Below the pieces are notes generated by a model. That model worked only from the letters and a program-made list of their open reading frames with translations. It was not told where the DNA came from and did not search any database. A DNA stretch of 64,000 nt. Source: Burkholderiales bacterium. GTDB lineage: Bacteria > Pseudomonadota > Gammaproteobacteria > Burkholderiales > Burkholderiaceae_C. Location: assembly GCA_947453625.1 (NCBI GenBank), contig CANGHK010000028.1:1-64000 (forward strand), read 5' to 3'. The number at the start of each line of letters is the position of its first letter. Position 1 is the first letter of the stretch. Below, piece by piece: positions 1 through 64,000 of the stretch. Both the position numbers and the translations under genes were made by a program.

Positions 1-2
1 CC

Positions 3-779
3 ACCGATCTGGCGGCGGTGCGCGGCGCCGATCTGGTGCTGTTCTGCGTCAAGTCCACCGACACCGACGCGGTGGCGCGCCAGATTGCGCCGCTGCTGGC
101 CGCCGACGCGCTGGTGCTCGGCCTGCAGAACGGCGTGGACAACGCCGCGACGATGCAGCGGCATCTGCGCCAGACCGTGGTTCCGGCGGTGGTCTACGTG
201 GCCACCGCGATGCCCGGTCCGGGACGGATCCAGCACTTCGGCCGCGGTGATCTGGTGATTGGCGCGCTGGGCGCCGGGCAGCGCGACGAGGCCTTGCTGC
301 AGCCGCGACTGCAGGCCGTGGTCGAGCTGTTTGCCAGCGCCCAGGTCAAGGTGCGGATCTCGGCCGACGTGATGGCCGAACTGTGGCTCAAGCTGGTCGT
401 CAACTGTGCCTGGAACGCGTTGTCTGGCCTGGCCAGGCTGCCCTATGGCCGGATCGCGGATCGGCCGGGCATCACCGAACTGCAGCGCGCGGTCGTGATG
501 GAGGTGGTGGCCGTGGCGCATGCCGAAGGCCAGCCGCTGGCGCTGCAGGCCGCGCTCGACGCCGTAGACCGCATCGCCAGCGCGATGCCGGCCCAGCACT
601 CCTCGACCGCGCAGGACATGGCCCGCGGCAAGCCCAGCGAGATCGACCACATCAACGGCTATGTGGCGCGGCGCGGCACTGAGCTGGGCATCGCCACGCC
701 GGTCAACCAGACGCTGCACACACTCGTCAAACTGGCCGAGAGCGTCGCTTGTGCGCCGCGTTCGACGCAGTCGTCCTGA
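3..779 (+). CDS. panE: 2-dehydropantoate 2-reductase, 3' part (5' end outside window)
   Basis: This enzyme reduces ketopantoate to pantoate with NADPH in pantothenate and CoA synthesis, in the cytoplasm. The reading frame is open to the left edge, so the N-terminal Rossmann glycine motif is missing from view. Visible family signs are the FCVKSTD stretch, LQNGVDN, the C-terminal helical domain with LWLKLVVNCAWNALSGL, and KPSEIDHINGYV. The visible part is about 258 residues, against roughly 300-330 for the family. panB and panC follow on the same strand after a 120-bp gap, which supports the assignment. ApbA/PanE homologues that act on other 2-keto acids exist, but the neighbours favour ketopantoate. 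Confidence 0.9.
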   Translation, partial: TDLAAVRGADLVLFCVKSTDTDAVARQIAPLLAADALVLGLQNGVDNAATMQRHLRQTVVPAVVYVATAMPGPGRIQHFGRGDLVIGALGAGQRDEALLQPRLQAVVELFASAQVKVRISADVMAELWLKLVVNCAWNALSGLARLPYGRIADRPGITELQRAVVMEVVAVAHAEGQPLALQAALDAVDRIASAMPAQHSSTAQDMARGKPSEIDHINGYVARRGTELGIATPVNQTLHTLVKLAESVACAPRSTQSS

Positions 780-899
780 CACCGCGGTCGGCATCCGACC
801 CGTGCAGCGGGCGCGCGCCGCGCCTCTGTCTGCGCCGGGGCTTGCTGCTACAGTTGTCCGCGCGGCGGTCCGCCGTGTCTAGTCGCTCTGAGACTCACG

Positions 900-3577
<2,678 letters not shown>

Positions 3578-3581
<4 letters not shown>

Positions 3582-4561
3582 GCCGTCACCTCCGGGCTGG
3601 TTGCCAGCCGCCAGCAAGCCGCACGAGTGGCGCCGGCAGGCATCAAATCCGGCCGCTCGACACGGCAGCGGTCCATTACCTGCGGGCAGCGCGGGTTGAA
3701 GGCGCAGCCGGTGGGGATGGCGGTCAGCCGCGGCATCGCGCCGTCGATCTGCATCAGGCGCTCGCGCTCGACCTCCATCGACGGGATCGAGCCCATCAGG
3801 CCCGCGGTATACGGATGCGCCGGGTGGTGGATCACCTCGGCCACCGGCCCGATCTCGACGATGCGACCGGCGTACATCACCGCGACACGGTCGCAGGCCT
3901 CGGCGATCACGCCCATGTCGTGGGTGACCAGCATCACCGCAGCGCCATGTTCCTTGGTGAGCTTCTTCAGCAGCGCGATGATCTGGGCCTGGATGGACAC
4001 GTCGAGCGCCGTGGTGGGTTCGTCGGCGACGATCAGCTCGGGGTTGGCCGCCAGCGCCAGCGCGATCACCACGCGTTGCCGCATGCCGCCCGAGAACTGG
4101 TGCGGGTACTGGTCGATACGCTGCTCGGCCGCCGGGATGCCGGTCTCCTGCAGCAGCGCGATGGCGCGCTGGCGGGCCTGCGCGGCGTCCAGGTTCAGGT
4201 GCACCTGTATCGTCTCGGTGATCTGCTGGCCCACGGTGTAGAGCGGGTTCAGCGAGGTCAGCGGGTCCTGGAAGATCGCGCCTATGCGCCGACCGCGGAT
4301 CTTGCGCATCGCCTCGCCGCTGAGCTGGTCGATGCGCTGGCCGGCGAGCCGGATCTCGCCGCCCGCGATCCGTCCGGGCGGCTCGAGCAGGCCGATGATG
4401 GCCGCGCCGGTCAGGCTCTTGCCGGCGCCGGATTCACCGACCACGCCCAGGATCTCGCCCGGCGCGATGTCGAACGAGACATCGTCCAGCGCCAGCAGGG
4501 TGCCGCGCCGGGTCGGAAATTCCACCCGCAGGTGGCGAACTTCAAGCAAAGCCTGTGTCAT
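3578..4561 (-). CDS. Dipeptide/oligopeptide ABC transporter ATP-binding protein (DppD/OppD type)
   Basis: This is the second ATPase of the peptide importer. The start at 4561 (MTQALLEVRHLRVEF) gives 327 residues; the longer open frame upstream runs antisense-like through the permease gene and is not credible. Walker A is GESGAGKS, the signature is FSGGMRQR, and Walker B and D-loop read VADEPTTALD. The C-terminal GCAFNPRCP motif is typical of DppD/OppD. It is separated by only 11 bp from the permease gene upstream and overlaps the next ATPase by four bases, so translation is probably coupled. Confidence 0.92.
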
Positions 4562-4572
4562 CGGGTCGGTTT

Positions 4573-5538
4573 TCAGTTCAGGCGCGGGTTGAGTGCGTCG
4601 CGCAACCAGTCGCCCAGCAGGTTGACGCTCAGCGAGATCATCACCAGCACGACGCCGGGGAAGACCGTGATCCACCACTCGCCCGAGAACAGGAAGTCCT
4701 GGCCGACCCGGATCAGCGTGCCCAGCGACGGCGAGGTCGGCGGCACGCCCACGCCCAGGAAGGACAGCGTGGCCTCGGTGATGATGGCCGAGGCGATCTG
4801 TATCGTCGCCAGGATCAGCACCGGCCCCAGCACATTGGGCAGCACATGGCGGCGCATGATGCGAAACGGCGCCACGCCGATCACGCGCGCGGCCTGCACA
4901 TATTCCTTCTGCCGCTCGACCATGGTCGAGCCGCGCACCGTGCGGGCGTAAGGCACCCAACCGGTCAGCGAGATCGCCAGGATCAGCACCGTGAAGGCCA
5001 GCGCCTCATGCGCGTTCGGGAACATCGCCCGGCCCACGCCGTCGATCAGCAAGGCGATCAGGATGGACGGGAAGGACAGCATCACGTCGCAGACCCGCAT
5101 GATGAAGCCGTCGATGCGCCCGCCGACGAAGCCGGCCAGCAAGCCCAGCCCGACGCCCACCACCACCGACGCCAGCACCGAGGCCAGGCCGACGAACAGC
5201 GAGATGCGCGAGCCGTACATCAGCGCCGACAGGATGTCGCGGCCCTGGTCGTCGGTGCCCAGCAAATACTTCGAGCTGCCCTCGGTCATCCAGGCCGGCG
5301 GCAGTCGCGCGTCCATCAGTTCCAGCGAGGCCAGGTCCATCGGGTTGTGCGGTGCCAGCCCGTTGGCGCCCAGCGCACAGACGACGCAGACCAGCGCCAG
5401 CACCGCGGCCACCATCGCGGTCGGCGACTGCTTGAAGCTGTGCCAGACGTTGCCGTCTAAGAATCTTGCCAGCGCGCTGGCATCGGGCGGCAGCGGGACG
5501 GACACCGGACCAGGCTTGTTGACAGGGGGAGGGCTCAC
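4573..5538 (-). CDS. Peptide ABC transporter permease (DppC/OppC type)
   Basis: This is an inner-membrane permease of the peptide importer, 321 residues. It has an N-terminal cytoplasmic tail and a first membrane helix near residues 40-60 (MVAAVLALVCVVCALGA). It then has the DppC-type loop LGTDDQGRDILSALMYG and five further hydrophobic segments. The EAA loop that contacts the ATPases is visible as EYVQAARVIGVAPFRIM. The gene lies 73 bp downstream of the partner permease and 11 bp upstream of the first ATPase. Confidence 0.92.
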   Translation of the reverse strand: MSPPPVNKPGPVSVPLPPDASALARFLDGNVWHSFKQSPTAMVAAVLALVCVVCALGANGLAPHNPMDLASLELMDARLPPAWMTEGSSKYLLGTDDQGRDILSALMYGSRISLFVGLASVLASVVVGVGLGLLAGFVGGRIDGFIMRVCDVMLSFPSILIALLIDGVGRAMFPNAHEALAFTVLILAISLTGWVPYARTVRGSTMVERQKEYVQAARVIGVAPFRIMRRHVLPNVLGPVLILATIQIASAIITEATLSFLGVGVPPTSPSLGTLIRVGQDFLFSGEWWITVFPGVVLVMISLSVNLLGDWLRDALNPRLN

Positions 5539-5611
5539 GGCGGCAGGTCGGAAAATGGAGATTGCGGCTGCCAGGCAAACAGTTGCCGGCAGGGTGGGTT
5601 CAGGGTCAGGA

Positions 5612-6595
5612 TCAATGGCCGGCGGCGCCGCGCTCGATGCGCAGCCGCGGGTCCACCGCGAAATACAGCAGGTCGACCGCCAGGTTGATCGCCACGAAGA
5701 TCAGCGCGATCAGGCACAGGTAGGCCGCCATCACCGGGATGTCGGCGAACTGCACCGCCTGGATGAACAGCAGCCCCATGCCCGGCCACTGGAACACCGA
5801 CTCGGTGACGATGGCGAAGGCGATGATGCCGCCGAGTTGCAGGCCGGCGATCGTGATCACCGGCACCAGGGTGTTCTTCAGCGCATGGCCGAAGTAGACC
5901 TTGCGGTCGGGCAGGCCGCGGGCGCGGGCGAACTTGATGTAGTCGGTGCGAAGCACCTCGAGCATCTCGCTGCGCACCAGGCGCAGCACCAGCGCCATCG
6001 GAAACAGCGACAGCGTGACGGCGGGCAGCAGCAGGTGGCGCAGGCCGTCCAGCGTCAACAGCCCGGTGGTGAACGGCCCCAGGGCCACCACCTCGCCGCG
6101 GCCAAAGCTGGGCAGCCACTTCAGCAGCACGGCGAAGACCAGGATCAGCAGGATGCCGATCAGAAAGTTGGGCAGCGACACGCCCAGCAGCGATCCCGTC
6201 ATCACCGCCTGCGACAGGAAAGTGCCGCGCCGCAGCGCGGCATAGACGCCCAGCGGGATGCCCAGCGCCAGCCCGATCAAGGCCGCCGTCAGCGCCAGTT
6301 CCAGCGTGGCCGGGAAGCGCTCGGCAATCAGCGACGACACCTTGCGGCCCTGGCGCAGGCTGATGCCGAACTCGCCCTGCGCAGCGTTGCCTATGAAGCG
6401 CGCGAACTGCGCGGCGAAGGGCTTGTCCAGCCCCAGGTCGACCCGCAGTTGCTGGCGCTGCTCGGTGGTGGCGTCCTGCCCCAGCAGGTTGGTCACCGGG
6501 TCGCCGACGAACTGGAACAGCATGAAGGCGATGAACGCGACCGTGAGCATCACGATCAAGGCCTGGAACAAGCGGCGGAGGATGAAGGCAAGCAT
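5612..6595 (-). CDS. Peptide ABC transporter permease (DppB/OppB type)
   Basis: This is the first gene of the transporter operon, a 327-residue permease. It begins with the standard MLAFILRRLFQALIVM, where positive residues precede the first membrane helix, and has about six helices. The periplasmic loop contains the family stretch LGLDKPFAAQF, and the EAA loop reads FARARGLPDRKVYFGHAL. A solute-binding protein gene would normally sit next to this operon. The 205 bp upstream lead only to a terminator and an unrelated small gene, so the importer must use a binding protein encoded elsewhere. Confidence 0.92.
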   Translation of the reverse strand: MLAFILRRLFQALIVMLTVAFIAFMLFQFVGDPVTNLLGQDATTEQRQQLRVDLGLDKPFAAQFARFIGNAAQGEFGISLRQGRKVSSLIAERFPATLELALTAALIGLALGIPLGVYAALRRGTFLSQAVMTGSLLGVSLPNFLIGILLILVFAVLLKWLPSFGRGEVVALGPFTTGLLTLDGLRHLLLPAVTLSLFPMALVLRLVRSEMLEVLRTDYIKFARARGLPDRKVYFGHALKNTLVPVITIAGLQLGGIIAFAIVTESVFQWPGMGLLFIQAVQFADIPVMAAYLCLIALIFVAINLAVDLLYFAVDPRLRIERGAAGH

Positions 6596-6739
6596 GCGTT
6601 AGGCCAGGTGGACAACCCGACATGATGCCCGATTGCGGCGCGACCTGGGACAAACCCTTCAACCCATGCCCGATCTGCCCGGAAATTTCAAGCGCTTGGC
6701 GATGCAGTCCCGGCGCCTGGACAGCGCGCCGAGAACGCA

Positions 6740-6765
6740 AAAAAGCGCTCTCCCGAGCGCTTTTT
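6740..6765 (-). terminator. Rho-independent terminator, bidirectional
   Basis: An 11-bp perfect inverted repeat, including A and T runs on both sides, encloses a four-base loop. Read on the minus strand the loop is GGGA, a GNRA-type loop, followed by a U run. This places the terminator about 36 bp downstream of the small periplasmic protein gene. It also separates that gene from the peptide-transporter operon. Confidence 0.85.
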
Positions 6766-6800
6766 CATGGCAGCCCAGGTCTCGCCTGGGCAACCCGGCC

Positions 6801-7151
6801 TTACTTCTTGCTCAGTTCTCCGGCAGCGGGCACGTCACCCTTCTTGATTGCGTCCTTGGTCTCGGCCTTGACTTCGGCCCTGGCCTTGGTCGACTTGGCC
6901 TTGGGCTCCTTGGCGACTTCACCGGATTCGATCGCATGCGCCTTGCTGGCCGATGCCGCGTCCTCCTTGACGTCGGCGCGCGCCGCGGTCGACTTGGTCT
7001 TGGGCGCCTTGGAGAGTTCACCGGATTCGATCGCATGGGCTTTGTTGGCCGATGCGGCCTCGGCCTTGACTTCGGCCTTGGTGGCCTGCGCAAAAGCCGA
7101 TGCGCTCAACTGCGACAGCACGACAGCGGCAATGAAGACGATTTTGTTCAT
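6801..7151 (-). CDS. Small periplasmic repeat protein (DUF4148-like)
   Basis: This 116-residue protein has a clear signal peptide (MNKIVFIAAVVLSQLSASAFA, cut after AFA). The mature part is a low-complexity, charged Ala/Lys/Glu-rich sequence. It holds two copies of a roughly 32-residue unit containing KAHAIESGE, followed by a degenerate third copy (KAETKDAIKKGDVPAAGE). The RAEVKAE pattern resembles the DUF4148 proteins common in Burkholderiales, whose function is unknown. A good AAGGAG ribosome-binding site lies 7 bases before the ATG. It has its own terminator downstream and is probably a single-gene unit. Confidence 0.75.
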   Translation of the reverse strand: MNKIVFIAAVVLSQLSASAFAQATKAEVKAEAASANKAHAIESGELSKAPKTKSTAARADVKEDAASASKAHAIESGEVAKEPKAKSTKARAEVKAETKDAIKKGDVPAAGELSKK

Positions 7152-7318
7152 GGTTCAACTCCTTGGAATTTCGGTGGACAGATGGGCAAACGCTCATCAC
7201 TTCAGGCAGCGACGTGACAGCATGGCGACCTGATGGATTCTGAACGTGCTGGACGAACCCCGAGTTGACCGAAGTGGGACCCCGCTGGCGTGCAAACTGC
7301 ACACACTTGACACAACGC

Positions 7319-7344
7319 AAAAAGCCGCCCGAAGGCGGCTTTTT
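7319..7344 (-). terminator. Rho-independent terminator of the porin gene
   Basis: An 11-bp perfect stem (A5-GCCGCC / GGCGGC-T5) surrounds a four-base loop that reads UUCG on the minus strand, closed by C-G. This is the extra-stable cUUCGg tetraloop followed by a U run. It lies 41 bp beyond the porin stop codon. The rest of the 7152-7385 gap holds only upstream sequence of the small repeat-protein gene. Confidence 0.9.
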
Positions 7345-7385
7345 GCTGAAGCCCGAGGGCTTGGCCTAGACCAAACCCATCGCGA

Positions 7386-8432
7386 TCAGAACGTGTGGCG
7401 GACGCCCAGGCCGAAGCCCGTGGCCTTCTTGCCACCAGCGGTGAAGTCGGCGGCGCTCAGACCACCACCCAGGCCGTTGGCCGACGCGCCCTTGTTGGTG
7501 GCTTCGGCAACTTGACCGTACAGCGAGGTGCGCTTGGACAGGTTGTAGATGTACTCGCCAGCAATCGTCTTCGAGCTGTTGGCGCTGACGGAAGAGTTGC
7601 CCATCAGGTAGCCGGCCTTGAATTCGCCTTGACCCAGCGGCACCGACACGCTCACCTGCTTGGTGACATAGCTCAGCGAGCCGTAGGTGTGCTTGTCGTA
7701 CAGGCCCAGCACCTTGGCCACGCCGAAGTTGTACGAACCGCCGACGTTCACGATCTTGAAGTCGTTGTTCGTGGCAGTCTTGGTCTGGTTGAAGCCAACA
7801 GCGACGCTGACCGGACCAGCGGCATAGCCCAACGAGCCGGACACCATGCCGCCACCGCTGACGGTCGTCAAGGTATTTTCAGCTGCGGCAACCTGGATCG
7901 AGCCGTTCACACCACCCAGATCACCCGGGAGGAAATAGCCGACCATGTTGTTGGCGCGAACCACCGTGGCAGCGCCCGAGCCCAGAGTGGCACCGGCGTA
8001 CACGTTGGCCGCATTGCCCATGCCATTGGCACCGAACACGTCGTAGGTGGCGTCCAAGATAAACGCGCTGGTGTAGTCCAGGCCGAGGCGGATTTCACCC
8101 ATCTTGCTGATCAGGCTGACGGTCGAACGGCGATTGAACATCACCGAGCCGATCGCGGCGCTGTTTTGACCACCGACTGCACCGGTATCGCTGGAAGTGC
8201 CGGCTTCGAGCCAGAAGCCCGCTTGCAGGCCACCGCCCAGGTCTTCCGTGCCACGGAAGCCAAACCGGTTGCTGCTCAGCTGGTTGCTGTCCATGCGCGT
8301 CTGCGAGGTAGCGCCGTTCTTCCAGCTGTTGACGCTCAGGTCAACGACGCCGAACAGGGTGACTGACGATTGGGCCGAGGCGGCACCGGCGAAGGCGCCG
8401 AGCACGGCGACTGCGAGTAGGGTTTTCTTCAT
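7386..8432 (-). CDS. Gram-negative porin (Burkholderiales OmpC-like trimeric porin)
   Basis: This is an outer-membrane general diffusion porin of 348 residues. The signal peptide is MKKTLLAVAVLGAFAGAASA. The mature protein begins QSSVTLFGVVDLSV, the hallmark first strand of this family. Alternating hydrophobic and polar beta strands follow (for example GFRGTEDLGGGLQAGFWLE and RRSTVSLISKMGEIRLG). The protein ends in Phe (GVRHTF), the signal for outer-membrane insertion. A TAGGAG ribosome-binding site sits 9 bases before the ATG. It is followed by a strong terminator, so it is monocistronic. Confidence 0.95.
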   Translation of the reverse strand: MKKTLLAVAVLGAFAGAASAQSSVTLFGVVDLSVNSWKNGATSQTRMDSNQLSSNRFGFRGTEDLGGGLQAGFWLEAGTSSDTGAVGGQNSAAIGSVMFNRRSTVSLISKMGEIRLGLDYTSAFILDATYDVFGANGMGNAANVYAGATLGSGAATVVRANNMVGYFLPGDLGGVNGSIQVAAAENTLTTVSGGGMVSGSLGYAAGPVSVAVGFNQTKTATNNDFKIVNVGGSYNFGVAKVLGLYDKHTYGSLSYVTKQVSVSVPLGQGEFKAGYLMGNSSVSANSSKTIAGEYIYNLSKRTSLYGQVAEATNKGASANGLGGGLSAADFTAGGKKATGFGLGVRHTF

Positions 8433-8596
8433 AGCAACGATCTCCTAGGTTGAACAAAAGAGGTCCCGATCCCGTGAAAACCCATCACCAAGGACGGTGA
8501 GGGCCGGTCAGGCCAACCTCCTCATCGGAAGCTGGCTCTATTGCACCAGAGGGCCGCGATCGACGCAAAGATTAGCGTTCGAAAACCGCCCCACCT

Positions 8597-8609
8597 GTTG
8601 TCTGACAAC
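8597..8609. promoter_or_regulatory. 13-bp palindrome, possible GntR-type operator
   Basis: A perfect inverted repeat, GTTGTC-T-GACAAC, lies in the divergent gap between the porin gene and coq7, 41 bp before the coq7 ATG. Its core TTGTCTGACAA fits the TNGTNNNACNA consensus described for FadR-subfamily GntR regulators. No regulator gene is adjacent, so the role is inferred from the pattern alone. Confidence 0.35.
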
Positions 8610-8649
8610 AACGGGCGTTTTCACCCCCCTGCTGCGCTATCCTCGCGGC

Positions 8650-9288
8650 ATGAGCAGCCCAGACGATTGGATCAGCAGCGCCGACCAGGCTTTGCGCACC
8701 TTGAGCCGCAGCGCGCATGCCGCACGCGCGATGCCGGTTCCGGCGCCCGGCAGCGGGGGTGCGGGGCAGGCGCTGTCGCCTGAACAGCGCCGACTGTCAG
8801 GCGCGCTGATGCGGGTCAACCATGTCGGCGAGGTCTGCGCGCAGGCACTGTACGCCGCCCAGGCCCTGACCGCCCGCACGCCGGCCTTGCGGGACCAGAT
8901 GCGGGCCGCAGGCCGCGAGGAGACCGACCATCTGGCCTGGACCGAGCGCCGACTGCGCGAGTTGGACGCGCGCACCAGCCTGCTCAACCCCTTGTGGTAC
9001 GCCGGCGCCTTCGCGATCGGGCTGGCCGCGGGCCGGGCCGGCGACCGCATCAGCCTGGGCTTCGTGGTCGAGACCGAGCGCCAAGTGGAAGCCCATCTGG
9101 CCGGCCACCTGGAGCGCCTGCCCGACGACGACCTGGCCTCGCGCGCGGTGGTGGCCCAGATGAAGGACGACGAATCCCGCCACGCTGACCAGGCCTTGCA
9201 GGCCGGTGCCACGCCGATGCCGGCGCCGGTGCGCTGGCTGATGCGAGCAGCAGCCAAGGTGATGACGCGCACCGCCCAGGTGCTCTGA
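8650..9288 (+). CDS. coq7: 2-polyprenyl-3-methyl-6-methoxy-1,4-benzoquinone hydroxylase (Coq7 family)
   Basis: This is a di-iron monooxygenase that adds the last ring hydroxyl in ubiquinone synthesis, associated with the inner membrane. The start is the ATG at 8650 (MSSPDDW), giving 212 residues as in other betaproteobacterial Coq7; an upstream in-frame extension has no family match. The iron ligands are all visible: Glu61 in NHVGEV, Glu91 and His94 in EETDH, Glu143 in ETERQVEAH, and Glu175 and His178 in DDESRH. A hydrophobic stretch near residues 116-128 probably contacts the membrane. The gene is read divergently from the porin. Confidence 0.93.
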
Positions 9289-9363
9289 CCCGACCGCCGG
9301 CCCGGGTCGGCGATTCAGCGGCTCAGGCTTGCAGCCCTGCGCAGGCAGGGCCTCTCGCCCGGC

Positions 9364-9786
9364 TCAGGTCTCGACGATCTCGTGGCTGGTGCTGATCTCG
9401 GCGGTCTTGCCCAGCATGATCGTGCCCGAGCAGTACTTCTCATGCGACAGCGCGATCGCACGCGCCACCACCGCGTCCGCCAGCTTGCGGCCGCTGACCG
9501 TGAAGTGCAGGTTGATGTGGGTGAACACCTTGGGATCGGTGGTCGCGCGCTCGGCCTGCACCTTGACCGTGCAACCGCTCACGTCGTGGCGTCCGCGCTT
9601 GAGGATCAGCACCACGTCGTAGGCAGTGCAGGCGCCGGCACCGGCCAGCAGGGTTTCCATGGGCCGCGGCGCCAGATTGCGGCCGCCGCCGTCGGGTGCG
9701 CCGTCCATAGTCAGCAGATGGCCGCTGCCGGTCTCGGCCACAAAGCCCATGCCGCTACCCGGCACCCAGTGAATCGTGCATTCCAT
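9364..9786 (-). CDS. OsmC-family peroxiredoxin-like protein
   Basis: This 140-residue protein belongs to the OsmC/Ohr fold, which reduces organic hydroperoxides with a Cys pair. The two conserved cysteines are Cys53 (in GAGACTAYDVV) and Cys119 (in HEKYCSGT). The N-terminal domain and PMETLLAGAGA match the YhfA-like subgroup of OsmC rather than Ohr. The physiological substrate is unknown. Its 3' end faces coq7 across a 75-bp gap. The gene starts at 9786, and the sRNA/ilvA intergenic region lies upstream of it. Confidence 0.88.
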   Translation of the reverse strand: MECTIHWVPGSGMGFVAETGSGHLLTMDGAPDGGGRNLAPRPMETLLAGAGACTAYDVVLILKRGRHDVSGCTVKVQAERATTDPKVFTHINLHFTVSGRKLADAVVARAIALSHEKYCSGTIMLGKTAEISTSHEIVET

Positions 9787-9921
9787 CGTCTTGCCCTTGC
9801 CGGCCCGCGCCCGCTCTCTGACCGATTGTCATCGCTGTGCTGACCCGCAGCGCGCACCGAAGCCGTGCGTCGGCACCCGGGGTCCTGGAGGACAAACCCT
9901 AATCCAGCGGACTGATTCATA

Positions 9922-9950
9922 TTGCGGCGCAGCATTTCAGACGCTAGACT
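9922..9950 (+). promoter_or_regulatory. Predicted sigma-70 promoter of the small RNA/leader
   Basis: A TTGCGG -35 element (9922-9927) and a TAGACT -10 element (9945-9950) are separated by the ideal 17 bp. Transcription would start near 9957, just ahead of three consecutive hairpins and a strong terminator. The -35 match is moderate and the -10 is fairly good, so the call rests mainly on spacing and on the structured element downstream. Confidence 0.5.
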
Positions 9951-9956
9951 GGCTTC

Positions 9957-10060
9957 ATCGATGGGCAAGCCGGTTTATCGGCTGGTTCATCAGGCAGGTT
10001 GTCTCCTCCACCTCCTCCATTGGTGGATTAAGCCCAGGGCTCGCGCCCTGGGTTTTTTTT
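9957..10060 (+). ncRNA. Candidate small RNA with exposed CCUCC loop (or ilvA leader)
   Basis: This is a roughly 104-nt element in the 349-bp gap between the OsmC gene and ilvA, and no gene is seen in the rest of the gap. From the predicted start it folds into three hairpins. The first is AGCCG/CGGCT (9968-9983), with loop GTTTAT. The second is TCCACC/GGTGGA (10007-10027), with loop TCCTCCATT. The third is a terminator. The pyrimidine-rich loop and flank carry repeated anti-Shine-Dalgarno CCUCC motifs, reminiscent of the CCUCCUCC-loop sRNAs reported in proteobacteria. It could act in trans on ribosome-binding sites. It could instead be the attenuated leader of ilvA, whose own GGAGG site (10122-10126) is complementary to the loop. 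Confidence 0.55.
10033..10060 (+). terminator. Rho-independent terminator upstream of ilvA
   Basis: An 8-bp stem (CCCAGGGC/GCCCTGGG) with a TCGC loop is followed by eight T residues on the plus strand. No protein gene on this strand ends nearby (coq7 ends 745 bp upstream), so it most likely ends the small RNA or acts as an attenuator 75 bp before the ilvA start. Confidence 0.85.
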
Positions 10061-10135
10061 CGGGGAACGGCCGGGCAAGCGTTGGGTGATGCACCGCTAT
10101 CATGCTGCGCTGCACAAGCCACGGAGGCTGCCGCC

Positions 10136-11677
<1,542 letters not shown>

Positions 11678-11701
11678 GGCGGGCTGCCTACACTGGCTGG
11701 C

Positions 11702-12790
11702 ATGTCCTTGATCGCCGCAACCGCCAACCCGCTGCTGGAACAGGCGCTGCGGGCCAAGCTGCAACGCCGCGAACTGGGCCAGGGCGGGCTGGGCGAACTG
11801 GAGCCGGTGGCCGTCAGGCTGGGCTTGTTGCAGCACTCGCTCAAGCCGCGCCTGCGCGAGCCGCAACTGGTGATCTTTGCCGCCGACCATGGTCTGGCGG
11901 TCGACGGCATACACGCCGGGCCCGGCCAGCAGACCGACGAGCGGGTGATGCAGATCCTGACCGGGCAGCCGCCGCTGGCCTTGTTGGCGCGGCTGCACGG
12001 GCTGGCGCTGGCTGTCGTCGATTGCGGCGTGGCGAACCGGCTGCCGGCGCATGAACGCCTGGTCCAGCGCAAGATCGCCCATGGCACCCGAAATGCCCGC
12101 GTCGGCAGCGCGATGAGCCTGGAGCAGGCCCATGCCGCGATCCGCGCCGGCATGGAGATAGCCGACAGCCTGCGTGGCAACCTGCTGGCCTGCGCCGGGC
12201 TGGGGGTGGGATCGCACGAGAGCGCGGCGCTGGTGCTGTCGCAACTGACCGCCACCCCGGTGCGGGACTTGATCGTCAACGGTCCGCAGATGAACCCCGA
12301 CCAGCTGACCCACCTGATGATGGTGGTCCAGGGGGCGCAAGGCCGTCACCGCGACACCACCGATGCGGTCGAGGTGCTGGCCGCGTTTGGCGGCTTCGAG
12401 ACCGCGGTGATGGTCGGCGCGATGCTGGTGGCCGCAAGCAAGCGCCACCTGATCATGGTCGACGGCATCGCCGCCTGCGCGGCGCTGCTGGTGGCCTCGC
12501 GGATCGCCGAATCGGTGACCGACTACGCCGTCTTCTGCCGCAGCCAGACCCACCAGGGCCTGGACAAGGCGCTGTCGCTGTTCCAGGCCAGCGCGCTGCT
12601 CGAACTCGGCCTGGAAGCCATGGACGGCACCGGCGCCTGCCTGTCCTGGCCGCTGATCAACAGTGCGGCCACCCTGCTCGCCCACCTGGTAGAGACCGAC
12701 GACGGCCCGTCGCAGCCGGCGGGCATGGACCCGCCTGTGATCCAGAGCCTGTACGACCCGGACCACCCGACCCTGCCCGGCATGCCCTGA
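11702..12790 (+). CDS. cobT: Nicotinate-nucleotide--dimethylbenzimidazole phosphoribosyltransferase (CobT), variant active site
   Basis: CobT activates the lower-ligand base of cobalamin by transferring phosphoribose from nicotinate mononucleotide. The 362-residue length and the motifs AADHGL, GGFETAVMVG and VDGIAACAALLVAS fit the family. The catalytic segment, normally reading GEGTGA with a Glu base, here reads MDGTGACL, with Asp308 in that place. The protein may therefore be a slower or altered-specificity paralogue. It stands alone, with no cobU, cobS or cobC nearby. It starts 25 bp after ilvA and may be co-transcribed with it. Confidence 0.85.
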   Translation: MSLIAATANPLLEQALRAKLQRRELGQGGLGELEPVAVRLGLLQHSLKPRLREPQLVIFAADHGLAVDGIHAGPGQQTDERVMQILTGQPPLALLARLHGLALAVVDCGVANRLPAHERLVQRKIAHGTRNARVGSAMSLEQAHAAIRAGMEIADSLRGNLLACAGLGVGSHESAALVLSQLTATPVRDLIVNGPQMNPDQLTHLMMVVQGAQGRHRDTTDAVEVLAAFGGFETAVMVGAMLVAASKRHLIMVDGIAACAALLVASRIAESVTDYAVFCRSQTHQGLDKALSLFQASALLELGLEAMDGTGACLSWPLINSAATLLAHLVETDDGPSQPAGMDPPVIQSLYDPDHPTLPGMP

Positions 12791-12809
12791 CCCGGAAGGT
12801 CGGCACACG

Positions 12810-12832
12810 AAAAAGCCGCCCGAAGGCGGCTT
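12810..12832 (-). terminator. Shared terminator between cobT and erpA
   Basis: The GCCGCC/GGCGGC stem with the loop reading UUCG on the minus strand is the same hairpin as the one after the porin. On the minus strand it is followed by five U residues and ends erpA. On the plus strand the tail is TTGTT, which could also slow transcription leaving cobT. Confidence 0.85.
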
Positions 12833-12851
12833 GTTGCTGGCGACAAAGCGC

Positions 12852-13223
12852 TCAGGCCGAGAAGCTGGATCCGCAGCCGCAGGTGGTGGTCGCGTTCGGG
12901 TTCTTGATCACGAACTGCGCGCCCTGCAGGTCTTCCTTGTAGTCGATCTCGGCGCCGCCCAGGTACTGCAGGCTCATCGCGTCGATCAGCAGCGTGACGC
13001 CGTTCTTGCTCATCTGCGTGTCGTCGTCGTTGACGACTTCGTCGAAGGTGAAGCCGTACTGGAAGCCCGAGCAACCCCCGCCCTGCACGAAGACGCGCAG
13101 CTTGAGCGACGGGTTGCCTTCTTCGGCCACCAGATCAGCCACCTTGGCGGCGGCGCTGTCGGTGAAGACGAGCGGCGGCGGCATCTCAAGGTCAGCGTCC
13201 AGATTTTCAACAACGGCGTTCAT
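12852..13223 (-). CDS. erpA: Iron-sulfur cluster insertion protein ErpA
   Basis: This A-type carrier delivers Fe-S clusters to target proteins in the cytoplasm. It is 123 residues, with the three conserved cysteines Cys51 ([11 protein letters not shown]), Cys115 and Cys117 ([11 protein letters not shown]). The N-terminal 12 residues before the HesB-like domain are typical of betaproteobacterial ErpA. A GGAG ribosome-binding site lies 5 bases before the ATG. It is monocistronic, ends at a UUCG terminator and lies downstream of rplM-rpsI, a common Burkholderiales order. Confidence 0.93.
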
Positions 13224-13410
13224 GGGATCTCCAGCAGGGGATGGGACTGTGCCTGAACAATGCAGGCGATCTTGGACTCAGGACATCCGGGATTTCCAGA
13301 CCGATATGCGGCCAGAGCCCCGAAAACCCAGAGAATTTGCCATGGATGGTCCCACAGCGGGGCTTGACCTTGCAGCGCACCCGGTCTTGCGGCGATGGCC
13401 AAACAGCAAA

Positions 13411-13428
13411 GGCCGCTCGAAAGCGGCC
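13411..13428 (-). terminator. Terminator downstream of rplM-rpsI
   Basis: A 7-bp stem GGCCGCT/AGCGGCC has a loop reading UUCG on the minus strand and is followed there by a short U-rich tail (UUUGCUGUUU). It sits 88 bp past the rpsI stop. The remainder of the 13224-13515 gap contains the erpA upstream region and no gene that I can see. Confidence 0.7.
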
Positions 13429-13515
13429 CTTGCCTGGGCGAAAAACGCGCCAGAAAAGCGCACGCCACCAACGCGCACGCCACAAACGCGAAGCCCAGGG
13501 GCCTCGCGTCTGAAT

Positions 13516-13908
13516 TCAGCGCTTGCTGAACTGCTTCCGACGACGCGCGCCGTGCAGGCCAACCTTCTTGCGCTCGACTTCACGCGCATCGCGCGTGACG
13601 AAACCGGCGCGGCTCAGGTCGGGCTTTAGCGTCGCGTCGTAGTCGATCAGCGCACGCGTGATGCCGTGACGCACCGCGCCGGCCTGGCCCGATTCACCAC
13701 CGCCACGCACGTTGATCTTGATGTCGAACGCCGTCTCGTTGTTCGTCAGCATCAGCGGCTGCTTGACGATCATGATCGAGGTCTGACGGCCGAAATAATC
13801 GGTCACCGTCTTGCCGTTGACCATGATCAGGCCTTCGCCGCGCTTCATGAAGACACGGGCCACCGACGATTTGCGGCGGCCGGTGCCGTAGTTCCAATTA
13901 CCGATCAT
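13516..13908 (-). CDS. rpsI: 30S ribosomal protein S9
   Basis: S9 is a small-subunit head protein whose C-terminal tail reaches the P-site tRNA. The 130-residue product [20 protein letters not shown] ends in the conserved RRKQFSKR tail. An AAGGAG site lies 5 bases before the ATG at 13908, which favours this start over the GTG three bases upstream. The ribosome-binding site overlaps the rplM stop codon, so translation of the two genes is probably coupled. Confidence 0.98.
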
Positions 13909-13917
13909 CACCGCTCC

Positions 13918-14361
13918 TTAGATTTCCAGCGCTGCGATTACCAGCGCTTTGGGCTGCTGGGCGGTGTGCGGATGCGTGGCTCCGGCATACACCTTCAGCT
14001 TCTTGATCATCGCGTAGCCGAGCGGGCCCTTGGGCAGCATGCCCTTGACCGCCTTCTCGATAGCGCGGCCGGGGTGCTTGGCCTGCATTTCCTTGAAGGT
14101 GGTGGCATGAATGCCGCCGGGATAGCCCGAGTGGCGGTAATAGACCTTGTCTTCGGACTTGTTGCCCGTGACACGGATCTTGTCGGCATTGACGATGACA
14201 ATGAAATCACCGGTATCGACGTGAGGCGTGTAAATGGCCTTGTGCTTGCCACGCAAACGGAGTGCCACTTCGCTGGCAACACGTCCGAGCACCTTGTCGG
14301 TGGCGTCAAGCACAAACCACTCGTGCGTCACTTCGGCCGGTTTGGCGCTGAAGGTCTTCAT
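13918..14361 (-). CDS. rplM: 50S ribosomal protein L13
   Basis: L13 is an early-assembly large-subunit protein. The start at 14361 gives [20 protein letters not shown] and 147 residues. Standard blocks are [26 protein letters not shown] and [20 protein letters not shown]. The C-terminus ([12 protein letters not shown]) is a few residues longer than the usual 142. A longer in-frame reading upstream is not L13-like. It is the first gene of the rplM-rpsI pair. Confidence 0.98.
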
Positions 14362-14426
14362 GAGAGTCTTTCGGGTTGGGTCGTCGCCCACCATGGGCTC
14401 CGCACCTGTGATGGCACTGCGGTGTG

Positions 14427-14455
14427 GTCTTGCTCTTGTCTTGCTCTTGTCTTGC
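14427..14455. repeat. Short tandem repeat upstream of rplM
   Basis: About 2.6 copies of an 11-bp unit (GTCTTGCTCTT) lie 66 bp upstream of rplM, in the presumed leader of the ribosomal operon. The rest of the 371-bp gap between rplM and the GNAT gene (14362-14732) shows no gene. It must hold both divergent promoters. Confidence 0.6.
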
Positions 14456-14732
14456 ATTAGCCCGCCCGCAACCTCGGAACCGCTTATCAGGGCGACCTCT
14501 CGGTTTTCAGGCACAGCCTCCCAGGCCCTGGCAGCCAGTTCGAACGAACGAACCCACTGCAACTCTTCAGCCTGACACCTCCCCGCCATCATTGGGGACA
14601 GCCGAACATTGTAGCCGGAGAAGGCCTTGCCTTGCCGCGGGACAAGCCACGCCGAACCGACACCCAGCGGCCTACAGACAATGCTGCTTTCCCGTAGTAT
14701 CAGGGTTTGTACCTATCAACCGGTCAATCGCC

Positions 14733-15443
14733 ATGACATCCGCACCCCAGCATCCCGATCATGACCAGGCCACGCGCCACGCGGTCCCGGACCCCGCCGT
14801 GCCTGCGGGCGCCGCCACCTGGATCCCGATCCGCTCGCTGTCCGCACGCCAGCGCGGACATGTACTGACCCACCTGACCAGCCTGTGCGATCGCGACCGC
14901 TACCTGCGCTTCGGCTACACGGCCACCGACGATCAGATCGGCCGCTATGTCGCCGGCCTGAATTTCGACCGCGACGAGGTGTTCGGGATCTTCAACCGCC
15001 GACTGGAGGTGATCGCGCTGGCGCATCTGGCTTATCCGAACGCGGATGCGCCCGAGCCCAGGGCGGCTGAATTCGGCGGGTCGGTGGCGGCGCATGCCCG
15101 CGGCCGGGGCTATGGCGCAAGGCTGTTCGAGCACGCGATGCTGCACACCCGCAACCGCGGACTGAACAGCCTGTTCATCCACGCCTTGAGCGAGAACACC
15201 GTGATGCTGCGCATCGCCCGCAAGGCCGGCGCGATGGTGGACCGCGCCGGCAGCGAGTCGGATGCCACCCTCAAATTGCCGAACGAGACCCTGGCCTCGC
15301 AGGTCGAGCAATGGGTCGGTCAGGGTGCAGCCGAGATCGACTACCGCATCAAGCAGCAGGCCCGCATGGTCGACACGCTGGTCGACGCCATCGGCGAAGT
15401 CAAGACCGGCGTGGGCAAGACCGGCCACACCGCCAAGGACTGA
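14733..15443 (+). CDS. GNAT-family N-acetyltransferase
   Basis: This 236-residue cytoplasmic protein has an acetyl-CoA transferase fold. The core runs from about residue 28 (WIPIRSLSARQRGHVLTHL) to about 180. The acetyl-CoA binding loop is HARGRGYGARLFEHAM, the motif A region of GNAT enzymes. A C-terminal tail of about 50 residues is predicted helical and has no known match. The ATG at 14733 was chosen because the upstream open frame is antisense to the rplM leader. The substrate is unknown. srkA follows after 70 bp on the same strand. Confidence 0.85.
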   Translation: MTSAPQHPDHDQATRHAVPDPAVPAGAATWIPIRSLSARQRGHVLTHLTSLCDRDRYLRFGYTATDDQIGRYVAGLNFDRDEVFGIFNRRLEVIALAHLAYPNADAPEPRAAEFGGSVAAHARGRGYGARLFEHAMLHTRNRGLNSLFIHALSENTVMLRIARKAGAMVDRAGSESDATLKLPNETLASQVEQWVGQGAAEIDYRIKQQARMVDTLVDAIGEVKTGVGKTGHTAKD

Positions 15444-15513
15444 AGCGCCTGCTATCGTGGTGGATGACCCGCCAACCCACCTCCGCCTGCCCCACTGTTG
15501 ACGGGGTCGGCGC

Positions 15514-16566
15514 TTGACTTCGACCCTCACTTCCGCCCACCCCTTCACCCACCTGACGCCGCAGGCGGTGCTCGATGCGCTGGACGCGGTGGGCGTGCGC
15601 GGCGACGGCCGACTGCTGCAACTCAACAGCTACGAGAACCGGGTGTTCCAGGTGATGCTGGAAGACGGCGGCGCGGCGGTGGCCAAGTTCTACCGGCCAG
15701 GCCGCTGGAGCGACGCGCAGATCGGGGAGGAGCACGCGTTTGCCGCTGAACTGGCGGCGGCCGAAGTGCCGGTGGTCGCACCGCTGCAACTGGCCATCGC
15801 CGACGCGCCGACCGCCACGCTGGCCCATGCGCTGGTAGCCGGGCAGCCGTTCCGGCTGGCGGTCTACCCGCGGCGATCGGGCCATGGCCCGGAACTCGAT
15901 CAGCCCGACACGCTGCGCTGGCTGGGCCGCTTCATCGCCCGGCTGCATGGGGTGGGCGAGCAGCAGCCGTTCACGCAGCGCCGAACGCTGGACGTGGCAA
16001 CCTTCGGCCGGGCAGCGCTGGCGCGGTTGCTGCAGCCCGACACCCTGCCGCAGGCCCAAGCAGGTGCCTGGCGCGCGGCCTGCGAACAGGCGCTGGACGC
16101 GGTGGACGCGGCGCTGGCCGCGGTGCCCGCGCAGACCGTGCGCCTGCACGGCGATTGCCACCCGGGCAACATCCTGTGGCGCGATGTGGACGACAAGCCG
16201 GGTGCCGGCGGCGGCCCGCACATCGTCGACCTGGACGACGCGGTGACCGGCCCGGCGATCCAGGACCTGTGGATGCTGCTGTCGGGCAGCCCGGACGCGA
16301 TGCGCGGCCAGATGGCCACCGTGCTGCAAGGCTACCGCCAGTTCCGCGACTTCGACCAACGCGAACTGGCGCTGATCGAGCCGCTGCGCACGCTGCGCAT
16401 GATCCACCACAGCGCATGGCTGGCCGAGCGCTGGAGCGACCCGGCGTTTCCGCCCGCGTTTCCGTGGTTCGGCACGCCGAGCTACTGGGGCCAGCAGACG
16501 ATCCAGCTGCGCGAGCAGATCGAGGCGATGGCGCAGCCACCGCTCGATCTTGATTGGATAGATTGA
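15514..16566 (+). CDS. srkA: Stress response serine/threonine kinase SrkA (YihE/RdoA)
   Basis: SrkA is a small eukaryotic-like kinase of the aminoglycoside-phosphotransferase fold that counteracts stress-induced death in E. coli. The frame starts with TTG at 15514 (MTSTLTSAHPFTHL) and gives 350 residues; no ATG lies between it and the conserved N-lobe. Family marks are NSYENRVFQV, VAKFYRPGRWS, the catalytic LHGDCHPGNILW near residues 211-222 and HIVDLDDAVTG. It converges on htpG, and a structured repeat lies between the two stop codons. Confidence 0.92.
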   Translation: MTSTLTSAHPFTHLTPQAVLDALDAVGVRGDGRLLQLNSYENRVFQVMLEDGGAAVAKFYRPGRWSDAQIGEEHAFAAELAAAEVPVVAPLQLAIADAPTATLAHALVAGQPFRLAVYPRRSGHGPELDQPDTLRWLGRFIARLHGVGEQQPFTQRRTLDVATFGRAALARLLQPDTLPQAQAGAWRAACEQALDAVDAALAAVPAQTVRLHGDCHPGNILWRDVDDKPGAGGGPHIVDLDDAVTGPAIQDLWMLLSGSPDAMRGQMATVLQGYRQFRDFDQRELALIEPLRTLRMIHHSAWLAERWSDPAFPPAFPWFGTPSYWGQQTIQLREQIEAMAQPPLDLDWID

Positions 16567-16604
16567 GACTCAAGCTGCAAAGCGAGGCAGCGACACCGCA
16601 AGCA

Positions 16605-16685
16605 GACGCCGTGGAACCGGCTCCGCCGGGCCACTGGCGTCCGCCCCCTTGAGGGGAGGCGCGAGAGCGCCTCCGGGGGGTGGGT
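16605..16685 (+). repeat. Structured intergenic repeat, copy 1
   Basis: This roughly 80-bp element folds into three hairpins. The first is a long interrupted stem GACGCC-GTGG-CCGGC paired with GCCGG-CCAC-GGCGTC. The second is CCCC-TTGA-GGGG. The third is GGCGC-GAGA-GCGCC. It ends at the htpG stop codon. A second copy lies in inverted orientation at 21911-21990, with changes that keep the pairing. Its location between convergent genes suggests a terminator or mRNA-end role here. Confidence 0.8.
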
Positions 16686-18580
16686 CAATTCGCGCTCAGG
16701 AGCTGCGTCACCCGCGCCACATAGGCGGCAGGGTCTTCCAGCTGCCCGCCTTCGGCCAGCGTCGCCTGGTCGAACAGGATGTTGGCCAGGTTGTCGAAGC
16801 GGGCGCTGTCATCGGCCTGGGCGGCGAGCTTCTTGACCAGCGCATGCTCGGGGTTCACCTCCAGGATGGGCTGGCTCTTGGGCGCGGACTGGCCGGCCTG
16901 CTTGAGCATGCGCGCCAGGTGGCCGCTCATGTCGCCCTCGTCGACCACCAGGCAGGCCGGTGAATCGACCAGCCTTGTGGTGACGCGGACGTCCTTGGCG
17001 CGGCTGCCCAGCGCCGCCTTGAGCCGGTCCAGCGTGGGCTTGAAGGCCTCGGCGGCCACTTCGGCCTGCTTCTTCTCGTCCTCGTCCTGCAGCGAACCCA
17101 GGTCGACCGCGCCCTTGGCCACGCTTTGCAACGGCTTGCCCTCGAACTCGTAGAGGTGGCTGAGCATCCACTCGTCGACGCGGTCGACCAGCAGCAGCAC
17201 CTCCAGCCCCTTCTTGCGGAAGATCTCGAGCTGCGGGCTGGACTTGGCGGCTGCCAGCGAATCGGCGGCGATGACGTAGATCGCCTCCTGGCCTTCCTTC
17301 ATGCGCGCCACATAGTCGGCCAGCGACACGCCCTCGTCGGCCTGGGTCGAGGCAAAGCGGAACAGCTTGGCCAGGCGCTCGCGGTTGGCGAAGTCCTCGC
17401 CTATGCCTTCTTTCAGCACCGCGCCAAACTCGCCCCAGAACTTCAGGTACTTGGCCTTGTCGTCGGCAGAGTCACTGTTGGCCAGGCTCTCCAGCATGCC
17501 CAGCACGCGCTTGGTCGAGCCCTCGCGGATCGCCTTGACGTCACGGCTTTCCTGCAGCAGCTCGCGGCTGACGTTGAGCGGCAAATCGGCCGAGTCGATC
17601 ACGCCCTTGACGAAGCGCAGGTAGACCGGCATCAGCGCCTCGGCGTCGTCCATGATGAAGACGCGCTTGACGTAGAGCTTGACGCCGCCACGCTTGTCGC
17701 GGTTCCACATGTCCATAGGCGCCTTGGCCGGCACGTAGAGCAGTTGGGTGTACTCGCTGCGGCCCTCGACCCGGTTGTGGGTGTAGGCCAGCGGCGCGTC
17801 CTGGTCGTAGCTGATCTGCTTGTAGAACTCCTGGTACTCGGCGTCGGTGATGTCGCTCTTGGACCGCGCCCACAGCGCAGCGGCCTTGTTCACCGTCTCC
17901 CACTCGTCCTTGACCACCTGCTTGGAGGCCTCGGCATCCCATTCCTCCTTCTTCATCAGGATGGGCAGCGAGATGTGGTCGCTGTACTTGCTGATGATGG
18001 ACTTGAGCTTCCAGGTCGACAGGAACTCGGCCTCCTCGTCGCGCAGGTGCAGGATCACGTCGGTGCCGCGCTGGGTGCGGGTGATGGTTTCCAGCTCGTA
18101 CTCGCCGCTGCCTTCGCTGCTCCAGCGCACCGCCTGGTCGACGGGCAGGCCGGCGCGGCGGGTTTCGACCGTGATGCGGTCGGCGACGATGAAGCCCGAG
18201 TAGAAGCCGACGCCGAACTGGCCTATCAGGTTGGCGTCCTTCTTCTGCTCGCCCTCGAGCTTGGCGACGAACTCGCGCGTGCCGCTCTTGGCGATGGTGC
18301 CCAGGTGCGAGGCAGCTTCTTCGGCGCTCATGCCTATGCCGTTGTCGCGGATCGTCAGCGTCTTGGCCTCGGTGTCGAAGAACACCTGCACCGACAGCTC
18401 GGGTGCGTCCTCCAGCAGCGCGTTGTCGTCCAGCGCCTCGAAGCGCAGCTTGTCGCAGGCGTCGGACGCGTTCGACACCAGTTCGCGCAGGAAGATCTCC
18501 TTGTTGGAGTAGAGCGAGTGGGTGACGAGGTGCAGGATCTGCTTGACTTCGGCTTGGAAGGCGTGGGTTTTCTTGGTCAT
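16685..18580 (-). CDS. htpG: Molecular chaperone HtpG (bacterial Hsp90)
   Basis: HtpG is the ATP-dependent cytosolic Hsp90 homologue. The start at 18580 ([16 protein letters not shown]) gives 631 residues, near the usual 624-640. ATP-lid motifs of the GHKL fold are present: [20 protein letters not shown] and [13 protein letters not shown]. The middle-domain block [21 protein letters not shown] and the C-terminal dimerisation region ([14 protein letters not shown]) are also present. The longer frame upstream of 18580 is not conserved. No clear sigma-32 promoter was identified in the divergent gap to 18779. Confidence 0.97.
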
Positions 18581-18778
18581 GTTGTCGATGGCGGGTGGGA
18601 TTGTTCGAAATTTGTCGGGGGCAGTGCAGGGCGCCGGCAGGGTGTTGCGCCATGCCGACCGCGCCGATTTCCGGCGTACCGGCGACATTTTGGGGCCAAG
18701 CGCCCTGCTTTCAAGACCTGCCCAGGATCGTGGCATGCTCGCAGCTTCGCCCGACCTGGCATCACGCCCCTTCCCTAC

Positions 18779-20050
18779 ATGGCCGACGCGCCCGCCCTGC
18801 CCACACCGACCCCACCCTCGCTGTCGCAGCTCAGGATAGACCGCAGCGCGCCGCTCAGGCGGCGCCGCCGCCGCTGGCCCTGGGCGCTGGGCGTGCTGCT
18901 GATAGCAGGCGCGGCCGCAGCGGTGTTGATGCCGCGCAAGACCGAGGTGCAGGCCAGCGCGGTGCTGGCCGCCTACCCGTCGCAGCAGTACGCCGAGCTC
19001 AGCGCCTCGGGCTATGTGGTGGCCCAGCGCCGCGCGGCGGTGGCCAGCAAGGGCACGGGCAGGCTGGTCGAGTTGCTGGTGCGCGAGGGCAGCGCGGTCA
19101 AGCAGGGCGAGCTGATCGGCCGGCTCGACGCCACCGATGTGCAGGCGGCCATCGCCGCCAGCCAGTCGGGCGTGCTGCAGGCCCAGGCCACCAAACTGCA
19201 GGCCGAGGCCGCGCTGGGCCAGGCGCTGGCTGAACGGGCCAACGCCGAGGTCGAGCTCAAACGCCAGCAGGACTTGCGCGCCCAGGGCTTTGTTTCGCCG
19301 CAGGCGGTGGACGCGGCCGACCGCCGTCTGGCCGTGGCGCGCTCGGCCCAGGCCACCCAGCAGGCCGCGATCGCCGCCGCCCAGGCCGGCATCGCGTTCA
19401 GCCGGACCCAGGTCAAGGTGCAGCAGGTCAACCAGGCCAACACCGAGATCCGCGCGCCTTTCGACGGCGTGGTGCTGGTCAAGAACGCCAACGTCGGCGA
19501 CATGATCACGCCCTTCTCGTCCGCGGCTGGCACCTCGGGCGCGGTGGTGACGATGGCCGACATGGGCACGCTCGAGGTCGAGGCCGATGTCTCCGAGAGC
19601 AACGTGGCGCGCATCAAGCCCGAGCAGCCGGTGGAGATCACGCTGGACGCGCTGCCCGAGATGCGCTTCCGCGGCAACGTCTCGCGCATCGTGCCCACGG
19701 TGGACCGGGCCAAGGCCACCGTGATGACCAAGATCCGCTTCGAGCAGTTGGACCCACGCATCCTGCCCGAGATGAGCGCCAAGGTCAGCTTCCTGTCGCG
19801 GCCGGCCGCCCCCGAGGACCAGAAGCCGGTGATCGCGGTCAACCCCAAGGCGATCACCCAGCGCGACGGCCGGCCCACGGTGTTCCGCATCGCGGGTGAA
19901 CTCGTCGAGGCGGTGCCGGTGACGCTGGGCCGCAAGATCGGCGATCTGCAGGAGCTGACCGGCAGCGCGCTGAAATCAGGCGAGCGGGTGGTGCTGAACC
20001 CTGCCGACGCACTGAAGACAGGCGCCAAGGTGGCGGTGACCGCCAAATGA
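18779..20050 (+). CDS. Periplasmic adaptor (membrane fusion) protein of a MacAB-like exporter
   Basis: This is a HlyD/MacA-type adaptor of 423 residues. A short cytoplasmic tail rich in Arg precedes a single membrane anchor at about residues 38-53 ([16 protein letters not shown]). Next come a lipoyl half ([19 protein letters not shown]), a long alpha-helical hairpin (about residues 120-225, heptad-like and Ala/Gln-rich) and the second lipoyl half with [16 protein letters not shown]. Beta-barrel segments follow ([17 protein letters not shown]). The ATG at 18779 starts the operon; longer readings run antisense through htpG. The gene overlaps the ATPase gene by four bases. Confidence 0.88.
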
Positions 20051-20751
20051 CGCTGGCCACACCCGCGCCAGCCCCGCTGATCCGCATCAGCCACCTCAGC
20101 AAGGGCTATGTGCGCGGCGGCCAGCCCATTCCGGTGCTGGTCGACATCCACCTCGACGTGGCGCAGGGCGAATTCGTCGCGCTGATGGGGCCCAGCGGCT
20201 CGGGCAAGAGCACGCTGCTCAACCTGATCGCCGGCATAGACAAGCCCGACAGCGGAACCATCGCGATCGGCGGGGTCGACATCGCGCAACTGTCCGAGGG
20301 CGAGCTGGCCGATTGGCGCGCCGCCAACGTCGGCTTCATTTTTCAGTTCTACAACCTGCTGCCGGTGCTGTCGGCCTTCGACAACGTCGAGTTGCCACTG
20401 CTGCTGACCAGCCTGTCGTCGCGCGAGCGGCACGCGCGGGTGGCCGCGGTGCTGGCCATGGTGGGACTGACCGACCGCGCCGACCATTACCCGAGCGAGT
20501 TGTCGGGCGGCCAGCAGCAGCGGGTGGCGATCGCCCGCGCGCTCGTCACCGACCCGCAGTTGATCGTCGCCGACGAGCCCACCGGCGACCTGGACCGCCA
20601 CACCGGCGAGGAGGTGCTGAGCCTGCTCGACCAACTGGTGCACGAACTGGGCAAGACCATCGTGATGGTCACCCACGACCCGAAAGCCGCGGCCCGCGCC
20701 GGGCGCATGGTGCACCTGGAAAAAGGCGTGCTGGTGGACGAGGTGGTCTAG
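20047..20751 (+). CDS. ABC transporter ATP-binding protein (MacB/LolD type)
   Basis: This 234-residue ATPase is translationally coupled to the adaptor gene through an ATGA overlap. Walker A is GPSGSGKST (residues 48-56), the Q-loop region is [12 protein letters not shown], the signature is LSGGQQQR and Walker B reads [10 protein letters not shown]. The FQFYNLLP stretch is typical of the MacB/LolD/FtsE branch, which powers mechanotransmission rather than solute import. Its partners are the two FtsX-type permeases that follow. Confidence 0.92.
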
Positions 20752-20755
20752 CCCC

Positions 20756-21910
20756 ATGTTCTTGCTGAAGCTGCTGCTGAAGAACGCCTTCCGCCACAAG
20801 CTGCGCACCGCGCTGACGATGGTCGGGCTGGTGGTTGCGATCAGCGCCTTCGGCCTGCTGCGCACCATCGTCGACGCCTGGTACGCCGGGGTCGAGGGCA
20901 GTTCCAGCACCAGGCTGATCAGCCGCAGCAACATCTCGCTGACTTTTGCGCTGCCGCTGAGCTACGCGCCGCGGCTGCGCGCGGTGGAAGGCGTGCGCCA
21001 GGTCAGCTGGTCGAACTGGTTCGGCGGCGTCTACATCACCGAGCGCAACTTTTTTCCGCAGTTCGCGGTCGACCCGACCACCTACCTGCCGATGTACCCC
21101 GAGTACCGGCTGACCGACGCCGAGAAGCTGGCCTTCTTCCGCGACCGCCAGGGCGTGGTGGTCGGGCGCAAGCTGGCCGACAAATTCGGCTGGAAGGTCG
21201 GCGACGCGATCCCGCTGCGCGGCACCTTCTACCCGGGCACCTGGACCTTCACGCTGCGCGGCATCTGGGACGGCGCCGACGCCAAGACCGACGAGAGCCA
21301 GATGCTGATGCACTGGTCCTACATCAACGAATCGATTCGCAAGCGCTCGCCGCGGCGGGTCGATTCGGTGGGCGTCTACATCCTGGGCATAGACGAGCCC
21401 AACAACGCCGCGCTGATCGGCCAGCGTGTCGACAAGCTGTTCGCCAACTCGCTGGCCGAGACCATGACCGAGACCGAGGCCGCCTTCCAGCTCAGCTTCG
21501 TCTCGATGAGCGAGGCCATCCTGGTGGCGGTGCAGGCGGTGAGCCTGATCATCGTCGTGATCATCATGGCGGTGATGGCCAACACCATGACGATGACCGC
21601 GCGCGAACGCCTGGCCGAGTACGCCACGCTCAAGGCGCTGGGCTTTTCACCAGGTTTCGTGGTGCGGCTGCTGTTCGGCGAGAGCCTGCTGATCGCGGCG
21701 CTGGGCGGCGTGGCCGGCCTGCTGCTGACGCTGCCGCTGGCCGCGGTGTTTCGCAGCGCGGTGGGCACGCTGTTCCCGATCTTCCAGGTCTCGCCGCTGA
21801 CGATGGCGCTGCAACTGGCCGCCGCGCTGGGCGTGGGCGCCGTGGCCGCGGCCTGGCCGGCCTGGAAGATGAGCCGGATCGACATCGTCGCCGGGCTGCG
21901 CCAGATATGA
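20756..21910 (+). CDS. ABC transporter permease, FtsX/MacB type (first)
   Basis: This 384-residue membrane protein has one N-terminal helix (RTALTMVGLVVAISAFGLL), a large periplasmic MacB-type domain (about residues 50-255) and three C-terminal helices. The FtsX domain includes VIIMAVMANTMTMTARERLAEYATLKALG, the conserved coupling region. It begins 4 bp after the ATPase stop. Its TGA abuts the structured repeat, after which a second related permease follows. The pair would form a heterodimeric channel or motor. Confidence 0.9.
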   Translation: MFLLKLLLKNAFRHKLRTALTMVGLVVAISAFGLLRTIVDAWYAGVEGSSSTRLISRSNISLTFALPLSYAPRLRAVEGVRQVSWSNWFGGVYITERNFFPQFAVDPTTYLPMYPEYRLTDAEKLAFFRDRQGVVVGRKLADKFGWKVGDAIPLRGTFYPGTWTFTLRGIWDGADAKTDESQMLMHWSYINESIRKRSPRRVDSVGVYILGIDEPNNAALIGQRVDKLFANSLAETMTETEAAFQLSFVSMSEAILVAVQAVSLIIVVIIMAVMANTMTMTARERLAEYATLKALGFSPGFVVRLLFGESLLIAALGGVAGLLLTLPLAAVFRSAVGTLFPIFQVSPLTMALQLAAALGVGAVAAAWPAWKMSRIDIVAGLRQI

Positions 21911-21990
21911 GCCCACCCCCGAAGCGCCTTCGGCGCTCCCCCTCAAGGGGGCAACACCAGTGGCCCGGCGAAGCCGGTTCCACGGTGTTC
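21911..21990 (-). repeat. Structured intergenic repeat, copy 2 (inverted)
   Basis: This is the reverse-orientation copy of the element at 16605-16685. Its outer stem is AACACC/GGTGTT where copy 1 has GACGCC/GGCGTC. The GTGG/CCAC and CCGGC/GCCGG inner stems are the same. Its last hairpin is AGCGCC-GAA-GGCGCT. It begins right after the stop codon of the first permease and lies inside the exporter operon, so it could affect mRNA processing or stability between the two permease cistrons. Confidence 0.8.
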
Positions 21991-22021
21991 ACTTGGCCAA
22001 GAACAACACGCGGAATTTGAG

Positions 22022-23191
22022 ATGCGTGCTATCCCATTCAGCTACATCGCCCGCAACCTGTGGGTGCGGCGCGTCACCACCTTGCTGACGGCCGGCGGCA
22101 TGGCGCTGGTGGTCTATGTCTTCGCCACCGTGCTGATGATGAGCGAGGGCATACGCTCGACCCTGGTGGCCACCGGCCAGCCCGACAACCTGATGGTGTT
22201 GCGCAAGGGCGCCAACGCCGAGATCATCAGCGCGATCGAGCGCAACCAGGCCGCGATCCTGGCCACCCTGCCCGGCATCGCCACCGACACACTGGGCCGG
22301 CCGCTGATCAGCGCCGAGCCGGTGGTGCTGATCAGCCTGCCCAAGCGCGGCAACGGCAAGCCCAGCAACGTGACGGTGCGCGGCACCTCCGACCTGGGGC
22401 TGCAACTGCGGCCAGGCGTGAAGATCGTCGAGGGGCGGATGTTCCGTCCCGGCACCTCTGAGATCGTCGTCGGCCAGGCCACGGCCAGCGGTTTTGCCGG
22501 GGTCGAGATCGGCGCCACGCTGCGCTTCGCCAGCCGGGACTGGCTGGTGGTGGGGCGCTACGCGGCCGGCCGCAGCGGTTTCGATTCCGAGATCTGGGGC
22601 GATGCCGAGCAGATGCTGCAGGCCTTCCGCCGGCTGACCTTCTCTATCGTGGTGTTCCGGCTGGCCGACGCCAGCCTGTTCGAGGCCGTCAAGACGCGCA
22701 TTGATGACGACCCGCGCCTGTCGCTGGAGGCCAAGCGCGAGATCCGCTTCTACGCCGAGCAGAGCGAGGCGCTGGCCACCTTCATCAACATCCTGGGCCT
22801 GAGCCTGGCAGTGATCTTCTCGATCGGCGCGGTGGTGGGCGCGATGATCACGATGTTCGCGGCGGTGGCGCAACGCACCGGCGAGATCGGCACGTTGCGC
22901 GCGCTGGGCTTCCGGCGCGGCGCGGTGCTGGCCGCCTTCATGACCGAATCGCTGCTGCTCGCGGCACTGGGCGGGCTGGTCGGCTTGGCTGCGGCCAGCG
23001 TGATGCAGGCGGTGGATGTGTCGACCACCAATTTCCAGACCTTTGCCGAACTCGCGTTCAGGTTCGTGCTGACGCCGCAGATCGCTGTCCAGGCGATGGC
23101 GTTCGCGCTGGCGATGGGCGTGGTGGGCGGATTCGTCCCGGCCTGGCGGGCCGCAAGGCTGCAGATCGTGGATTGCTTGCGGGCGGCTTGA
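22022..23191 (+). CDS. ABC transporter permease, FtsX/MacB type (second)
   Basis: This 389-residue relative of the upstream permease has an N-terminal helix (VTTLLTAGGMALVVYVFATVLMM split by short polar turns), a periplasmic domain (about 45-255) and three C-terminal helices. The FtsX block contains FAAVAQRTGEIGTLRALGFRRGAV. Together with the adaptor, ATPase and first permease it makes a four-gene tripartite-type exporter. The cargo is unknown. No outer-membrane TolC-like gene is in this operon. Confidence 0.9.
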   Translation: MRAIPFSYIARNLWVRRVTTLLTAGGMALVVYVFATVLMMSEGIRSTLVATGQPDNLMVLRKGANAEIISAIERNQAAILATLPGIATDTLGRPLISAEPVVLISLPKRGNGKPSNVTVRGTSDLGLQLRPGVKIVEGRMFRPGTSEIVVGQATASGFAGVEIGATLRFASRDWLVVGRYAAGRSGFDSEIWGDAEQMLQAFRRLTFSIVVFRLADASLFEAVKTRIDDDPRLSLEAKREIRFYAEQSEALATFINILGLSLAVIFSIGAVVGAMITMFAAVAQRTGEIGTLRALGFRRGAVLAAFMTESLLLAALGGLVGLAAASVMQAVDVSTTNFQTFAELAFRFVLTPQIAVQAMAFALAMGVVGGFVPAWRAARLQIVDCLRAA

Positions 23192-23534
23192 GCGCATGGG
23201 GTAGCCTTCGCCTCGCAGCCTGAAGCCGGCAGCGCCCAACGGCCGCAGGGATGGCGGTCTCGTCTATGGCAAGGCGAGCATGGAATCGAGTACTTTCGCA
23301 TGGCCGATGGAGATCCTGCCCGGCGAATCAGCCTCCAACAGTGGGCCTTGCGGTATGGTTCAACGCGCCTTCCTGAACCCACCTTCCGGCGCGACCATGT
23401 CCTGGTGCGGCCATCCACCCGATAGCCGATGCACTGCGCGCAAGGGATACGATGAAGCCAGGCCGGCGAAATGAAACCGGCACAGCGCCCGATTTCAGCG
23501 CAGTCATCGAACGGTCGCCACCGACCTGACGCCC
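23192..23534 (+). other. Intergenic gap before cysD, no gene seen
   Basis: The 343 bp between the second exporter permease and cysD contain short open frames on both strands, but none looks like a protein, and I see no clear terminator. The cysD promoter must lie here, but no convincing -35/-10 pair or regulator site could be picked by eye. Confidence 0.5.
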
Positions 23535-24434
23535 ATGAAACTGACCCATCTGCAACGACTTGAAGCCGAGAGCATCCACATCATGCGCGAGGTGGTGGCC
23601 GAGGCAGAGAACCCGGTGATGCTGTACTCGGTGGGCAAGGACAGCGCCACCCTGCTGCACCTGGCCCGCAAGGCCTTCTACCCTTCGCCGCCGCCGTTCC
23701 CGCTGCTGCATGTCGACACCACCTGGAAGTTTCGCGACATGTACGCGATGCGCGAACGCATGGCCGCCGAGTCGGGCATGAGCTTGCTGGTGCACCGCAA
23801 CCCGGAAGCCCTGGCCAGGGGCATCAACCCCTTCGACCATGGTTCGCAGATCCACACCGACCTGTGGAAGACCGAAGGACTCAAACAGGCGCTGGACCTG
23901 CACCGCTTCGACGCGGCCTTCGGCGGCGCGCGCCGCGACGAGGAGAAGTCGCGCGCCAAGGAGCGTATCTTCTCGTTCCGCAGCGCACAGCACCGCTGGG
24001 ACCCGAAGTCCCAGCGCCCCGAACTCTGGAACCTGTACAACACGCGGATACACCCCGGTGAATCGCTGCGGGTGTTTCCGATCTCGAACTGGACCGAGCT
24101 CGACATCTGGCAGTACATCCATCTCGAGAACATCCCCATCGTGCCGCTGTACTACGCCGCCGAGCGCCCGGTGGTCGAGCGCAACGGCACGCTGATCATG
24201 GTCGACGACGCGCGCATGCCGCTCAGGGCGGGCGAGGTGCCGACGCTGCGCAAGGTGCGCTTCCGCACCCTGGGCTGCTACCCCTTGACAGGCGCCATCG
24301 AGAGCCAGGCCGACACCCTGCCGGCCATCATCCAGGAGATGCTGCTGACCCGCACCAGCGAGCGCCAGGGCCGGATGATCGACCACGACGCCTCGGCGTC
24401 GATGGAAAAGAAAAAGCAAGAGGGGTATTTCTGA
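23535..24434 (+). CDS. cysD: Sulfate adenylyltransferase subunit 2
   Basis: CysD makes adenosine 5'-phosphosulfate (APS) from ATP and sulfate, together with the GTPase CysN. The 299-residue protein carries the PP-loop [13 protein letters not shown] (residues 31-43), with [23 protein letters not shown] and the C-terminal [14 protein letters not shown] block. Its TGA overlaps the ATG of cysNC as TGATG. No APS reductase or sulfite reductase genes are adjacent. The pair is therefore organised like nodPQ rather than like the usual assimilatory cluster. Confidence 0.96.
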
Positions 24435-26344
24435 TGGCCCACCGCTCCGACCTGATCAGCACCGACATCGACGCCTACCTCCAGCAGCACGAGCACAAGA
24501 GCCTGCTGCGCTTCATCACCTGCGGCAGCGTGGACGACGGCAAGAGCACCGTCATCGGCCGCCTGCTGTTCGAGTCCAAGATGTTGTTCGAGGACCAGTT
24601 CGCGGCCATCGAGGCCGACAGCAAGAAATGGGGCACCCAGGGCGACGACATCGACTTTGCCCTGCTGGTAGACGGCCTGGCCGCCGAGCGCGAGCAAGGC
24701 ATCACCATCGACATCGCTTACCGCTTCTTCTCGACCGACAGCCGCAAGTTCATCGTGGCCGACACACCCGGCCATGAGCAGTACACCCGCAACATGATCA
24801 CCGGCGCGTCCACCGCCGACGTGGCGGTGATCCTGGTCGACGCGCGCAAGGGCGTGCTGACCCAGACCCGCCGCCACAGCCACCTGGTCAGCCTGATCGG
24901 CATCCGCAAGCTGGTGCTGGCGATCAACAAGATGGACTTGATGGGCTACTCGCAGCAGGTGTTCGACCGCATCGTCGAGGACTACCGCAGCTTTGCCCTG
25001 CAGATCGGATTAGACGACATCACGCCCATCCCGCTGTCGGCGCTGAAGGGCGACAACATGCTCGTGCCCAGCGCACAGACGCCCTGGTACCACGGCCCCA
25101 CGCTGATGGCTTGCCTGGAGACCGTGGAGGTGGACGAGCAGCGCCAGCAACAACACCCGCTGCGGCTGCCCGTGCAATGGGTCAATCGGCCCAACCTCGA
25201 CTTCCGCGGCTTTGCGGGCACCCTGGCCAGTGGCACGGTCAGGCCTGGCGACCGCATCCGCGTCCAACCCTCGGGCCATGAAAGCACGGTCAAGCGCATC
25301 GTCACGGCCAACGGCGACCTGCCGCTGGCCGTGGCCGGCCAGTCGATCACGCTGACACTGGCCGACGAGATCGACATCTCGCGTGGCGACATCATCAGCA
25401 GCGCCGACAGCCCGGCCGAGGTGGCCGACCAGTTCGAGGCCACCCTGGTCTGGATGAGCGAAGAGGCGATGCTGCCCGGCCGCCCCTACCTGCTCAAGAT
25501 GGCCTGCCTCACCGTCAATGCCACCATCACCGAGCCCAAGTACAAGGTCGACGTCAACACGATGGCACACCTGGCGGCCAAGAAGCTCGAACTCAACGAG
25601 ATCGGGGTCTGCAACGTCTCGCTGGATCGGCCCGTGCCCTTCGATGCCTACCTGGCCAACCGCGAGACCGGCGGCTTCATCCTGATCGACCGGCTGAGCA
25701 ACCACACCGTGGGCGCCGGCATGCTGCACTTCGCGCTGCGCCGCGCCCACAACATCCACCTCCAGCCGGTGGACGTGGACCAGGCCGCGCGGGCCTCGAT
25801 CAAGGGCCAGCGCCCGGTGGTGGTGTGGTTCACCGGCCTGTCGGGTGCGGGCAAGAGCACCATCGCCAACCTGGTGGAAAAACGCCTGTACGCGATGGGG
25901 CGGCACAGCTACCTGCTGGACGGCGACAACGTGCGCCATGGCCTGAACCGCGACCTGGGCTTCACCGACGAAGACCGGGTTGAAAACATCCGCCGCGTGG
26001 CCGAGGTGGCGCGGCTGATGGTGGACGCCGGGCTGATCGTCCTGACGGCCTTCATCTCGCCCTTCCGCGCCGAGCGCGCGATGGCGCGCAGCCTGGTGGG
26101 CGACAGTGAGTTCATCGAGGTGCATGTCGACACCCCGCTGGACGTGGCCGAAGCGCGCGACGTCAAAGGCCTGTACAAGAAGGCGCGCCAAGGGGACCTG
26201 AAGAATTTCACCGGCATCAGTTCGCCCTATGAAATCCCCGAGCATCCCGAACTGCGCGTCAATACCGCCGTCTGCAGCGCGGAGGAAGCGGTCGAACGCG
26301 TGATCGCCAAGCTGTTCGACATCGGCGTGGTCGGGGCGCTGTAG
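24434..26344 (+). CDS. cysNC: Bifunctional sulfate adenylyltransferase subunit 1 / adenylylsulfate kinase
   Basis: This 636-residue fusion joins CysN (about residues 1-440) to CysC (about 455-636). The GTPase motifs are GSVDDGKST (31-39), [12 protein letters not shown] and SALKG. The kinase domain has its own P-loop GLSGAGKST near residues 467-475, then [15 protein letters not shown] and the FISPFR segment with the phospho-acceptor serine. All catalytic parts look intact, so the protein should make PAPS, the donor for sulfotransferases. One such enzyme is encoded about 20 kb downstream in the polysaccharide locus. Confidence 0.96.
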
Positions 26345-26453
26345 GCTGTCGCTTGGCAAGGTCAGGCCGCTTGCCCCCAGTGTCGGCCTGTTGCGGGTGC
26401 AGCGCCTGCTCATGGTCCGGCCCGGCAGGGCGCCGGGCAGGACTCGGTTCGAT

Positions 26454-28832
26454 CTAGCCGCGGAACGGCGAGGCGTCGAACTGCTTGAGCGTCAACGCCC
26501 GCCATACCCGCTCAGCCGTCACCGGCATCTGGATCGCTTCAGCCGCCGCACCCAGACCGGCATGGTCTAGCGCGTCGATCACCGCGTTGACCACCGCCGG
26601 CGTGGCGCCTATGGTGCCCAGCTCGCCCACCCCCTTGACGCCCAGCGGATTGGTCTTGCAGGGCACCGAGGTGTCGAACGCGGTCTTGAAGCCCAGGAAG
26701 CCATCGGCATGCGGCAGCGCGTAGTCCATGAAGCTGGCGCTCTGCAACTGGCCGGTCTCGGTGTCGTAGGCCACCCGCTCGCACAGCGCCTGGCCTATGC
26801 CTTGCACCGCACCGCCTTCGACCTGGCCTTGCACGATGGTTGGGCTGACGACACGGCCGATGTCATTGACCGAGGCATAGCTCACCACCGCCACCTCGCC
26901 TGTGGCCGGGTCGATCTCGACCTCGCAGATGTGGCAGCCGTTGGGCCAGGTCGGGCCGCCGGCCGAACTGGTGCTGTCGACCGTGATGCGGGTGGCGGGC
27001 TGGCGCGCGGCCAGCTCGAACAGGCCTATGCCCAGATCGGTGCCGGCGACGTTGAAGCGGCCTTCGCGGTACTCGATGTCACCGGCCGGGGCTTCCAGCG
27101 CCTCGCCGGCCAGCGCCTTGGCTTCGTCTATGGTGCGCTTGGACGCCACGCTGACGGCCGAGCCACCGGTGAACAGCGAGCGCGAACCGGCGCTGCCGAA
27201 ACCGTTGACCCGGTCGGTGTCGCCCTGCAGCACGCGGATGCGGTCCAGCGGCACGCCGAACACGTCCACCGCCAGCTGGGCGTAGCTGGTGGCGATGCCC
27301 TGGCCCATGGCCTGGGTGGCCGAGCCCAGCTCGATGAAGCCGTCAGCGGTGACGTTGACGATCACCCGCTCTTCCATCACGTTGCCGCCGGTCCATTCCA
27401 GGAAGGTGGCGATACCGCGGCCGCGCAGCTTGCCCGCGGCCTCGGACACCGCGCGGCGCGCCGCGAAGCCGGTCCAGTCGGACAGCGCCAAGCCCTGGTC
27501 GAGGATCTGCTCGAAGGCGCCGCTGTCATAGGTCTGGCCCATCGGGTTCTTGTAGGGCATCTGGTCGGGGCGGATCATGTTGCGGCGCCGCAACTCGGCC
27601 GGATCCAGCCGCAGCTTGCGCGCGGCGGCATCCATCAGCCGCTCGGTCAGGAAGATCGCCTCGGGACGCCCCGCGCCACGGTAAGCGCCGGTGGGCGTGG
27701 TGTTGGTCATCACCGCGCTGAAATGCAGGTCTATCGTCGGGATGTCGTAGATGCTGGTCGAGACCCAGGGGCCGATCAGCACCTGGATCGCCACACCAGT
27801 GCCGGTGGCATAGCCGCCGACGTTGGCAAAACCGCGCACCCGCAGCGCCAGCACGCGGCCGCCGGCATCGAGCGCAAGCTCGGCGCGGCTGATCACGTCG
27901 CGGCCATGCACCGCGCCGAGGAAATCCTCGATCCGGTCGGCCCGCCACTTGACCGGGCGCTTCAACTGCAGCGCGGCGAAGCCGACCGCGATGTCCTCGG
28001 GGTAGATGCCGGTCTTCATGCCGAAGCCGCCCCCCACATCGCCCACCAGCACCCGCACGCCCTCCACCGTCAGGCCGGGGATGGCATCGACCAGACCGCC
28101 GCGCACGGCGGTAGGCATCTGGCTGGACAGGCGCACCACCAGCCGTCCGGCATCGGCCGTGCCTGGCGCGCCGACCGCGGCGTTGATGCAGCGCGGCTCG
28201 ATCGGGCTGGGCGCCAACCGCTGGTTGTCGACATCGACCGCCACGGTGTGCGCCGCGCCGGCAAAGGCGGCCGCGGTGGCCGCGGCGTCGCCGTGGCGCA
28301 TCGCGGCGGCGATGTTGTCGGGGGCGTCGTCGCACAGCTGGGGCGCGCCGGGCGCCATCGCGTCGAAGACGTTGACGACGGCAGGCAACTCCTCGTAGTC
28401 CACCCCCACCGCCTCGGCGGCCACCCGGGCCTGCTCGAGGGTCTCGGCCACCACCGCGACCACGGCCTCGCCGACAAAGCGCACCCGCTCATGGGCCAGC
28501 GCGCGGCGCGGCGCCGACACACCCGGCTTGCCGTCGGGCCGGGGGAAGCCCGCCGGAGGCGGCATCATCTTGACGCCGGCCGCCACCAGGTCGGCCCCGG
28601 TGTAGACCGCCAGCACGCCGGCCAGCGCCAGCGCCGGTGCAGTGTCGATGGCAGTGATGCGGGCATGCGCGTAGGGGCTGCGCAGGAAGAACAGGTGGGT
28701 CTGCCCAGGCAGCGTCACGTCGTCGGCGTACTGGCCGTGGCCGGTGATCAGCGTCGGGTCTTCGATGCGGCGCACCGATTGGCCGCTGCCGTAGCGGCCG
28801 GCCTGGGTGCCGTCGTTTAACGCGGCGCTCAT
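26454..28832 (-). CDS. Molybdopterin-binding aldehyde/xanthine/CO-dehydrogenase-like large subunit
   Basis: This 792-residue member of the xanthine dehydrogenase family carries the molybdenum cofactor. The start at 28832 ([15 protein letters not shown]) overlaps the small-subunit stop as ATGA. The active-site loop is AYRGAGR near residue 380, the form II pattern, not the AYXCSFR pattern of true CO dehydrogenase. The catalytic glutamate lies in [12 protein letters not shown] near residue 730, and GGGFGMKTG and [12 protein letters not shown] are also present. The oxidised substrate is unknown. The gene converges on cysNC. Confidence 0.9.
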
Positions 28833-29305
28833 GCCGAGGCTCCCGACATCACGCCCGCAGCCTGCTGCACAGCGGCCACGATATTGACATAGCCGGTGCA
28901 GCGGCACAGGTTGCCCTCCAGCGCTTCGACGATCTGGGCCTCGGACGGCTGGGCCGTCTTGGCCAGCAGGCAGGCCGCCGACATCATCATGCCCGAGGTG
29001 CAGAAACCGCACTGCAGGCCGTGGCAGTCCATGAAGGCCTGCTGCAGCGGGTGCAAGGTGTCGCCCTGGGCCAGGCCCTCGACGGTGGTGACGCGGCAGC
29101 CCTGGGCTTGCACGGCCAGCAAGCTGCAGCTCTTGACCGCCTGGCCATCGAGCAACACGGTGCAGGCGCCGCATTGGGCGGTGTCACAGCCGGCGTGGGT
29201 GCCGGTCAGCGCGAGCGGACCGCGCAACAAGTCGATCAGCAAGGTGGCGGGGGCCACCTCGGTGGTCACGGCTTGGCCGTTGACCTCGAGTTTCAGGGGA
29301 ATCAT
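28829..29305 (-). CDS. [2Fe-2S] small subunit of molybdenum hydroxylase
   Basis: This 158-residue electron-transfer subunit has two iron-sulfur domains. The N-terminal plant-ferredoxin-like cluster uses Cys40, Cys45, Cys48 and Cys60 (THAGCDTAQCGACT). The C-terminal helical domain uses Cys99, Cys102, Cys134 and Cys136 (LQCGFCTSGM and NLCRCTGY). The start at 29305 (MIPLKLEVNGQ) is the family start. Only the small and large subunits are encoded here. The FAD-binding medium subunit is missing from both sides, as in isoquinoline-oxidoreductase-type two-subunit enzymes. Confidence 0.93.
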   Translation of the reverse strand: MIPLKLEVNGQAVTTEVAPATLLIDLLRGPLALTGTHAGCDTAQCGACTVLLDGQAVKSCSLLAVQAQGCRVTTVEGLAQGDTLHPLQQAFMDCHGLQCGFCTSGMMMSAACLLAKTAQPSEAQIVEALEGNLCRCTGYVNIVAAVQQAAGVMSGASA

Positions 29306-29438
29306 GCCAAGTCTCCAGGCTAGCAAATGCGCAGCTTGGCATGGTAGCGGCAAGTCGAGCCCTGCGCCGGGCGTCAAAGCGATCGCCGCAGCCGGACGGC
29401 GGGGCTGTTGCCGCAGCGCAGCGCCATCAGCGCCCGGC

Positions 29439-30347
29439 TCAGTTGGCGCTATGGCGGGACACCGTCATGGTCGGCCCGGTCTCAACACCGAGCCCGCCAA
29501 AATCCGACACGGCAATTTCATCCAAACCGGCGGGGCTGCCGGTGTCGGACAGCCTGCGGTCCAGCAAGCGTTGCTTGGACTGCATGCGGCTGAGGATCGC
29601 GGTCTCCTCCCTGAGCGAAAAAACGCCGGGATACAAGGTCCGCTCCGATGACATCAGCTGCGGATTCCCGCCGAATCGGCCGATCTGCTGCATCACGTAG
29701 GAGAACTCGAGCGACAGCAACACCGCTGGCGCGTTGACCGATTTGTTGGTGCGCTCCTCTGAAATCACAGTGAAACCCAACATGCGTTCGTAATAGCGGA
29801 CATGGCGCGGATTGACCTCGATCAGCAGCAGATCATGGCCCCGGATTCGGTGAGCCACGATGTAGGCGACATGGAACAAGGCCGCCAGGACGCGCTTGGT
29901 GCCCACCGTGGGATCGATCGCCAGCTTGGTGAACTCACAGAGACACCGCCCTTGACTGCGAAGCCGGGCCACCTCCGGGCCAAATGCATCGTCGGCGCTC
30001 AAGCCCTTCGGACCATCAAAAGCAACCGTGATCGTGCCGATCACCGTGTCCTGTTCCGCCGCCGAAAGCGTGAACTTGTGCACCGACCTGTCAGTGGGCA
30101 GGCTGACTTCGGTGTAACCACGCCAACCATATCGGCTCTTGAGCAGGCTGTTGACCCTGCTCCGGATCGCATCGGACTCCGCCGACTTGATCTTGAAGCG
30201 ACGCGGGCCGGCCGCCCCATCGGGAAGCAGGTCGATCCGGGGATCTCGAACCAGCAACTGGCGGCACTGCCCCCCCCACATCACCGACGCAGCGAAAATA
30301 GTGCTCGACTTCAGCAGATCACCGCACTTTGGAGGCGAGTGGAACAT
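29439..30347 (-). CDS. FeeM/autoinducer-synthase-like N-acyltransferase, exosortase-associated type
   Basis: This roughly 300-residue protein has an acyltransferase core related to LuxI-type and FeeM N-acyl amino acid synthases. Such acyltransferases are found beside PEP-CTERM/exosortase polysaccharide loci. Visible marks are the N-terminal RFKIKSAESDAIRSRVNSLL, the GTITVAFDGPKGLSAD strand-turn, the CEFTKLAID segment and RHVRYYERMLGFTVI. The start is uncertain: ATG at 30347 is used here, ATG at 30377 is equally possible, and neither has a clear ribosome-binding site. The gene diverges from the epimerase gene and marks the left edge of the polysaccharide locus. The product molecule is unknown. 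Confidence 0.75.
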   Translation of the reverse strand: MFHSPPKCGDLLKSSTIFAASVMWGGQCRQLLVRDPRIDLLPDGAAGPRRFKIKSAESDAIRSRVNSLLKSRYGWRGYTEVSLPTDRSVHKFTLSAAEQDTVIGTITVAFDGPKGLSADDAFGPEVARLRSQGRCLCEFTKLAIDPTVGTKRVLAALFHVAYIVAHRIRGHDLLLIEVNPRHVRYYERMLGFTVISEERTNKSVNAPAVLLSLEFSYVMQQIGRFGGNPQLMSSERTLYPGVFSLREETAILSRMQSKQRLLDRRLSDTGSPAGLDEIAVSDFGGLGVETGPTMTVSRHSAN

Positions 30348-30632
30348 GGCGACACCACATATTGACGCAAAGATCATAGCGATAGACGGGCGCAGCAGAA
30401 CTGACAAAACAGGGGACAGGCACCCGTGCTTGATCCAACTGCGTGCTTTCTCGCAAGACCCGCTGCCCACGCCCCTCCGAAGCTCCGCCGACCCGGCGCT
30501 TCCATGCTGCAGGCGTACCGCCGCCGTGGCGCCCGCCACACAAACACCGATCGTCGGAGACCGTTGGCGCGACACCATGAGCGCCAGACGCCGGGATTGG
30601 CCCGCGCTGACACCCACACCCGCTCCGAGACC

Positions 30633-31640
30633 ATGAACATCCTGCTCACCGGCGCCGCCGGCTTCATCGGCCTGCATGTCGCCCGACTGCTGCTCGACCG
30701 GGGTGACACCGTGGTCGGCCTGGACAACCTCAACGCCTACTACGACCCGCAACTCAAGCGCGACCGCTTGGCGCTGCTGACGGGCCAAGCCGGCTTCAAC
30801 TTCGTGCCAATGGACGTGGCCGACCGAATGGGCATGCCGGCGCTGTTCGAGCGCGAGCGCTTCGACCGCGTCATCCACCTGGCGGCCCAAGCCGGGGTGA
30901 GGCATTCGCTGATCGATCCACACGCCTACATCGACAGCAACATCGTCGGCTTCACCAACATCCTGGAAGGCTGCCGCCACACGGGCGTCAAGCACCTGGT
31001 GTACGCATCGAGCTCCAGCGTCTACGGCGGCAACACGGTGATGCCGTTCTCCGAGCACCACGGCGTGGACCACCCGGTCAGCCTGTACGCGGCCACCAAG
31101 AAGGCAAACGAGCTGATGGCCCACACCTACAGCCACCTGTTTGCCCTGCCTACCACCGGCCTGCGCTTCTTCACGGTCTATGGCCCCTGGGGCCGGCCCG
31201 ACATGGCGCTGTTTCTGTTCACCCGGGCCATCCTGGCGGGCGAGCCCATCAAGGTGTTCAACCACGGCAAGATGGTGCGCGACTTCACCTATGTCGACGA
31301 CATCGCCGCCGGTGTGGTGCATGTGCTGGACCGGCCGCCCGAGCCCGACCCGGCCTACGACAGCGCGCTGGCCGATCCGGCGGCCAGCCACGCGCCCTAC
31401 CGCGTGTTCAACATCGGCAACAACCAGCCGGTGCGGTTGATGGACTTCATCGCGGCGATAGAGCGGCACACGGGCAAGGTGGCCCACAAGCAGTTGATGG
31501 ACATCCAGCCGGGTGATGTGCCGGCGACGTTTGCCGATGTGTCGGCCTTGGCGCGTTGGACTGGTTTTCATCCGGCGACACCCATCGACGAGGGTGTCGG
31601 GCGCTTCGTCGCCTGGTACCGCGGCTACTTCAAGGCTTGA
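30633..31640 (+). CDS. NAD-dependent epimerase, UDP-glucuronate 4-epimerase-like
   Basis: This 335-residue short-chain epimerase/dehydratase probably converts UDP-glucuronate to UDP-galacturonate for the polysaccharide. The NAD-binding glycine motif is TGAAGFIG (residues 6-13). The catalytic Ser/Tyr/Lys set is SSSSVYGGN near residue 130 and Tyr152/Lys156 in [29 protein letters not shown] is typical of the CapI/LspL-type glucuronate epimerases. The ATG at 30633 gives the canonical [11 protein letters not shown] start. It is the first rightward gene of the cluster. Confidence 0.9.
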
Positions 31641-31912
31641 TCCCGGGGCGTTCGCGGTCGGCTGACCGCTGTTTCCAATCCAGCGCGGCCGGAATCTCCA
31701 CGAGCAAACGCCAGCATGGCGTGAAATTGTCGAGGCAAGGAACGAACATCCGCCGAAAGTGGTGATATCCCGCATAACGCCTGCCTCGGCAAGCCTTGGG
31801 ACGGCCTTTAGCTCACTAACATCACCACTCCATCGGCGCACCGCCGCAACTGGCGCTAGGTGATGGTTGACGCAGCAAGTGCTGCGAAGTCAATGGCCCA
31901 CTACTGCTTCCA

Positions 31913-33634
31913 ATGAGCGACGTCTCCCTCGCCAGTCCCGAAAACACAGCAGACTTACCGCACGAGAGTACAGCGAAGGTACTCGCGCTGGGTGCGCCGC
32001 GGTTCTGCGACGCGAGGGTGGCTGACCTGGCGCGTGAGAAGGGACAAGCCACAGGCTGGCGGGTTGTGCTTGCACAAGGCGCGGCTCGGGCAGCCACCGG
32101 TGTTGACGGCGATTTTGCCGTAGGGATCACCGACGAAGACGGCCGCAGCTTCATGGCGGTAGACCGCTTTGCAGTGCGATCGCTGTGTTATCGGATCATC
32201 GGTGGCCGGCTGCACTTCGCGGCACGTGCCGACGAACTGGCCGCCCTACCGCCCACCGCCGCGATCGCGCCGCAGGCCATCTTCGACTACCTGTACTTCC
32301 ACGTCATCCCGTCGCCGCGGACCATATTCGAGGGCGTGCACCGGCTGCCACCGGCCCATTACGCCTGGTTCGACCGGGGCGAACTGACCGTTGCACCCTA
32401 TTGGGTGCCCGAGTTTCGCGAGGATTCCCATCCCGAATTCAAGCCGCTGGCCGCCGAGTTCCGCCAGCTGGTGCGCAACGCCGTGGCGACCCAGCTCGAC
32501 GGCAGCAAACCCGCGTGCTTCCTGAGCGGCGGCACCGACAGTTCCACCATGGCCGGCATGCTCAGCGAGCTGACCGACGGGCGCGCCGCCACCTACTCGA
32601 TCGGCTTCGAGGCCGAGGGCTACGACGAGATGCAGTTCGCACGCATCGCCGCCAAGCGCTTCGGCACCGAGCACCATGAGTACTACGTCACGCCCGATGA
32701 TCTGGTGCGCAGCATCCCGGCCGTGGCTGCACACTACGACCAGCCCTTTGGCAACTCATCGGTACTGCCTGCGCTCTACTGCGCCAAGATGGCGCGCGAC
32801 GACGGTGTGACCAAGTTGCTGGCTGGCGACGGTGGCGACGAACTGTTCGGCGGCAACACCCGCTATGCCAAGCAACGCATCTTCGGCTGGTACGACGGCG
32901 TGCCGGCATCGCTTCGCAAGGGCATGCTCGAGCCCCTGCTGGAGCGTACGCCACTGGGCGTGCTGCCTCTGGCACGCAAGGGGCGCAGCTACATCGAGCA
33001 GGCCAAGGTGCCGCTGCCCGACCGCATGCAGATGTACAACCTGCTGCTGCGCCTGGGCGCGGAGCAGTTGTTCACACCCGACTTCCTGGCACAGGTGGAC
33101 GCCACCGATTCGCTGCGCCAGCAGCGCGCAGTGTGGCAGCAGGTGCCAGGCGCGAGTGCACTCAACCGCATGCTGGCCTACGACTGGCGCTACACGCTGG
33201 CCGAGGCCGACCTGCCCAAGGTGTGCGGCAGCACCCACCTGGCCGGCGTGCAGGTGGGCTTTCCGTTCCTGGACGCGCCACTGGTGGATTTCTCGCTGCG
33301 GCTGCCCTCCGAGTACAAGCTCAAGGGGCTGAAGCTGCGCTGGTTCTTCAAGGAGGCGCTGCGTGGCTTCTTGCCCGACGAGATCATCACCAAGAAGAAG
33401 CAGGGCTTCGGCCTGCCCTTTGGCGTGTGGGCCAACCGCGCTCCGGCACTCAGGAAATTTGCCGGCGATTCGCTGAACAGCCTGGCTGAACGCGGCATCG
33501 TCCGCACCCAATTCATCCACACGCTGCTGAACGTCCACCTGCCAGCACATCCCGGTTACTACGGCGAGATGGTCTGGATCCTGATGATGCTGGAGCAGTG
33601 GATGCGCGCCCGGCCCAGCCAGACACTAGCCTAG
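31913..33634 (+). CDS. Asparagine synthetase-like protein without N-terminal Cys nucleophile
   Basis: This 573-residue protein has an intact ATP-pyrophosphatase domain with the PP-loop FLSGGTDSSTM near residues 202-212, LLAGDGGDELFGGN and KKKQGFGLPFGVW. The N-terminal half keeps the later strands of the glutaminase fold (FAVGITDEDGRSFMAVDRFA) but lacks the MCG start that supplies the catalytic cysteine. It would therefore need free ammonia or another amine. In this setting it may amidate a uronic acid or amino sugar rather than aspartate. The 272 bp before it hold no other gene. Confidence 0.85.
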   Translation: MSDVSLASPENTADLPHESTAKVLALGAPRFCDARVADLAREKGQATGWRVVLAQGAARAATGVDGDFAVGITDEDGRSFMAVDRFAVRSLCYRIIGGRLHFAARADELAALPPTAAIAPQAIFDYLYFHVIPSPRTIFEGVHRLPPAHYAWFDRGELTVAPYWVPEFREDSHPEFKPLAAEFRQLVRNAVATQLDGSKPACFLSGGTDSSTMAGMLSELTDGRAATYSIGFEAEGYDEMQFARIAAKRFGTEHHEYYVTPDDLVRSIPAVAAHYDQPFGNSSVLPALYCAKMARDDGVTKLLAGDGGDELFGGNTRYAKQRIFGWYDGVPASLRKGMLEPLLERTPLGVLPLARKGRSYIEQAKVPLPDRMQMYNLLLRLGAEQLFTPDFLAQVDATDSLRQQRAVWQQVPGASALNRMLAYDWRYTLAEADLPKVCGSTHLAGVQVGFPFLDAPLVDFSLRLPSEYKLKGLKLRWFFKEALRGFLPDEIITKKKQGFGLPFGVWANRAPALRKFAGDSLNSLAERGIVRTQFIHTLLNVHLPAHPGYYGEMVWILMMLEQWMRARPSQTLA

Positions 33635-33649
33635 CCTCGAAAACCTCCA

Positions 33650-34468
33650 GTGCTGCGAGTTGCTCAGAACCTCTACGACTACCGCGAGCTGATGTTCACG
33701 CTGGCGTGGAAGAACATCGCCCTGCGCTACAAGCAAGCGTACCTGGGCATTGCGTGGGCGATCCTGAAGCCGTTCATGCTGATGCTGATCTTCACGCTCG
33801 TGAAGAGCTTCGTCGGCATCGAAAGCGGCAACACCGCCTACCCCATCCTCGTCTTCGCTGCGCTGATGCCCTGGACTTTCTTTCAGGAGTCGGCATCCGA
33901 TGGGGTGAACAGCGTTGTCAGCAACACCGCGCTCATCAAGAAGATCTACTTCCCGCGCGAGATCTTTCCCGTCACGGCGGTGTTGACCAAGCTGGTCGAG
34001 TTGGGCATCAACTTCGTCATCCTGGCGGGGCTCATGGCTTGGTATGGCACGCAGCCGAGCATCCACCTCCTGTGGGTGCCGCTCATCATTGCCTACACGG
34101 TGTTGGCTGCGCTGACCATCGCCCTTGTCGGCGCGGCCGTCAACGTCTACTTCCGCGACGTTGGCCAGGCACTGCCGGTGTTGCTGAGCCTGATGATGTA
34201 CGCGTCGCCCGTGATTTATCCGCTTCAACTGGTGAAGGACAAACTGCTGATGCAGCAGGCGGCGGGCGAATGGTCGAACGCGCTATACACGCTCTACACC
34301 CTGAACCCGCTGGCCGGCATCATCGACGCCTTCCAGAGCGTGGTGCTGCGAAGCGCCCCCCCGGACCTCAACGCCATGATCCCAGGCGCGATTCTGGTGG
34401 CGGTGTTGCTGCCGCTGAGCCACCTCCAATTCAAGCGCGCCGAAAGCTATTTCGCCGACGTCATCTGA
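33650..34468 (+). CDS. Polysaccharide ABC exporter permease (Wzm/KpsM type)
   Basis: This 272-residue ABC-2 inner-membrane permease exports a polysaccharide across the cytoplasmic membrane. It starts with GTG at 33650 (MLRVAQNLYDYRELMFTLAWKN), 15 bp after the preceding gene. Amphipathic N-terminal residues RYKQAYLGIAWAILKP are the family mark, and about six hydrophobic segments follow. The C-terminal NPLAGIIDAFQ is also typical. The ATPase partner follows after 11 bp. Confidence 0.92.
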   Translation: MLRVAQNLYDYRELMFTLAWKNIALRYKQAYLGIAWAILKPFMLMLIFTLVKSFVGIESGNTAYPILVFAALMPWTFFQESASDGVNSVVSNTALIKKIYFPREIFPVTAVLTKLVELGINFVILAGLMAWYGTQPSIHLLWVPLIIAYTVLAALTIALVGAAVNVYFRDVGQALPVLLSLMMYASPVIYPLQLVKDKLLMQQAAGEWSNALYTLYTLNPLAGIIDAFQSVVLRSAPPDLNAMIPGAILVAVLLPLSHLQFKRAESYFADVI

Positions 34469-34479
34469 GCCGGATACCC

Positions 34480-35715
34480 ATGCCAGCCATCGAAGTCAGT
34501 CACCTCACCAAGGAATACCGCCTAGGCGCGCTGCAGGGTCTCAAGCAGACCCTGCTCGATACCTGTGCAAGGCTCACGGGCAAGAAAGTACTGGAGCGGC
34601 CGATGTTCAAGGCCCTGGACGGCGTCGGGTTCTCCATCGATCAAGGCGAAGTGGTCGGCATCATCGGCCACAACGGCGCGGGAAAATCCACCTTGCTCAA
34701 GATGCTGGCCAAGATCAGCACGCCCTCTAGCGGCTCGGTCAAGATCAAAGGCCGCATCGCCCCACTCATCGAGGTGGGAGCTGGTTTCGTGCCCGATTTC
34801 ACCGGCCGCGAGAACGTCTATCTCAATGGCGCCATCCTCGGCATGCCGAAACAGGAGATTGACCGCAAGTTCGACGAGATCGTCGATTTCGCCGAAATGG
34901 CGGAATTCATCGACACCCCGGTCAAGCGTTACAGTTCGGGCATGCAGGTCAAGCTGGCATTTGCAGTGGCCACCAGCGTGGAGTCGGAAATACTGATCGT
35001 CGATGAAGTGCTTGCGGTTGGCGATCTGGCCTTTCAGCGCAAATGCTTTGATCGCATGGAGCACCTGATCAAGGGCCAGGGCAAGACAGTACTGCTCGTC
35101 AGCCACAACGTTCGACAGGTTGAGCGTCTGTGTTCGCGCGTAATGTTGATGGATCACGGTCGACTTCTCTTGGACGGCCCAGCCCGCGATGTGTGCAATG
35201 CCTTTTATGAGCAGAGCGACAACAAGATCAAGGCTCAAAATACTGCCGCCAAGTCCAATATTTCAACAACAGGGGAAGTCGACCTCCTGGACCTCTTTTT
35301 CACCGATGCGGTCGGCCGACGTACAGATGCCATTGAATATGATGCCGATTTCAGCGTCTTTCTCCGAATCCGCGCGAATAAGCCGATAGATCAACCCATC
35401 TTTGTTTTTGGCGTGCACACCACCGATTTTGTGTACGTGACCACGACGACCAGCTCTCCTGAGATAAGATCGGCCACACTGGCGGCGGGCATCCACGAGT
35501 TATCATTCACCGTTGGGAGTTTTCCGCTGTTGCCGGGAGCCTATTCCGTCCGACTGAGCATCGACGTCGAAGAGCCGATAAAGAATGTCTTCTATGGCGA
35601 GAATTTGCTCCAGTTCTCTGTCGTGAGTCGGCAAATACAGCGAACATCCTCCCATTGCGAGGGCTTCTTCTTGCTGGCCACGCAGTGGCAGGCACCGCGG
35701 CGGCTGGCGGACTAG
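34480..35715 (+). CDS. Polysaccharide ABC exporter ATPase with C-terminal substrate-recognition domain (Wzt type)
   Basis: This 411-residue ATPase of the polysaccharide exporter carries Walker A GHNGAGKST (residues 63-71), the signature YSSGMQVKLAFA and Walker B ILIVDEVLAVGD. Beyond residue 265 a beta-rich Wzt-like C-terminal domain is present (GEVDLLDLFFTDAVGRR, then PIFVFGVHTTDFVYV). In O-antigen systems this domain binds a chemical cap on the finished chain before export. The start is the ATG at 34480. The C-terminal part is visibly more AT-rich than the N-terminal part. Confidence 0.92.
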   Translation: MPAIEVSHLTKEYRLGALQGLKQTLLDTCARLTGKKVLERPMFKALDGVGFSIDQGEVVGIIGHNGAGKSTLLKMLAKISTPSSGSVKIKGRIAPLIEVGAGFVPDFTGRENVYLNGAILGMPKQEIDRKFDEIVDFAEMAEFIDTPVKRYSSGMQVKLAFAVATSVESEILIVDEVLAVGDLAFQRKCFDRMEHLIKGQGKTVLLVSHNVRQVERLCSRVMLMDHGRLLLDGPARDVCNAFYEQSDNKIKAQNTAAKSNISTTGEVDLLDLFFTDAVGRRTDAIEYDADFSVFLRIRANKPIDQPIFVFGVHTTDFVYVTTTTSSPEIRSATLAAGIHELSFTVGSFPLLPGAYSVRLSIDVEEPIKNVFYGENLLQFSVVSRQIQRTSSHCEGFFLLATQWQAPRRLAD

Positions 35716-35742
35716 ATTAGGCCAGAGCCGGAGATCCCCACC

Positions 35743-37071
35743 ATGGCCCGCCCATTCGGCATCAATGTCATTGGATACGTGAGCAGCAATGTGAGCCTTG
35801 GCATCACGGCAAGGCAGTTCATCAGGCTGTTCCTGCTGAAGGGCATACCGGTAGCGGTCTACGATATCGATTATCATCGCTCCGAGAATGGTCAGGATTT
35901 CGAGTTTCAGTCCTCGGTCGTGCCGACCGGCGCTGAGTTACCCTATTCCATCAACCTGCTATTTCTTGCCGTCGGACAGCTTCCCAGGTTTCTTCTCAAC
36001 CCGCCACCAGGCATCTTTGAACCCACCAGGCTCAATGCGGGCCTGATGTGGTATGAGGTCACCAGCATTCCGGATCATCAGGCCGAGGCTCTCGGAATGC
36101 TCGACGTCCTGGTCTGCGGCTCGAGCTTTGTCAGACAGATATTCGACACCAACGTACCCAGTACGCTGACGCTCGGATGCAAACACCCCGTGTATTTGCC
36201 GCCTGAGGTCATCCCGAATCGGGAGCTGTTTGGTTTGCCGCTTGACCGCGTATTATTCATGTCGAGCTTCGACCCCCATTCTGACCCCGCACGTAAGAAT
36301 CCATTCGCAGCCATCGATGCCTTTCTATCTGCCTTCCCGCAAGGCGACGAAGGTGCGCATCTTGTAGTCAAGCTCAACAATGCTGAAGTCAAGACCAAGA
36401 GTTGCGACCCGCAAGTGCTTGTTCAGCAACTCAGGGAGCGATGTGGCAACGATCAACGCATACACATGCTTCCTCAATCTCTTCCGTACCATGAAGTGGT
36501 AAGCCTCTATGCCAGCTGCGACGTGTTCGTCTCGTTGCACCGCTCTGAAGGCCTCGGGCTGGGACCGCTCGAATGCATGCTGCTCGGCAAGCCGGTCGTT
36601 GCCACCGCATGGTCTGGAAACATGTCCTACATGAAGCATTCCAACTCATGCCTGGTCGGATACGATCTCGTTCCCTATTCAGGGATGGGTGCCGATGGCC
36701 CGTTCAAATGGCGCAAGAAGGCCAAATGGGCCGAACCCCGAATAGACGAAGCGGCCGATTGGATGAGGCTGCTCGCAGGAGACGCCGACTTGCGCAAGAC
36801 CATTGGCGCCAAGGCCGCCACCGATGCGGCCGCCTATCATGCCGAGGCCGAGAGCGCTGCATTTCTTGCGGAGTTGGAGAGTATCCAGCGAGAGAAGGAA
36901 CTGCTGCCATCGCGCGCGACAGACAAAGAGATGCAGGTTGCACGCCTTCTGAAGGCACAAAGACGGATTGATTTTGCTGGCTGGCATGGGCTCAGGCGGC
37001 GAATTCAGAACGAACTCGACCGGCGTTTGCTTTGGCGTTTCAGAACAAGCGGCGTACCGAAGCCGTCATGA
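35743..37071 (+). CDS. Glycosyltransferase, GT4-like
   Basis: This 442-residue GT-B-fold enzyme probably uses a nucleotide sugar. The C-terminal donor domain has the EX7E-like segment SLHRSEGLGLGPLECMLLGKPVVAT near residues 263-287, split here as SLHRSEGLGLGPLE and CMLLGKPVVAT. The N-terminal domain begins INVIGYVSSNVSLGITAR. A coiled, charged tail follows residue 365. Sugar and acceptor cannot be assigned. It lies 27 bp after the exporter ATPase gene and shares its lower GC. Confidence 0.85.
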   Translation: MARPFGINVIGYVSSNVSLGITARQFIRLFLLKGIPVAVYDIDYHRSENGQDFEFQSSVVPTGAELPYSINLLFLAVGQLPRFLLNPPPGIFEPTRLNAGLMWYEVTSIPDHQAEALGMLDVLVCGSSFVRQIFDTNVPSTLTLGCKHPVYLPPEVIPNRELFGLPLDRVLFMSSFDPHSDPARKNPFAAIDAFLSAFPQGDEGAHLVVKLNNAEVKTKSCDPQVLVQQLRERCGNDQRIHMLPQSLPYHEVVSLYASCDVFVSLHRSEGLGLGPLECMLLGKPVVATAWSGNMSYMKHSNSCLVGYDLVPYSGMGADGPFKWRKKAKWAEPRIDEAADWMRLLAGDADLRKTIGAKAATDAAAYHAEAESAAFLAELESIQREKELLPSRATDKEMQVARLLKAQRRIDFAGWHGLRRRIQNELDRRLLWRFRTSGVPKPS

Positions 37072-37193
37072 TGCGAAGAAGCGTTGTGTACGCCCCTTAC
37101 CTATAGGAACCCGCATCCCTTCGGACCCCCGCTCCAAATTGGTTCCGTCCAGTTCCGTTGTTGCCGAAGAAACCTGCGCCACAGAGATAATTC

Positions 37194-38231
37194 ATGGCAA
37201 TCTATTTTCTAACACCCGATTACTCTGCCCCGTCCGGCGGGGTGCAGGTTATCTATCGGCATGTGGACATTTTGAATTCCAATGGCATTCCAGCCTTTGT
37301 GCTTCATCGGACCATGGGCCACCGCTGCAATTGGTTCGAAAACCACACGCCAGTCGTATGTTGGGATCAGAGCGTGCAACGGCGGGCATACTTCAAGCTC
37401 AGGAAATATCTCCAACCAGAACGGCCACGAGAGATATTTCTGCGCGGGGCGAAAGCTTTGGCCATCGGTTCCGGGGACTTCTTGGCGCTGCCTGAGATCT
37501 ACGGGCCAGAGTTGGCTGAAATTGGGCCGGGTGTACCCAAAGTGATTCTCAACCAAGGCTGCTATCTGACATTCCAAGGCTATCCCTTGGACAGCAGACC
37601 GATTGTCACGCCCTATGGCCATGCTGATGTGAAAGGCATATTGATCAATTCTGAAGATGGCCTGGGCTATCTGCGCTATGTTTTTCCAAACCAACCCGTT
37701 ACTCGCTTTCATCTCGCCATCGATCCGGCGCTTTTTTCCTATCAACGGGAGAAGAAGCGTCAGATTTGTTACACGCCACGCAAGAACGAACTGGCGGTGC
37801 GACAGGTGGTCAATATCCTCAAGGCCCGCAACGCCTTGAACGGTTTCGAACTGGTGCCGTTTTCGGGACTGCCGCAGGCGAAGGTGGCCAAGTTGCTGCA
37901 GGAATCCGCCTTGTTTCTCACCTTCGGTCAATATGAGGGTTTTGGACTGCCACCGGCCGAGGCCATGGCTTGCGGCTGCATAACAATTGGCTACCACGCG
38001 GGTGGTGGGCGGGAATTCATGAAACCCGAATTCTCGTTCCCTATCCCTAGCGGAGATGTTATCAGCTACGCCGAGACGATCGAAGAAGTTATCATGAATT
38101 ATGACGTGGAGCCTGACCGATTTGCAGCGATGGGTAAGGCGGCGTCCGACTTTATCCTTGCCACTTACACGCCGCAGCGGGAAACTGAGGACATCGTTGG
38201 TTTCTGGCGCAGCATGTTGCGTACGCACTGA
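37194..38231 (+). CDS. Glycosyltransferase, GT4-like
   Basis: This is a 345-residue GT-B glycosyltransferase. The N-terminus IYFLTPDYSAPSGGVQVIYRHV is the acceptor domain start with a GGV loop. The donor-binding segment reads FLTFGQYEGFGLPPAEAMACG, with Glu in the expected places, then GYHAGGGREFM. It starts at ATG 37194, after a 122-bp gap without another gene. Codon use is more AT-rich than in the housekeeping half of the window. Confidence 0.85.
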   Translation: MAIYFLTPDYSAPSGGVQVIYRHVDILNSNGIPAFVLHRTMGHRCNWFENHTPVVCWDQSVQRRAYFKLRKYLQPERPREIFLRGAKALAIGSGDFLALPEIYGPELAEIGPGVPKVILNQGCYLTFQGYPLDSRPIVTPYGHADVKGILINSEDGLGYLRYVFPNQPVTRFHLAIDPALFSYQREKKRQICYTPRKNELAVRQVVNILKARNALNGFELVPFSGLPQAKVAKLLQESALFLTFGQYEGFGLPPAEAMACGCITIGYHAGGGREFMKPEFSFPIPSGDVISYAETIEEVIMNYDVEPDRFAAMGKAASDFILATYTPQRETEDIVGFWRSMLRTH

Positions 38232-38412
38232 GCTGATGAATATTAAAAACTGCCTGGCGCGCTGCGCGTTGACTCTGCATTGAATCAGCCATGCAGCAAG
38301 TCAACTGGTCCAACGATGTCCGTCCTGCAGGGGCGGCTTCACTCGCAGACCCGCGTGACGTGCCCAAAGCCGATACTGACAGCAGCAACTCTTGCTGGGG
38401 CCGGCAGCCGAC

Positions 38413-40449
38413 ATGGAGGTGATAGCTAAGGTGCCGGCTGAACTCTCCGCTACAGCCACTCCCGCAAAGAACACAGAGGCCGAGCAAAGTGGCGAAGTTG
38501 CCCGCGTCCTGCTGGCCGCTCTCTTTGACACTGGCGCCGACGGGGATGGGACGGAAATCCTCCGCGGCGCCGGATTCGTCCGGTCGCGCCGGCAGTCGGG
38601 CGGCGGCGAGGTTCTGCTGGACCGCTTCGGTGAGGCCGGCGCCGAGTGTGCCGCCCTGCGCTTCACCGGTGTGGAGTGCCATCACTTGACAATTGGCGTG
38701 ACGGGTGGCTACCGACTCGAGGCTGCGACAGCCGGCGGTTGGTTGCTGGCGCAGGTTGAAGCTGGGCTGGATTCGTACTGGATCCCGCAGCTACCCATGC
38801 TCCGCGGGTTGGATCGGAATGGCCACATCTTGGCACATCGAAAGGCAGGCATTGTTGAACTTGATGTCTCTGCGTCTGGTCTTGAAATCAGACTGGGTCT
38901 TTCTGCGGGCCTTGTCCTTGATCTGGTGGTCTGGCGCCTCCCCGCCGAACACACCGGTTTGCTGCGGTCGCTGCAGCAACTCAACTCGCTGGAACGGCAG
39001 CGCTACTTCCTATGGAGTTCCCATACAGCTTACGAGCGCCCGGCTGACACCTACCTGCACTGGGTGCACGGCCATGTCTATGAGAATCACGAAGTATGGC
39101 CAAATTACTGGCGCGTGTGCTCTGAATTGGATGCTTATGCCTTGTACGTGATCTTCTCTGGCTTATTCCGGATCACGGAGAAAAAGATTTATGATCTGTT
39201 GAGAATTCAGGTTGTTTTCTCGGTGATTGCCCGGCAATCGGACGATGGAGGCTGGTATCACGGCGAATGGACCGACGATATGGAATCCCATTACCGGCTT
39301 CATGCCGGAGGCATGCACATGCTCGCGGCTTATTTCGAGGAAACTCGTGACCCAATAGTTGGCGCCGCGCTCAGTAGGGCCGCATCCTTCGCGGCGACAA
39401 GAACCGACCGCCTTCACTCGGGCATGTGGTATTTGCACGACACATTGGAACACAACACCGAAACTCTCACCAATTATCCATTCCGTTATCTGCGCAGCCG
39501 AGCGCTAGGGAAATCCGAGAGCAATCTGTTAGTGCTCAACACTCACCTGGATACCAACATCGCGATGGCGCGCCATCGCCAGGTCACCGGCGATGGTAAG
39601 CACAGTGAACTCATCGCTTCCGCCCGCGCTGCCACCCGCTCGGTGATCGCCCTGCGTCCGGCCGAATGGCTGTACCGTCCGTTGTTCTGGGCCATTGGAC
39701 TGACATTCCTGCCGACCGAGCGTGCGAAGGCACTTTTTTTGCCCCTGCGCGCCGTCAAGCGCATGGCCTGGAAATACCTCATCCCGCTACTGCCGCGTAT
39801 CAAGGCTGTGTATCCGCGCCTCGTGATGCCGGGAGGATATATCGAGCGGGAGTTGACCATGTTCGCATTCTCAGTACGCTACCAGCCGGTGAACTTGATG
39901 GACCTGGCTCGCACCCGCCGATTATTCGACGAAGCCGAACTGGACCCGCTTTTGGCAGAGTGCTTTGCCTTCACACACGACTGTGGCATCAAGGATCGCT
40001 GGAAGGAATTCAAGGGCAAGGAAGAAGACTCCCTCGGCTTTTGGGCGGAGGCGCTTTATCACCTTGGTCTGACCAACCCGGATAGGCGTTATAGAGCCTG
40101 GCTGGCGGAAGTGATGATTGATCTACACGACACTGGGCTGGGATTGCCACCCTCTCTGCTGGGGTCCAACGCGGAAGCTGTGGCGCCTGACCAGCAACGC
40201 CCCTGCCCCTGCCCGACCAACGGGCGACTCAGGGTGGCAAACCTTAGCCGGGGGGACACCATCGAATGGCTGATCGTGAACCCGACCGATCAGACGGTCG
40301 CACTGGAATGGGAGAAAACACCCGCCGACGAGATGCTGTGGTCGGGAACCGATTCAGCTGCATTGAAAAGAATGATGGACATCCTAAACATACTGCCACG
40401 CTCGTGGATACATGCGATCGGCAAGCACTCTGGTACCGCCAAACCGTGA
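38413..40449 (+). CDS. Uncharacterised 678-residue protein, helical-toroid-like, polysaccharide locus
   Basis: I do not recognise a named family with certainty. The middle third (about residues 190-420) has repeated helix pairs with aromatic and glycine motifs such as GGWYHGEWTDDMESHYRLH and HSGMWYLHDTLEHNTET, reminiscent of (alpha/alpha) barrel enzymes that act on uronic-acid polysaccharides. The N-terminal 180 residues look beta-rich and the C-terminus ends in a small beta domain. The ATG at 38413 was preferred over a TTG 21 bp upstream. No signal peptide or membrane segment is evident. An epimerase- or lyase-like role in polymer maturation is only a guess. Confidence 0.6.
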   Translation: MEVIAKVPAELSATATPAKNTEAEQSGEVARVLLAALFDTGADGDGTEILRGAGFVRSRRQSGGGEVLLDRFGEAGAECAALRFTGVECHHLTIGVTGGYRLEAATAGGWLLAQVEAGLDSYWIPQLPMLRGLDRNGHILAHRKAGIVELDVSASGLEIRLGLSAGLVLDLVVWRLPAEHTGLLRSLQQLNSLERQRYFLWSSHTAYERPADTYLHWVHGHVYENHEVWPNYWRVCSELDAYALYVIFSGLFRITEKKIYDLLRIQVVFSVIARQSDDGGWYHGEWTDDMESHYRLHAGGMHMLAAYFEETRDPIVGAALSRAASFAATRTDRLHSGMWYLHDTLEHNTETLTNYPFRYLRSRALGKSESNLLVLNTHLDTNIAMARHRQVTGDGKHSELIASARAATRSVIALRPAEWLYRPLFWAIGLTFLPTERAKALFLPLRAVKRMAWKYLIPLLPRIKAVYPRLVMPGGYIERELTMFAFSVRYQPVNLMDLARTRRLFDEAELDPLLAECFAFTHDCGIKDRWKEFKGKEEDSLGFWAEALYHLGLTNPDRRYRAWLAEVMIDLHDTGLGLPPSLLGSNAEAVAPDQQRPCPCPTNGRLRVANLSRGDTIEWLIVNPTDQTVALEWEKTPADEMLWSGTDSAALKRMMDILNILPRSWIHAIGKHSGTAKP

Positions 40450-40580
40450 ATGGCGCGATCTCTGTCTCGTCGGTTCGCTCCGGGTTGCACACCTTTCGCC
40501 GCGCCCTCATGAAAATTTTAGCGCAGCCGCCCTCAAGGCAGCGCTGGGGTATGCCGTAGCTGTACGACAAAGATAATCTC

Positions 40581-41651
40581 ATGACTCAACGCGCCCGGCT
40601 GATCGCCTTTCATCTACCGCAATTCCACCCCACGCCAGAGAACGATGCCTGGTGGGGCAAAGGCTTTACCGAGTGGACCAATGTCGCCAGGGCCAAACCC
40701 TTGTTTCCTGGACATTACCAGCCCCACGTGCCGTCTGACCTTGGTTTTTATGACCTGCGTCTGCCCGAGGCGCGCCACGCCCAGGCCGAACTGGCAAAGG
40801 AATACGGCATCGCCGGGTTCTGTTACTACCACTACTGGTTCGGCGGGCGGCGTATTCTGGAGCGGCCGGTCAACGATGTACTGCTCTCGTCTGAACCCGA
40901 TTTTCCCTTTTGCCTGTGCTGGGCCAATCACAGCTGGAATACGGTTTGGCAGGGCACCAACAATATGCTGATCAAGCAGGTCTATCCAGGCTGGGACGAT
41001 CACGCCGCCCATTTCGACTGGCTGCTGCGAGCGTTCACGGACCGGCGTTACCTGAAAGTGGGCGGCAAGCCGATCTTTGCGATCTACAAGCCGGACGACA
41101 TACCTGACGTGCGCAAGGTGACCGACTTCTGGCGGGGGCGTGCCGCCAAGGCTGGTCTGCCAGGTCTGCACCTCGTTGGCGTCTCACATCGCAGTGAGAC
41201 CTGGGATCCCCGCTCGCGTGGTCTGGATGCCTCCACCATGCAGGCGCTGCCGGAACGTGACGGCCGAATTCCTCGGCGTCACCTTCTCACCAAACTGAAA
41301 CTGGCCCTGCAAGGCAACAAGCACGAGTTGACGATCTGGGACTACGAGGAAATACTGCCGATCCTGCTTCGTTCGAACCAGACGGAGTGGCGCGACTACC
41401 CCCTTGTGTTGCCCAATTGGGATAACACACCGCGCACCGGTATGCGCGGTCTGGTCTTTCATGACGCCACGCCCGAAAAGTTCCGTGGCCTGCTGCGCGA
41501 GGCGATTTCCCGCGTCGCCGATCATCCCGTGGACGAGCGAATCGTCTTTCTCAAGGCCTGGAACGAGTGGGCCGAAGGAAACCACATCGAGCCAGACCAG
41601 AAATGGGGAAGAGCTTGGCTGGAGGTCATTCGCGAGGAGTTGCAACCGTGA
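40581..41651 (+). CDS. WbsX-like glycan-locus protein, glycoside hydrolase family 99-like
   Basis: This 356-residue protein belongs to the WbsX group found in O-antigen and capsule loci, with a GH99-like TIM barrel. Marks are LIAFHLPQFHPTPEND and WWGKGFTEWTNV at the N-terminus, YGIAGFCYYHYWFGGRR and LKAWNEWAEGNHIEPD near the C-terminus, where the acidic residues may be catalytic. Its biochemical role is not established in the family. It overlaps the next glycosyltransferase gene by four bases. Confidence 0.85.
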   Translation: MTQRARLIAFHLPQFHPTPENDAWWGKGFTEWTNVARAKPLFPGHYQPHVPSDLGFYDLRLPEARHAQAELAKEYGIAGFCYYHYWFGGRRILERPVNDVLLSSEPDFPFCLCWANHSWNTVWQGTNNMLIKQVYPGWDDHAAHFDWLLRAFTDRRYLKVGGKPIFAIYKPDDIPDVRKVTDFWRGRAAKAGLPGLHLVGVSHRSETWDPRSRGLDASTMQALPERDGRIPRRHLLTKLKLALQGNKHELTIWDYEEILPILLRSNQTEWRDYPLVLPNWDNTPRTGMRGLVFHDATPEKFRGLLREAISRVADHPVDERIVFLKAWNEWAEGNHIEPDQKWGRAWLEVIREELQP

Positions 41652-42622
41652 CCCAGCCGTTGGACAGAGTCAACGACGGCCGGCCACTCATTTCAGTGGT
41701 CATGCCGTGTTACAACGCCGCGCCCTTTCTGGCGGAGGCGGTCGGTTCCGCTCTCAACCAGACTTACGGCAATGTCGAGGTCGTGCTCGTGGATGATGGA
41801 TCCACGGATGGCTCGGCGGATGTTGGTGCCCGACTGGCAGCCGACTACCCGGGGCGACTCGTTCTCGCTCACTCGCAACGAAAGGGCCCCTTTCCTGCAC
41901 GCAACCAAGCGCTGCGCCTTATTCGCGGTGAACTGGTCGCGTTCCTCGATGCCGACGACTGGTGGGATGCCACGGCACTGGATACGCTTTACGCAGCAAT
42001 GTCCGTCGCCAAAGCCGAGATCGCCTACTGCGGCTGGCAGAACGTGGGCGAGGGCATCCACTCCGCACCCTACGTCCCTCCCCAGTATGAGGCGGAAGAC
42101 CCGGTCGCCAATTTTGTACGCACCTGTCCGTGGCCGATTCACGCCGCCCTGATATCACGCGACTTGGTGGACCGGTTGGATGGTTTTTCCGAACGGTGCT
42201 ATTCGGCCATGGACTATGACTTCTGGTTGCGTGCGCTCGCGACGACCCGCCGCATGGTGCGGGTACCCGAAGTTCTGGCCTTTTACCGTTGGCATGGGCA
42301 GGGACAGGTCTCCGCCGTGAAATGGCGCCAGGTGCTGGACGCGCTCACTTCGCAGAAGGACTTCATCCGGGCCAATCCTGGCTTGGTAGCGCACTTGCCG
42401 CAGGACCGCCTGCGCGACCTGACCGAAGGCCAGGTATTGCGTCAAGCCTACCGGGCTTTCTGGAAGCGTGATCTGGCTTCAGCCCACAGGCTTTTCCGAC
42501 ACGCAGGCATGGCGGGTGCCTGCAAGATGGACGACTTGAGGCACGTCCTGACCGCCTTACTGCCTTTCCCCGCTTACCGCTGGTTGATGCAGCGAATTGA
42601 CCGCCAGGGTGAGGGCGTATGA
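41648..42622 (+). CDS. Glycosyltransferase family 2
   Basis: This 324-residue GT-A enzyme is read from GTG at 41648, which overlaps the previous TGA (GTGA). The fold marks are ISVVMPCYNAAPFLAEAV, VVLVDDGSTDGS and the metal-binding DxD region LVAFLDADDWWD near residues 97-108, then SAMDYDFWLRA as the acceptor-side motif. The C-terminal about 80 residues are helical. It forms a tightly overlapping unit with the deacetylase and the next glycosyltransferase gene. Confidence 0.9.
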   Translation: MTQPLDRVNDGRPLISVVMPCYNAAPFLAEAVGSALNQTYGNVEVVLVDDGSTDGSADVGARLAADYPGRLVLAHSQRKGPFPARNQALRLIRGELVAFLDADDWWDATALDTLYAAMSVAKAEIAYCGWQNVGEGIHSAPYVPPQYEAEDPVANFVRTCPWPIHAALISRDLVDRLDGFSERCYSAMDYDFWLRALATTRRMVRVPEVLAFYRWHGQGQVSAVKWRQVLDALTSQKDFIRANPGLVAHLPQDRLRDLTEGQVLRQAYRAFWKRDLASAHRLFRHAGMAGACKMDDLRHVLTALLPFPAYRWLMQRIDRQGEGV

Positions 42623-43416
42623 CGGCTGCTCGTATCCCGGTTCTGATGTATCACCGCGTGGGTGACGCCAACAATGCTTGGGAAGCGCGCTACGCGATCT
42701 CTGCCGCTAATTTCCGCGCGCACATGCACGCGCTATCGCGGGCCGGATGCCATGCAGTGGGCATTGATGCCGTGGTGGACTGGCTGGAGAACGGGAAGGC
42801 ATTGCCTGCCGGGGCTTTTCTGCTCACCTTCGATGACGGTTTTCGTGGCGTGCGCGAGCACGCTCTGCCGGTGCTGGAGAAGCTGGGTTGGCCCAGCACC
42901 GTATTTCTGGTGAGCGATTTGATCGGCGGTGAAGATGTCTGGACGCGGACGTCCAATCCGTCCGGCCAGACCTACCCGCTGCTGGATGCAGCGGAACTCC
43001 GTGACATGCAGCAACGCGGATGCAGCTTCCACTCCCACAGCCGCAGCCATGCCAACTTGCCCACGCTGAATGACTCCGATCTCGCCGACCAGCTCACCGT
43101 GTCGCGGCAAGTGTTGTCCCAGTTGCTGGGGCAAGAGGCGAAGTACTTCGCCTACCCTTTCGGCCAGTTGGACGAGCGGGTCGAAACTGCCACTCGGGCC
43201 GCCGGTTACCGCGCCGCATTTTCCACACAACCGGGCTTCAACCGGCGCGATGTGAATCGCTTTCGTATTCGCCGCCTCGAAATTTTAGGCACGGATACAC
43301 CGACCAAGCTGCGGCGAAAGATCCGCTATGGAAGCAACGACGGCAGCCTGATGCACGCCATCCTGTATTACCTGGATCGGATGCGCAGCCGACTACCGGG
43401 AGGCGGCAGGCCATGA
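42619..43416 (+). CDS. Polysaccharide deacetylase (NodB family)
   Basis: This 265-residue NodB-homology enzyme removes acetyl groups from sugars in a metal-dependent way. Motif 1 is TFDDG (residues 70-74), with the catalytic Asp. Motif 2 is SHSRSH, with metal ligands His140 and His144. AYPFGQ is motif 3. No signal peptide or lipobox is present, so it probably acts on cytoplasmic or lipid-linked intermediates. It starts by ATGA overlap at 42619 and ends in another such overlap. Confidence 0.9.
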   Translation: MTAARIPVLMYHRVGDANNAWEARYAISAANFRAHMHALSRAGCHAVGIDAVVDWLENGKALPAGAFLLTFDDGFRGVREHALPVLEKLGWPSTVFLVSDLIGGEDVWTRTSNPSGQTYPLLDAAELRDMQQRGCSFHSHSRSHANLPTLNDSDLADQLTVSRQVLSQLLGQEAKYFAYPFGQLDERVETATRAAGYRAAFSTQPGFNRRDVNRFRIRRLEILGTDTPTKLRRKIRYGSNDGSLMHAILYYLDRMRSRLPGGGRP

Positions 43417-44336
43417 CTCTTGCCTATACCGTGGCGCTCTGCACGCACAACCACGCCGGCCGGCTGGAATATACACTGGCGGATCTGCCCCGGATTCGTC
43501 CGCCCAATGCAGCCTGGGAGTTTCTGGTGATCGACAATGGCAGTCGAGACACCACACCTGATCTGCTCGCCCGACATAATTGGCCGGCCGGATGGGTAGT
43601 GCGCGTGGTGCGGGAGGAAAAGCTGGGTATCGCTCATGCACGGAACCGGGCCATCGCTGAGGCGCATGGCGAATACCTCATCTTCCTGGATGACGACGAG
43701 AGCGCCGACCCGAACTGGCTCCTGAGTTATGAAAAGCTGATCTTGGCACGTGACCCCGATGCGTTCGGAGGACGCATCGAAGTCGTGTTCGAGGATCCCC
43801 GCCCACGTTGGCTGTCCGATGAACTACTCGGCTTTCTCGGAAAGCTTGACTGGGGCGAGGAAGTCAAGCCCCTCAACGACCCCGGAACGCCTCTGTACAC
43901 GGGAAACTTTGGTTTCCGCCGTCGTATCGTCGAGCAAATCGGGTTGTTCGATGTCAGCCTCGGGCGCCGGGGCAAGGAGAACAATGGTGGTGAAGATGTC
44001 GACTTCTATCGCCGCATCGTTGGGGCCGGGCTCAGGGTCTGGTGGAACCCCGACGCCGTGATTTACCACCGCATCCAGGCAGCCAAATTGTGGCGTGGAT
44101 ACTTTCACGATCTGCATTATCGGCAGGGACTCATGGAGGGAATTCGCCAGCGCAGCATGGGCTCCAGCGTGCCCCCACGCTACCTGTTAGGTCAACTCCT
44201 GCGCGCCGCGGCGGCTGTCTGGACCCAGCGACGCCAGGAAGGGCGCGACGCCACCGTACGCAAGGAGATGAACGTGGCCTACTTCGTCGGCCAGATACGC
44301 GGCTGGGCCCTCGGGCCGCGCGCTGGGACCGATTGA
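43413..44336 (+). CDS. Glycosyltransferase family 2
   Basis: This 307-residue GT-A enzyme begins YTVALCTHNHAGRLEYTL. Nucleotide-binding marks are FLVIDNGSRDTTPDLL and the DxD region IFLDDDESADPNW. NNGGEDVDFYRRI is the acceptor-side acidic motif. The C-terminal region has amphipathic helices rich in Arg that may bind membrane. It overlaps the deacetylase gene by four bases. The next downstream gene is a broken methyltransferase. Confidence 0.9.
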   Translation: MTLAYTVALCTHNHAGRLEYTLADLPRIRPPNAAWEFLVIDNGSRDTTPDLLARHNWPAGWVVRVVREEKLGIAHARNRAIAEAHGEYLIFLDDDESADPNWLLSYEKLILARDPDAFGGRIEVVFEDPRPRWLSDELLGFLGKLDWGEEVKPLNDPGTPLYTGNFGFRRRIVEQIGLFDVSLGRRGKENNGGEDVDFYRRIVGAGLRVWWNPDAVIYHRIQAAKLWRGYFHDLHYRQGLMEGIRQRSMGSSVPPRYLLGQLLRAAAAVWTQRRQEGRDATVRKEMNVAYFVGQIRGWALGPRAGTD

Positions 44337-44360
44337 CCCGCGCCACCAAGATGCCTCGGC

Positions 44361-44890
44361 ATGGTGTTCCCCCATATCGCTGCCGACTCGATCGTCTGCA
44401 GGCTCGGGCTGGGCACCGGGGTCTACACCCGTGACATCAGCAAGATAATCACCGGCGGACAGTTCCACGTCGTCGACTCGGATCCCAGCGCCATCGATTT
44501 CCTGCGAAGGCATCTGCCCAAGAACCAGCGGGTAGCCTTCGCCACAATTTGGGAAGAGCCCCGCCCTTCGACGCCGACGAATGGATAGTGGGCTTGGCCT
44601 ATTGCGCCAACATGTTCACGGGGGTAATCTTTCTTTCTTCTACCGCTACATGCAGGAGTTCTCGCTCGTCCTCAAACCCGGTGGATACTGTGTGTCCGAC
44701 GACTTCGATTGCCACGAAGGCTGGTTGGAACATGTTGATGAGCAACATGGCCCGCCGGCAACCGTTCCCTGTCTACACCTACCACCGTACCGAGACAATC
44801 GACAAGCTGCTCGCTTCGTTGGGCTTTTATGTCGTCGGCCGTTTTCCGACCCTTCGGGGCAGCCTGTTCGTCACCGCCCGCAAGATCTGA
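44361..44890 (+). pseudogene. Frameshifted SAM-dependent methyltransferase remnant
   Basis: Three different frames must be joined to read one methyltransferase. The first (from 44361) gives the SAM-binding LGLGTGVYTRDISKI and VVDSDPSAIDFL. The second covers EFSLVLKPGGYCVSDDFD. The third gives TYHRTETIDKLLASLGFYVVGRF and ends at 44890. Each segment is family-like, yet each frame ends in a premature stop, with at least three shifts between about 44560 and 44740. Either the gene is dead or the sequence has several indels. The full product would have been about 175 residues. Confidence 0.75.
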
Positions 44891-44918
44891 TGCACCTTTT
44901 TCGCCCATCACTCCTGCG

Positions 44919-45932
44919 ATGCAACTCACACCGCCCAAGCCGCGTGCCGCTCGGAGCAGCATAGTGCGCCTGACCGTCCTGATCTGCACCCACGACCGCG
45001 CCGACCTGCTGGCGAAGGCCATTGCCTCGCTGAATGCGGCCATGCGCCCGCCGGGCTGGGCGGTGGACATCCTGGTCGCCGCCAATGCCTGCCGCGACGA
45101 CACCCATGCGGTGATGGACGGGTATCGCCAGCAGGCTGCCGGGCGGGGCGATCTGCCGCTGGACTGGCTCGCCGAGCCAGTGCCTGGCAAATCGAACGCG
45201 CTGAACTCCGCGCTGCCGCGCATTGACAGTGACATCGTGGCCTTCGTCGACGATGACCATCGCGTAGACGCCGACTATCTCCAAGCCATCTGTCGCGCTG
45301 CCGAGGCCCACCCCGAGGCAGACCTGTTTTGCGGCCGAATCCTGCCCGACTGGGACGGCAGCGAGCCCGCCTGGGTGCATGATCCCGGGCCCTACCGCAT
45401 CTACCCGCTGCCGGTACCGCGCTTCGACCAGGGCAGCGCCGCCCGCGAGTTGACGCCGGAGGTGGCCGTGCCGGGTGGTGGCAACCTGTTTGTGCGCACC
45501 GGGTGGTCCGCGAAGATCGGGCCCTTCGCCACCGACAGGGGACCCAACGGCCACGACTTGGGCGGTGCCGAGGATCTGGACTGGGTGCTGCGCGCGCTGC
45601 GCCTGGGCGCACGCCTGCGGTATGTGCCTGACATGGTGCAGTACCACTACGTGGACGCCAGCCGCCTCACGCTTGGCTACCTGATGAAGAAGGCCTACAA
45701 ACGCACTGCCTCGACGGTTCGCCTCGGGCCGCAGGACGCTGGCAGTCATGTGCCGAGATACCTGTATCGCAAGATCGCCGAGTACGGGATCAAAGCTTGC
45801 ACGGCGATCGGCACATCGCGGCGGCGTTTCTACCTGGTCCGAACCGCCGCCGCGCTGGGCGAGTTTGCCGGCCACCGGCAGCAGTACCGGCGCTGCGCTG
45901 CGGCGTCTGCCGTCACCAACTCCTCGAACTGA
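44919..45932 (+). CDS. Glycosyltransferase family 2
   Basis: This is a 337-residue GT-A enzyme. The start used is ATG 44919 (MQLTPPKPRAARSSIVRL); the GTG at 44964 is a plausible alternative closer to the conserved VRLTVLICTHDRADLL. The DxD region is IVAFVDDDHRVDADY, and GGAEDLDWVLRALRLGA is the C-terminal acidic motif. The PVPGKSNALNSAL stretch is common in the GT2 branch of EPS loci. GC content is high again here. The sulfotransferase gene starts 7 bp after its stop. Confidence 0.88.
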   Translation: MQLTPPKPRAARSSIVRLTVLICTHDRADLLAKAIASLNAAMRPPGWAVDILVAANACRDDTHAVMDGYRQQAAGRGDLPLDWLAEPVPGKSNALNSALPRIDSDIVAFVDDDHRVDADYLQAICRAAEAHPEADLFCGRILPDWDGSEPAWVHDPGPYRIYPLPVPRFDQGSAARELTPEVAVPGGGNLFVRTGWSAKIGPFATDRGPNGHDLGGAEDLDWVLRALRLGARLRYVPDMVQYHYVDASRLTLGYLMKKAYKRTASTVRLGPQDAGSHVPRYLYRKIAEYGIKACTAIGTSRRRFYLVRTAAALGEFAGHRQQYRRCAAASAVTNSSN

Positions 45933-45939
45933 GCTGTCA

Positions 45940-46890
45940 ATGCCACAGTTGCGTAACTTGCACAAACTGCTCGACCCCGAGATCCGAGCGAAGAACCTGC
46001 GCGCGCTGAACCAAGCGCTTCGCGGCCTGTGGTGGGACGTCACCCGCCCCGCCGTGCCCGACCCGGTGTTCGTCGTCGGCTGTTCTCGCGCAGGCACCAC
46101 CATCACTTACGAAACGCTGGCCGCCTCACCGCAGTTCCTCAGCTTCGGCTGGGAGATTCCGCAGTTCTGGAACGAGTTGCACGGCCCGCTGAAGAACGGT
46201 TGGCAGTCGGAAGCGGCGGGCGCCGAAGACGCGCGACCCGAGCACCGCACCGCAGCGCTGCGATACTTCTACCAGCGCCTCGGCGCCGGCTGGGTGCTGG
46301 ACAAAACCTGCATCAATGTGATGCGCATTCACTACCTGCACAAGCTGTTCCCGCAAGCGAAGTTCGTCTTCATCCAGCGCGACGGCCGGGACAACATCAG
46401 CTCGATGATGGACGGCTGGCGTGTGGGGCGCAGCGATGGCCGCTTTGAGTTGTCTCAGTTCTTCGGACCCTTTCCCGAGCCGGTGGCCATCAATGACGGC
46501 GAGTTCAAGGAATGGTCTTTCTTCCTGGTGCCGGGCTGGCGGCAGTACAACCACGCGAGCCTGGAAGAGGCTTGCGCCCTCCAGTGGATCAGCGCCAACC
46601 GGATGGCACTTGAGGCAAAGAAAACCATCCCGGCGGCTCAGTGGGTGAACTTGCGCTACGAGGACATCTTTGAGCGTCCGGTGGACATGTTCCGATCGGC
46701 TTTCTCGCAATTGGGCGTTCCATTCACGCCCGACCTGCAGACGCGCTGCGCCAATTTGCAGCCTACCAGCGTCGTCATCGGCACGCCCAAGAAGCAGAAA
46801 TGGAAGGACCACAACCCCGAGGCCGTCGAGCGAGTCCTTCCGATGATTGCCCCGTTGATGCGCGAACTCGGTTATGACACCGAGCACTGA
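45940..46890 (+). CDS. Sulfotransferase (PAPS-dependent)
   Basis: This 316-residue enzyme transfers sulfate from PAPS to a carbohydrate. The 5'-phosphosulfate loop is VVGCSRAGTTIT (residues 45-56) and the 3'-phosphate motif is FIQRDGRDNISSMM near residues 144-157. The C-terminal GTPKKQKWKDHNPEAVERV is the usual end of bacterial sulfotransferases. Start ATG 45940. It overlaps the following glycosyltransferase by 17 bp. Donor PAPS could be supplied by the cysD-cysNC pair at 23.5-26.3 kb. Confidence 0.9.
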   Translation: MPQLRNLHKLLDPEIRAKNLRALNQALRGLWWDVTRPAVPDPVFVVGCSRAGTTITYETLAASPQFLSFGWEIPQFWNELHGPLKNGWQSEAAGAEDARPEHRTAALRYFYQRLGAGWVLDKTCINVMRIHYLHKLFPQAKFVFIQRDGRDNISSMMDGWRVGRSDGRFELSQFFGPFPEPVAINDGEFKEWSFFLVPGWRQYNHASLEEACALQWISANRMALEAKKTIPAAQWVNLRYEDIFERPVDMFRSAFSQLGVPFTPDLQTRCANLQPTSVVIGTPKKQKWKDHNPEAVERVLPMIAPLMRELGYDTEH

Positions 46891-47779
46891 GCCACCTGCG
46901 GTCAGCGTCGTCATCCCCTGCTACAACGCGGCTTGGTGCGTGGGCAAGGCGATCGACAGCGTGCTGGCGCAGGACTTGCGCGATTTCGAGTTGCTGGTGG
47001 TCGATGACGGCAGCACCGACGACACGGCTGCTGTCCTGGCCCCTTATGGCGAGGCCATTCGGGTCGTCCGACAGCACAACGGCGGACTGTCGAACGCACG
47101 CAATGCGGGCATCCGCGAGTCGCGTGGCGAATTGGTCGCATTTCTCGACGCCGACGACTGGTGGCTACCGGGCAAACTCGCGCGTCAGACCACCATGATG
47201 CGGGCGCAACCGACCGTCGGCTTTGTCTCGACCGCGGCGCGGGTCGAAGACATGGAAGGGCAACTGCTGAACATCTGGGCCTGCACGGCCTGCACGGGGC
47301 CGTTTCTTCCACATCTCTTCGGCGCCAACGGCGATGTGGCCGGAAGCGGCTCAGCGGTCATGGTGCGACGTCAACTGTTCGACCAGGTCGGAGGCTTCGA
47401 CGAGTCACTTCGAAGCTTGGAGGATGTCGACATGTGGATGCGACTGGCCGCCGTGACGGGCTATGCGTGCATCGACGAACCGCTGGCTGTGATCCTGAAG
47501 CGGCAGGGCAGCATGAGCAGGAATCTGGAGGTCATGAAGGATGCCAGCGTGCGGGTGATGACGAAAAATCGACATCTGCTGCCCTGCGGCATGCAGGGAG
47601 CCTTCTGGCGCAGTTGCCTGGCTGGCATTCATGGTGACTATGCCAAGTGGCGCCTCCGCGAAGGCCAGCGGAGGGCCGCCATGCGCGAAGTGGCGAACAT
47701 GCTGGCTCTCGCGCCCATCGGGCAGAGCAGGCTTGCGCTGGGCCTGCTGAGAGACATCGTGCTCAATCGAGCGCTTTAG
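46874..47779 (+). CDS. Glycosyltransferase family 2
   Basis: This 301-residue GT-A enzyme has SVVIPCYNAAWCVGKAI, LLVVDDGSTDDTAAVL and the DxD region VAFLDADDWWLPGKL. The LRSLEDVDMWMRLA segment is the acceptor-side motif. It ends a run of closely packed, high-GC genes that begins with the WbsX-like gene. The sequence after it becomes more AT-rich, so its end is a likely junction. Confidence 0.9.
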   Translation: MTPSTEPPAVSVVIPCYNAAWCVGKAIDSVLAQDLRDFELLVVDDGSTDDTAAVLAPYGEAIRVVRQHNGGLSNARNAGIRESRGELVAFLDADDWWLPGKLARQTTMMRAQPTVGFVSTAARVEDMEGQLLNIWACTACTGPFLPHLFGANGDVAGSGSAVMVRRQLFDQVGGFDESLRSLEDVDMWMRLAAVTGYACIDEPLAVILKRQGSMSRNLEVMKDASVRVMTKNRHLLPCGMQGAFWRSCLAGIHGDYAKWRLREGQRRAAMREVANMLALAPIGQSRLALGLLRDIVLNRAL

Positions 47780-47896
47780 AAGAGCGCACTTGCACGGCGT
47801 GACGCAAAAGCGAAGTTGACCACCCGACAGCCTATGGCGACCCTAGTCGCATGGACTTTTGCCCGGGTCAGGGCCGATGAAAGGAGGTGACTCGAA

Positions 47897-48298
47897 ATGA
47901 ATCAGATTGTGACCACTGCTGGAGCCGTTTGCGTCTATCTGTTGCTGTCTAGCGCCGCATCGGCGCAACCGAGGTTGCCACACGCACCGACTGACCAAGA
48001 GATGCTCATGCTGCCCGAGGAGTGCCAAGCCATGCGAAAGGGCGGCCCGACTGCTGACGCCTACGCGAAACGGCTTCAGGCTCAGGGAATAACAGGCATT
48101 TCCCATTACTGCGCCGGTCTGAACTTCATGAACCGGGCCAAATTCGCATCACGCGACAAGACCGAAAAACGATTCAATCTTCAAAGCGCAATTGGGGAGT
48201 TCGGCTATGTCCTCGGGCACTCCGCCCCAAACGCGACCGGGCTTCCGACTATTAGGGCACAGAAAGATCTGGCTGAAACTATGCTCAAGCCGCGTTGA
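47897..48298 (+). CDS. Uncharacterised exported protein
   Basis: This 133-residue protein has a signal peptide (MNQIVTTAGAVCVYLLLSSAASA, cut before QPRL). The mature region has two cysteines (MLPEECQAM and ISHYCAGLNF) that may pair, and helical segments ending in QKDLAETML. The ribosome-binding site is exceptionally strong, AAGGAGGTGA placed 6 bases before the ATG. I do not recognise a named family, although the helix pattern suggests a short repeat-type periplasmic protein. It is the first gene of the AT-richer inset. Confidence 0.65.
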   Translation: MNQIVTTAGAVCVYLLLSSAASAQPRLPHAPTDQEMLMLPEECQAMRKGGPTADAYAKRLQAQGITGISHYCAGLNFMNRAKFASRDKTEKRFNLQSAIGEFGYVLGHSAPNATGLPTIRAQKDLAETMLKPR

Positions 48299-48427
48299 AG
48301 GCCACGTACTCACCCAGGTTTTTGCACCGATCCAATTCTGACCACCGGATGGCGGTGAACCCCTCAGTCTCCACCCCACCGGGAAGCGATCAATCGGGCC
48401 GGTCGCCTGCCTCCTGGAGTTTCCCAT

Positions 48428-49195
48428 ATGAGCATTGCGCGTCGCCGCTGGCCCGCCGTCAAGCAGTTTTGGTTCGACGAACCGATTACAACGCGAGGCG
48501 TTGACGTTGCATACTTCCGACAACGAAGCAATGCTCCTGTTGGATCAACATTTCGAACTTTCGACACGTTGTTGGTCGATCTTACCGGTACGGAAGAAGA
48601 CATTCAAGAACGCTTTAATAAGGAGACACGGTACGAGATCAGGCGAGCACATACAAAGGACGCCCTCACTTACATGCCTGTCTCTAGACCTGACAAATCG
48701 CTCATTCTAGTTTTCCACGCCTTTTACTGCTTGTTCCTGAAGAACAAAGGCATAGAGGATGCAGTTGATATTGAATACCTCATAACAGCGGCAAATGCTG
48801 GCTGCTTGCACCTGACTTCGATCCAGTGGCAAGGGGAGGTTCTTGTATGGCACAGTTTCATCGCGAGTGACCACCGCGCCTGCTTGCTGCACTCAGCATC
48901 GCTCCTGCCTGGGGCTGAGTCCTCACTGAAGTCTCTAATTAGCCGCGCCAATCGCTACCACCATTGGCTGGACATGCAGTATTTCAAAGGCCAAGGCGTC
49001 CAAACATACGACCTTGGAGGCGTGTATCAGCCCAAGGATGCTCAAGGCCAGCCTAGAAATAACCCGTTCAAGGCGAGCTTTGGCGGCACCCGAGTAACCG
49101 AATATTACGGCGAGATGGCATGCTCCAATCTCGGGCGATTTTACCTATGGATCAGATCCATAAAGAAAAAACTATCGCCATCCTTGTCGCGCTAA
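48428..49195 (+). CDS. FemAB/GNAT-like transferase
   Basis: This 255-residue protein resembles the FemAB-type acyltransferases found in exopolysaccharide loci. An N-terminal segment FRTFDTLLVDLTGTEEDIQERF and TRYEIRRAHTKD are typical, and the second half has WHSFIASDHRACLLHSAS and YDLGGVYQPKD. It probably transfers an amino-acyl or acyl group to a sugar or peptide, but the substrate is unknown. Codon use is clearly AT-richer than in the glycosyltransferases upstream. Confidence 0.7.
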   Translation: MSIARRRWPAVKQFWFDEPITTRGVDVAYFRQRSNAPVGSTFRTFDTLLVDLTGTEEDIQERFNKETRYEIRRAHTKDALTYMPVSRPDKSLILVFHAFYCLFLKNKGIEDAVDIEYLITAANAGCLHLTSIQWQGEVLVWHSFIASDHRACLLHSASLLPGAESSLKSLISRANRYHHWLDMQYFKGQGVQTYDLGGVYQPKDAQGQPRNNPFKASFGGTRVTEYYGEMACSNLGRFYLWIRSIKKKLSPSLSR

Positions 49196-49387
49196 GGCGG
49201 GTGCGCATCGCAGATCACCGGTCGCAATAGCAAGGGACCGAGTAGTCGGACTACGCGCAATAATTGTATTGCATGCGGATTGCAAGCGAGCACCGGAAGA
49301 ATATACGACCCCGTGAATAAATCCGGCGTACTGGATGATTTTTTCGTTGCCGGAAGCGCATTAAAAAAACACTATAAAGGAATCGCC

Positions 49388-50119
49388 GTGTCATCCCTGG
49401 CTGGAAAATTCTCGACCTTGCGCAATAACATAGGAACTTTCGGTCTCATCTTGACTGTCCGCGAGGCGCTCGCGGTCATCCTCTCCCCCACCTACGAGAC
49501 GAACCAGTTTGATCGGCAGTTCGGCACGGAGACGAGTTCGCTGGTTTCGGTGAGAGATGGTCAGTTACCAGCCGACTTCAGAAAGGACGCGCAACGCTAT
49601 GAACCCGCTGTTGATTCGATCTTGCGCCATATATTCCGGAGATTGCCTATCCAGCCCAAGGATTTTATCTTCATCGACGTTGGCTGCGGAAAGGGTCGCG
49701 CACTCCTGCATGCGTCGATGTACCCATTTTCTAAAATACGCGGCGTGGAAATTTCGCCAGTCACGTCGGACGTCGCGCGCCGGAACGTCGAAATATTTAG
49801 CAGCACGGCAGCGAATTTGCAGCGGTGCCGCGACATCGAGATCGACTGTCAAAATGTCATTGACTTCGAAATACCGAATAAAAATATCGTATTCTTCCTC
49901 TACAACCCGTTTCAAGGCTCAATTTTTGAGTCCTTCATGCGCAGGATCTATGACTGCAGTCAGCGCGCGCCGGACCGCGAAATACTTGTTGTTTACCACA
50001 ACCCATGGTCGGGCGAAGAGTGGCTCCAGAGCAGTGGCTGCTTCAAGAAAATATACGAGAACAGAGTGATCATGCCAAGATTAGCATGGAACCTTTGGGT
50101 GCCTCTCCGTTCAATGTAA
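49388..50119 (+). CDS. SAM-dependent methyltransferase
   Basis: This protein of about 243 residues has the Rossmann motif I FIFIDVGCGKGRALLHAS near the middle, VEISPVTSDVARRNV as motif II and FFLYNPFQGSIFE as the post-motif with NPF. Start GTG 49388 is preferred because AAGGA lies 7 bases upstream; GTG 49313 and TTG 49280 are in frame too. Possible targets are sugars of the polymer. An inverted repeat GTAGTC-G-GACTAC (49242-49254) lies in the 192-bp gap before it. The GC content is low relative to the window. Confidence 0.75.
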   Translation: MSSLAGKFSTLRNNIGTFGLILTVREALAVILSPTYETNQFDRQFGTETSSLVSVRDGQLPADFRKDAQRYEPAVDSILRHIFRRLPIQPKDFIFIDVGCGKGRALLHASMYPFSKIRGVEISPVTSDVARRNVEIFSSTAANLQRCRDIEIDCQNVIDFEIPNKNIVFFLYNPFQGSIFESFMRRIYDCSQRAPDREILVVYHNPWSGEEWLQSSGCFKKIYENRVIMPRLAWNLWVPLRSM

Positions 50120-50462
50120 ATCGTGGTTGGAATTTCAACTCTGCGCCCGCCGCGCCGCTGCACCAGTAGAAACCTTCGTCGACAAAGGGCAGCAGAACTA
50201 TGGAGAGCGGCAGCAGCAACGCAGTGCCGCCGCGCTAAAGCGTCATTTCGACGTGCCCTGGCTTCGACGTCAACCCGACGTCGGCACCGACATGAAAACC
50301 GATCCCAATCCGTTTTTTTTCTCAAAAGACGAAATCAGCAGGCAACGCCCACCGTATGAACGATTCCAGCCGCTTTGAGCGACTCACCTCCCGAATGCCC
50401 CCGGCTTTGCCGGGGGATGGTTACCAATAGCAAATTATTTCCAATATTTTACGAAAGATTCG
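50120..50462 (+). other. Gene-poor gap with strong hairpin; possible decayed insertion-sequence end
   Basis: The 343-bp gap holds no convincing intact gene. Two overlapping open frames (50123-50359 and 50127-50378) exist. The second contains FVDKGQQNYGERQQQRSAAA, which reminds me of C-terminal ends of some transposases, but I cannot confirm it. A perfect 8-bp hairpin, CCCCCGGC-TTT-GCCGGGGG (50398-50416), precedes the next gene. It lacks a T tract and could be a leftover of a mobile-element end. Confidence 0.4.
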
Positions 50463-52439
50463 ATGAAAATATCGCGCCCAGATCCGACTTTCTCCTGGTG
50501 GCTGTTGCACGTTGCCGCAGGATTCACCATAAGTTTTATACCGGCCCAATTACGATCCGGAAAATCGATATGGGCTCTCCCGTCAACAGAAATCCATTTC
50601 ATCGCAGGCATCATTATCGCGTACTGGACCACGGCGATTCTGCTTACGCTCCTCCTGAAGTCTCACGGAAATACCCTTTTACGAAATTCTACCCTTGCCT
50701 TTTTCGCTGCCTTTGGCAGTTATGCGCTATATATCCTGATCACCGAATCGTTCTACTCACGCAGCCTTTTGGCGGTCTCACTAATTCTATCAATCATATT
50801 TCTGGCACTGGCGCTTTTCCTCGAATCAAGAATACGACGGCCGCTGGTGATCGCATTGGCGATCATGGCGGTTGCAATGCAGATTGGCGGATCGCGACCG
50901 ACCGAGCTCATGAACAAGATCTTGGATCTTGAGCCCAAACCACACATCACAAAGTCATTCATAGACTCTCATCTCTATTCCCTTGATGCCGTCGAATTCA
51001 GGCACTACTTTGACGTCTGCCCCACGAACGGTCGACCATGCGAGGCACCGCCTACGGGTGGAGGACTGTCCAGGCTGGGTACAGGCTATCTGCTGTCGAC
51101 TGGCGATGGCACGCTGCATTACTTCACCGTGGACGCTTCAATCGATGTCCTGAAAACTCGTCGCCTCAAGAGCCGCGTGCCCATTAACTCATCAGTCTAC
51201 GAATCGGGCGTTGGACCAAACACTCACAATACATTTCGCGTCACGGGAACCCTGTTGCGCGAATACGGCGATGAGTTCGAGTTGCTTGCCGCGCACCATT
51301 TCTGGAAGCCCGAAGAGAAATGCGGGGTACTTCGAGTATCCAGGACGGGCGGCTCACGCGCCCAGTTTCTGGCGGACGATCGTGCCTTCGAGTGGAAAAC
51401 CATCTATGAGACAACGCCTTGCCTTCCAGCCACTGACGGGCACCTGACGCGCGGGAGCGAGTCTGGCGGCAGAATGGCCATGCTAGGCAACGGAAAACTC
51501 CTGCTCACCGTCGGGGACCATCAATACGACGGGCTGTCGCGTCAGCCCATCGCCGCACAAGATCCTGGTAACTCGTACGGCAAGACCATCCTGATCGATA
51601 TGGCAAATGGTCAGTCGAGGGTTTACAGCCTTGGTCATAGAAACCCGCAGGGTCTGTTCGTCGATGACCAAGGAACGATCTGGTCCACCGAGCACGGCCC
51701 AAAGGGAGGCGACGAGATAAATATCATCAAGGATGGGGCAAATTACGGCTGGCCACTGGCGACGTTTGGCACGCAATATGGAACTCATGCATGGCCCCTC
51801 AACGTAAATCAAGGTCGGCACGAGGGTTTCCAGAAACCAATCTTCGCATGGACACCTTCGATCGCAGTCTCCGATCTCATCAGGCTGCAGGATGGAATAT
51901 TCCCGCTGTGGCGAGGCGACCTGTTGATTGCTTCGTTCACGAAGGCCCTGTATCGGGTTCGCCTGGATGAGGGTCGAGTTATAAACATGGAATCCATACC
52001 AATTACCGGTCGACTCAGGCACCTGCTGCAGGCAAGTGATGGGAAAATCGTCACTTATCTCGACTCTGGGACAGTAATATTCCTGAGTCCTGCGGCGGAA
52101 GGCTATGGAAGTTCAAGCCCTGGTCGTGACAAGACGATTTCGCAGAAGCTGCGAGGAGAATACCTATTCTCCAACTGCTCAGGTTGTCATGCCCTGCGGG
52201 ATGGAAGTTCGCACGGAATCGGGCCGGATCTTGGAAAGATCGTTGGGCGAGCGATCGGAGGCGCGTCAGGGTTTTCGTATTCGGATGCATTGAAGACGCA
52301 TGGCGGCGCTTGGGATCAGAAGTCACTCGACACATTCCTCGCAAACCCGAGAGCATTTTCGCCAGGGACCTCAATGGCCTTCGACGGCATGCCAGATCCG
52401 AGCGATCGTGCTGCGCTAATTGATTTTCTTTCGAGGTAG
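50463..52439 (+). CDS. Membrane-anchored PQQ-type sugar dehydrogenase fused to cytochrome c
   Basis: This 658-residue protein joins three parts. Residues 1-145 hold five hydrophobic helices (for example IHFIAGIIIAYWTTAILL). Residues about 190-540 form a soluble aldose-dehydrogenase beta-propeller like that of PQQ glucose/sorbosone dehydrogenases, with GHRNPQGLF, STEHGPKGGDEIN and NYGWPLATFGTQYG. The C-terminal 90 residues are a class I cytochrome c with CSGCH (Cys572, Cys575, His576) and a probable axial Met638. The enzyme would oxidise a sugar in the periplasm and pass electrons through its own haem. Its place in a polysaccharide locus is unusual. Confidence 0.85.
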   Translation: MKISRPDPTFSWWLLHVAAGFTISFIPAQLRSGKSIWALPSTEIHFIAGIIIAYWTTAILLTLLLKSHGNTLLRNSTLAFFAAFGSYALYILITESFYSRSLLAVSLILSIIFLALALFLESRIRRPLVIALAIMAVAMQIGGSRPTELMNKILDLEPKPHITKSFIDSHLYSLDAVEFRHYFDVCPTNGRPCEAPPTGGGLSRLGTGYLLSTGDGTLHYFTVDASIDVLKTRRLKSRVPINSSVYESGVGPNTHNTFRVTGTLLREYGDEFELLAAHHFWKPEEKCGVLRVSRTGGSRAQFLADDRAFEWKTIYETTPCLPATDGHLTRGSESGGRMAMLGNGKLLLTVGDHQYDGLSRQPIAAQDPGNSYGKTILIDMANGQSRVYSLGHRNPQGLFVDDQGTIWSTEHGPKGGDEINIIKDGANYGWPLATFGTQYGTHAWPLNVNQGRHEGFQKPIFAWTPSIAVSDLIRLQDGIFPLWRGDLLIASFTKALYRVRLDEGRVINMESIPITGRLRHLLQASDGKIVTYLDSGTVIFLSPAAEGYGSSSPGRDKTISQKLRGEYLFSNCSGCHALRDGSSHGIGPDLGKIVGRAIGGASGFSYSDALKTHGGAWDQKSLDTFLANPRAFSPGTSMAFDGMPDPSDRAALIDFLSR

Positions 52440-53290
52440 TCGACTCTTCAAACTAGCCTCCACAAACGCAAGGTTCTCGAGATGAAGTTCGATGATTAAA
52501 GCTCCCCGGAACAGGCCCAATGGCTAGCATTTTACTGAGACATCCCCGATCTTCGCGGATGATCCCAAGCTATTTCACTCGCCACCCTCTGGAAAGGACT
52601 TCTGCGAAGTTGGGGCAGAGCAGCATCAAGTTGGTCGCTCTCGCACCGCCTTCGTGAATTGGTATCGATATAAGATGCTGCCCAATGAGGAGGCCCCCAG
52701 CCTGAGATGAAGGGCTTGGCTTCAAACCGTGGCCCAAATGAAGTGCGGCGGCGACAAGCAACACCCGGGAAGACGGAGGAAACCCGCGTGACGAAATAGT
52801 TCCTTGATTCCGAGAACAATTTCACCGGGGGGGGCCAGTCCTTAGGGCGTCGGCTATGGGTACCGACTAGACTGTCAAGTCATAGAAGGGCCTGCCCTTG
52901 TCTTTGACATCCATTTTGTGACAACGTAACAAATGAATCCAGCCACGGCGCTGATAACATCCATGGCCTTTCGTGCACTGGCCGATGGCGCGGATGGGAT
53001 GCATCTTGGTCGATTGCGCAGCGATCCAGCCAGGTCGACCGGCGAAACGGGAGCTATACTTATAAATTTTGTACAAAAACATCTGGTCCGCACCCCATGC
53101 TCGCGCTGATAGTCGGATTCATGGTTTGTCGACTGCCGCGGCATCGGGCATTGACGTTGGTATTCTAATATTGGTCAGGTGTCACCTGCGCCAGGCGCCA
53201 GCCAATCTACTCAAAGCTGGATCCAGCGCACCGGCATCTTGCGCCTCCGTCATCGGAGAGCATTCGCTGGTCTGCACATTGAGGTCATCA
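52440..53290 (+). other. 851-bp gap without recognisable gene
   Basis: No open frame in either direction looks like a real protein. The longest minus-strand frames (around 52532-52825 and 52867-53144) lack family motifs. The composition is close to that of the AT-richer inset. No tRNA, terminator with T tract or clear repeat was seen. The stretch may be a decayed gene or an intergenic remnant of a rearrangement. Confidence 0.5.
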
Positions 53291-54331
53291 ATGCGACGCT
53301 TGATTCAACCACCAGTCATAAGCAATAAATACTTCTCAGCCGCGAGAATGAAGCACTTCGACGCCGCGCTCGAATTTTCAGACCGTCCCCCGCCGATTTC
53401 GGAAATTTTACGCCTGCCAGTGACGCTGGTGGCGACCGCGTCGCAAGTTTATCCGAATGGAGGTCGTAATAATACCAAGGACAGATTGCGATATATTCTG
53501 AGCGGCCTCGCCACCGCCCGTCTGACCGCCGCGTGGTTCAAGACTCTTGGGGAGCCAATGTTGGCATCCTTCACGCACCTCAATCCAAGGATATTAAGCA
53601 AGCTGCAGCGCCCCTATTTGCAAGCCGGTCTGCAGCCAACAGCCCGATTGAAAGTCCTGCAGGCACATTACCGCTTTGCTCTTGCTTCCTTTGCAGCGCC
53701 CGCATTTTCTGATCTTCTGCAACGCCCGGGCATCCTCCTTGCTGATATGCCGCTCGATGGCCTGGGGTGCTTCAGCCTGCGTCTACTCTACGCAAACAAG
53801 TACGAAAAAGATGGTGAACTCACAATCGGTCTGCATGACGGCGAACGAAAAGAGTTTGTCTTGACACTCTCATTTTGCATCTGCTCGTTCACCCCAAATC
53901 CAGTCGAAGCCTTCATTGGCGGCCTGCAAGGCAATCAGGTATCCGATCAAAGAGCCCGCATAGTCGCCGTCACGCGCGCCATGCATGGCATCCGACCCAA
54001 AGCCTTTCTGCTATTCGCCCTTCAGGCACTTGCTGAATTCTGGAATATTGATACCATCCGCGCTGTTGGTAATGAGAACGCCGTTTTTCGACACCCGTGG
54101 CTTAATGATCAAGGCGTCCATGCCAACTACGATCAGTTCTGGCTCGAATGTGGCGGGCAGCAGGATGCGGACGGCAACTTTACGCTCCCCGCGAGATTTG
54201 TTCCCCGCGACTTGAGCACGCTGCAACCCGCCAAACGAACGCTTCATCGGCGTCGATATGAAATGCTGGTTGCGCTCGGCGCCAGCATTCGACAAGGCGC
54301 GGCCCGGATCTCCGCAAAGCCTGCAAATTGA
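53291..54331 (+). CDS. VirK/YbjX family protein (DUF535)
   Basis: This is a 346-residue protein of the DUF535 family, which includes VirK of Shigella and YbjX. Recognisable features are LQRPYLQAGLQPTARLKVLQ, the DGELTIGLHDGERKEFVLT strand region, AFIGGLQGNQ and MHGIRPKAFLLFALQALAEF. The family is linked to resistance to host peptides and to surface biogenesis, but its mechanism is not known. The start at 53291 is chosen as the first ATG before conserved sequence; the open frame extends further upstream without similarity. It closes the AT-richer inset. Confidence 0.75.
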   Translation: MRRLIQPPVISNKYFSAARMKHFDAALEFSDRPPPISEILRLPVTLVATASQVYPNGGRNNTKDRLRYILSGLATARLTAAWFKTLGEPMLASFTHLNPRILSKLQRPYLQAGLQPTARLKVLQAHYRFALASFAAPAFSDLLQRPGILLADMPLDGLGCFSLRLLYANKYEKDGELTIGLHDGERKEFVLTLSFCICSFTPNPVEAFIGGLQGNQVSDQRARIVAVTRAMHGIRPKAFLLFALQALAEFWNIDTIRAVGNENAVFRHPWLNDQGVHANYDQFWLECGGQQDADGNFTLPARFVPRDLSTLQPAKRTLHRRRYEMLVALGASIRQGAARISAKPAN

Positions 54332-54512
54332 AATTCCTGGTCCATAGGTGCGGGCAAGGGGCCGTGAACGCTGTCAACACACCGAACGCGCGATCTCAGG
54401 CAGTGGGCGATGAGCTCTGGCAGCCACATCGACCGATGCATCCCGTTGCGGTTGACCGGCTAGCCCAAGACACTTCCGCCGTCGCGCGGCATCCAATAGG
54501 AGAGCACACGCC

Positions 54513-55544
54513 ATGATCATCCGCGCACGCGCACCCCTACGACTGGGACTCGGTGGCGGCGGCACTGACGTCTCGCCGTATTGCGACCTGTTCGGCGGCT
54601 TGGTGCTCAACGCGACTATCGACAAGTACGCCTATACGGTCGTCGAACCCTGGGATGCACACCGAGGCCTGCAACTCACCGCTTCCGATAAGCAGGAGAC
54701 TTGGACCGGCCATGCCGTATCGAAACTACCGTTGGACGGCAAACTGGACCTGCACAAGGGCGTCTACAACCGCATCGTGCAGGAATTCAACGGCGGCAAT
54801 TCCCTGCCGATGCGCCTGACAACCCACACCGACGCGCCCCCCGGTTCGGGCCTGGGCTCGTCGTCGACACTGGTCGTGTCGATGATCAAGGCCTTCGTCG
54901 AATGGTTGAACCTGCCGTTGGGCGAGTACGACATCGCGCGCTTGGCGTTCGAGATCGAGCGGCACGACGTGGGCCTGGCCGGCGGCCGGCAGGATCAATA
55001 CGCAGCCACCTTTGGCGGTTTCAACTTCATGGAGTTCCATCCCCATGAGCATGTGGTGGTCAACCCCCTGCGAATCAAGAACTGGATCATCTCCGAACTC
55101 GAGGCATCGCTGTTGCTGTACTTCGGTGGTGTGTCGCGCGATTCGGCCCGCATCATCGACGAGCAGACCAGCAACGTGAACGCCAAGGACAGCACCGCCA
55201 TCGGGGCCATGCACGCATTGAAGCACGAGGCCCTGTCCATGAAGGAATGCTTGTTGAAGGGCGACTTCAACGGACTGGTGGACTCAATGGAAGCCGGCTG
55301 GCAGGCCAAGAAGTGCATGGCCAGCAGCATCTCCAACCCCCGGATAGAGGCCAGTTACGAACTCGCCAAACGGGCAGGTATGCGAGCCGGCAAGATTTCC
55401 GGCGCCGGTGGCGGTGGCTTCATGATGCTGCTTGTAGACCCGGTACGGCGCATGGAAGTCATTCGCGCCCTGTCCACCGCACCAGGGCAGGTCTACAACT
55501 GTCACTTCACTGAAATCGGGACCCAAGGATGGAAAATCTACTGA
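54513..55544 (+). CDS. hddA: D-glycero-alpha-D-manno-heptose 7-phosphate kinase
   Basis: This GHMP-family kinase phosphorylates heptose-7-phosphate at C1 to the alpha-1,7-bisphosphate in the GDP-heptose branch. The 343 residues include RAPLRLGLGGGGTDVSPY at the N-terminus, the ATP loop PPGSGLGSSSTLV near residues 109-121 and the C-terminal GKISGAGGGGFMMLL. An AGGAG site lies 9 bases before the ATG. It overlaps gmhA by 16 bp and begins a four-gene operon. A small frame just upstream (54328-54516) is not convincing as a gene. Confidence 0.92.
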   Translation: MIIRARAPLRLGLGGGGTDVSPYCDLFGGLVLNATIDKYAYTVVEPWDAHRGLQLTASDKQETWTGHAVSKLPLDGKLDLHKGVYNRIVQEFNGGNSLPMRLTTHTDAPPGSGLGSSSTLVVSMIKAFVEWLNLPLGEYDIARLAFEIERHDVGLAGGRQDQYAATFGGFNFMEFHPHEHVVVNPLRIKNWIISELEASLLLYFGGVSRDSARIIDEQTSNVNAKDSTAIGAMHALKHEALSMKECLLKGDFNGLVDSMEAGWQAKKCMASSISNPRIEASYELAKRAGMRAGKISGAGGGGFMMLLVDPVRRMEVIRALSTAPGQVYNCHFTEIGTQGWKIY

Positions 55545-56143
55545 ACGGCGGCGTCGCGGGCCAGTTCCGCGAGACAGCGCAAACCCTGCGCGGGATGAGC
55601 GAGGACCTAGATCTGCATGCGACGTTGGCACAGGTGGCTAACGCTTGCGTCGATGCCCTGCTGCGCGGCAACAAGATTCTTTTCGCCGGCAACGGCGGTA
55701 GTGCCGCCGACGCCCAGCACCTGGCCGGCGAACTGGTCAGCCGTTTCAATTACGACCGGCCCGGACTGGCGGCCTTCGCGCTGACCACCGACACCTCGGT
55801 GCTCACCGCCATCGGCAATGACTATGGCTACGAGCAGTTGTTCGCCCGTCAGGTCGAGGCCGTCGGCAACGCCGGCGATGTGTTCTTCGGCCTCTCCACC
55901 TCCGGGCGTTCACCCAATATCCTGAAAGCCCTGCAGGTGGCCCGCGCCAAGGGCCTGGTGACGGTGGGGCTTACCGGCCTCAGTGGTGGTCGCCTGCCGG
56001 ATGCTTGCGAACACTGCCTGCGCACACCATCGGACGACACGCCACGCATCCAGGAAGGTCACATCGTCATCGGCCACACGATCTGCTGGCTCATCGAGCG
56101 CAAGATTTTCCCGCAGATGGACCAGCACGGACTGGGGATCTGA
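55529..56143 (+). CDS. gmhA: Phosphoheptose isomerase (sedoheptulose 7-phosphate isomerase)
   Basis: GmhA converts sedoheptulose 7-phosphate to D-glycero-D-manno-heptose 7-phosphate, the first step of the pathway. It is a 204-residue SIS-domain protein with GNGGSAADAQHLAGELVSRF at residues 55-74, ALTTDTSVLTAIGNDYG, STSGRSPNILKAL and the C-terminal HTICWLIE. The zinc-binding His and Glu residues of the family are present. It is translated from ATG 55529, overlapping hddA. Confidence 0.95.
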   Translation: MENLLNGGVAGQFRETAQTLRGMSEDLDLHATLAQVANACVDALLRGNKILFAGNGGSAADAQHLAGELVSRFNYDRPGLAAFALTTDTSVLTAIGNDYGYEQLFARQVEAVGNAGDVFFGLSTSGRSPNILKALQVARAKGLVTVGLTGLSGGRLPDACEHCLRTPSDDTPRIQEGHIVIGHTICWLIERKIFPQMDQHGLGI

Positions 56144-56845
56144 ATGCAGGCCGTCGTGCTGGCCGGCGGCCTGGGAACACGGTTGCGCGGCGTGGTGCCC
56201 GACCTGCCCAAGCCGATGGCCCCCGTGGCTGGCCGACCGTTCCTGGCCTGGATACTGGACCCCCTGGTGGCGGCAGGTTTCAACCGCACGGTGCTGGCCG
56301 TGGGTTATCGGCACGGCGCAATCCGCGATCACTTCGGCGACCACTACCGCGGTCTGACGCTGCTCTACTCGATCGAGGACAGTCCCCTCGGCACCGGTGG
56401 TGCCTTGCGACTGGCCAGTCATGAGACCGTTGAAGATCCGGTCTTCGTGCTGAATGGCGACACCTTTCTCGAGGTCGACTATCCGGCCCTGCTGGCCGCC
56501 CATGTCAGGCTGGGCGCCTCGATGAGCATGGCCGTGTGCCAGGTGCCAGACCTCAGCCGCTACGGCGCGCTGAAACTGGTCGGCGGGCGCGTCGAGGCGT
56601 TCTTGGAGAAAGGGCCGGGCGGTCCCGGGATGATCAACGCAGGCACCTACCTGCTGTCGCGCAGCCTGCTGGACACGATGCCGACCGGTGCCGCATTCTC
56701 CTTCGAACAGGACCTGCTGCAGCCTGGCGTCGCCAGGATCCGCCCGGCCGCCTGGGTAACGGATGGCCTGTTCATCGATATCGGCGTGCCAAAGGACTAC
56801 GCGCGGGCGCAACAACTCTTTTCGATCGGCAGGACGCAGGCGTGA
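56144..56845 (+). CDS. hddC: D-glycero-alpha-D-manno-heptose 1-phosphate guanylyltransferase
   Basis: This nucleotidyltransferase uses GTP and heptose 1-phosphate to make GDP-D-glycero-alpha-D-manno-heptose, the donor for a heptosyltransferase. The 233 residues open with [15 protein letters not shown], then [18 protein letters not shown], with the signature lysine, and [12 protein letters not shown], with the metal-binding Asp. Its start ATG immediately follows the gmhA stop, and its TGA overlaps the gmhB ATG. The order with hddA and gmhB is the hallmark of the GDP-heptose route used for S-layer and capsule sugars. Confidence 0.92.
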
Positions 56846-57429
56846 TGCCGCCACTCGACCGGGCCCTGTTTCTCGACCGGGACGGCGTGATCAATGTCGA
56901 AAAGAATTACGTCCACCGGATCGAGGACTTCGAGTTCGTAGCGGGCATCTTCGAGTTGTGTGCGTGCGCCTGCGCACGAGGCTACCGGCTAGTCGTGGTC
57001 ACCAACCAGGCGGGCATCGGCCGCGGTATCTACACGGAGTCAGATTTTCAGCGCCTGACGCAGTGGATGATGGTGGCTTTCAAGCAACGCGGCATAGACA
57101 TCGCTCGTGTTTACCACTGTCCTTTCCACCCCACTGCAGGCATTGGCGAGTACCGGCGCGAGTCATTCGACCGCAAGCCCAATCCGGGCATGCTGTTGAG
57201 GGCAAGTGACGAGTTGGGCCTGGACCTGTCGCGCAGCGTGTTCATCGGCGACAAGGCTTCGGACATGGCAGCAGGCCTGGCCGCTGGCGTCGGGCGCCTG
57301 ATCCAGCTCGCCGCTACGGGTACTGCACCGACCCCGGCGCATGTGCTGCGCGTCGACAGCGTGATGGCCGCCGCCGAACTGCTGTGCACGGCGCCTGCCG
57401 CGCTGCTTCCGCTCAACCCTCATGAATGA
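56845..57429 (+). CDS. gmhB: D-glycero-alpha-D-manno-heptose-1,7-bisphosphate 7-phosphatase
   Basis: GmhB is a HAD-family phosphatase that removes the 7-phosphate. The 194 residues have LFLDRDGVI with Asp11 and Asp13 as the catalytic pair, [11 protein letters not shown] and KPNPGM, then [15 protein letters not shown]. The usual zinc loop keeps CPFHP but the later Cys-X-Cys is replaced by SFD in ESFDRKP, so metal binding is probably lost. The ATG at 56845 was chosen over a GTG three bases upstream. Its 3' end overlaps the convergent glycosyltransferase gene by 17 bp. Confidence 0.92.
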
Positions 57430-58576
57430 CCCGTCGGATCAGCGCTGCCCGCTGGTCGGACGTGAACCGGCTGGCGGTGCGATCCCGGCCGGCCTGGCCC
57501 ATGCGGCGCGCCGCTTCGGGATCCAGAAGCAGCCGGACCAGCCCCTGCTCCACCGCCTCGACGCGTTCTCCGTCCACGCGCAGGCCGTTGAGGCCGTCCT
57601 CGACCGCAGAGCCCGTGCCACCGGCAAGACCGGCGATCACGGGCTTGGCACAGGCGTTGGCCTCCATGAAGACGAGACCGAATCCCTCGGTGTCGCCATT
57701 GATGTCGCGGTTGGGCATTGTGAACAGATCACAGGCGTTGTACCAACGAGGCAGATCCTCGGGCTCGACATGCCCGAGCAGATGCAGCCGTTCGGTCACG
57801 CCCAGGTCGCGAGCCAGCCCCTGAAGGTAGTCCCCATCGTCACCGATACCGACGATGGCGTAGTGCAAGTCGATGCCGCGGCCAAGCAGCGCCGGCAGCG
57901 CGCGGATGACCTGGTCGAACCCCTTGCGGCGTTGAAGTCGACCCACGGACAGGATGAGCCTCTGTGCGCCCGTCACGCCGATGCTGGCAAGCAGGTCGTC
58001 AAACGGCAGGCCGGGCCGATAGCGTTCAACGTCCACCGTCGGGTAGGTCATCACGATCTGATCCTGCCGTACGCCGATCAGCGAAATCAGGGTATCGCGG
58101 GTGAAGTCGCTGTTCGTGAGGATGTGATCCGCTCGCCGCAGCGCAAAACACATGGCCTGGAACTTCCGGCCCCGGCCCCAGCCGGTGAGCTCCTCGCCAT
58201 GGGCATAGATCATCACCTTGCAGCCACGCAGTCGACCGACGGCCCAGGCGACAAGACCTTCCGGCAGGGCACGGCCAGCAAGAATGGCAGAAAAGCGGTG
58301 GGTGAACGCCAGACGCAGCGACTGCCCCAGCAGGCGCAAATACATCAGCAAGGATTCCGGCCGCAACCAAGGAATGCGCTGCAAGACCAGACGGTGAACG
58401 GTGTTGGGATGGCTGAGATCGAACCTGGCATCGCCAGGCACGGCGGCCGTCACGAGATGCACCGACTTGCCGCCCAAACGACGAAAGTCGTCGTCGAACG
58501 ACACGGCGGTTCCACCCTTGGTCGGCAGGAACAGTTCGGTGATCATGAGCAGGTGCAAGGCTTCTTGTTCGTTCAC
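57413..58576 (-). CDS. Glycosyltransferase family 4
   Basis: This 387-residue GT-B enzyme is the last gene of the leftward operon. The N-terminus [20 protein letters not shown] is the acceptor domain, and the donor domain has [18 protein letters not shown] and [20 protein letters not shown] with the conserved glutamates. It is read from GTG 58576; an ATG lies further in at MITELF. Such proteins are typical of exosortase-associated EPS loci. Its stop lies inside the gmhB coding end. Confidence 0.88.
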
Positions 58577-58653
58577 TGATTCAGTCCGGGCAGGTGTCGA
58601 GGGGTTCGCAATACTATCGGCCACGCGGCTCAGCCGCCGTGAAGCGTTGCCGC

Positions 58654-59895
58654 TCAAGGCGTCGAAGGGCCAGGCATCGTGGAAGGTGACCGGCCCAACA
58701 TCCCCACCACGAAGGCGGCGATTGCGGCCAAGCCCGTCAGCACCATCAAGTTCCAGGGCCGACCCGCATGACGCAAGCGAACCCAGGCGGAGGGCAGACG
58801 CTCGGCGAACTTGTCGACCAGCCACCGCGCATCGCGATCACGCAGGATTCGAGCCAACTCATGACTGGTCTGAAAGCTCAGATCAGGGTGACGTGCCAAC
58901 GCGCCACGGCAGAGTTTGTCCAGTTCGACCAAGCTGTGCTGGCGCGTTGGATGCGTTCCTATGAAGTTATCTCGGTGGTTTTCGAGTATGCACGGTCGTC
59001 CTCGGGCTGCGGCCCGATCCAGCGCTTGCAGCGCATACGCGGCGTCGCGGCCGCGCGCAGGCTCGAAATAGTCGGTGCGCACCAGATAGGTGATCTTGCC
59101 GGCTCTGTCACCATTGACGATGGGACCCTCCCTGCGATCAGGCAGGCCCCGCACATTGCGCCCGGTATAGCGCCATCCGGGCGTGACGATGCATTCGATC
59201 CCCTGGTCGGCCCACGCCCGCTCGACTTCGCGTGTCCAAACAAACGTCGGTGGCACGACCGCCCAGGGTTGCGCGCCGACGACTCGCTTGTAGGCGTGAA
59301 CCTCTTCTGCCACGGCCGCGCGGAGAGCTGCTTCGGCATGCGACTTCGACGGCAGGCCGGCCGTGTCGACCCACCGGCTTTGCAGGTGCGACGGCAACTC
59401 CTCCGTGGTGCCGGGCTGAGGCTGGCGCAGCCATGCCTGCACCTGGGCATCGTCACTGGCCATCAGGGTTGGGGGCCAGTAGTGCTCAAGCCCGTGCAAC
59501 TGCAATGCGAAAGCACCGCTGGCCTGCCCGTCCCGCAGGGACGACAGGATAGGTAAAAACACAGGCGCATCCAGGTAGACACGGCGGTAGAGCGCAGCGG
59601 CCTGCATCGCCGTCCCGTCGGGCACCGCCAGAATGAGCGCCATGTTGAAGGTCGGCGAACGACCCGAGACATCCCGATGACGCAAGAGAATTTCCGCTAT
59701 TTCCCGCAAAGCACCAGCCTGGGACAACGGACCCGCACCCCAGTCGTCGCTCTCAATGACCAAGATTGGACGCCGGAAGACAGGCTCGCGCCATAGGAGC
59801 CACAGCTCGCGGCGATAAACGACCAGCAGCAGGGCATTGATTGCCACCCAGAACAGCAACAGGAGTGCGCCGAATTGGGCCCAAGCATTCAGCAC
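58654..59895 (-). CDS. Membrane-anchored polysaccharide-deacetylase-like protein
   Basis: This 413-residue protein has a membrane helix at each end (FGALLLLFWVAINALLLVV near residues 8-26 and LMVLTGLAAIAAFVVGML near the C-terminus). The central domain has ILVIESDDWG, with Asp50 and Asp51, and LQLHGLEHYWPP, with an HxxxH pair near residues 133-140. These resemble the metal motifs of NodB-type deacetylases, although TFDDG itself is absent. CILENHRDNFIG is another conserved acidic and histidine block. The active side is probably periplasmic. The substrate is unknown. Confidence 0.65.
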   Translation of the reverse strand: MLNAWAQFGALLLLFWVAINALLLVVYRRELWLLWREPVFRRPILVIESDDWGAGPLSQAGALREIAEILLRHRDVSGRSPTFNMALILAVPDGTAMQAAALYRRVYLDAPVFLPILSSLRDGQASGAFALQLHGLEHYWPPTLMASDDAQVQAWLRQPQPGTTEELPSHLQSRWVDTAGLPSKSHAEAALRAAVAEEVHAYKRVVGAQPWAVVPPTFVWTREVERAWADQGIECIVTPGWRYTGRNVRGLPDRREGPIVNGDRAGKITYLVRTDYFEPARGRDAAYALQALDRAAARGRPCILENHRDNFIGTHPTRQHSLVELDKLCRGALARHPDLSFQTSHELARILRDRDARWLVDKFAERLPSAWVRLRHAGRPWNLMVLTGLAAIAAFVVGMLGRSPSTMPGPSTP

Positions 59896-59938
59896 GGCGG
59901 CGCGCTCAGGTTGGCTTCAACACCAAGGATGGTGCCTG

Positions 59939-60778
59939 TCAACGCTGGCCCACAACGGGATCAGAGGGATACCAGGTGATCCGGACATCGAGATCCAAGC
60001 CACGCAACAATCCATCTTGCAGACGGCGGTCAACCGCCTGCTCATGGCGCAGGCTGCGCTGCCTGACTTGATAGAGCCTGCCCTCGTGGGGCTGGTTTTG
60101 ACCGAAGCGCTCTCCCGATGCGAGACGGGCCACGAACGTTGCATAGACCTCCGCGCTGGTCTGCACACTGCGCCAGAAGAGTCTGAGTTCGTCATCATCC
60201 GCAAGCACCTTCGGGCTGACGTGGGCGATGAGGCCGCCAGTGTCGATACCGGCATCTATCCAATGCAAAGTGCAACCCGCTTTTTCCGGCTCGCCGTTGT
60301 GCAAAGCCCAGAAGGTGCAGTCGGCGCCACGGTACTCGGGCGACAGGCCACCATGCAGGTTGGCAATGCCGAGCCGGCCCGCCTTCAGCAACTCGCTGCG
60401 GATCAGCGACGTGCCGAACACGGCAATGAGGTCGGGCTTGAGATCTTGCGCCAACTTGACTGCGTCAGGGTGATTGATGTGCGGCACGGGCTTGATCAGT
60501 TCGGGGTGGTCAAACTGGGGCGGCTGGTTGCCAAAAAAGAAGTTTGCTTCGCCGTTTCCGGTGTAGCGACGCCGGTCCCTCAACCAACGCCATACCTTCC
60601 GGAAGAGGTTGTCCGGGCGCAGCGTCTTGGCGAGCTTCTTCCAGGAGAAATCGGCGCCCGTCTCCTGCACGATGGCCACGACATCGGCTGCCTGGCACAG
60701 CGCATTGGCCACATACAGGTGCCTGGGGCTGCGACCACAGAGCACCAGAATCCGCAACGGACTTGCGCTCTCAGCCAT
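59939..60778 (-). CDS. Formyltransferase family protein (probable sugar N-formyltransferase)
   Basis: This 279-residue protein has the Fmt-type formyltransferase core that uses 10-formyl-tetrahydrofolate. The catalytic Asn-His-Asp set appears in IANLHGGLSPEYRGADC and IDAGIDTGGLI, which also hold the expected glycine and serine positions. Unlike methionyl-tRNA formyltransferase, it lacks the long C-terminal tRNA-binding domain, so a sugar or amino-sugar acceptor is likely. It overlaps the next gene by 8 bp and would add formyl groups to the polysaccharide or its precursors. Confidence 0.8.
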   Translation of the reverse strand: MAESASPLRILVLCGRSPRHLYVANALCQAADVVAIVQETGADFSWKKLAKTLRPDNLFRKVWRWLRDRRRYTGNGEANFFFGNQPPQFDHPELIKPVPHINHPDAVKLAQDLKPDLIAVFGTSLIRSELLKAGRLGIANLHGGLSPEYRGADCTFWALHNGEPEKAGCTLHWIDAGIDTGGLIAHVSPKVLADDDELRLFWRSVQTSAEVYATFVARLASGERFGQNQPHEGRLYQVRQRSLRHEQAVDRRLQDGLLRGLDLDVRITWYPSDPVVGQR

Positions 60779-61994
60779 GGGGGGCTCCCGCGGGCCATGC
60801 CGCCACCATGGGCACCGGTGGCACGGCGATGTTCTCCATGTCCACCATCATTGCATCGGCGAAGAACTTCGAGGCCCAGTTGGGATACTCGAAGCGCGAG
60901 TAGTCGCCCCAGATCGGCACAGACCCTGCAATACCGCCACGCACCGCCGGGTCGGGATGGTCCAGTTGCTGGTTGGCCTTCAGGTAGATCAATGCGGCGC
61001 GGGCATTGTCTCGAAGGTCCGCCGCGCCGGTCGCCTGGGCGGCCCTCGTCCAATTGAGGCTCATCTGCGCGATGCCGGTCAGGCACGCGTAGTTGGCAGC
61101 GGCCACCCAGCCGGCCTTGTACGTACCCGCCAGCCAGCCGTCCTGCCGCTGCACCGCGGCGAGACCTCGACCGGCCTTGAGCGCTGCTTCGAGGTAGCGC
61201 TCTTCACCGAGCAGCACACCCGACTCCAGGAAGCCGCGCATCGCATAAGCGATCGTGTGGGTGAACGGCGAGCGCCAGGGCACGAAGGCGTTGGTGGCGA
61301 ACCAGCCGCACGGACTCTGCTGGGACAAGGCCCAATCCAGGTTTCGCTTGGCCGATTGCACCAGACGGGCGTCACCGGCGATCAAACCGGTGGCGAGCAA
61401 GGCCCAGGTGCCCCGGGTGTTGTAGACGTGGGGCGTGTCGTTGTGTTCAAACTTGCGCCAGCAGCCGTCATCGTCCTGCTGGTCGGCCAGCCAATGCCCT
61501 GCCCGCACGGCAGCAACGAGACAATCGTCGCGTCGAAGCTGCGTGTAGCCGGCAATCATGCCGTGCATGATCTGCCCGGTGTTGAAGATCACGGGACGGC
61601 TTCCAGGCTCGCCGAAATGCCCGGGGAAGGTGCCATCGGGCATCTGGATCGACAGTTCCCATTCGATCATCCGCCGGGCCCGGCCGACCAGTTCCGGACG
61701 CTGCAGCACCTGGGCTGCTGCAAGCAGGGTTTCGATGATATAGCCGGTGGTCTCCGGGTAGCTCGGCAGCCAACCGTCCTCGAAGCTCCAGCCCGCCGAT
61801 GCGCCGCCGGCATCGGGATGGCCGTCGCGCATGTCCTGGGCACGGCAGAGCCAATCGATAGCCGCCCCCAGATGGACGCTGTGGGCCTGCTGGTCACCTG
61901 CTGCGCCGCGCAGGCTGCTCCATACCAGTTCGGCATGCCGTGGCCGCCACGGCTTGTAGCGCAAAGGAATACGAATCAGATCGGTAAGGTTCAT
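60771..61994 (-). CDS. Uncharacterised (alpha/alpha)-toroid protein, prenyltransferase/terpene-cyclase-like fold
   Basis: This 407-residue protein has at least five helix-pair repeats with GxW-like turns, for example MPDGTFPGHFGEP, DDDGCWRKFEHND, SPCGWFATNAFVPW and RQDGWLAGTYKAGW. This pattern is seen in prenyltransferase, squalene-cyclase and glycan-active toroid enzymes. No DXDD cyclase motif is visible, so the fold is better supported than the reaction. It is embedded in an operon with a formyltransferase and a PaaK-like gene. A role in polymer modification or processing is possible. Confidence 0.6.
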   Translation of the reverse strand: MNLTDLIRIPLRYKPWRPRHAELVWSSLRGAAGDQQAHSVHLGAAIDWLCRAQDMRDGHPDAGGASAGWSFEDGWLPSYPETTGYIIETLLAAAQVLQRPELVGRARRMIEWELSIQMPDGTFPGHFGEPGSRPVIFNTGQIMHGMIAGYTQLRRDDCLVAAVRAGHWLADQQDDDGCWRKFEHNDTPHVYNTRGTWALLATGLIAGDARLVQSAKRNLDWALSQQSPCGWFATNAFVPWRSPFTHTIAYAMRGFLESGVLLGEERYLEAALKAGRGLAAVQRQDGWLAGTYKAGWVAAANYACLTGIAQMSLNWTRAAQATGAADLRDNARAALIYLKANQQLDHPDPAVRGGIAGSVPIWGDYSRFEYPNWASKFFADAMMVDMENIAVPPVPMVAAWPAGAPHG

Positions 61995-62012
61995 GCCCTG
62001 GTCGCTCTTGGT

Positions 62013-63398
62013 TCAATGGTTTGTTGTGGCGCGCCCGAGGCCGCCGCCCAGCGGTACGTGGCTAACGACGTACCGGTGCTTGCCCGAGGACTCGGGGGCG
62101 ATGTCGTCGACCACCCGCACGGTGACTCTGACGTCGTGTCCGAGGCGCTGGCGCAGTCCGTTGTCGATGGCCTGGGCGTTGGTCGCAGTCCACCGAGGGC
62201 CGGCGACGATCAGGACCTCGATGTCGCGCAGCGCGTGCTGGATCAACTTGAATTCGGCCACGCCTTCCGTCCCGCGCAAGACGTAGATACCGGCGAGCGC
62301 ATGCATGATGGTGCCATCCGCCCGGACCAGGAAATCCGTTTGGCGGCCGACCACTTCGGCCAGTACTTGCAGCCCCCGCCCGGCACGGTCGGGTTCGGGG
62401 CTCAAGCGCACCATGTCGCCCGTGCGGTAGCGGATGAAAGGCTGAGCGTCGGAGCACAGTCCGGTCACCACCGCTTCGCCCAACTCGCCAGGGGCGACCG
62501 GATTGCCGGCTTCGTCGAGCACCTCGAGCACGATGCTCTCGCTCATCAGCAACACCTGCCCTTCGGGCGTCTCGTGGGCGGTGAATCCGATGTCGCGGCT
62601 GCCAAATTCATTGGCCACCGGAACCCCGAACACCTCGCCGATCAGGTTGCGCTGGTGTTCGTAAAGCGGCTCACCGGTCGTGCAGACCACCTTGAGTTCG
62701 GGAAGCCGTGGTTTGCGCTCTCGATCGACGGCATGCGCGGCCAGCAGCGCCACTGAACTGGCATAACCGTAGAGGCAGTGCGGCTTGTAGGCCTCGATGG
62801 CGTCTAGGTAGAGGTCCATGCGCGCCGGCGACATGGCGAACGCATTCAGAACCAACTGATTGATCAGACGGTCCCTGACGGTCTTGACCCAGTCGGTCTT
62901 GTTCAACTCGACAGGCGCGCCCCAAAGGTAAACCTCGGGCTGGCCGGGCTGCACGCCCCACCAGCGGCGCGCCCGCATGCGTCCCGCTGCGTCGGAGGCC
63001 TGGCGCTGGCGGCCGAAGTGGAAGATCAAGGGCTGCCCGCTGGAGCCGCCGGTGTTGTACTTGAACCCGCCGCCGGGCACGTCACGCCAAACCAGTCGGT
63101 CACTGTTGGCGGCAGCTTCCTGCTTCGTCATGCGAGGCAGCCTGCACAAGTCCGCCAGGCTCGGCAGCGCATCGGGTCGCAGGCCTGCTTCGTCCATGCG
63201 CGCACGGTGCCACGGTGCGTGGGCATGGGCCACGGCCAGCAATGCGCGGAGCTTCTCGAGTTGGAGGTTCTCGACGCCCTCTCGTGTCAGCCACTGGCTC
63301 TTCTCGAGCGCGGCGAGGTAGCCGAAGGTTGGGCGGCCAAAGGCACGTTCCTGCAGCGGATAGACCAAGCCCCCCGCAAGAAATGGCGGCATCTTCAT
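62013..63398 (-). CDS. AMP-binding CapK/phenylacetate-CoA-ligase-like protein
   Basis: This 461-residue adenylate-forming enzyme is of the PaaK/CapK group found in capsule and EPS loci. The ATP loop is YNTGGSSGQPLIFHFG near residues 116-131. LYGYASSVALLA, VCTTGEPLYEHQR and FIRYRTGDMVRL follow, and the C-terminal hinge has RQTDFLVRADGT. The start at 63398 (MKMPPFLAGGLVYPLQER) fits typical family N-termini; ATG 63476 would add 26 residues. It probably activates an acyl group for transfer to the polymer. Confidence 0.8.
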   Translation of the reverse strand: MKMPPFLAGGLVYPLQERAFGRPTFGYLAALEKSQWLTREGVENLQLEKLRALLAVAHAHAPWHRARMDEAGLRPDALPSLADLCRLPRMTKQEAAANSDRLVWRDVPGGGFKYNTGGSSGQPLIFHFGRQRQASDAAGRMRARRWWGVQPGQPEVYLWGAPVELNKTDWVKTVRDRLINQLVLNAFAMSPARMDLYLDAIEAYKPHCLYGYASSVALLAAHAVDRERKPRLPELKVVCTTGEPLYEHQRNLIGEVFGVPVANEFGSRDIGFTAHETPEGQVLLMSESIVLEVLDEAGNPVAPGELGEAVVTGLCSDAQPFIRYRTGDMVRLSPEPDRAGRGLQVLAEVVGRQTDFLVRADGTIMHALAGIYVLRGTEGVAEFKLIQHALRDIEVLIVAGPRWTATNAQAIDNGLRQRLGHDVRVTVRVVDDIAPESSGKHRYVVSHVPLGGGLGRATTNH

Positions 63399-63702
63399 CT
63401 GCTCTGGCCGTTGTGAGAAGTCAAGATAGGTGGCCCTCTGGCTTGCACTGCCGAACGCCACGTTGGCCAGCATCAACGCTGCGCAGGCGCCGCCTGTTCA
63501 TGTGCCAGTCGCCATCGCCAGTCGATACCATGAACTTCGCATTTCCTGGCCTACGGTTGGCCAGAGGCCGGCGCCATGCCAAGCGGTGACAGCGCCCCGA
63601 GGAATCACGCCGAACTGCAGGCCAAGCCCGAACAGTCGCCATTCAGCAGTCTGAACAAATGCATTTGGGATCCAGGGCTTCCGAAACATTGAATTTCCGA
63701 TA
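63399..63702 (-). other. 304-bp gap without recognised gene
   Basis: Between the ligase-like partial gene and the PaaK-like gene no open frame resembles a protein. A tentative N-terminal extension of the PaaK-like gene (to 63476) would take part of it. No terminator is evident, so read-through from the partial ligase gene into the operon is possible. Confidence 0.4.
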
Positions 63703-63999
63703 CTAGCGGCCGCCAGCCGGCGGTAGTTGCGTACCCGCTGTTGGCGGATCTGATCTGTTCACCACAAATTCGGCAGTGACAGATTCATTATTCTTGACCA
63801 GATGATGCAAAACGACGGTCACCGCAATCAGGTGGTATAAGTAGTCAAAATAGGCAAGGCCCAGAAACGCGCCTGACGACATATAGCCTGCCAAGCTGAC
63901 CTGAATCATCGCACCCAAATCCTGCGCCCATCTCGATTCTGGATTCCTCTTGGCAACTCGAATAACGGCACCACATTTCAGCCAAGTCATCAGAAGCAG
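63703..63999 (-). CDS. Putative O-glycosylation ligase, exosortase-A-associated, C-terminal end (5' end outside window)
   Basis: The frame is open to the right edge, so only the last about 98 residues are seen. They contain RVAKRNPESRWAQDLGAMIQ, MSSGAFLGLAYFDYLYHLIA and a hydrophobic VTVVLHHLV helix. This is like the C-terminus of the multi-pass O-antigen-ligase-like proteins found in exosortase-A gene clusters. The tail after the last helix (SVTAEFVVNRSDPPTAGTQ) is polar. If correct, the exosortase should lie just beyond the window. The call rests on partial sequence. Confidence 0.6.
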   Translation of the reverse strand: MLLMTWLKCGAVIRVAKRNPESRWAQDLGAMIQVSLAGYMSSGAFLGLAYFDYLYHLIAVTVVLHHLVKNNESVTAEFVVNRSDPPTAGTQLPPAGGR

Positions 64000-64000
64000 C

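Follow-up and report, generated by a model that had tools for sequence, protein, structure and literature searches.

A small RNA of the known family RF02278, encoded in a 64-kb stretch of Burkholderiales DNA (the window, by which we mean the whole 64,000 nucleotides analysed), is preceded by a conserved box that overlaps its predicted −35 element and resembles the operators of PhaR, the PHB regulator; it is this putative PhaR-type operator at the promoter that we regard as new here. The reading we favour, to which we assign a probability of about 0.7, is that a trans-acting, anti-Shine-Dalgarno sRNA of family RF02278 carries a PhaR operator in its promoter, is induced with PHB alongside a second RNA of the same seed from the 3' end of phasin mRNA, and lowers the expression of uptake and catabolic genes. 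Family, neighbourhood, promoter, box, seed, phasin boxes and phasin 3' RNA are the parts of this reading that come from sequence, and the proposed link of the sRNA to the PHB regulator is well supported at the level of sequence.

A cmscan of the window returned one match above its cut-off, to RF02278 (Betaproteobacteria toxic sRNA; E = 3.7e-11; Table 1), which is also the single match in the organism's own genome at E ≤ 0.001. The locus has the two hairpins, the second of them an intrinsic terminator, and the unpaired CU-rich 5' end by which family members are recognized. Because the match exceeds the cut-off, the class of RNA is not new, contrary to the earlier note on this DNA, which had taken the element for an unannotated one; by predicted structure the locus is unremarkable for that sRNA family. 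Much else that the note described was borne out: a promoter-like pair at exact 17-bp spacing, three hairpins, a terminator that ends in eight T (10053–10060), UCCUCC in the loop of the middle hairpin (10013–10018), a further CCUCC in the flank (10005–10009), a GGAGG site ahead of ilvA (10123–10127), and an intergenic gap that runs from osmC, divergent and starting at 9786, to ilvA, starting at 10136. Folded from 9957 to 10062, the RNA forms the three hairpins and the terminator at −50 kcal/mol (z = −5.57; 0 of 200 shuffles were as stable), and a terminator scan called a terminator-like site at 10030–10055. A promoter scan of the window found none, the TTGCGG/TAGACT pair included (0.3 expected), and by manual count the pair has 7 of 12 matches to the sigma-70 consensus; what argues for the predicted promoter is its conservation. 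We conclude from sequence and predicted fold that the element at this spot is a real gene.

Table 1. Features of the sRNA locus and its neighbours; positions are those of the window
Feature	Position	Strand	Basis
coq7, upstream neighbour, start provisional	8641..9288	+	NCBIfam NF033656, 303 bits; present in many relatives
Divergent OsmC-family gene	9364..9786	−	NCBIfam NF008009, above cut-off
−35 hexamer TTGCGG	9922..9927	+	sequence; TTGCNN-16..18-TANNNT conserved
PhaR-type operator (putative) TGCGGCGCAGCA, overlaps −35	9923..9934	+	motif match and conservation
−10 hexamer TAGACT	9945..9950	+	sequence; TANNNT kept at 16–18 bp
Predicted primary transcript	9957..10062	+	fold; start inferred from −10
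Leader hairpin	9960..9991	+	fold; sequence differs among relatives
Small hairpin, in the long form pairs part of the 5' seed	9992..10004	+	fold
Seed UUGUCUCCUCC, unpaired 5' end of processed form; last bases begin stem 1	9999..10009	+	
RF02278 match, full model 1–64	10000..10061	+	66.3 bits, cut-off 50
Hairpin 1, UCCACC/GGUGGA, loop UCCUCCAUU	10007..10027	+	fold and alignment pairing
Intrinsic terminator, eight T	10030..10060	+	terminator scan and fold
ilvA, biosynthetic threonine ammonia-lyase, downstream neighbour	10136..11677	+	TIGR01124, 813.5 bits

RF02278 scores above cut-off in 35 of 60 relatives and in 144 of 200 genomes of the organism's own family; among 274 genomes spread over the class, three lie above cut-off, all from that family and one of them the organism's own, and weaker matches (E ≤ 0.001) occur in 83. 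We oriented 115 loci, drawn from 76 genera: osmC is the divergent upstream neighbour in 113 of them and ilvA the downstream one in 108, and the order coq7–osmC–sRNA is found in the window and in many relatives. This set omits L011, which has only 37 nt upstream, L043 and L044, which are second copies, L036 and L037, weak matches from the same genus, and every locus from beyond the family. Of the above-cut-off matches in the family for which there was as yet no locus, 60 were added in score order, in three batches, with second species of some genera skipped (for example G360, G479, G474, G472, G471 and G352), and the set is therefore enriched in high scores; the first locus of each genus served as its representative (n = 76). 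One genome of the order, G042, has nine RF02278 matches, of which two are separated by about 380 bp, and the two copies examined there (L028 and L041) have no box upstream.

The box, TGCRNYGCANMA, stands upstream of the sRNA in 106 of the 115 loci and 71 of the 76 genera, and is absent from nine loci; 1000 permuted motifs reach at most 12 of the 115, and at −450 to −300 the box itself occurs in none of them. Its half sites are constant and its middle bases variable. The −35 hexamer consists of the base preceding the box and the box's first five bases, and in box-bearing loci the best TANNNT falls at 16–18 bp in 98 of 106; shuffling the sequence behind the box lowers this to 8.7%. Passages of the cited papers give the PhaR motif as TGCRNYGCASMA in Bradyrhizobium (PMC6201568), YTKNTGCRNYGCANMAR in Ralstonia eutropha (PMC12849132) and TG[N]TGC[N]3GCAA in Herbaspirillum (PMC3206438). 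The stricter TGCRNYGCASMA is present at 68 of 115 loci, and the window's own TGCGGCGCAGCA shares all 12 letters with a PhaR-repressed cyoA site of B. diazoefficiens, as quoted from PMC6201568. A conserved operator at the promoter that matches the published motif, as expected of a member of the PhaR regulon, is what we find at these 106 loci. Since the count in the 64-kb window is by itself near expectation (4 box matches, 2.86 expected), the case for the box rests on conservation. The organism itself encodes PhaR, as do 199 of 200 family genomes, which leaves practically no contrast group without PhaR.

Outside the family, where osmC is kept, the box is found in three of six loci (L012, L013 and L018; not L039, L042 and L045); at loci without osmC it is found in none of seven, two of which are second copies within the family. 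Scanning named genomes for the combination of box and seed gave at least 118 stretches, a number to be read without a control count, and among the matches listed are Variovorax, Polaromonas, Sphaerotilus, Roseateles, Paraburkholderia, Pandoraea, Herbaspirillum, Collimonas, Polynucleobacter and Pelistega. The window holds a second PhaR-type box (TGCTGCGCTGCACAA, 10103–10117) between the terminator and ilvA; boxes occur there in only 22 of 108 gaps, and we do not claim it as a conserved element. Elsewhere in the organism's genome a PhaR-like palindrome lies upstream of an isocitrate lyase gene (contig C65, L096, about 1501, + strand).

The same box recurs in all 26 phasin promoters tested, that of the organism included (permuted motifs reach at most 3), and 24 of the 26 have two boxes, 56–59 bp apart; the sample is 30 loci less three in which no start was found and one that was incomplete. 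Every one of the 22 main-type phasin loci, which come from the organism's own genus (21) and from one other genus (1), shows TTGTCTCCTCGG, a hairpin and a terminator 37–128 nt past its stop codon. In the organism's own genome a double-hairpin RNA with the UUGUCUCCUC seed lies after the phasin gene (contig C75, L125, 2144–2220, + strand); it matches RF02278 at 28.0 bits, under the cut-off, and for the sources of this phasin 3' RNA Rfam lists RF02278 at 27–29 bits in four of six, with none for L224 and L227. Its alignment, of 23 sequences including one from another family (L232), shows covariation and beats all 500 shuffles on all five measures. Two of three weak same-genus matches to RF02278 lie directly after a phasin gene (G001 and G008; not G002). 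Among eight weak matches from other genomes, picked regardless of phasins, four lie 3' of phasin-like genes and four do not adjoin a phasin; of the former, two come from other genera of the family and two from other families, one of the phasin matches being weak (29% over 110 aa), and their seeds are UGUCUCCUUGG, CGUCUCCUCC and AGUCUCCUCC. A further locus, L399, was used in the search for this comparison only. At eight phasin loci of other types the seed is present in L232, a variant in L230 and none in five, L235 having been read in the wrong frame, and the eight plasmid phasins examined, out of 33 records, have no 3' RNA.

The alternative that survives best, though we consider it unlikely, retains the trans-acting RF02278 sRNA but has the box read by another regulator, or serving the divergent osmC gene, with PHB uninvolved. 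The box is tied to PhaR by motif only, the organism's own phaR promoter has no exact copy within 300 nt upstream, the box stands between two divergent genes, and the S17 RNA of B. pertussis is reported, in passages of PMC11722255, to be under Bvg-linked control. Yet the box sits in the −35 element on the sRNA strand, at fixed spacing from the −10 in nearly all box-bearing loci; its distance is steadier to the sRNA (sd 17) than to osmC (sd 60); and the phasin promoters tested carry the same box without exception. We accordingly prefer the operator of a PHB-linked sRNA, with PhaR as the protein that probably binds it.

Ten bases of the RNA, UUGUCUCCUC, starting one base before the RF02278 match, are identical in 76 of 76 genus representatives, and the C that follows is kept in 75. 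The loop of hairpin 1, by contrast, varies, and the leader sequence is unconserved except for its last bases. Because the seed is invariant while loop and leader are variable, the working part would be the unpaired 5' end, and not the loop on which the earlier note had centred. A lack of conserved stems in relatives, which the note had named as a refutation, is not what we see: across the representatives 100% of the cells of stem 1 are paired, and one of its pairs changes from C-G to U-A in 9 of 75 distinct sequences. In alignment A1, held in the window's register, the terminator is paired in only 52% of cells and a slide of +1 scores higher, a weakness that arises because this alignment is not structure-aware; its whole-structure covariation is matched by 10 of 500 shuffles. 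The conserved 5' end is complementary to GGAGGAGACAA, an extended Shine-Dalgarno sequence. The note's proposal is supported in that the locus would encode a separate small RNA bearing an anti-Shine-Dalgarno sequence, and this RNA most likely acts in trans.

Such a sequence might serve a general growth-inhibiting RNA, one that titrates many Shine-Dalgarno sites or mimics the 16S rRNA tail and has no specific targets; cloned members of RF02278 inhibit the growth of E. coli, according to passages of the cited literature. We hold this to be improbable. The available text of PMC11722255 describes the S17S form as hardly toxic in E. coli, its over-expression leaving exponential growth unimpaired, deletion of S17 is reported to raise about 92 genes, and the UUGU beyond the anti-Shine-Dalgarno core is conserved, which indicates a longer target match (GGAGGAGACA). 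That the element is instead a cis-acting leader or attenuator of ilvA, its CCUCC loop pairing with the downstream GGAGG as the earlier note had also proposed, is very hard to credit, for although ilvA usually lies downstream and a 5-nt complement to the loop exists in the window, a strong terminator separates the sRNA from ilvA, the loop varies among relatives, the seed complement has no run of 5 nt in common with 61 of 108 ilvA start regions (and 8 or 9 nt in common with 3 of the 108), and family members at other loci (L012, L013 and L018) have no ilvA within the stretch examined.

For an sRNA acting in trans, we searched the organism's genome for GGAGGAGAC before ATG, as a perfect 9-nt match, with the reversed pattern as control. 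This gave four sites against one; one of the four is the sRNA's own antisense, and the other three precede a sigma-54 activator gene (L359), the gene of a TctC-type binding protein (L360) and a short frame of unknown identity. Four against one is not clearly above chance, and duplex energies for L359/L361, L360 and L357 are circular, because these were found by their match. At the sigma-54 activator gene (contig C59, L359, 1498–3015, + strand) the perfect match to the seed complement extends to 10 nt just before the ATG. Four activator homologs at ≥71% identity have seed matches of 10, 7, 8 and 8 nt, and matches of at least 8 nt occur in 5 of 23 homologs (23 of 30 loci), whereas among 222 starts of ilvA and osmC they occur in 4; the first of the five homologs was itself identified through its match. 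The seed match at the sigma-54 activator thus appears to be partly kept.

The role of PhaR as the bound protein, the sign of its control, processing, Hfq dependence and the targets are the parts of the favoured reading that we infer. Without PHB, PhaR would block the sRNA promoter at the −35 operator. Passages on phasin control (PMC4873508, PMC12849132) report that PhaR leaves its operators once PHB forms, and nascent PHB granules may likewise draw it off the sRNA promoter, as at phasin promoters. Transcription would then start near 9957 and stop at the terminator at 10060; by analogy with S17, the long RNA would be trimmed near 9999/10000, leaving a stable double hairpin with unpaired UUGUCUCCUCC at its 5' end, which could cover the ribosome-binding sites of target mRNAs. 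PHB synthesis would free the phasin promoter too, giving rise to a second RNA of the same seed at the main phasin mRNA's 3' end, so that carbon storage would switch on two RNAs and bring uptake and catabolic genes down. Because PhaR is also able to activate, as passages of PMC6201568 and PMC12849132 state, the sign of its control may go either way. The conserved PhaR-type site at the promoter suggests that the cell lowers nutrient uptake while it stores carbon. With somewhat less assurance than for the locus itself, we think it probable that the PHB sensor PhaR has a riboregulatory arm in the Burkholderiales, in which the autonomous S17/RF02278 sRNA between osmC and ilvA and the phasin 3' RNA, through the shared seed UUGUCUCCU, throttle uptake, catabolic and sigma-54 regulator genes upon PHB synthesis.

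A search of the literature on PhaR with sRNA terms found no link to the RF02278 family, though an earlier report is possible, and the portions available of PMC11722255, PMC5688073, PMC7011215 and PMC6337395 contain no relevant passage under PhaR or phasin terms. What drives the accumulation of B. cenocepacia sRNAs, the RF02278 family included, is stated to be unknown in a passage of PMC5688073, and the riboregulation of PHB in Cupriavidus necator is called undeciphered in a passage of a 2021 review (PMC8401924). The operator and the phasin RNA of the same seed offer a testable answer to both gaps, namely that carbon storage sets the level of the RNA. If true, this would agree with the reported increase of family RNAs in medium with glucose and with the growth slowed by over-expression, and bioplastic production would gain a control point.

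Among known members of RF02278, the relatives of the window sRNA are ncS03, ncS05, ncS27/bdhR1 and ncS62 of B. cenocepacia and Hsnc059, 063, 086 and 107 of H. seropedicae, with which it shares the full-length match, the double hairpin, the CU-rich unpaired 5' end and the terminator. It differs in copy number, with one RF02278 copy in its own genome as against three to five in Burkholderia (from a passage of PMC5688073), and in its PhaR-type promoter box, which goes unmentioned for RF02278 members in the literature passages available. In the same source (PMC5688073, in part), ncS03, ncS05 and ncS27 are 8.0, 6.9 and 4.3 fold up in glucose medium, and over-expression of ncS27 slows growth. Two other RNAs, Neisseria NmsRb (RF02877) and Burkholderia anti-hemB (RF02837), have a similar double-hairpin, CU-rich design, but their models score far under cut-off here (27.9 bits against 52 and 26.6 against 49.5). 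Closer in its control is MmgR of Sinorhizobium meliloti, an sRNA that passages of PMC12542648 and PMC8401924 describe as repressed by PhaR/AniA, by way of a promoter dyad and with a link to phasins; MmgR, however, belongs to an alphaproteobacterial family of its own, and the likeness is one of control logic, not of membership.

A further comparison is with Bordetella S17; because it also adjoins coq7, the window locus is by neighbourhood its probable ortholog. The following features are drawn from passages of one source (PMC11722255, a preprint). Like the window sRNA, S17 of B. pertussis lies beside coq7, has a long form that ends at a terminator and has a conserved 5' site; its promoter, TTGCAT and TACTAT with a 17-bp spacer, has a −35 that starts with TTGC as here. 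The two differ in that S17 is flanked by a glycosyltransferase gene and coq7 and is Bvg-linked, whereas the window sRNA lies between osmC and ilvA. S17 depends on Hfq and is processed by RNase E to a form of 67 nt, and its 5' Site 1 represses a sigma-54 activator, as compensatory mutations showed. Of the seed matches in the organism's own genome, those before the sigma-54 activator and TctC-type genes are at the kinds of target reported for S17.
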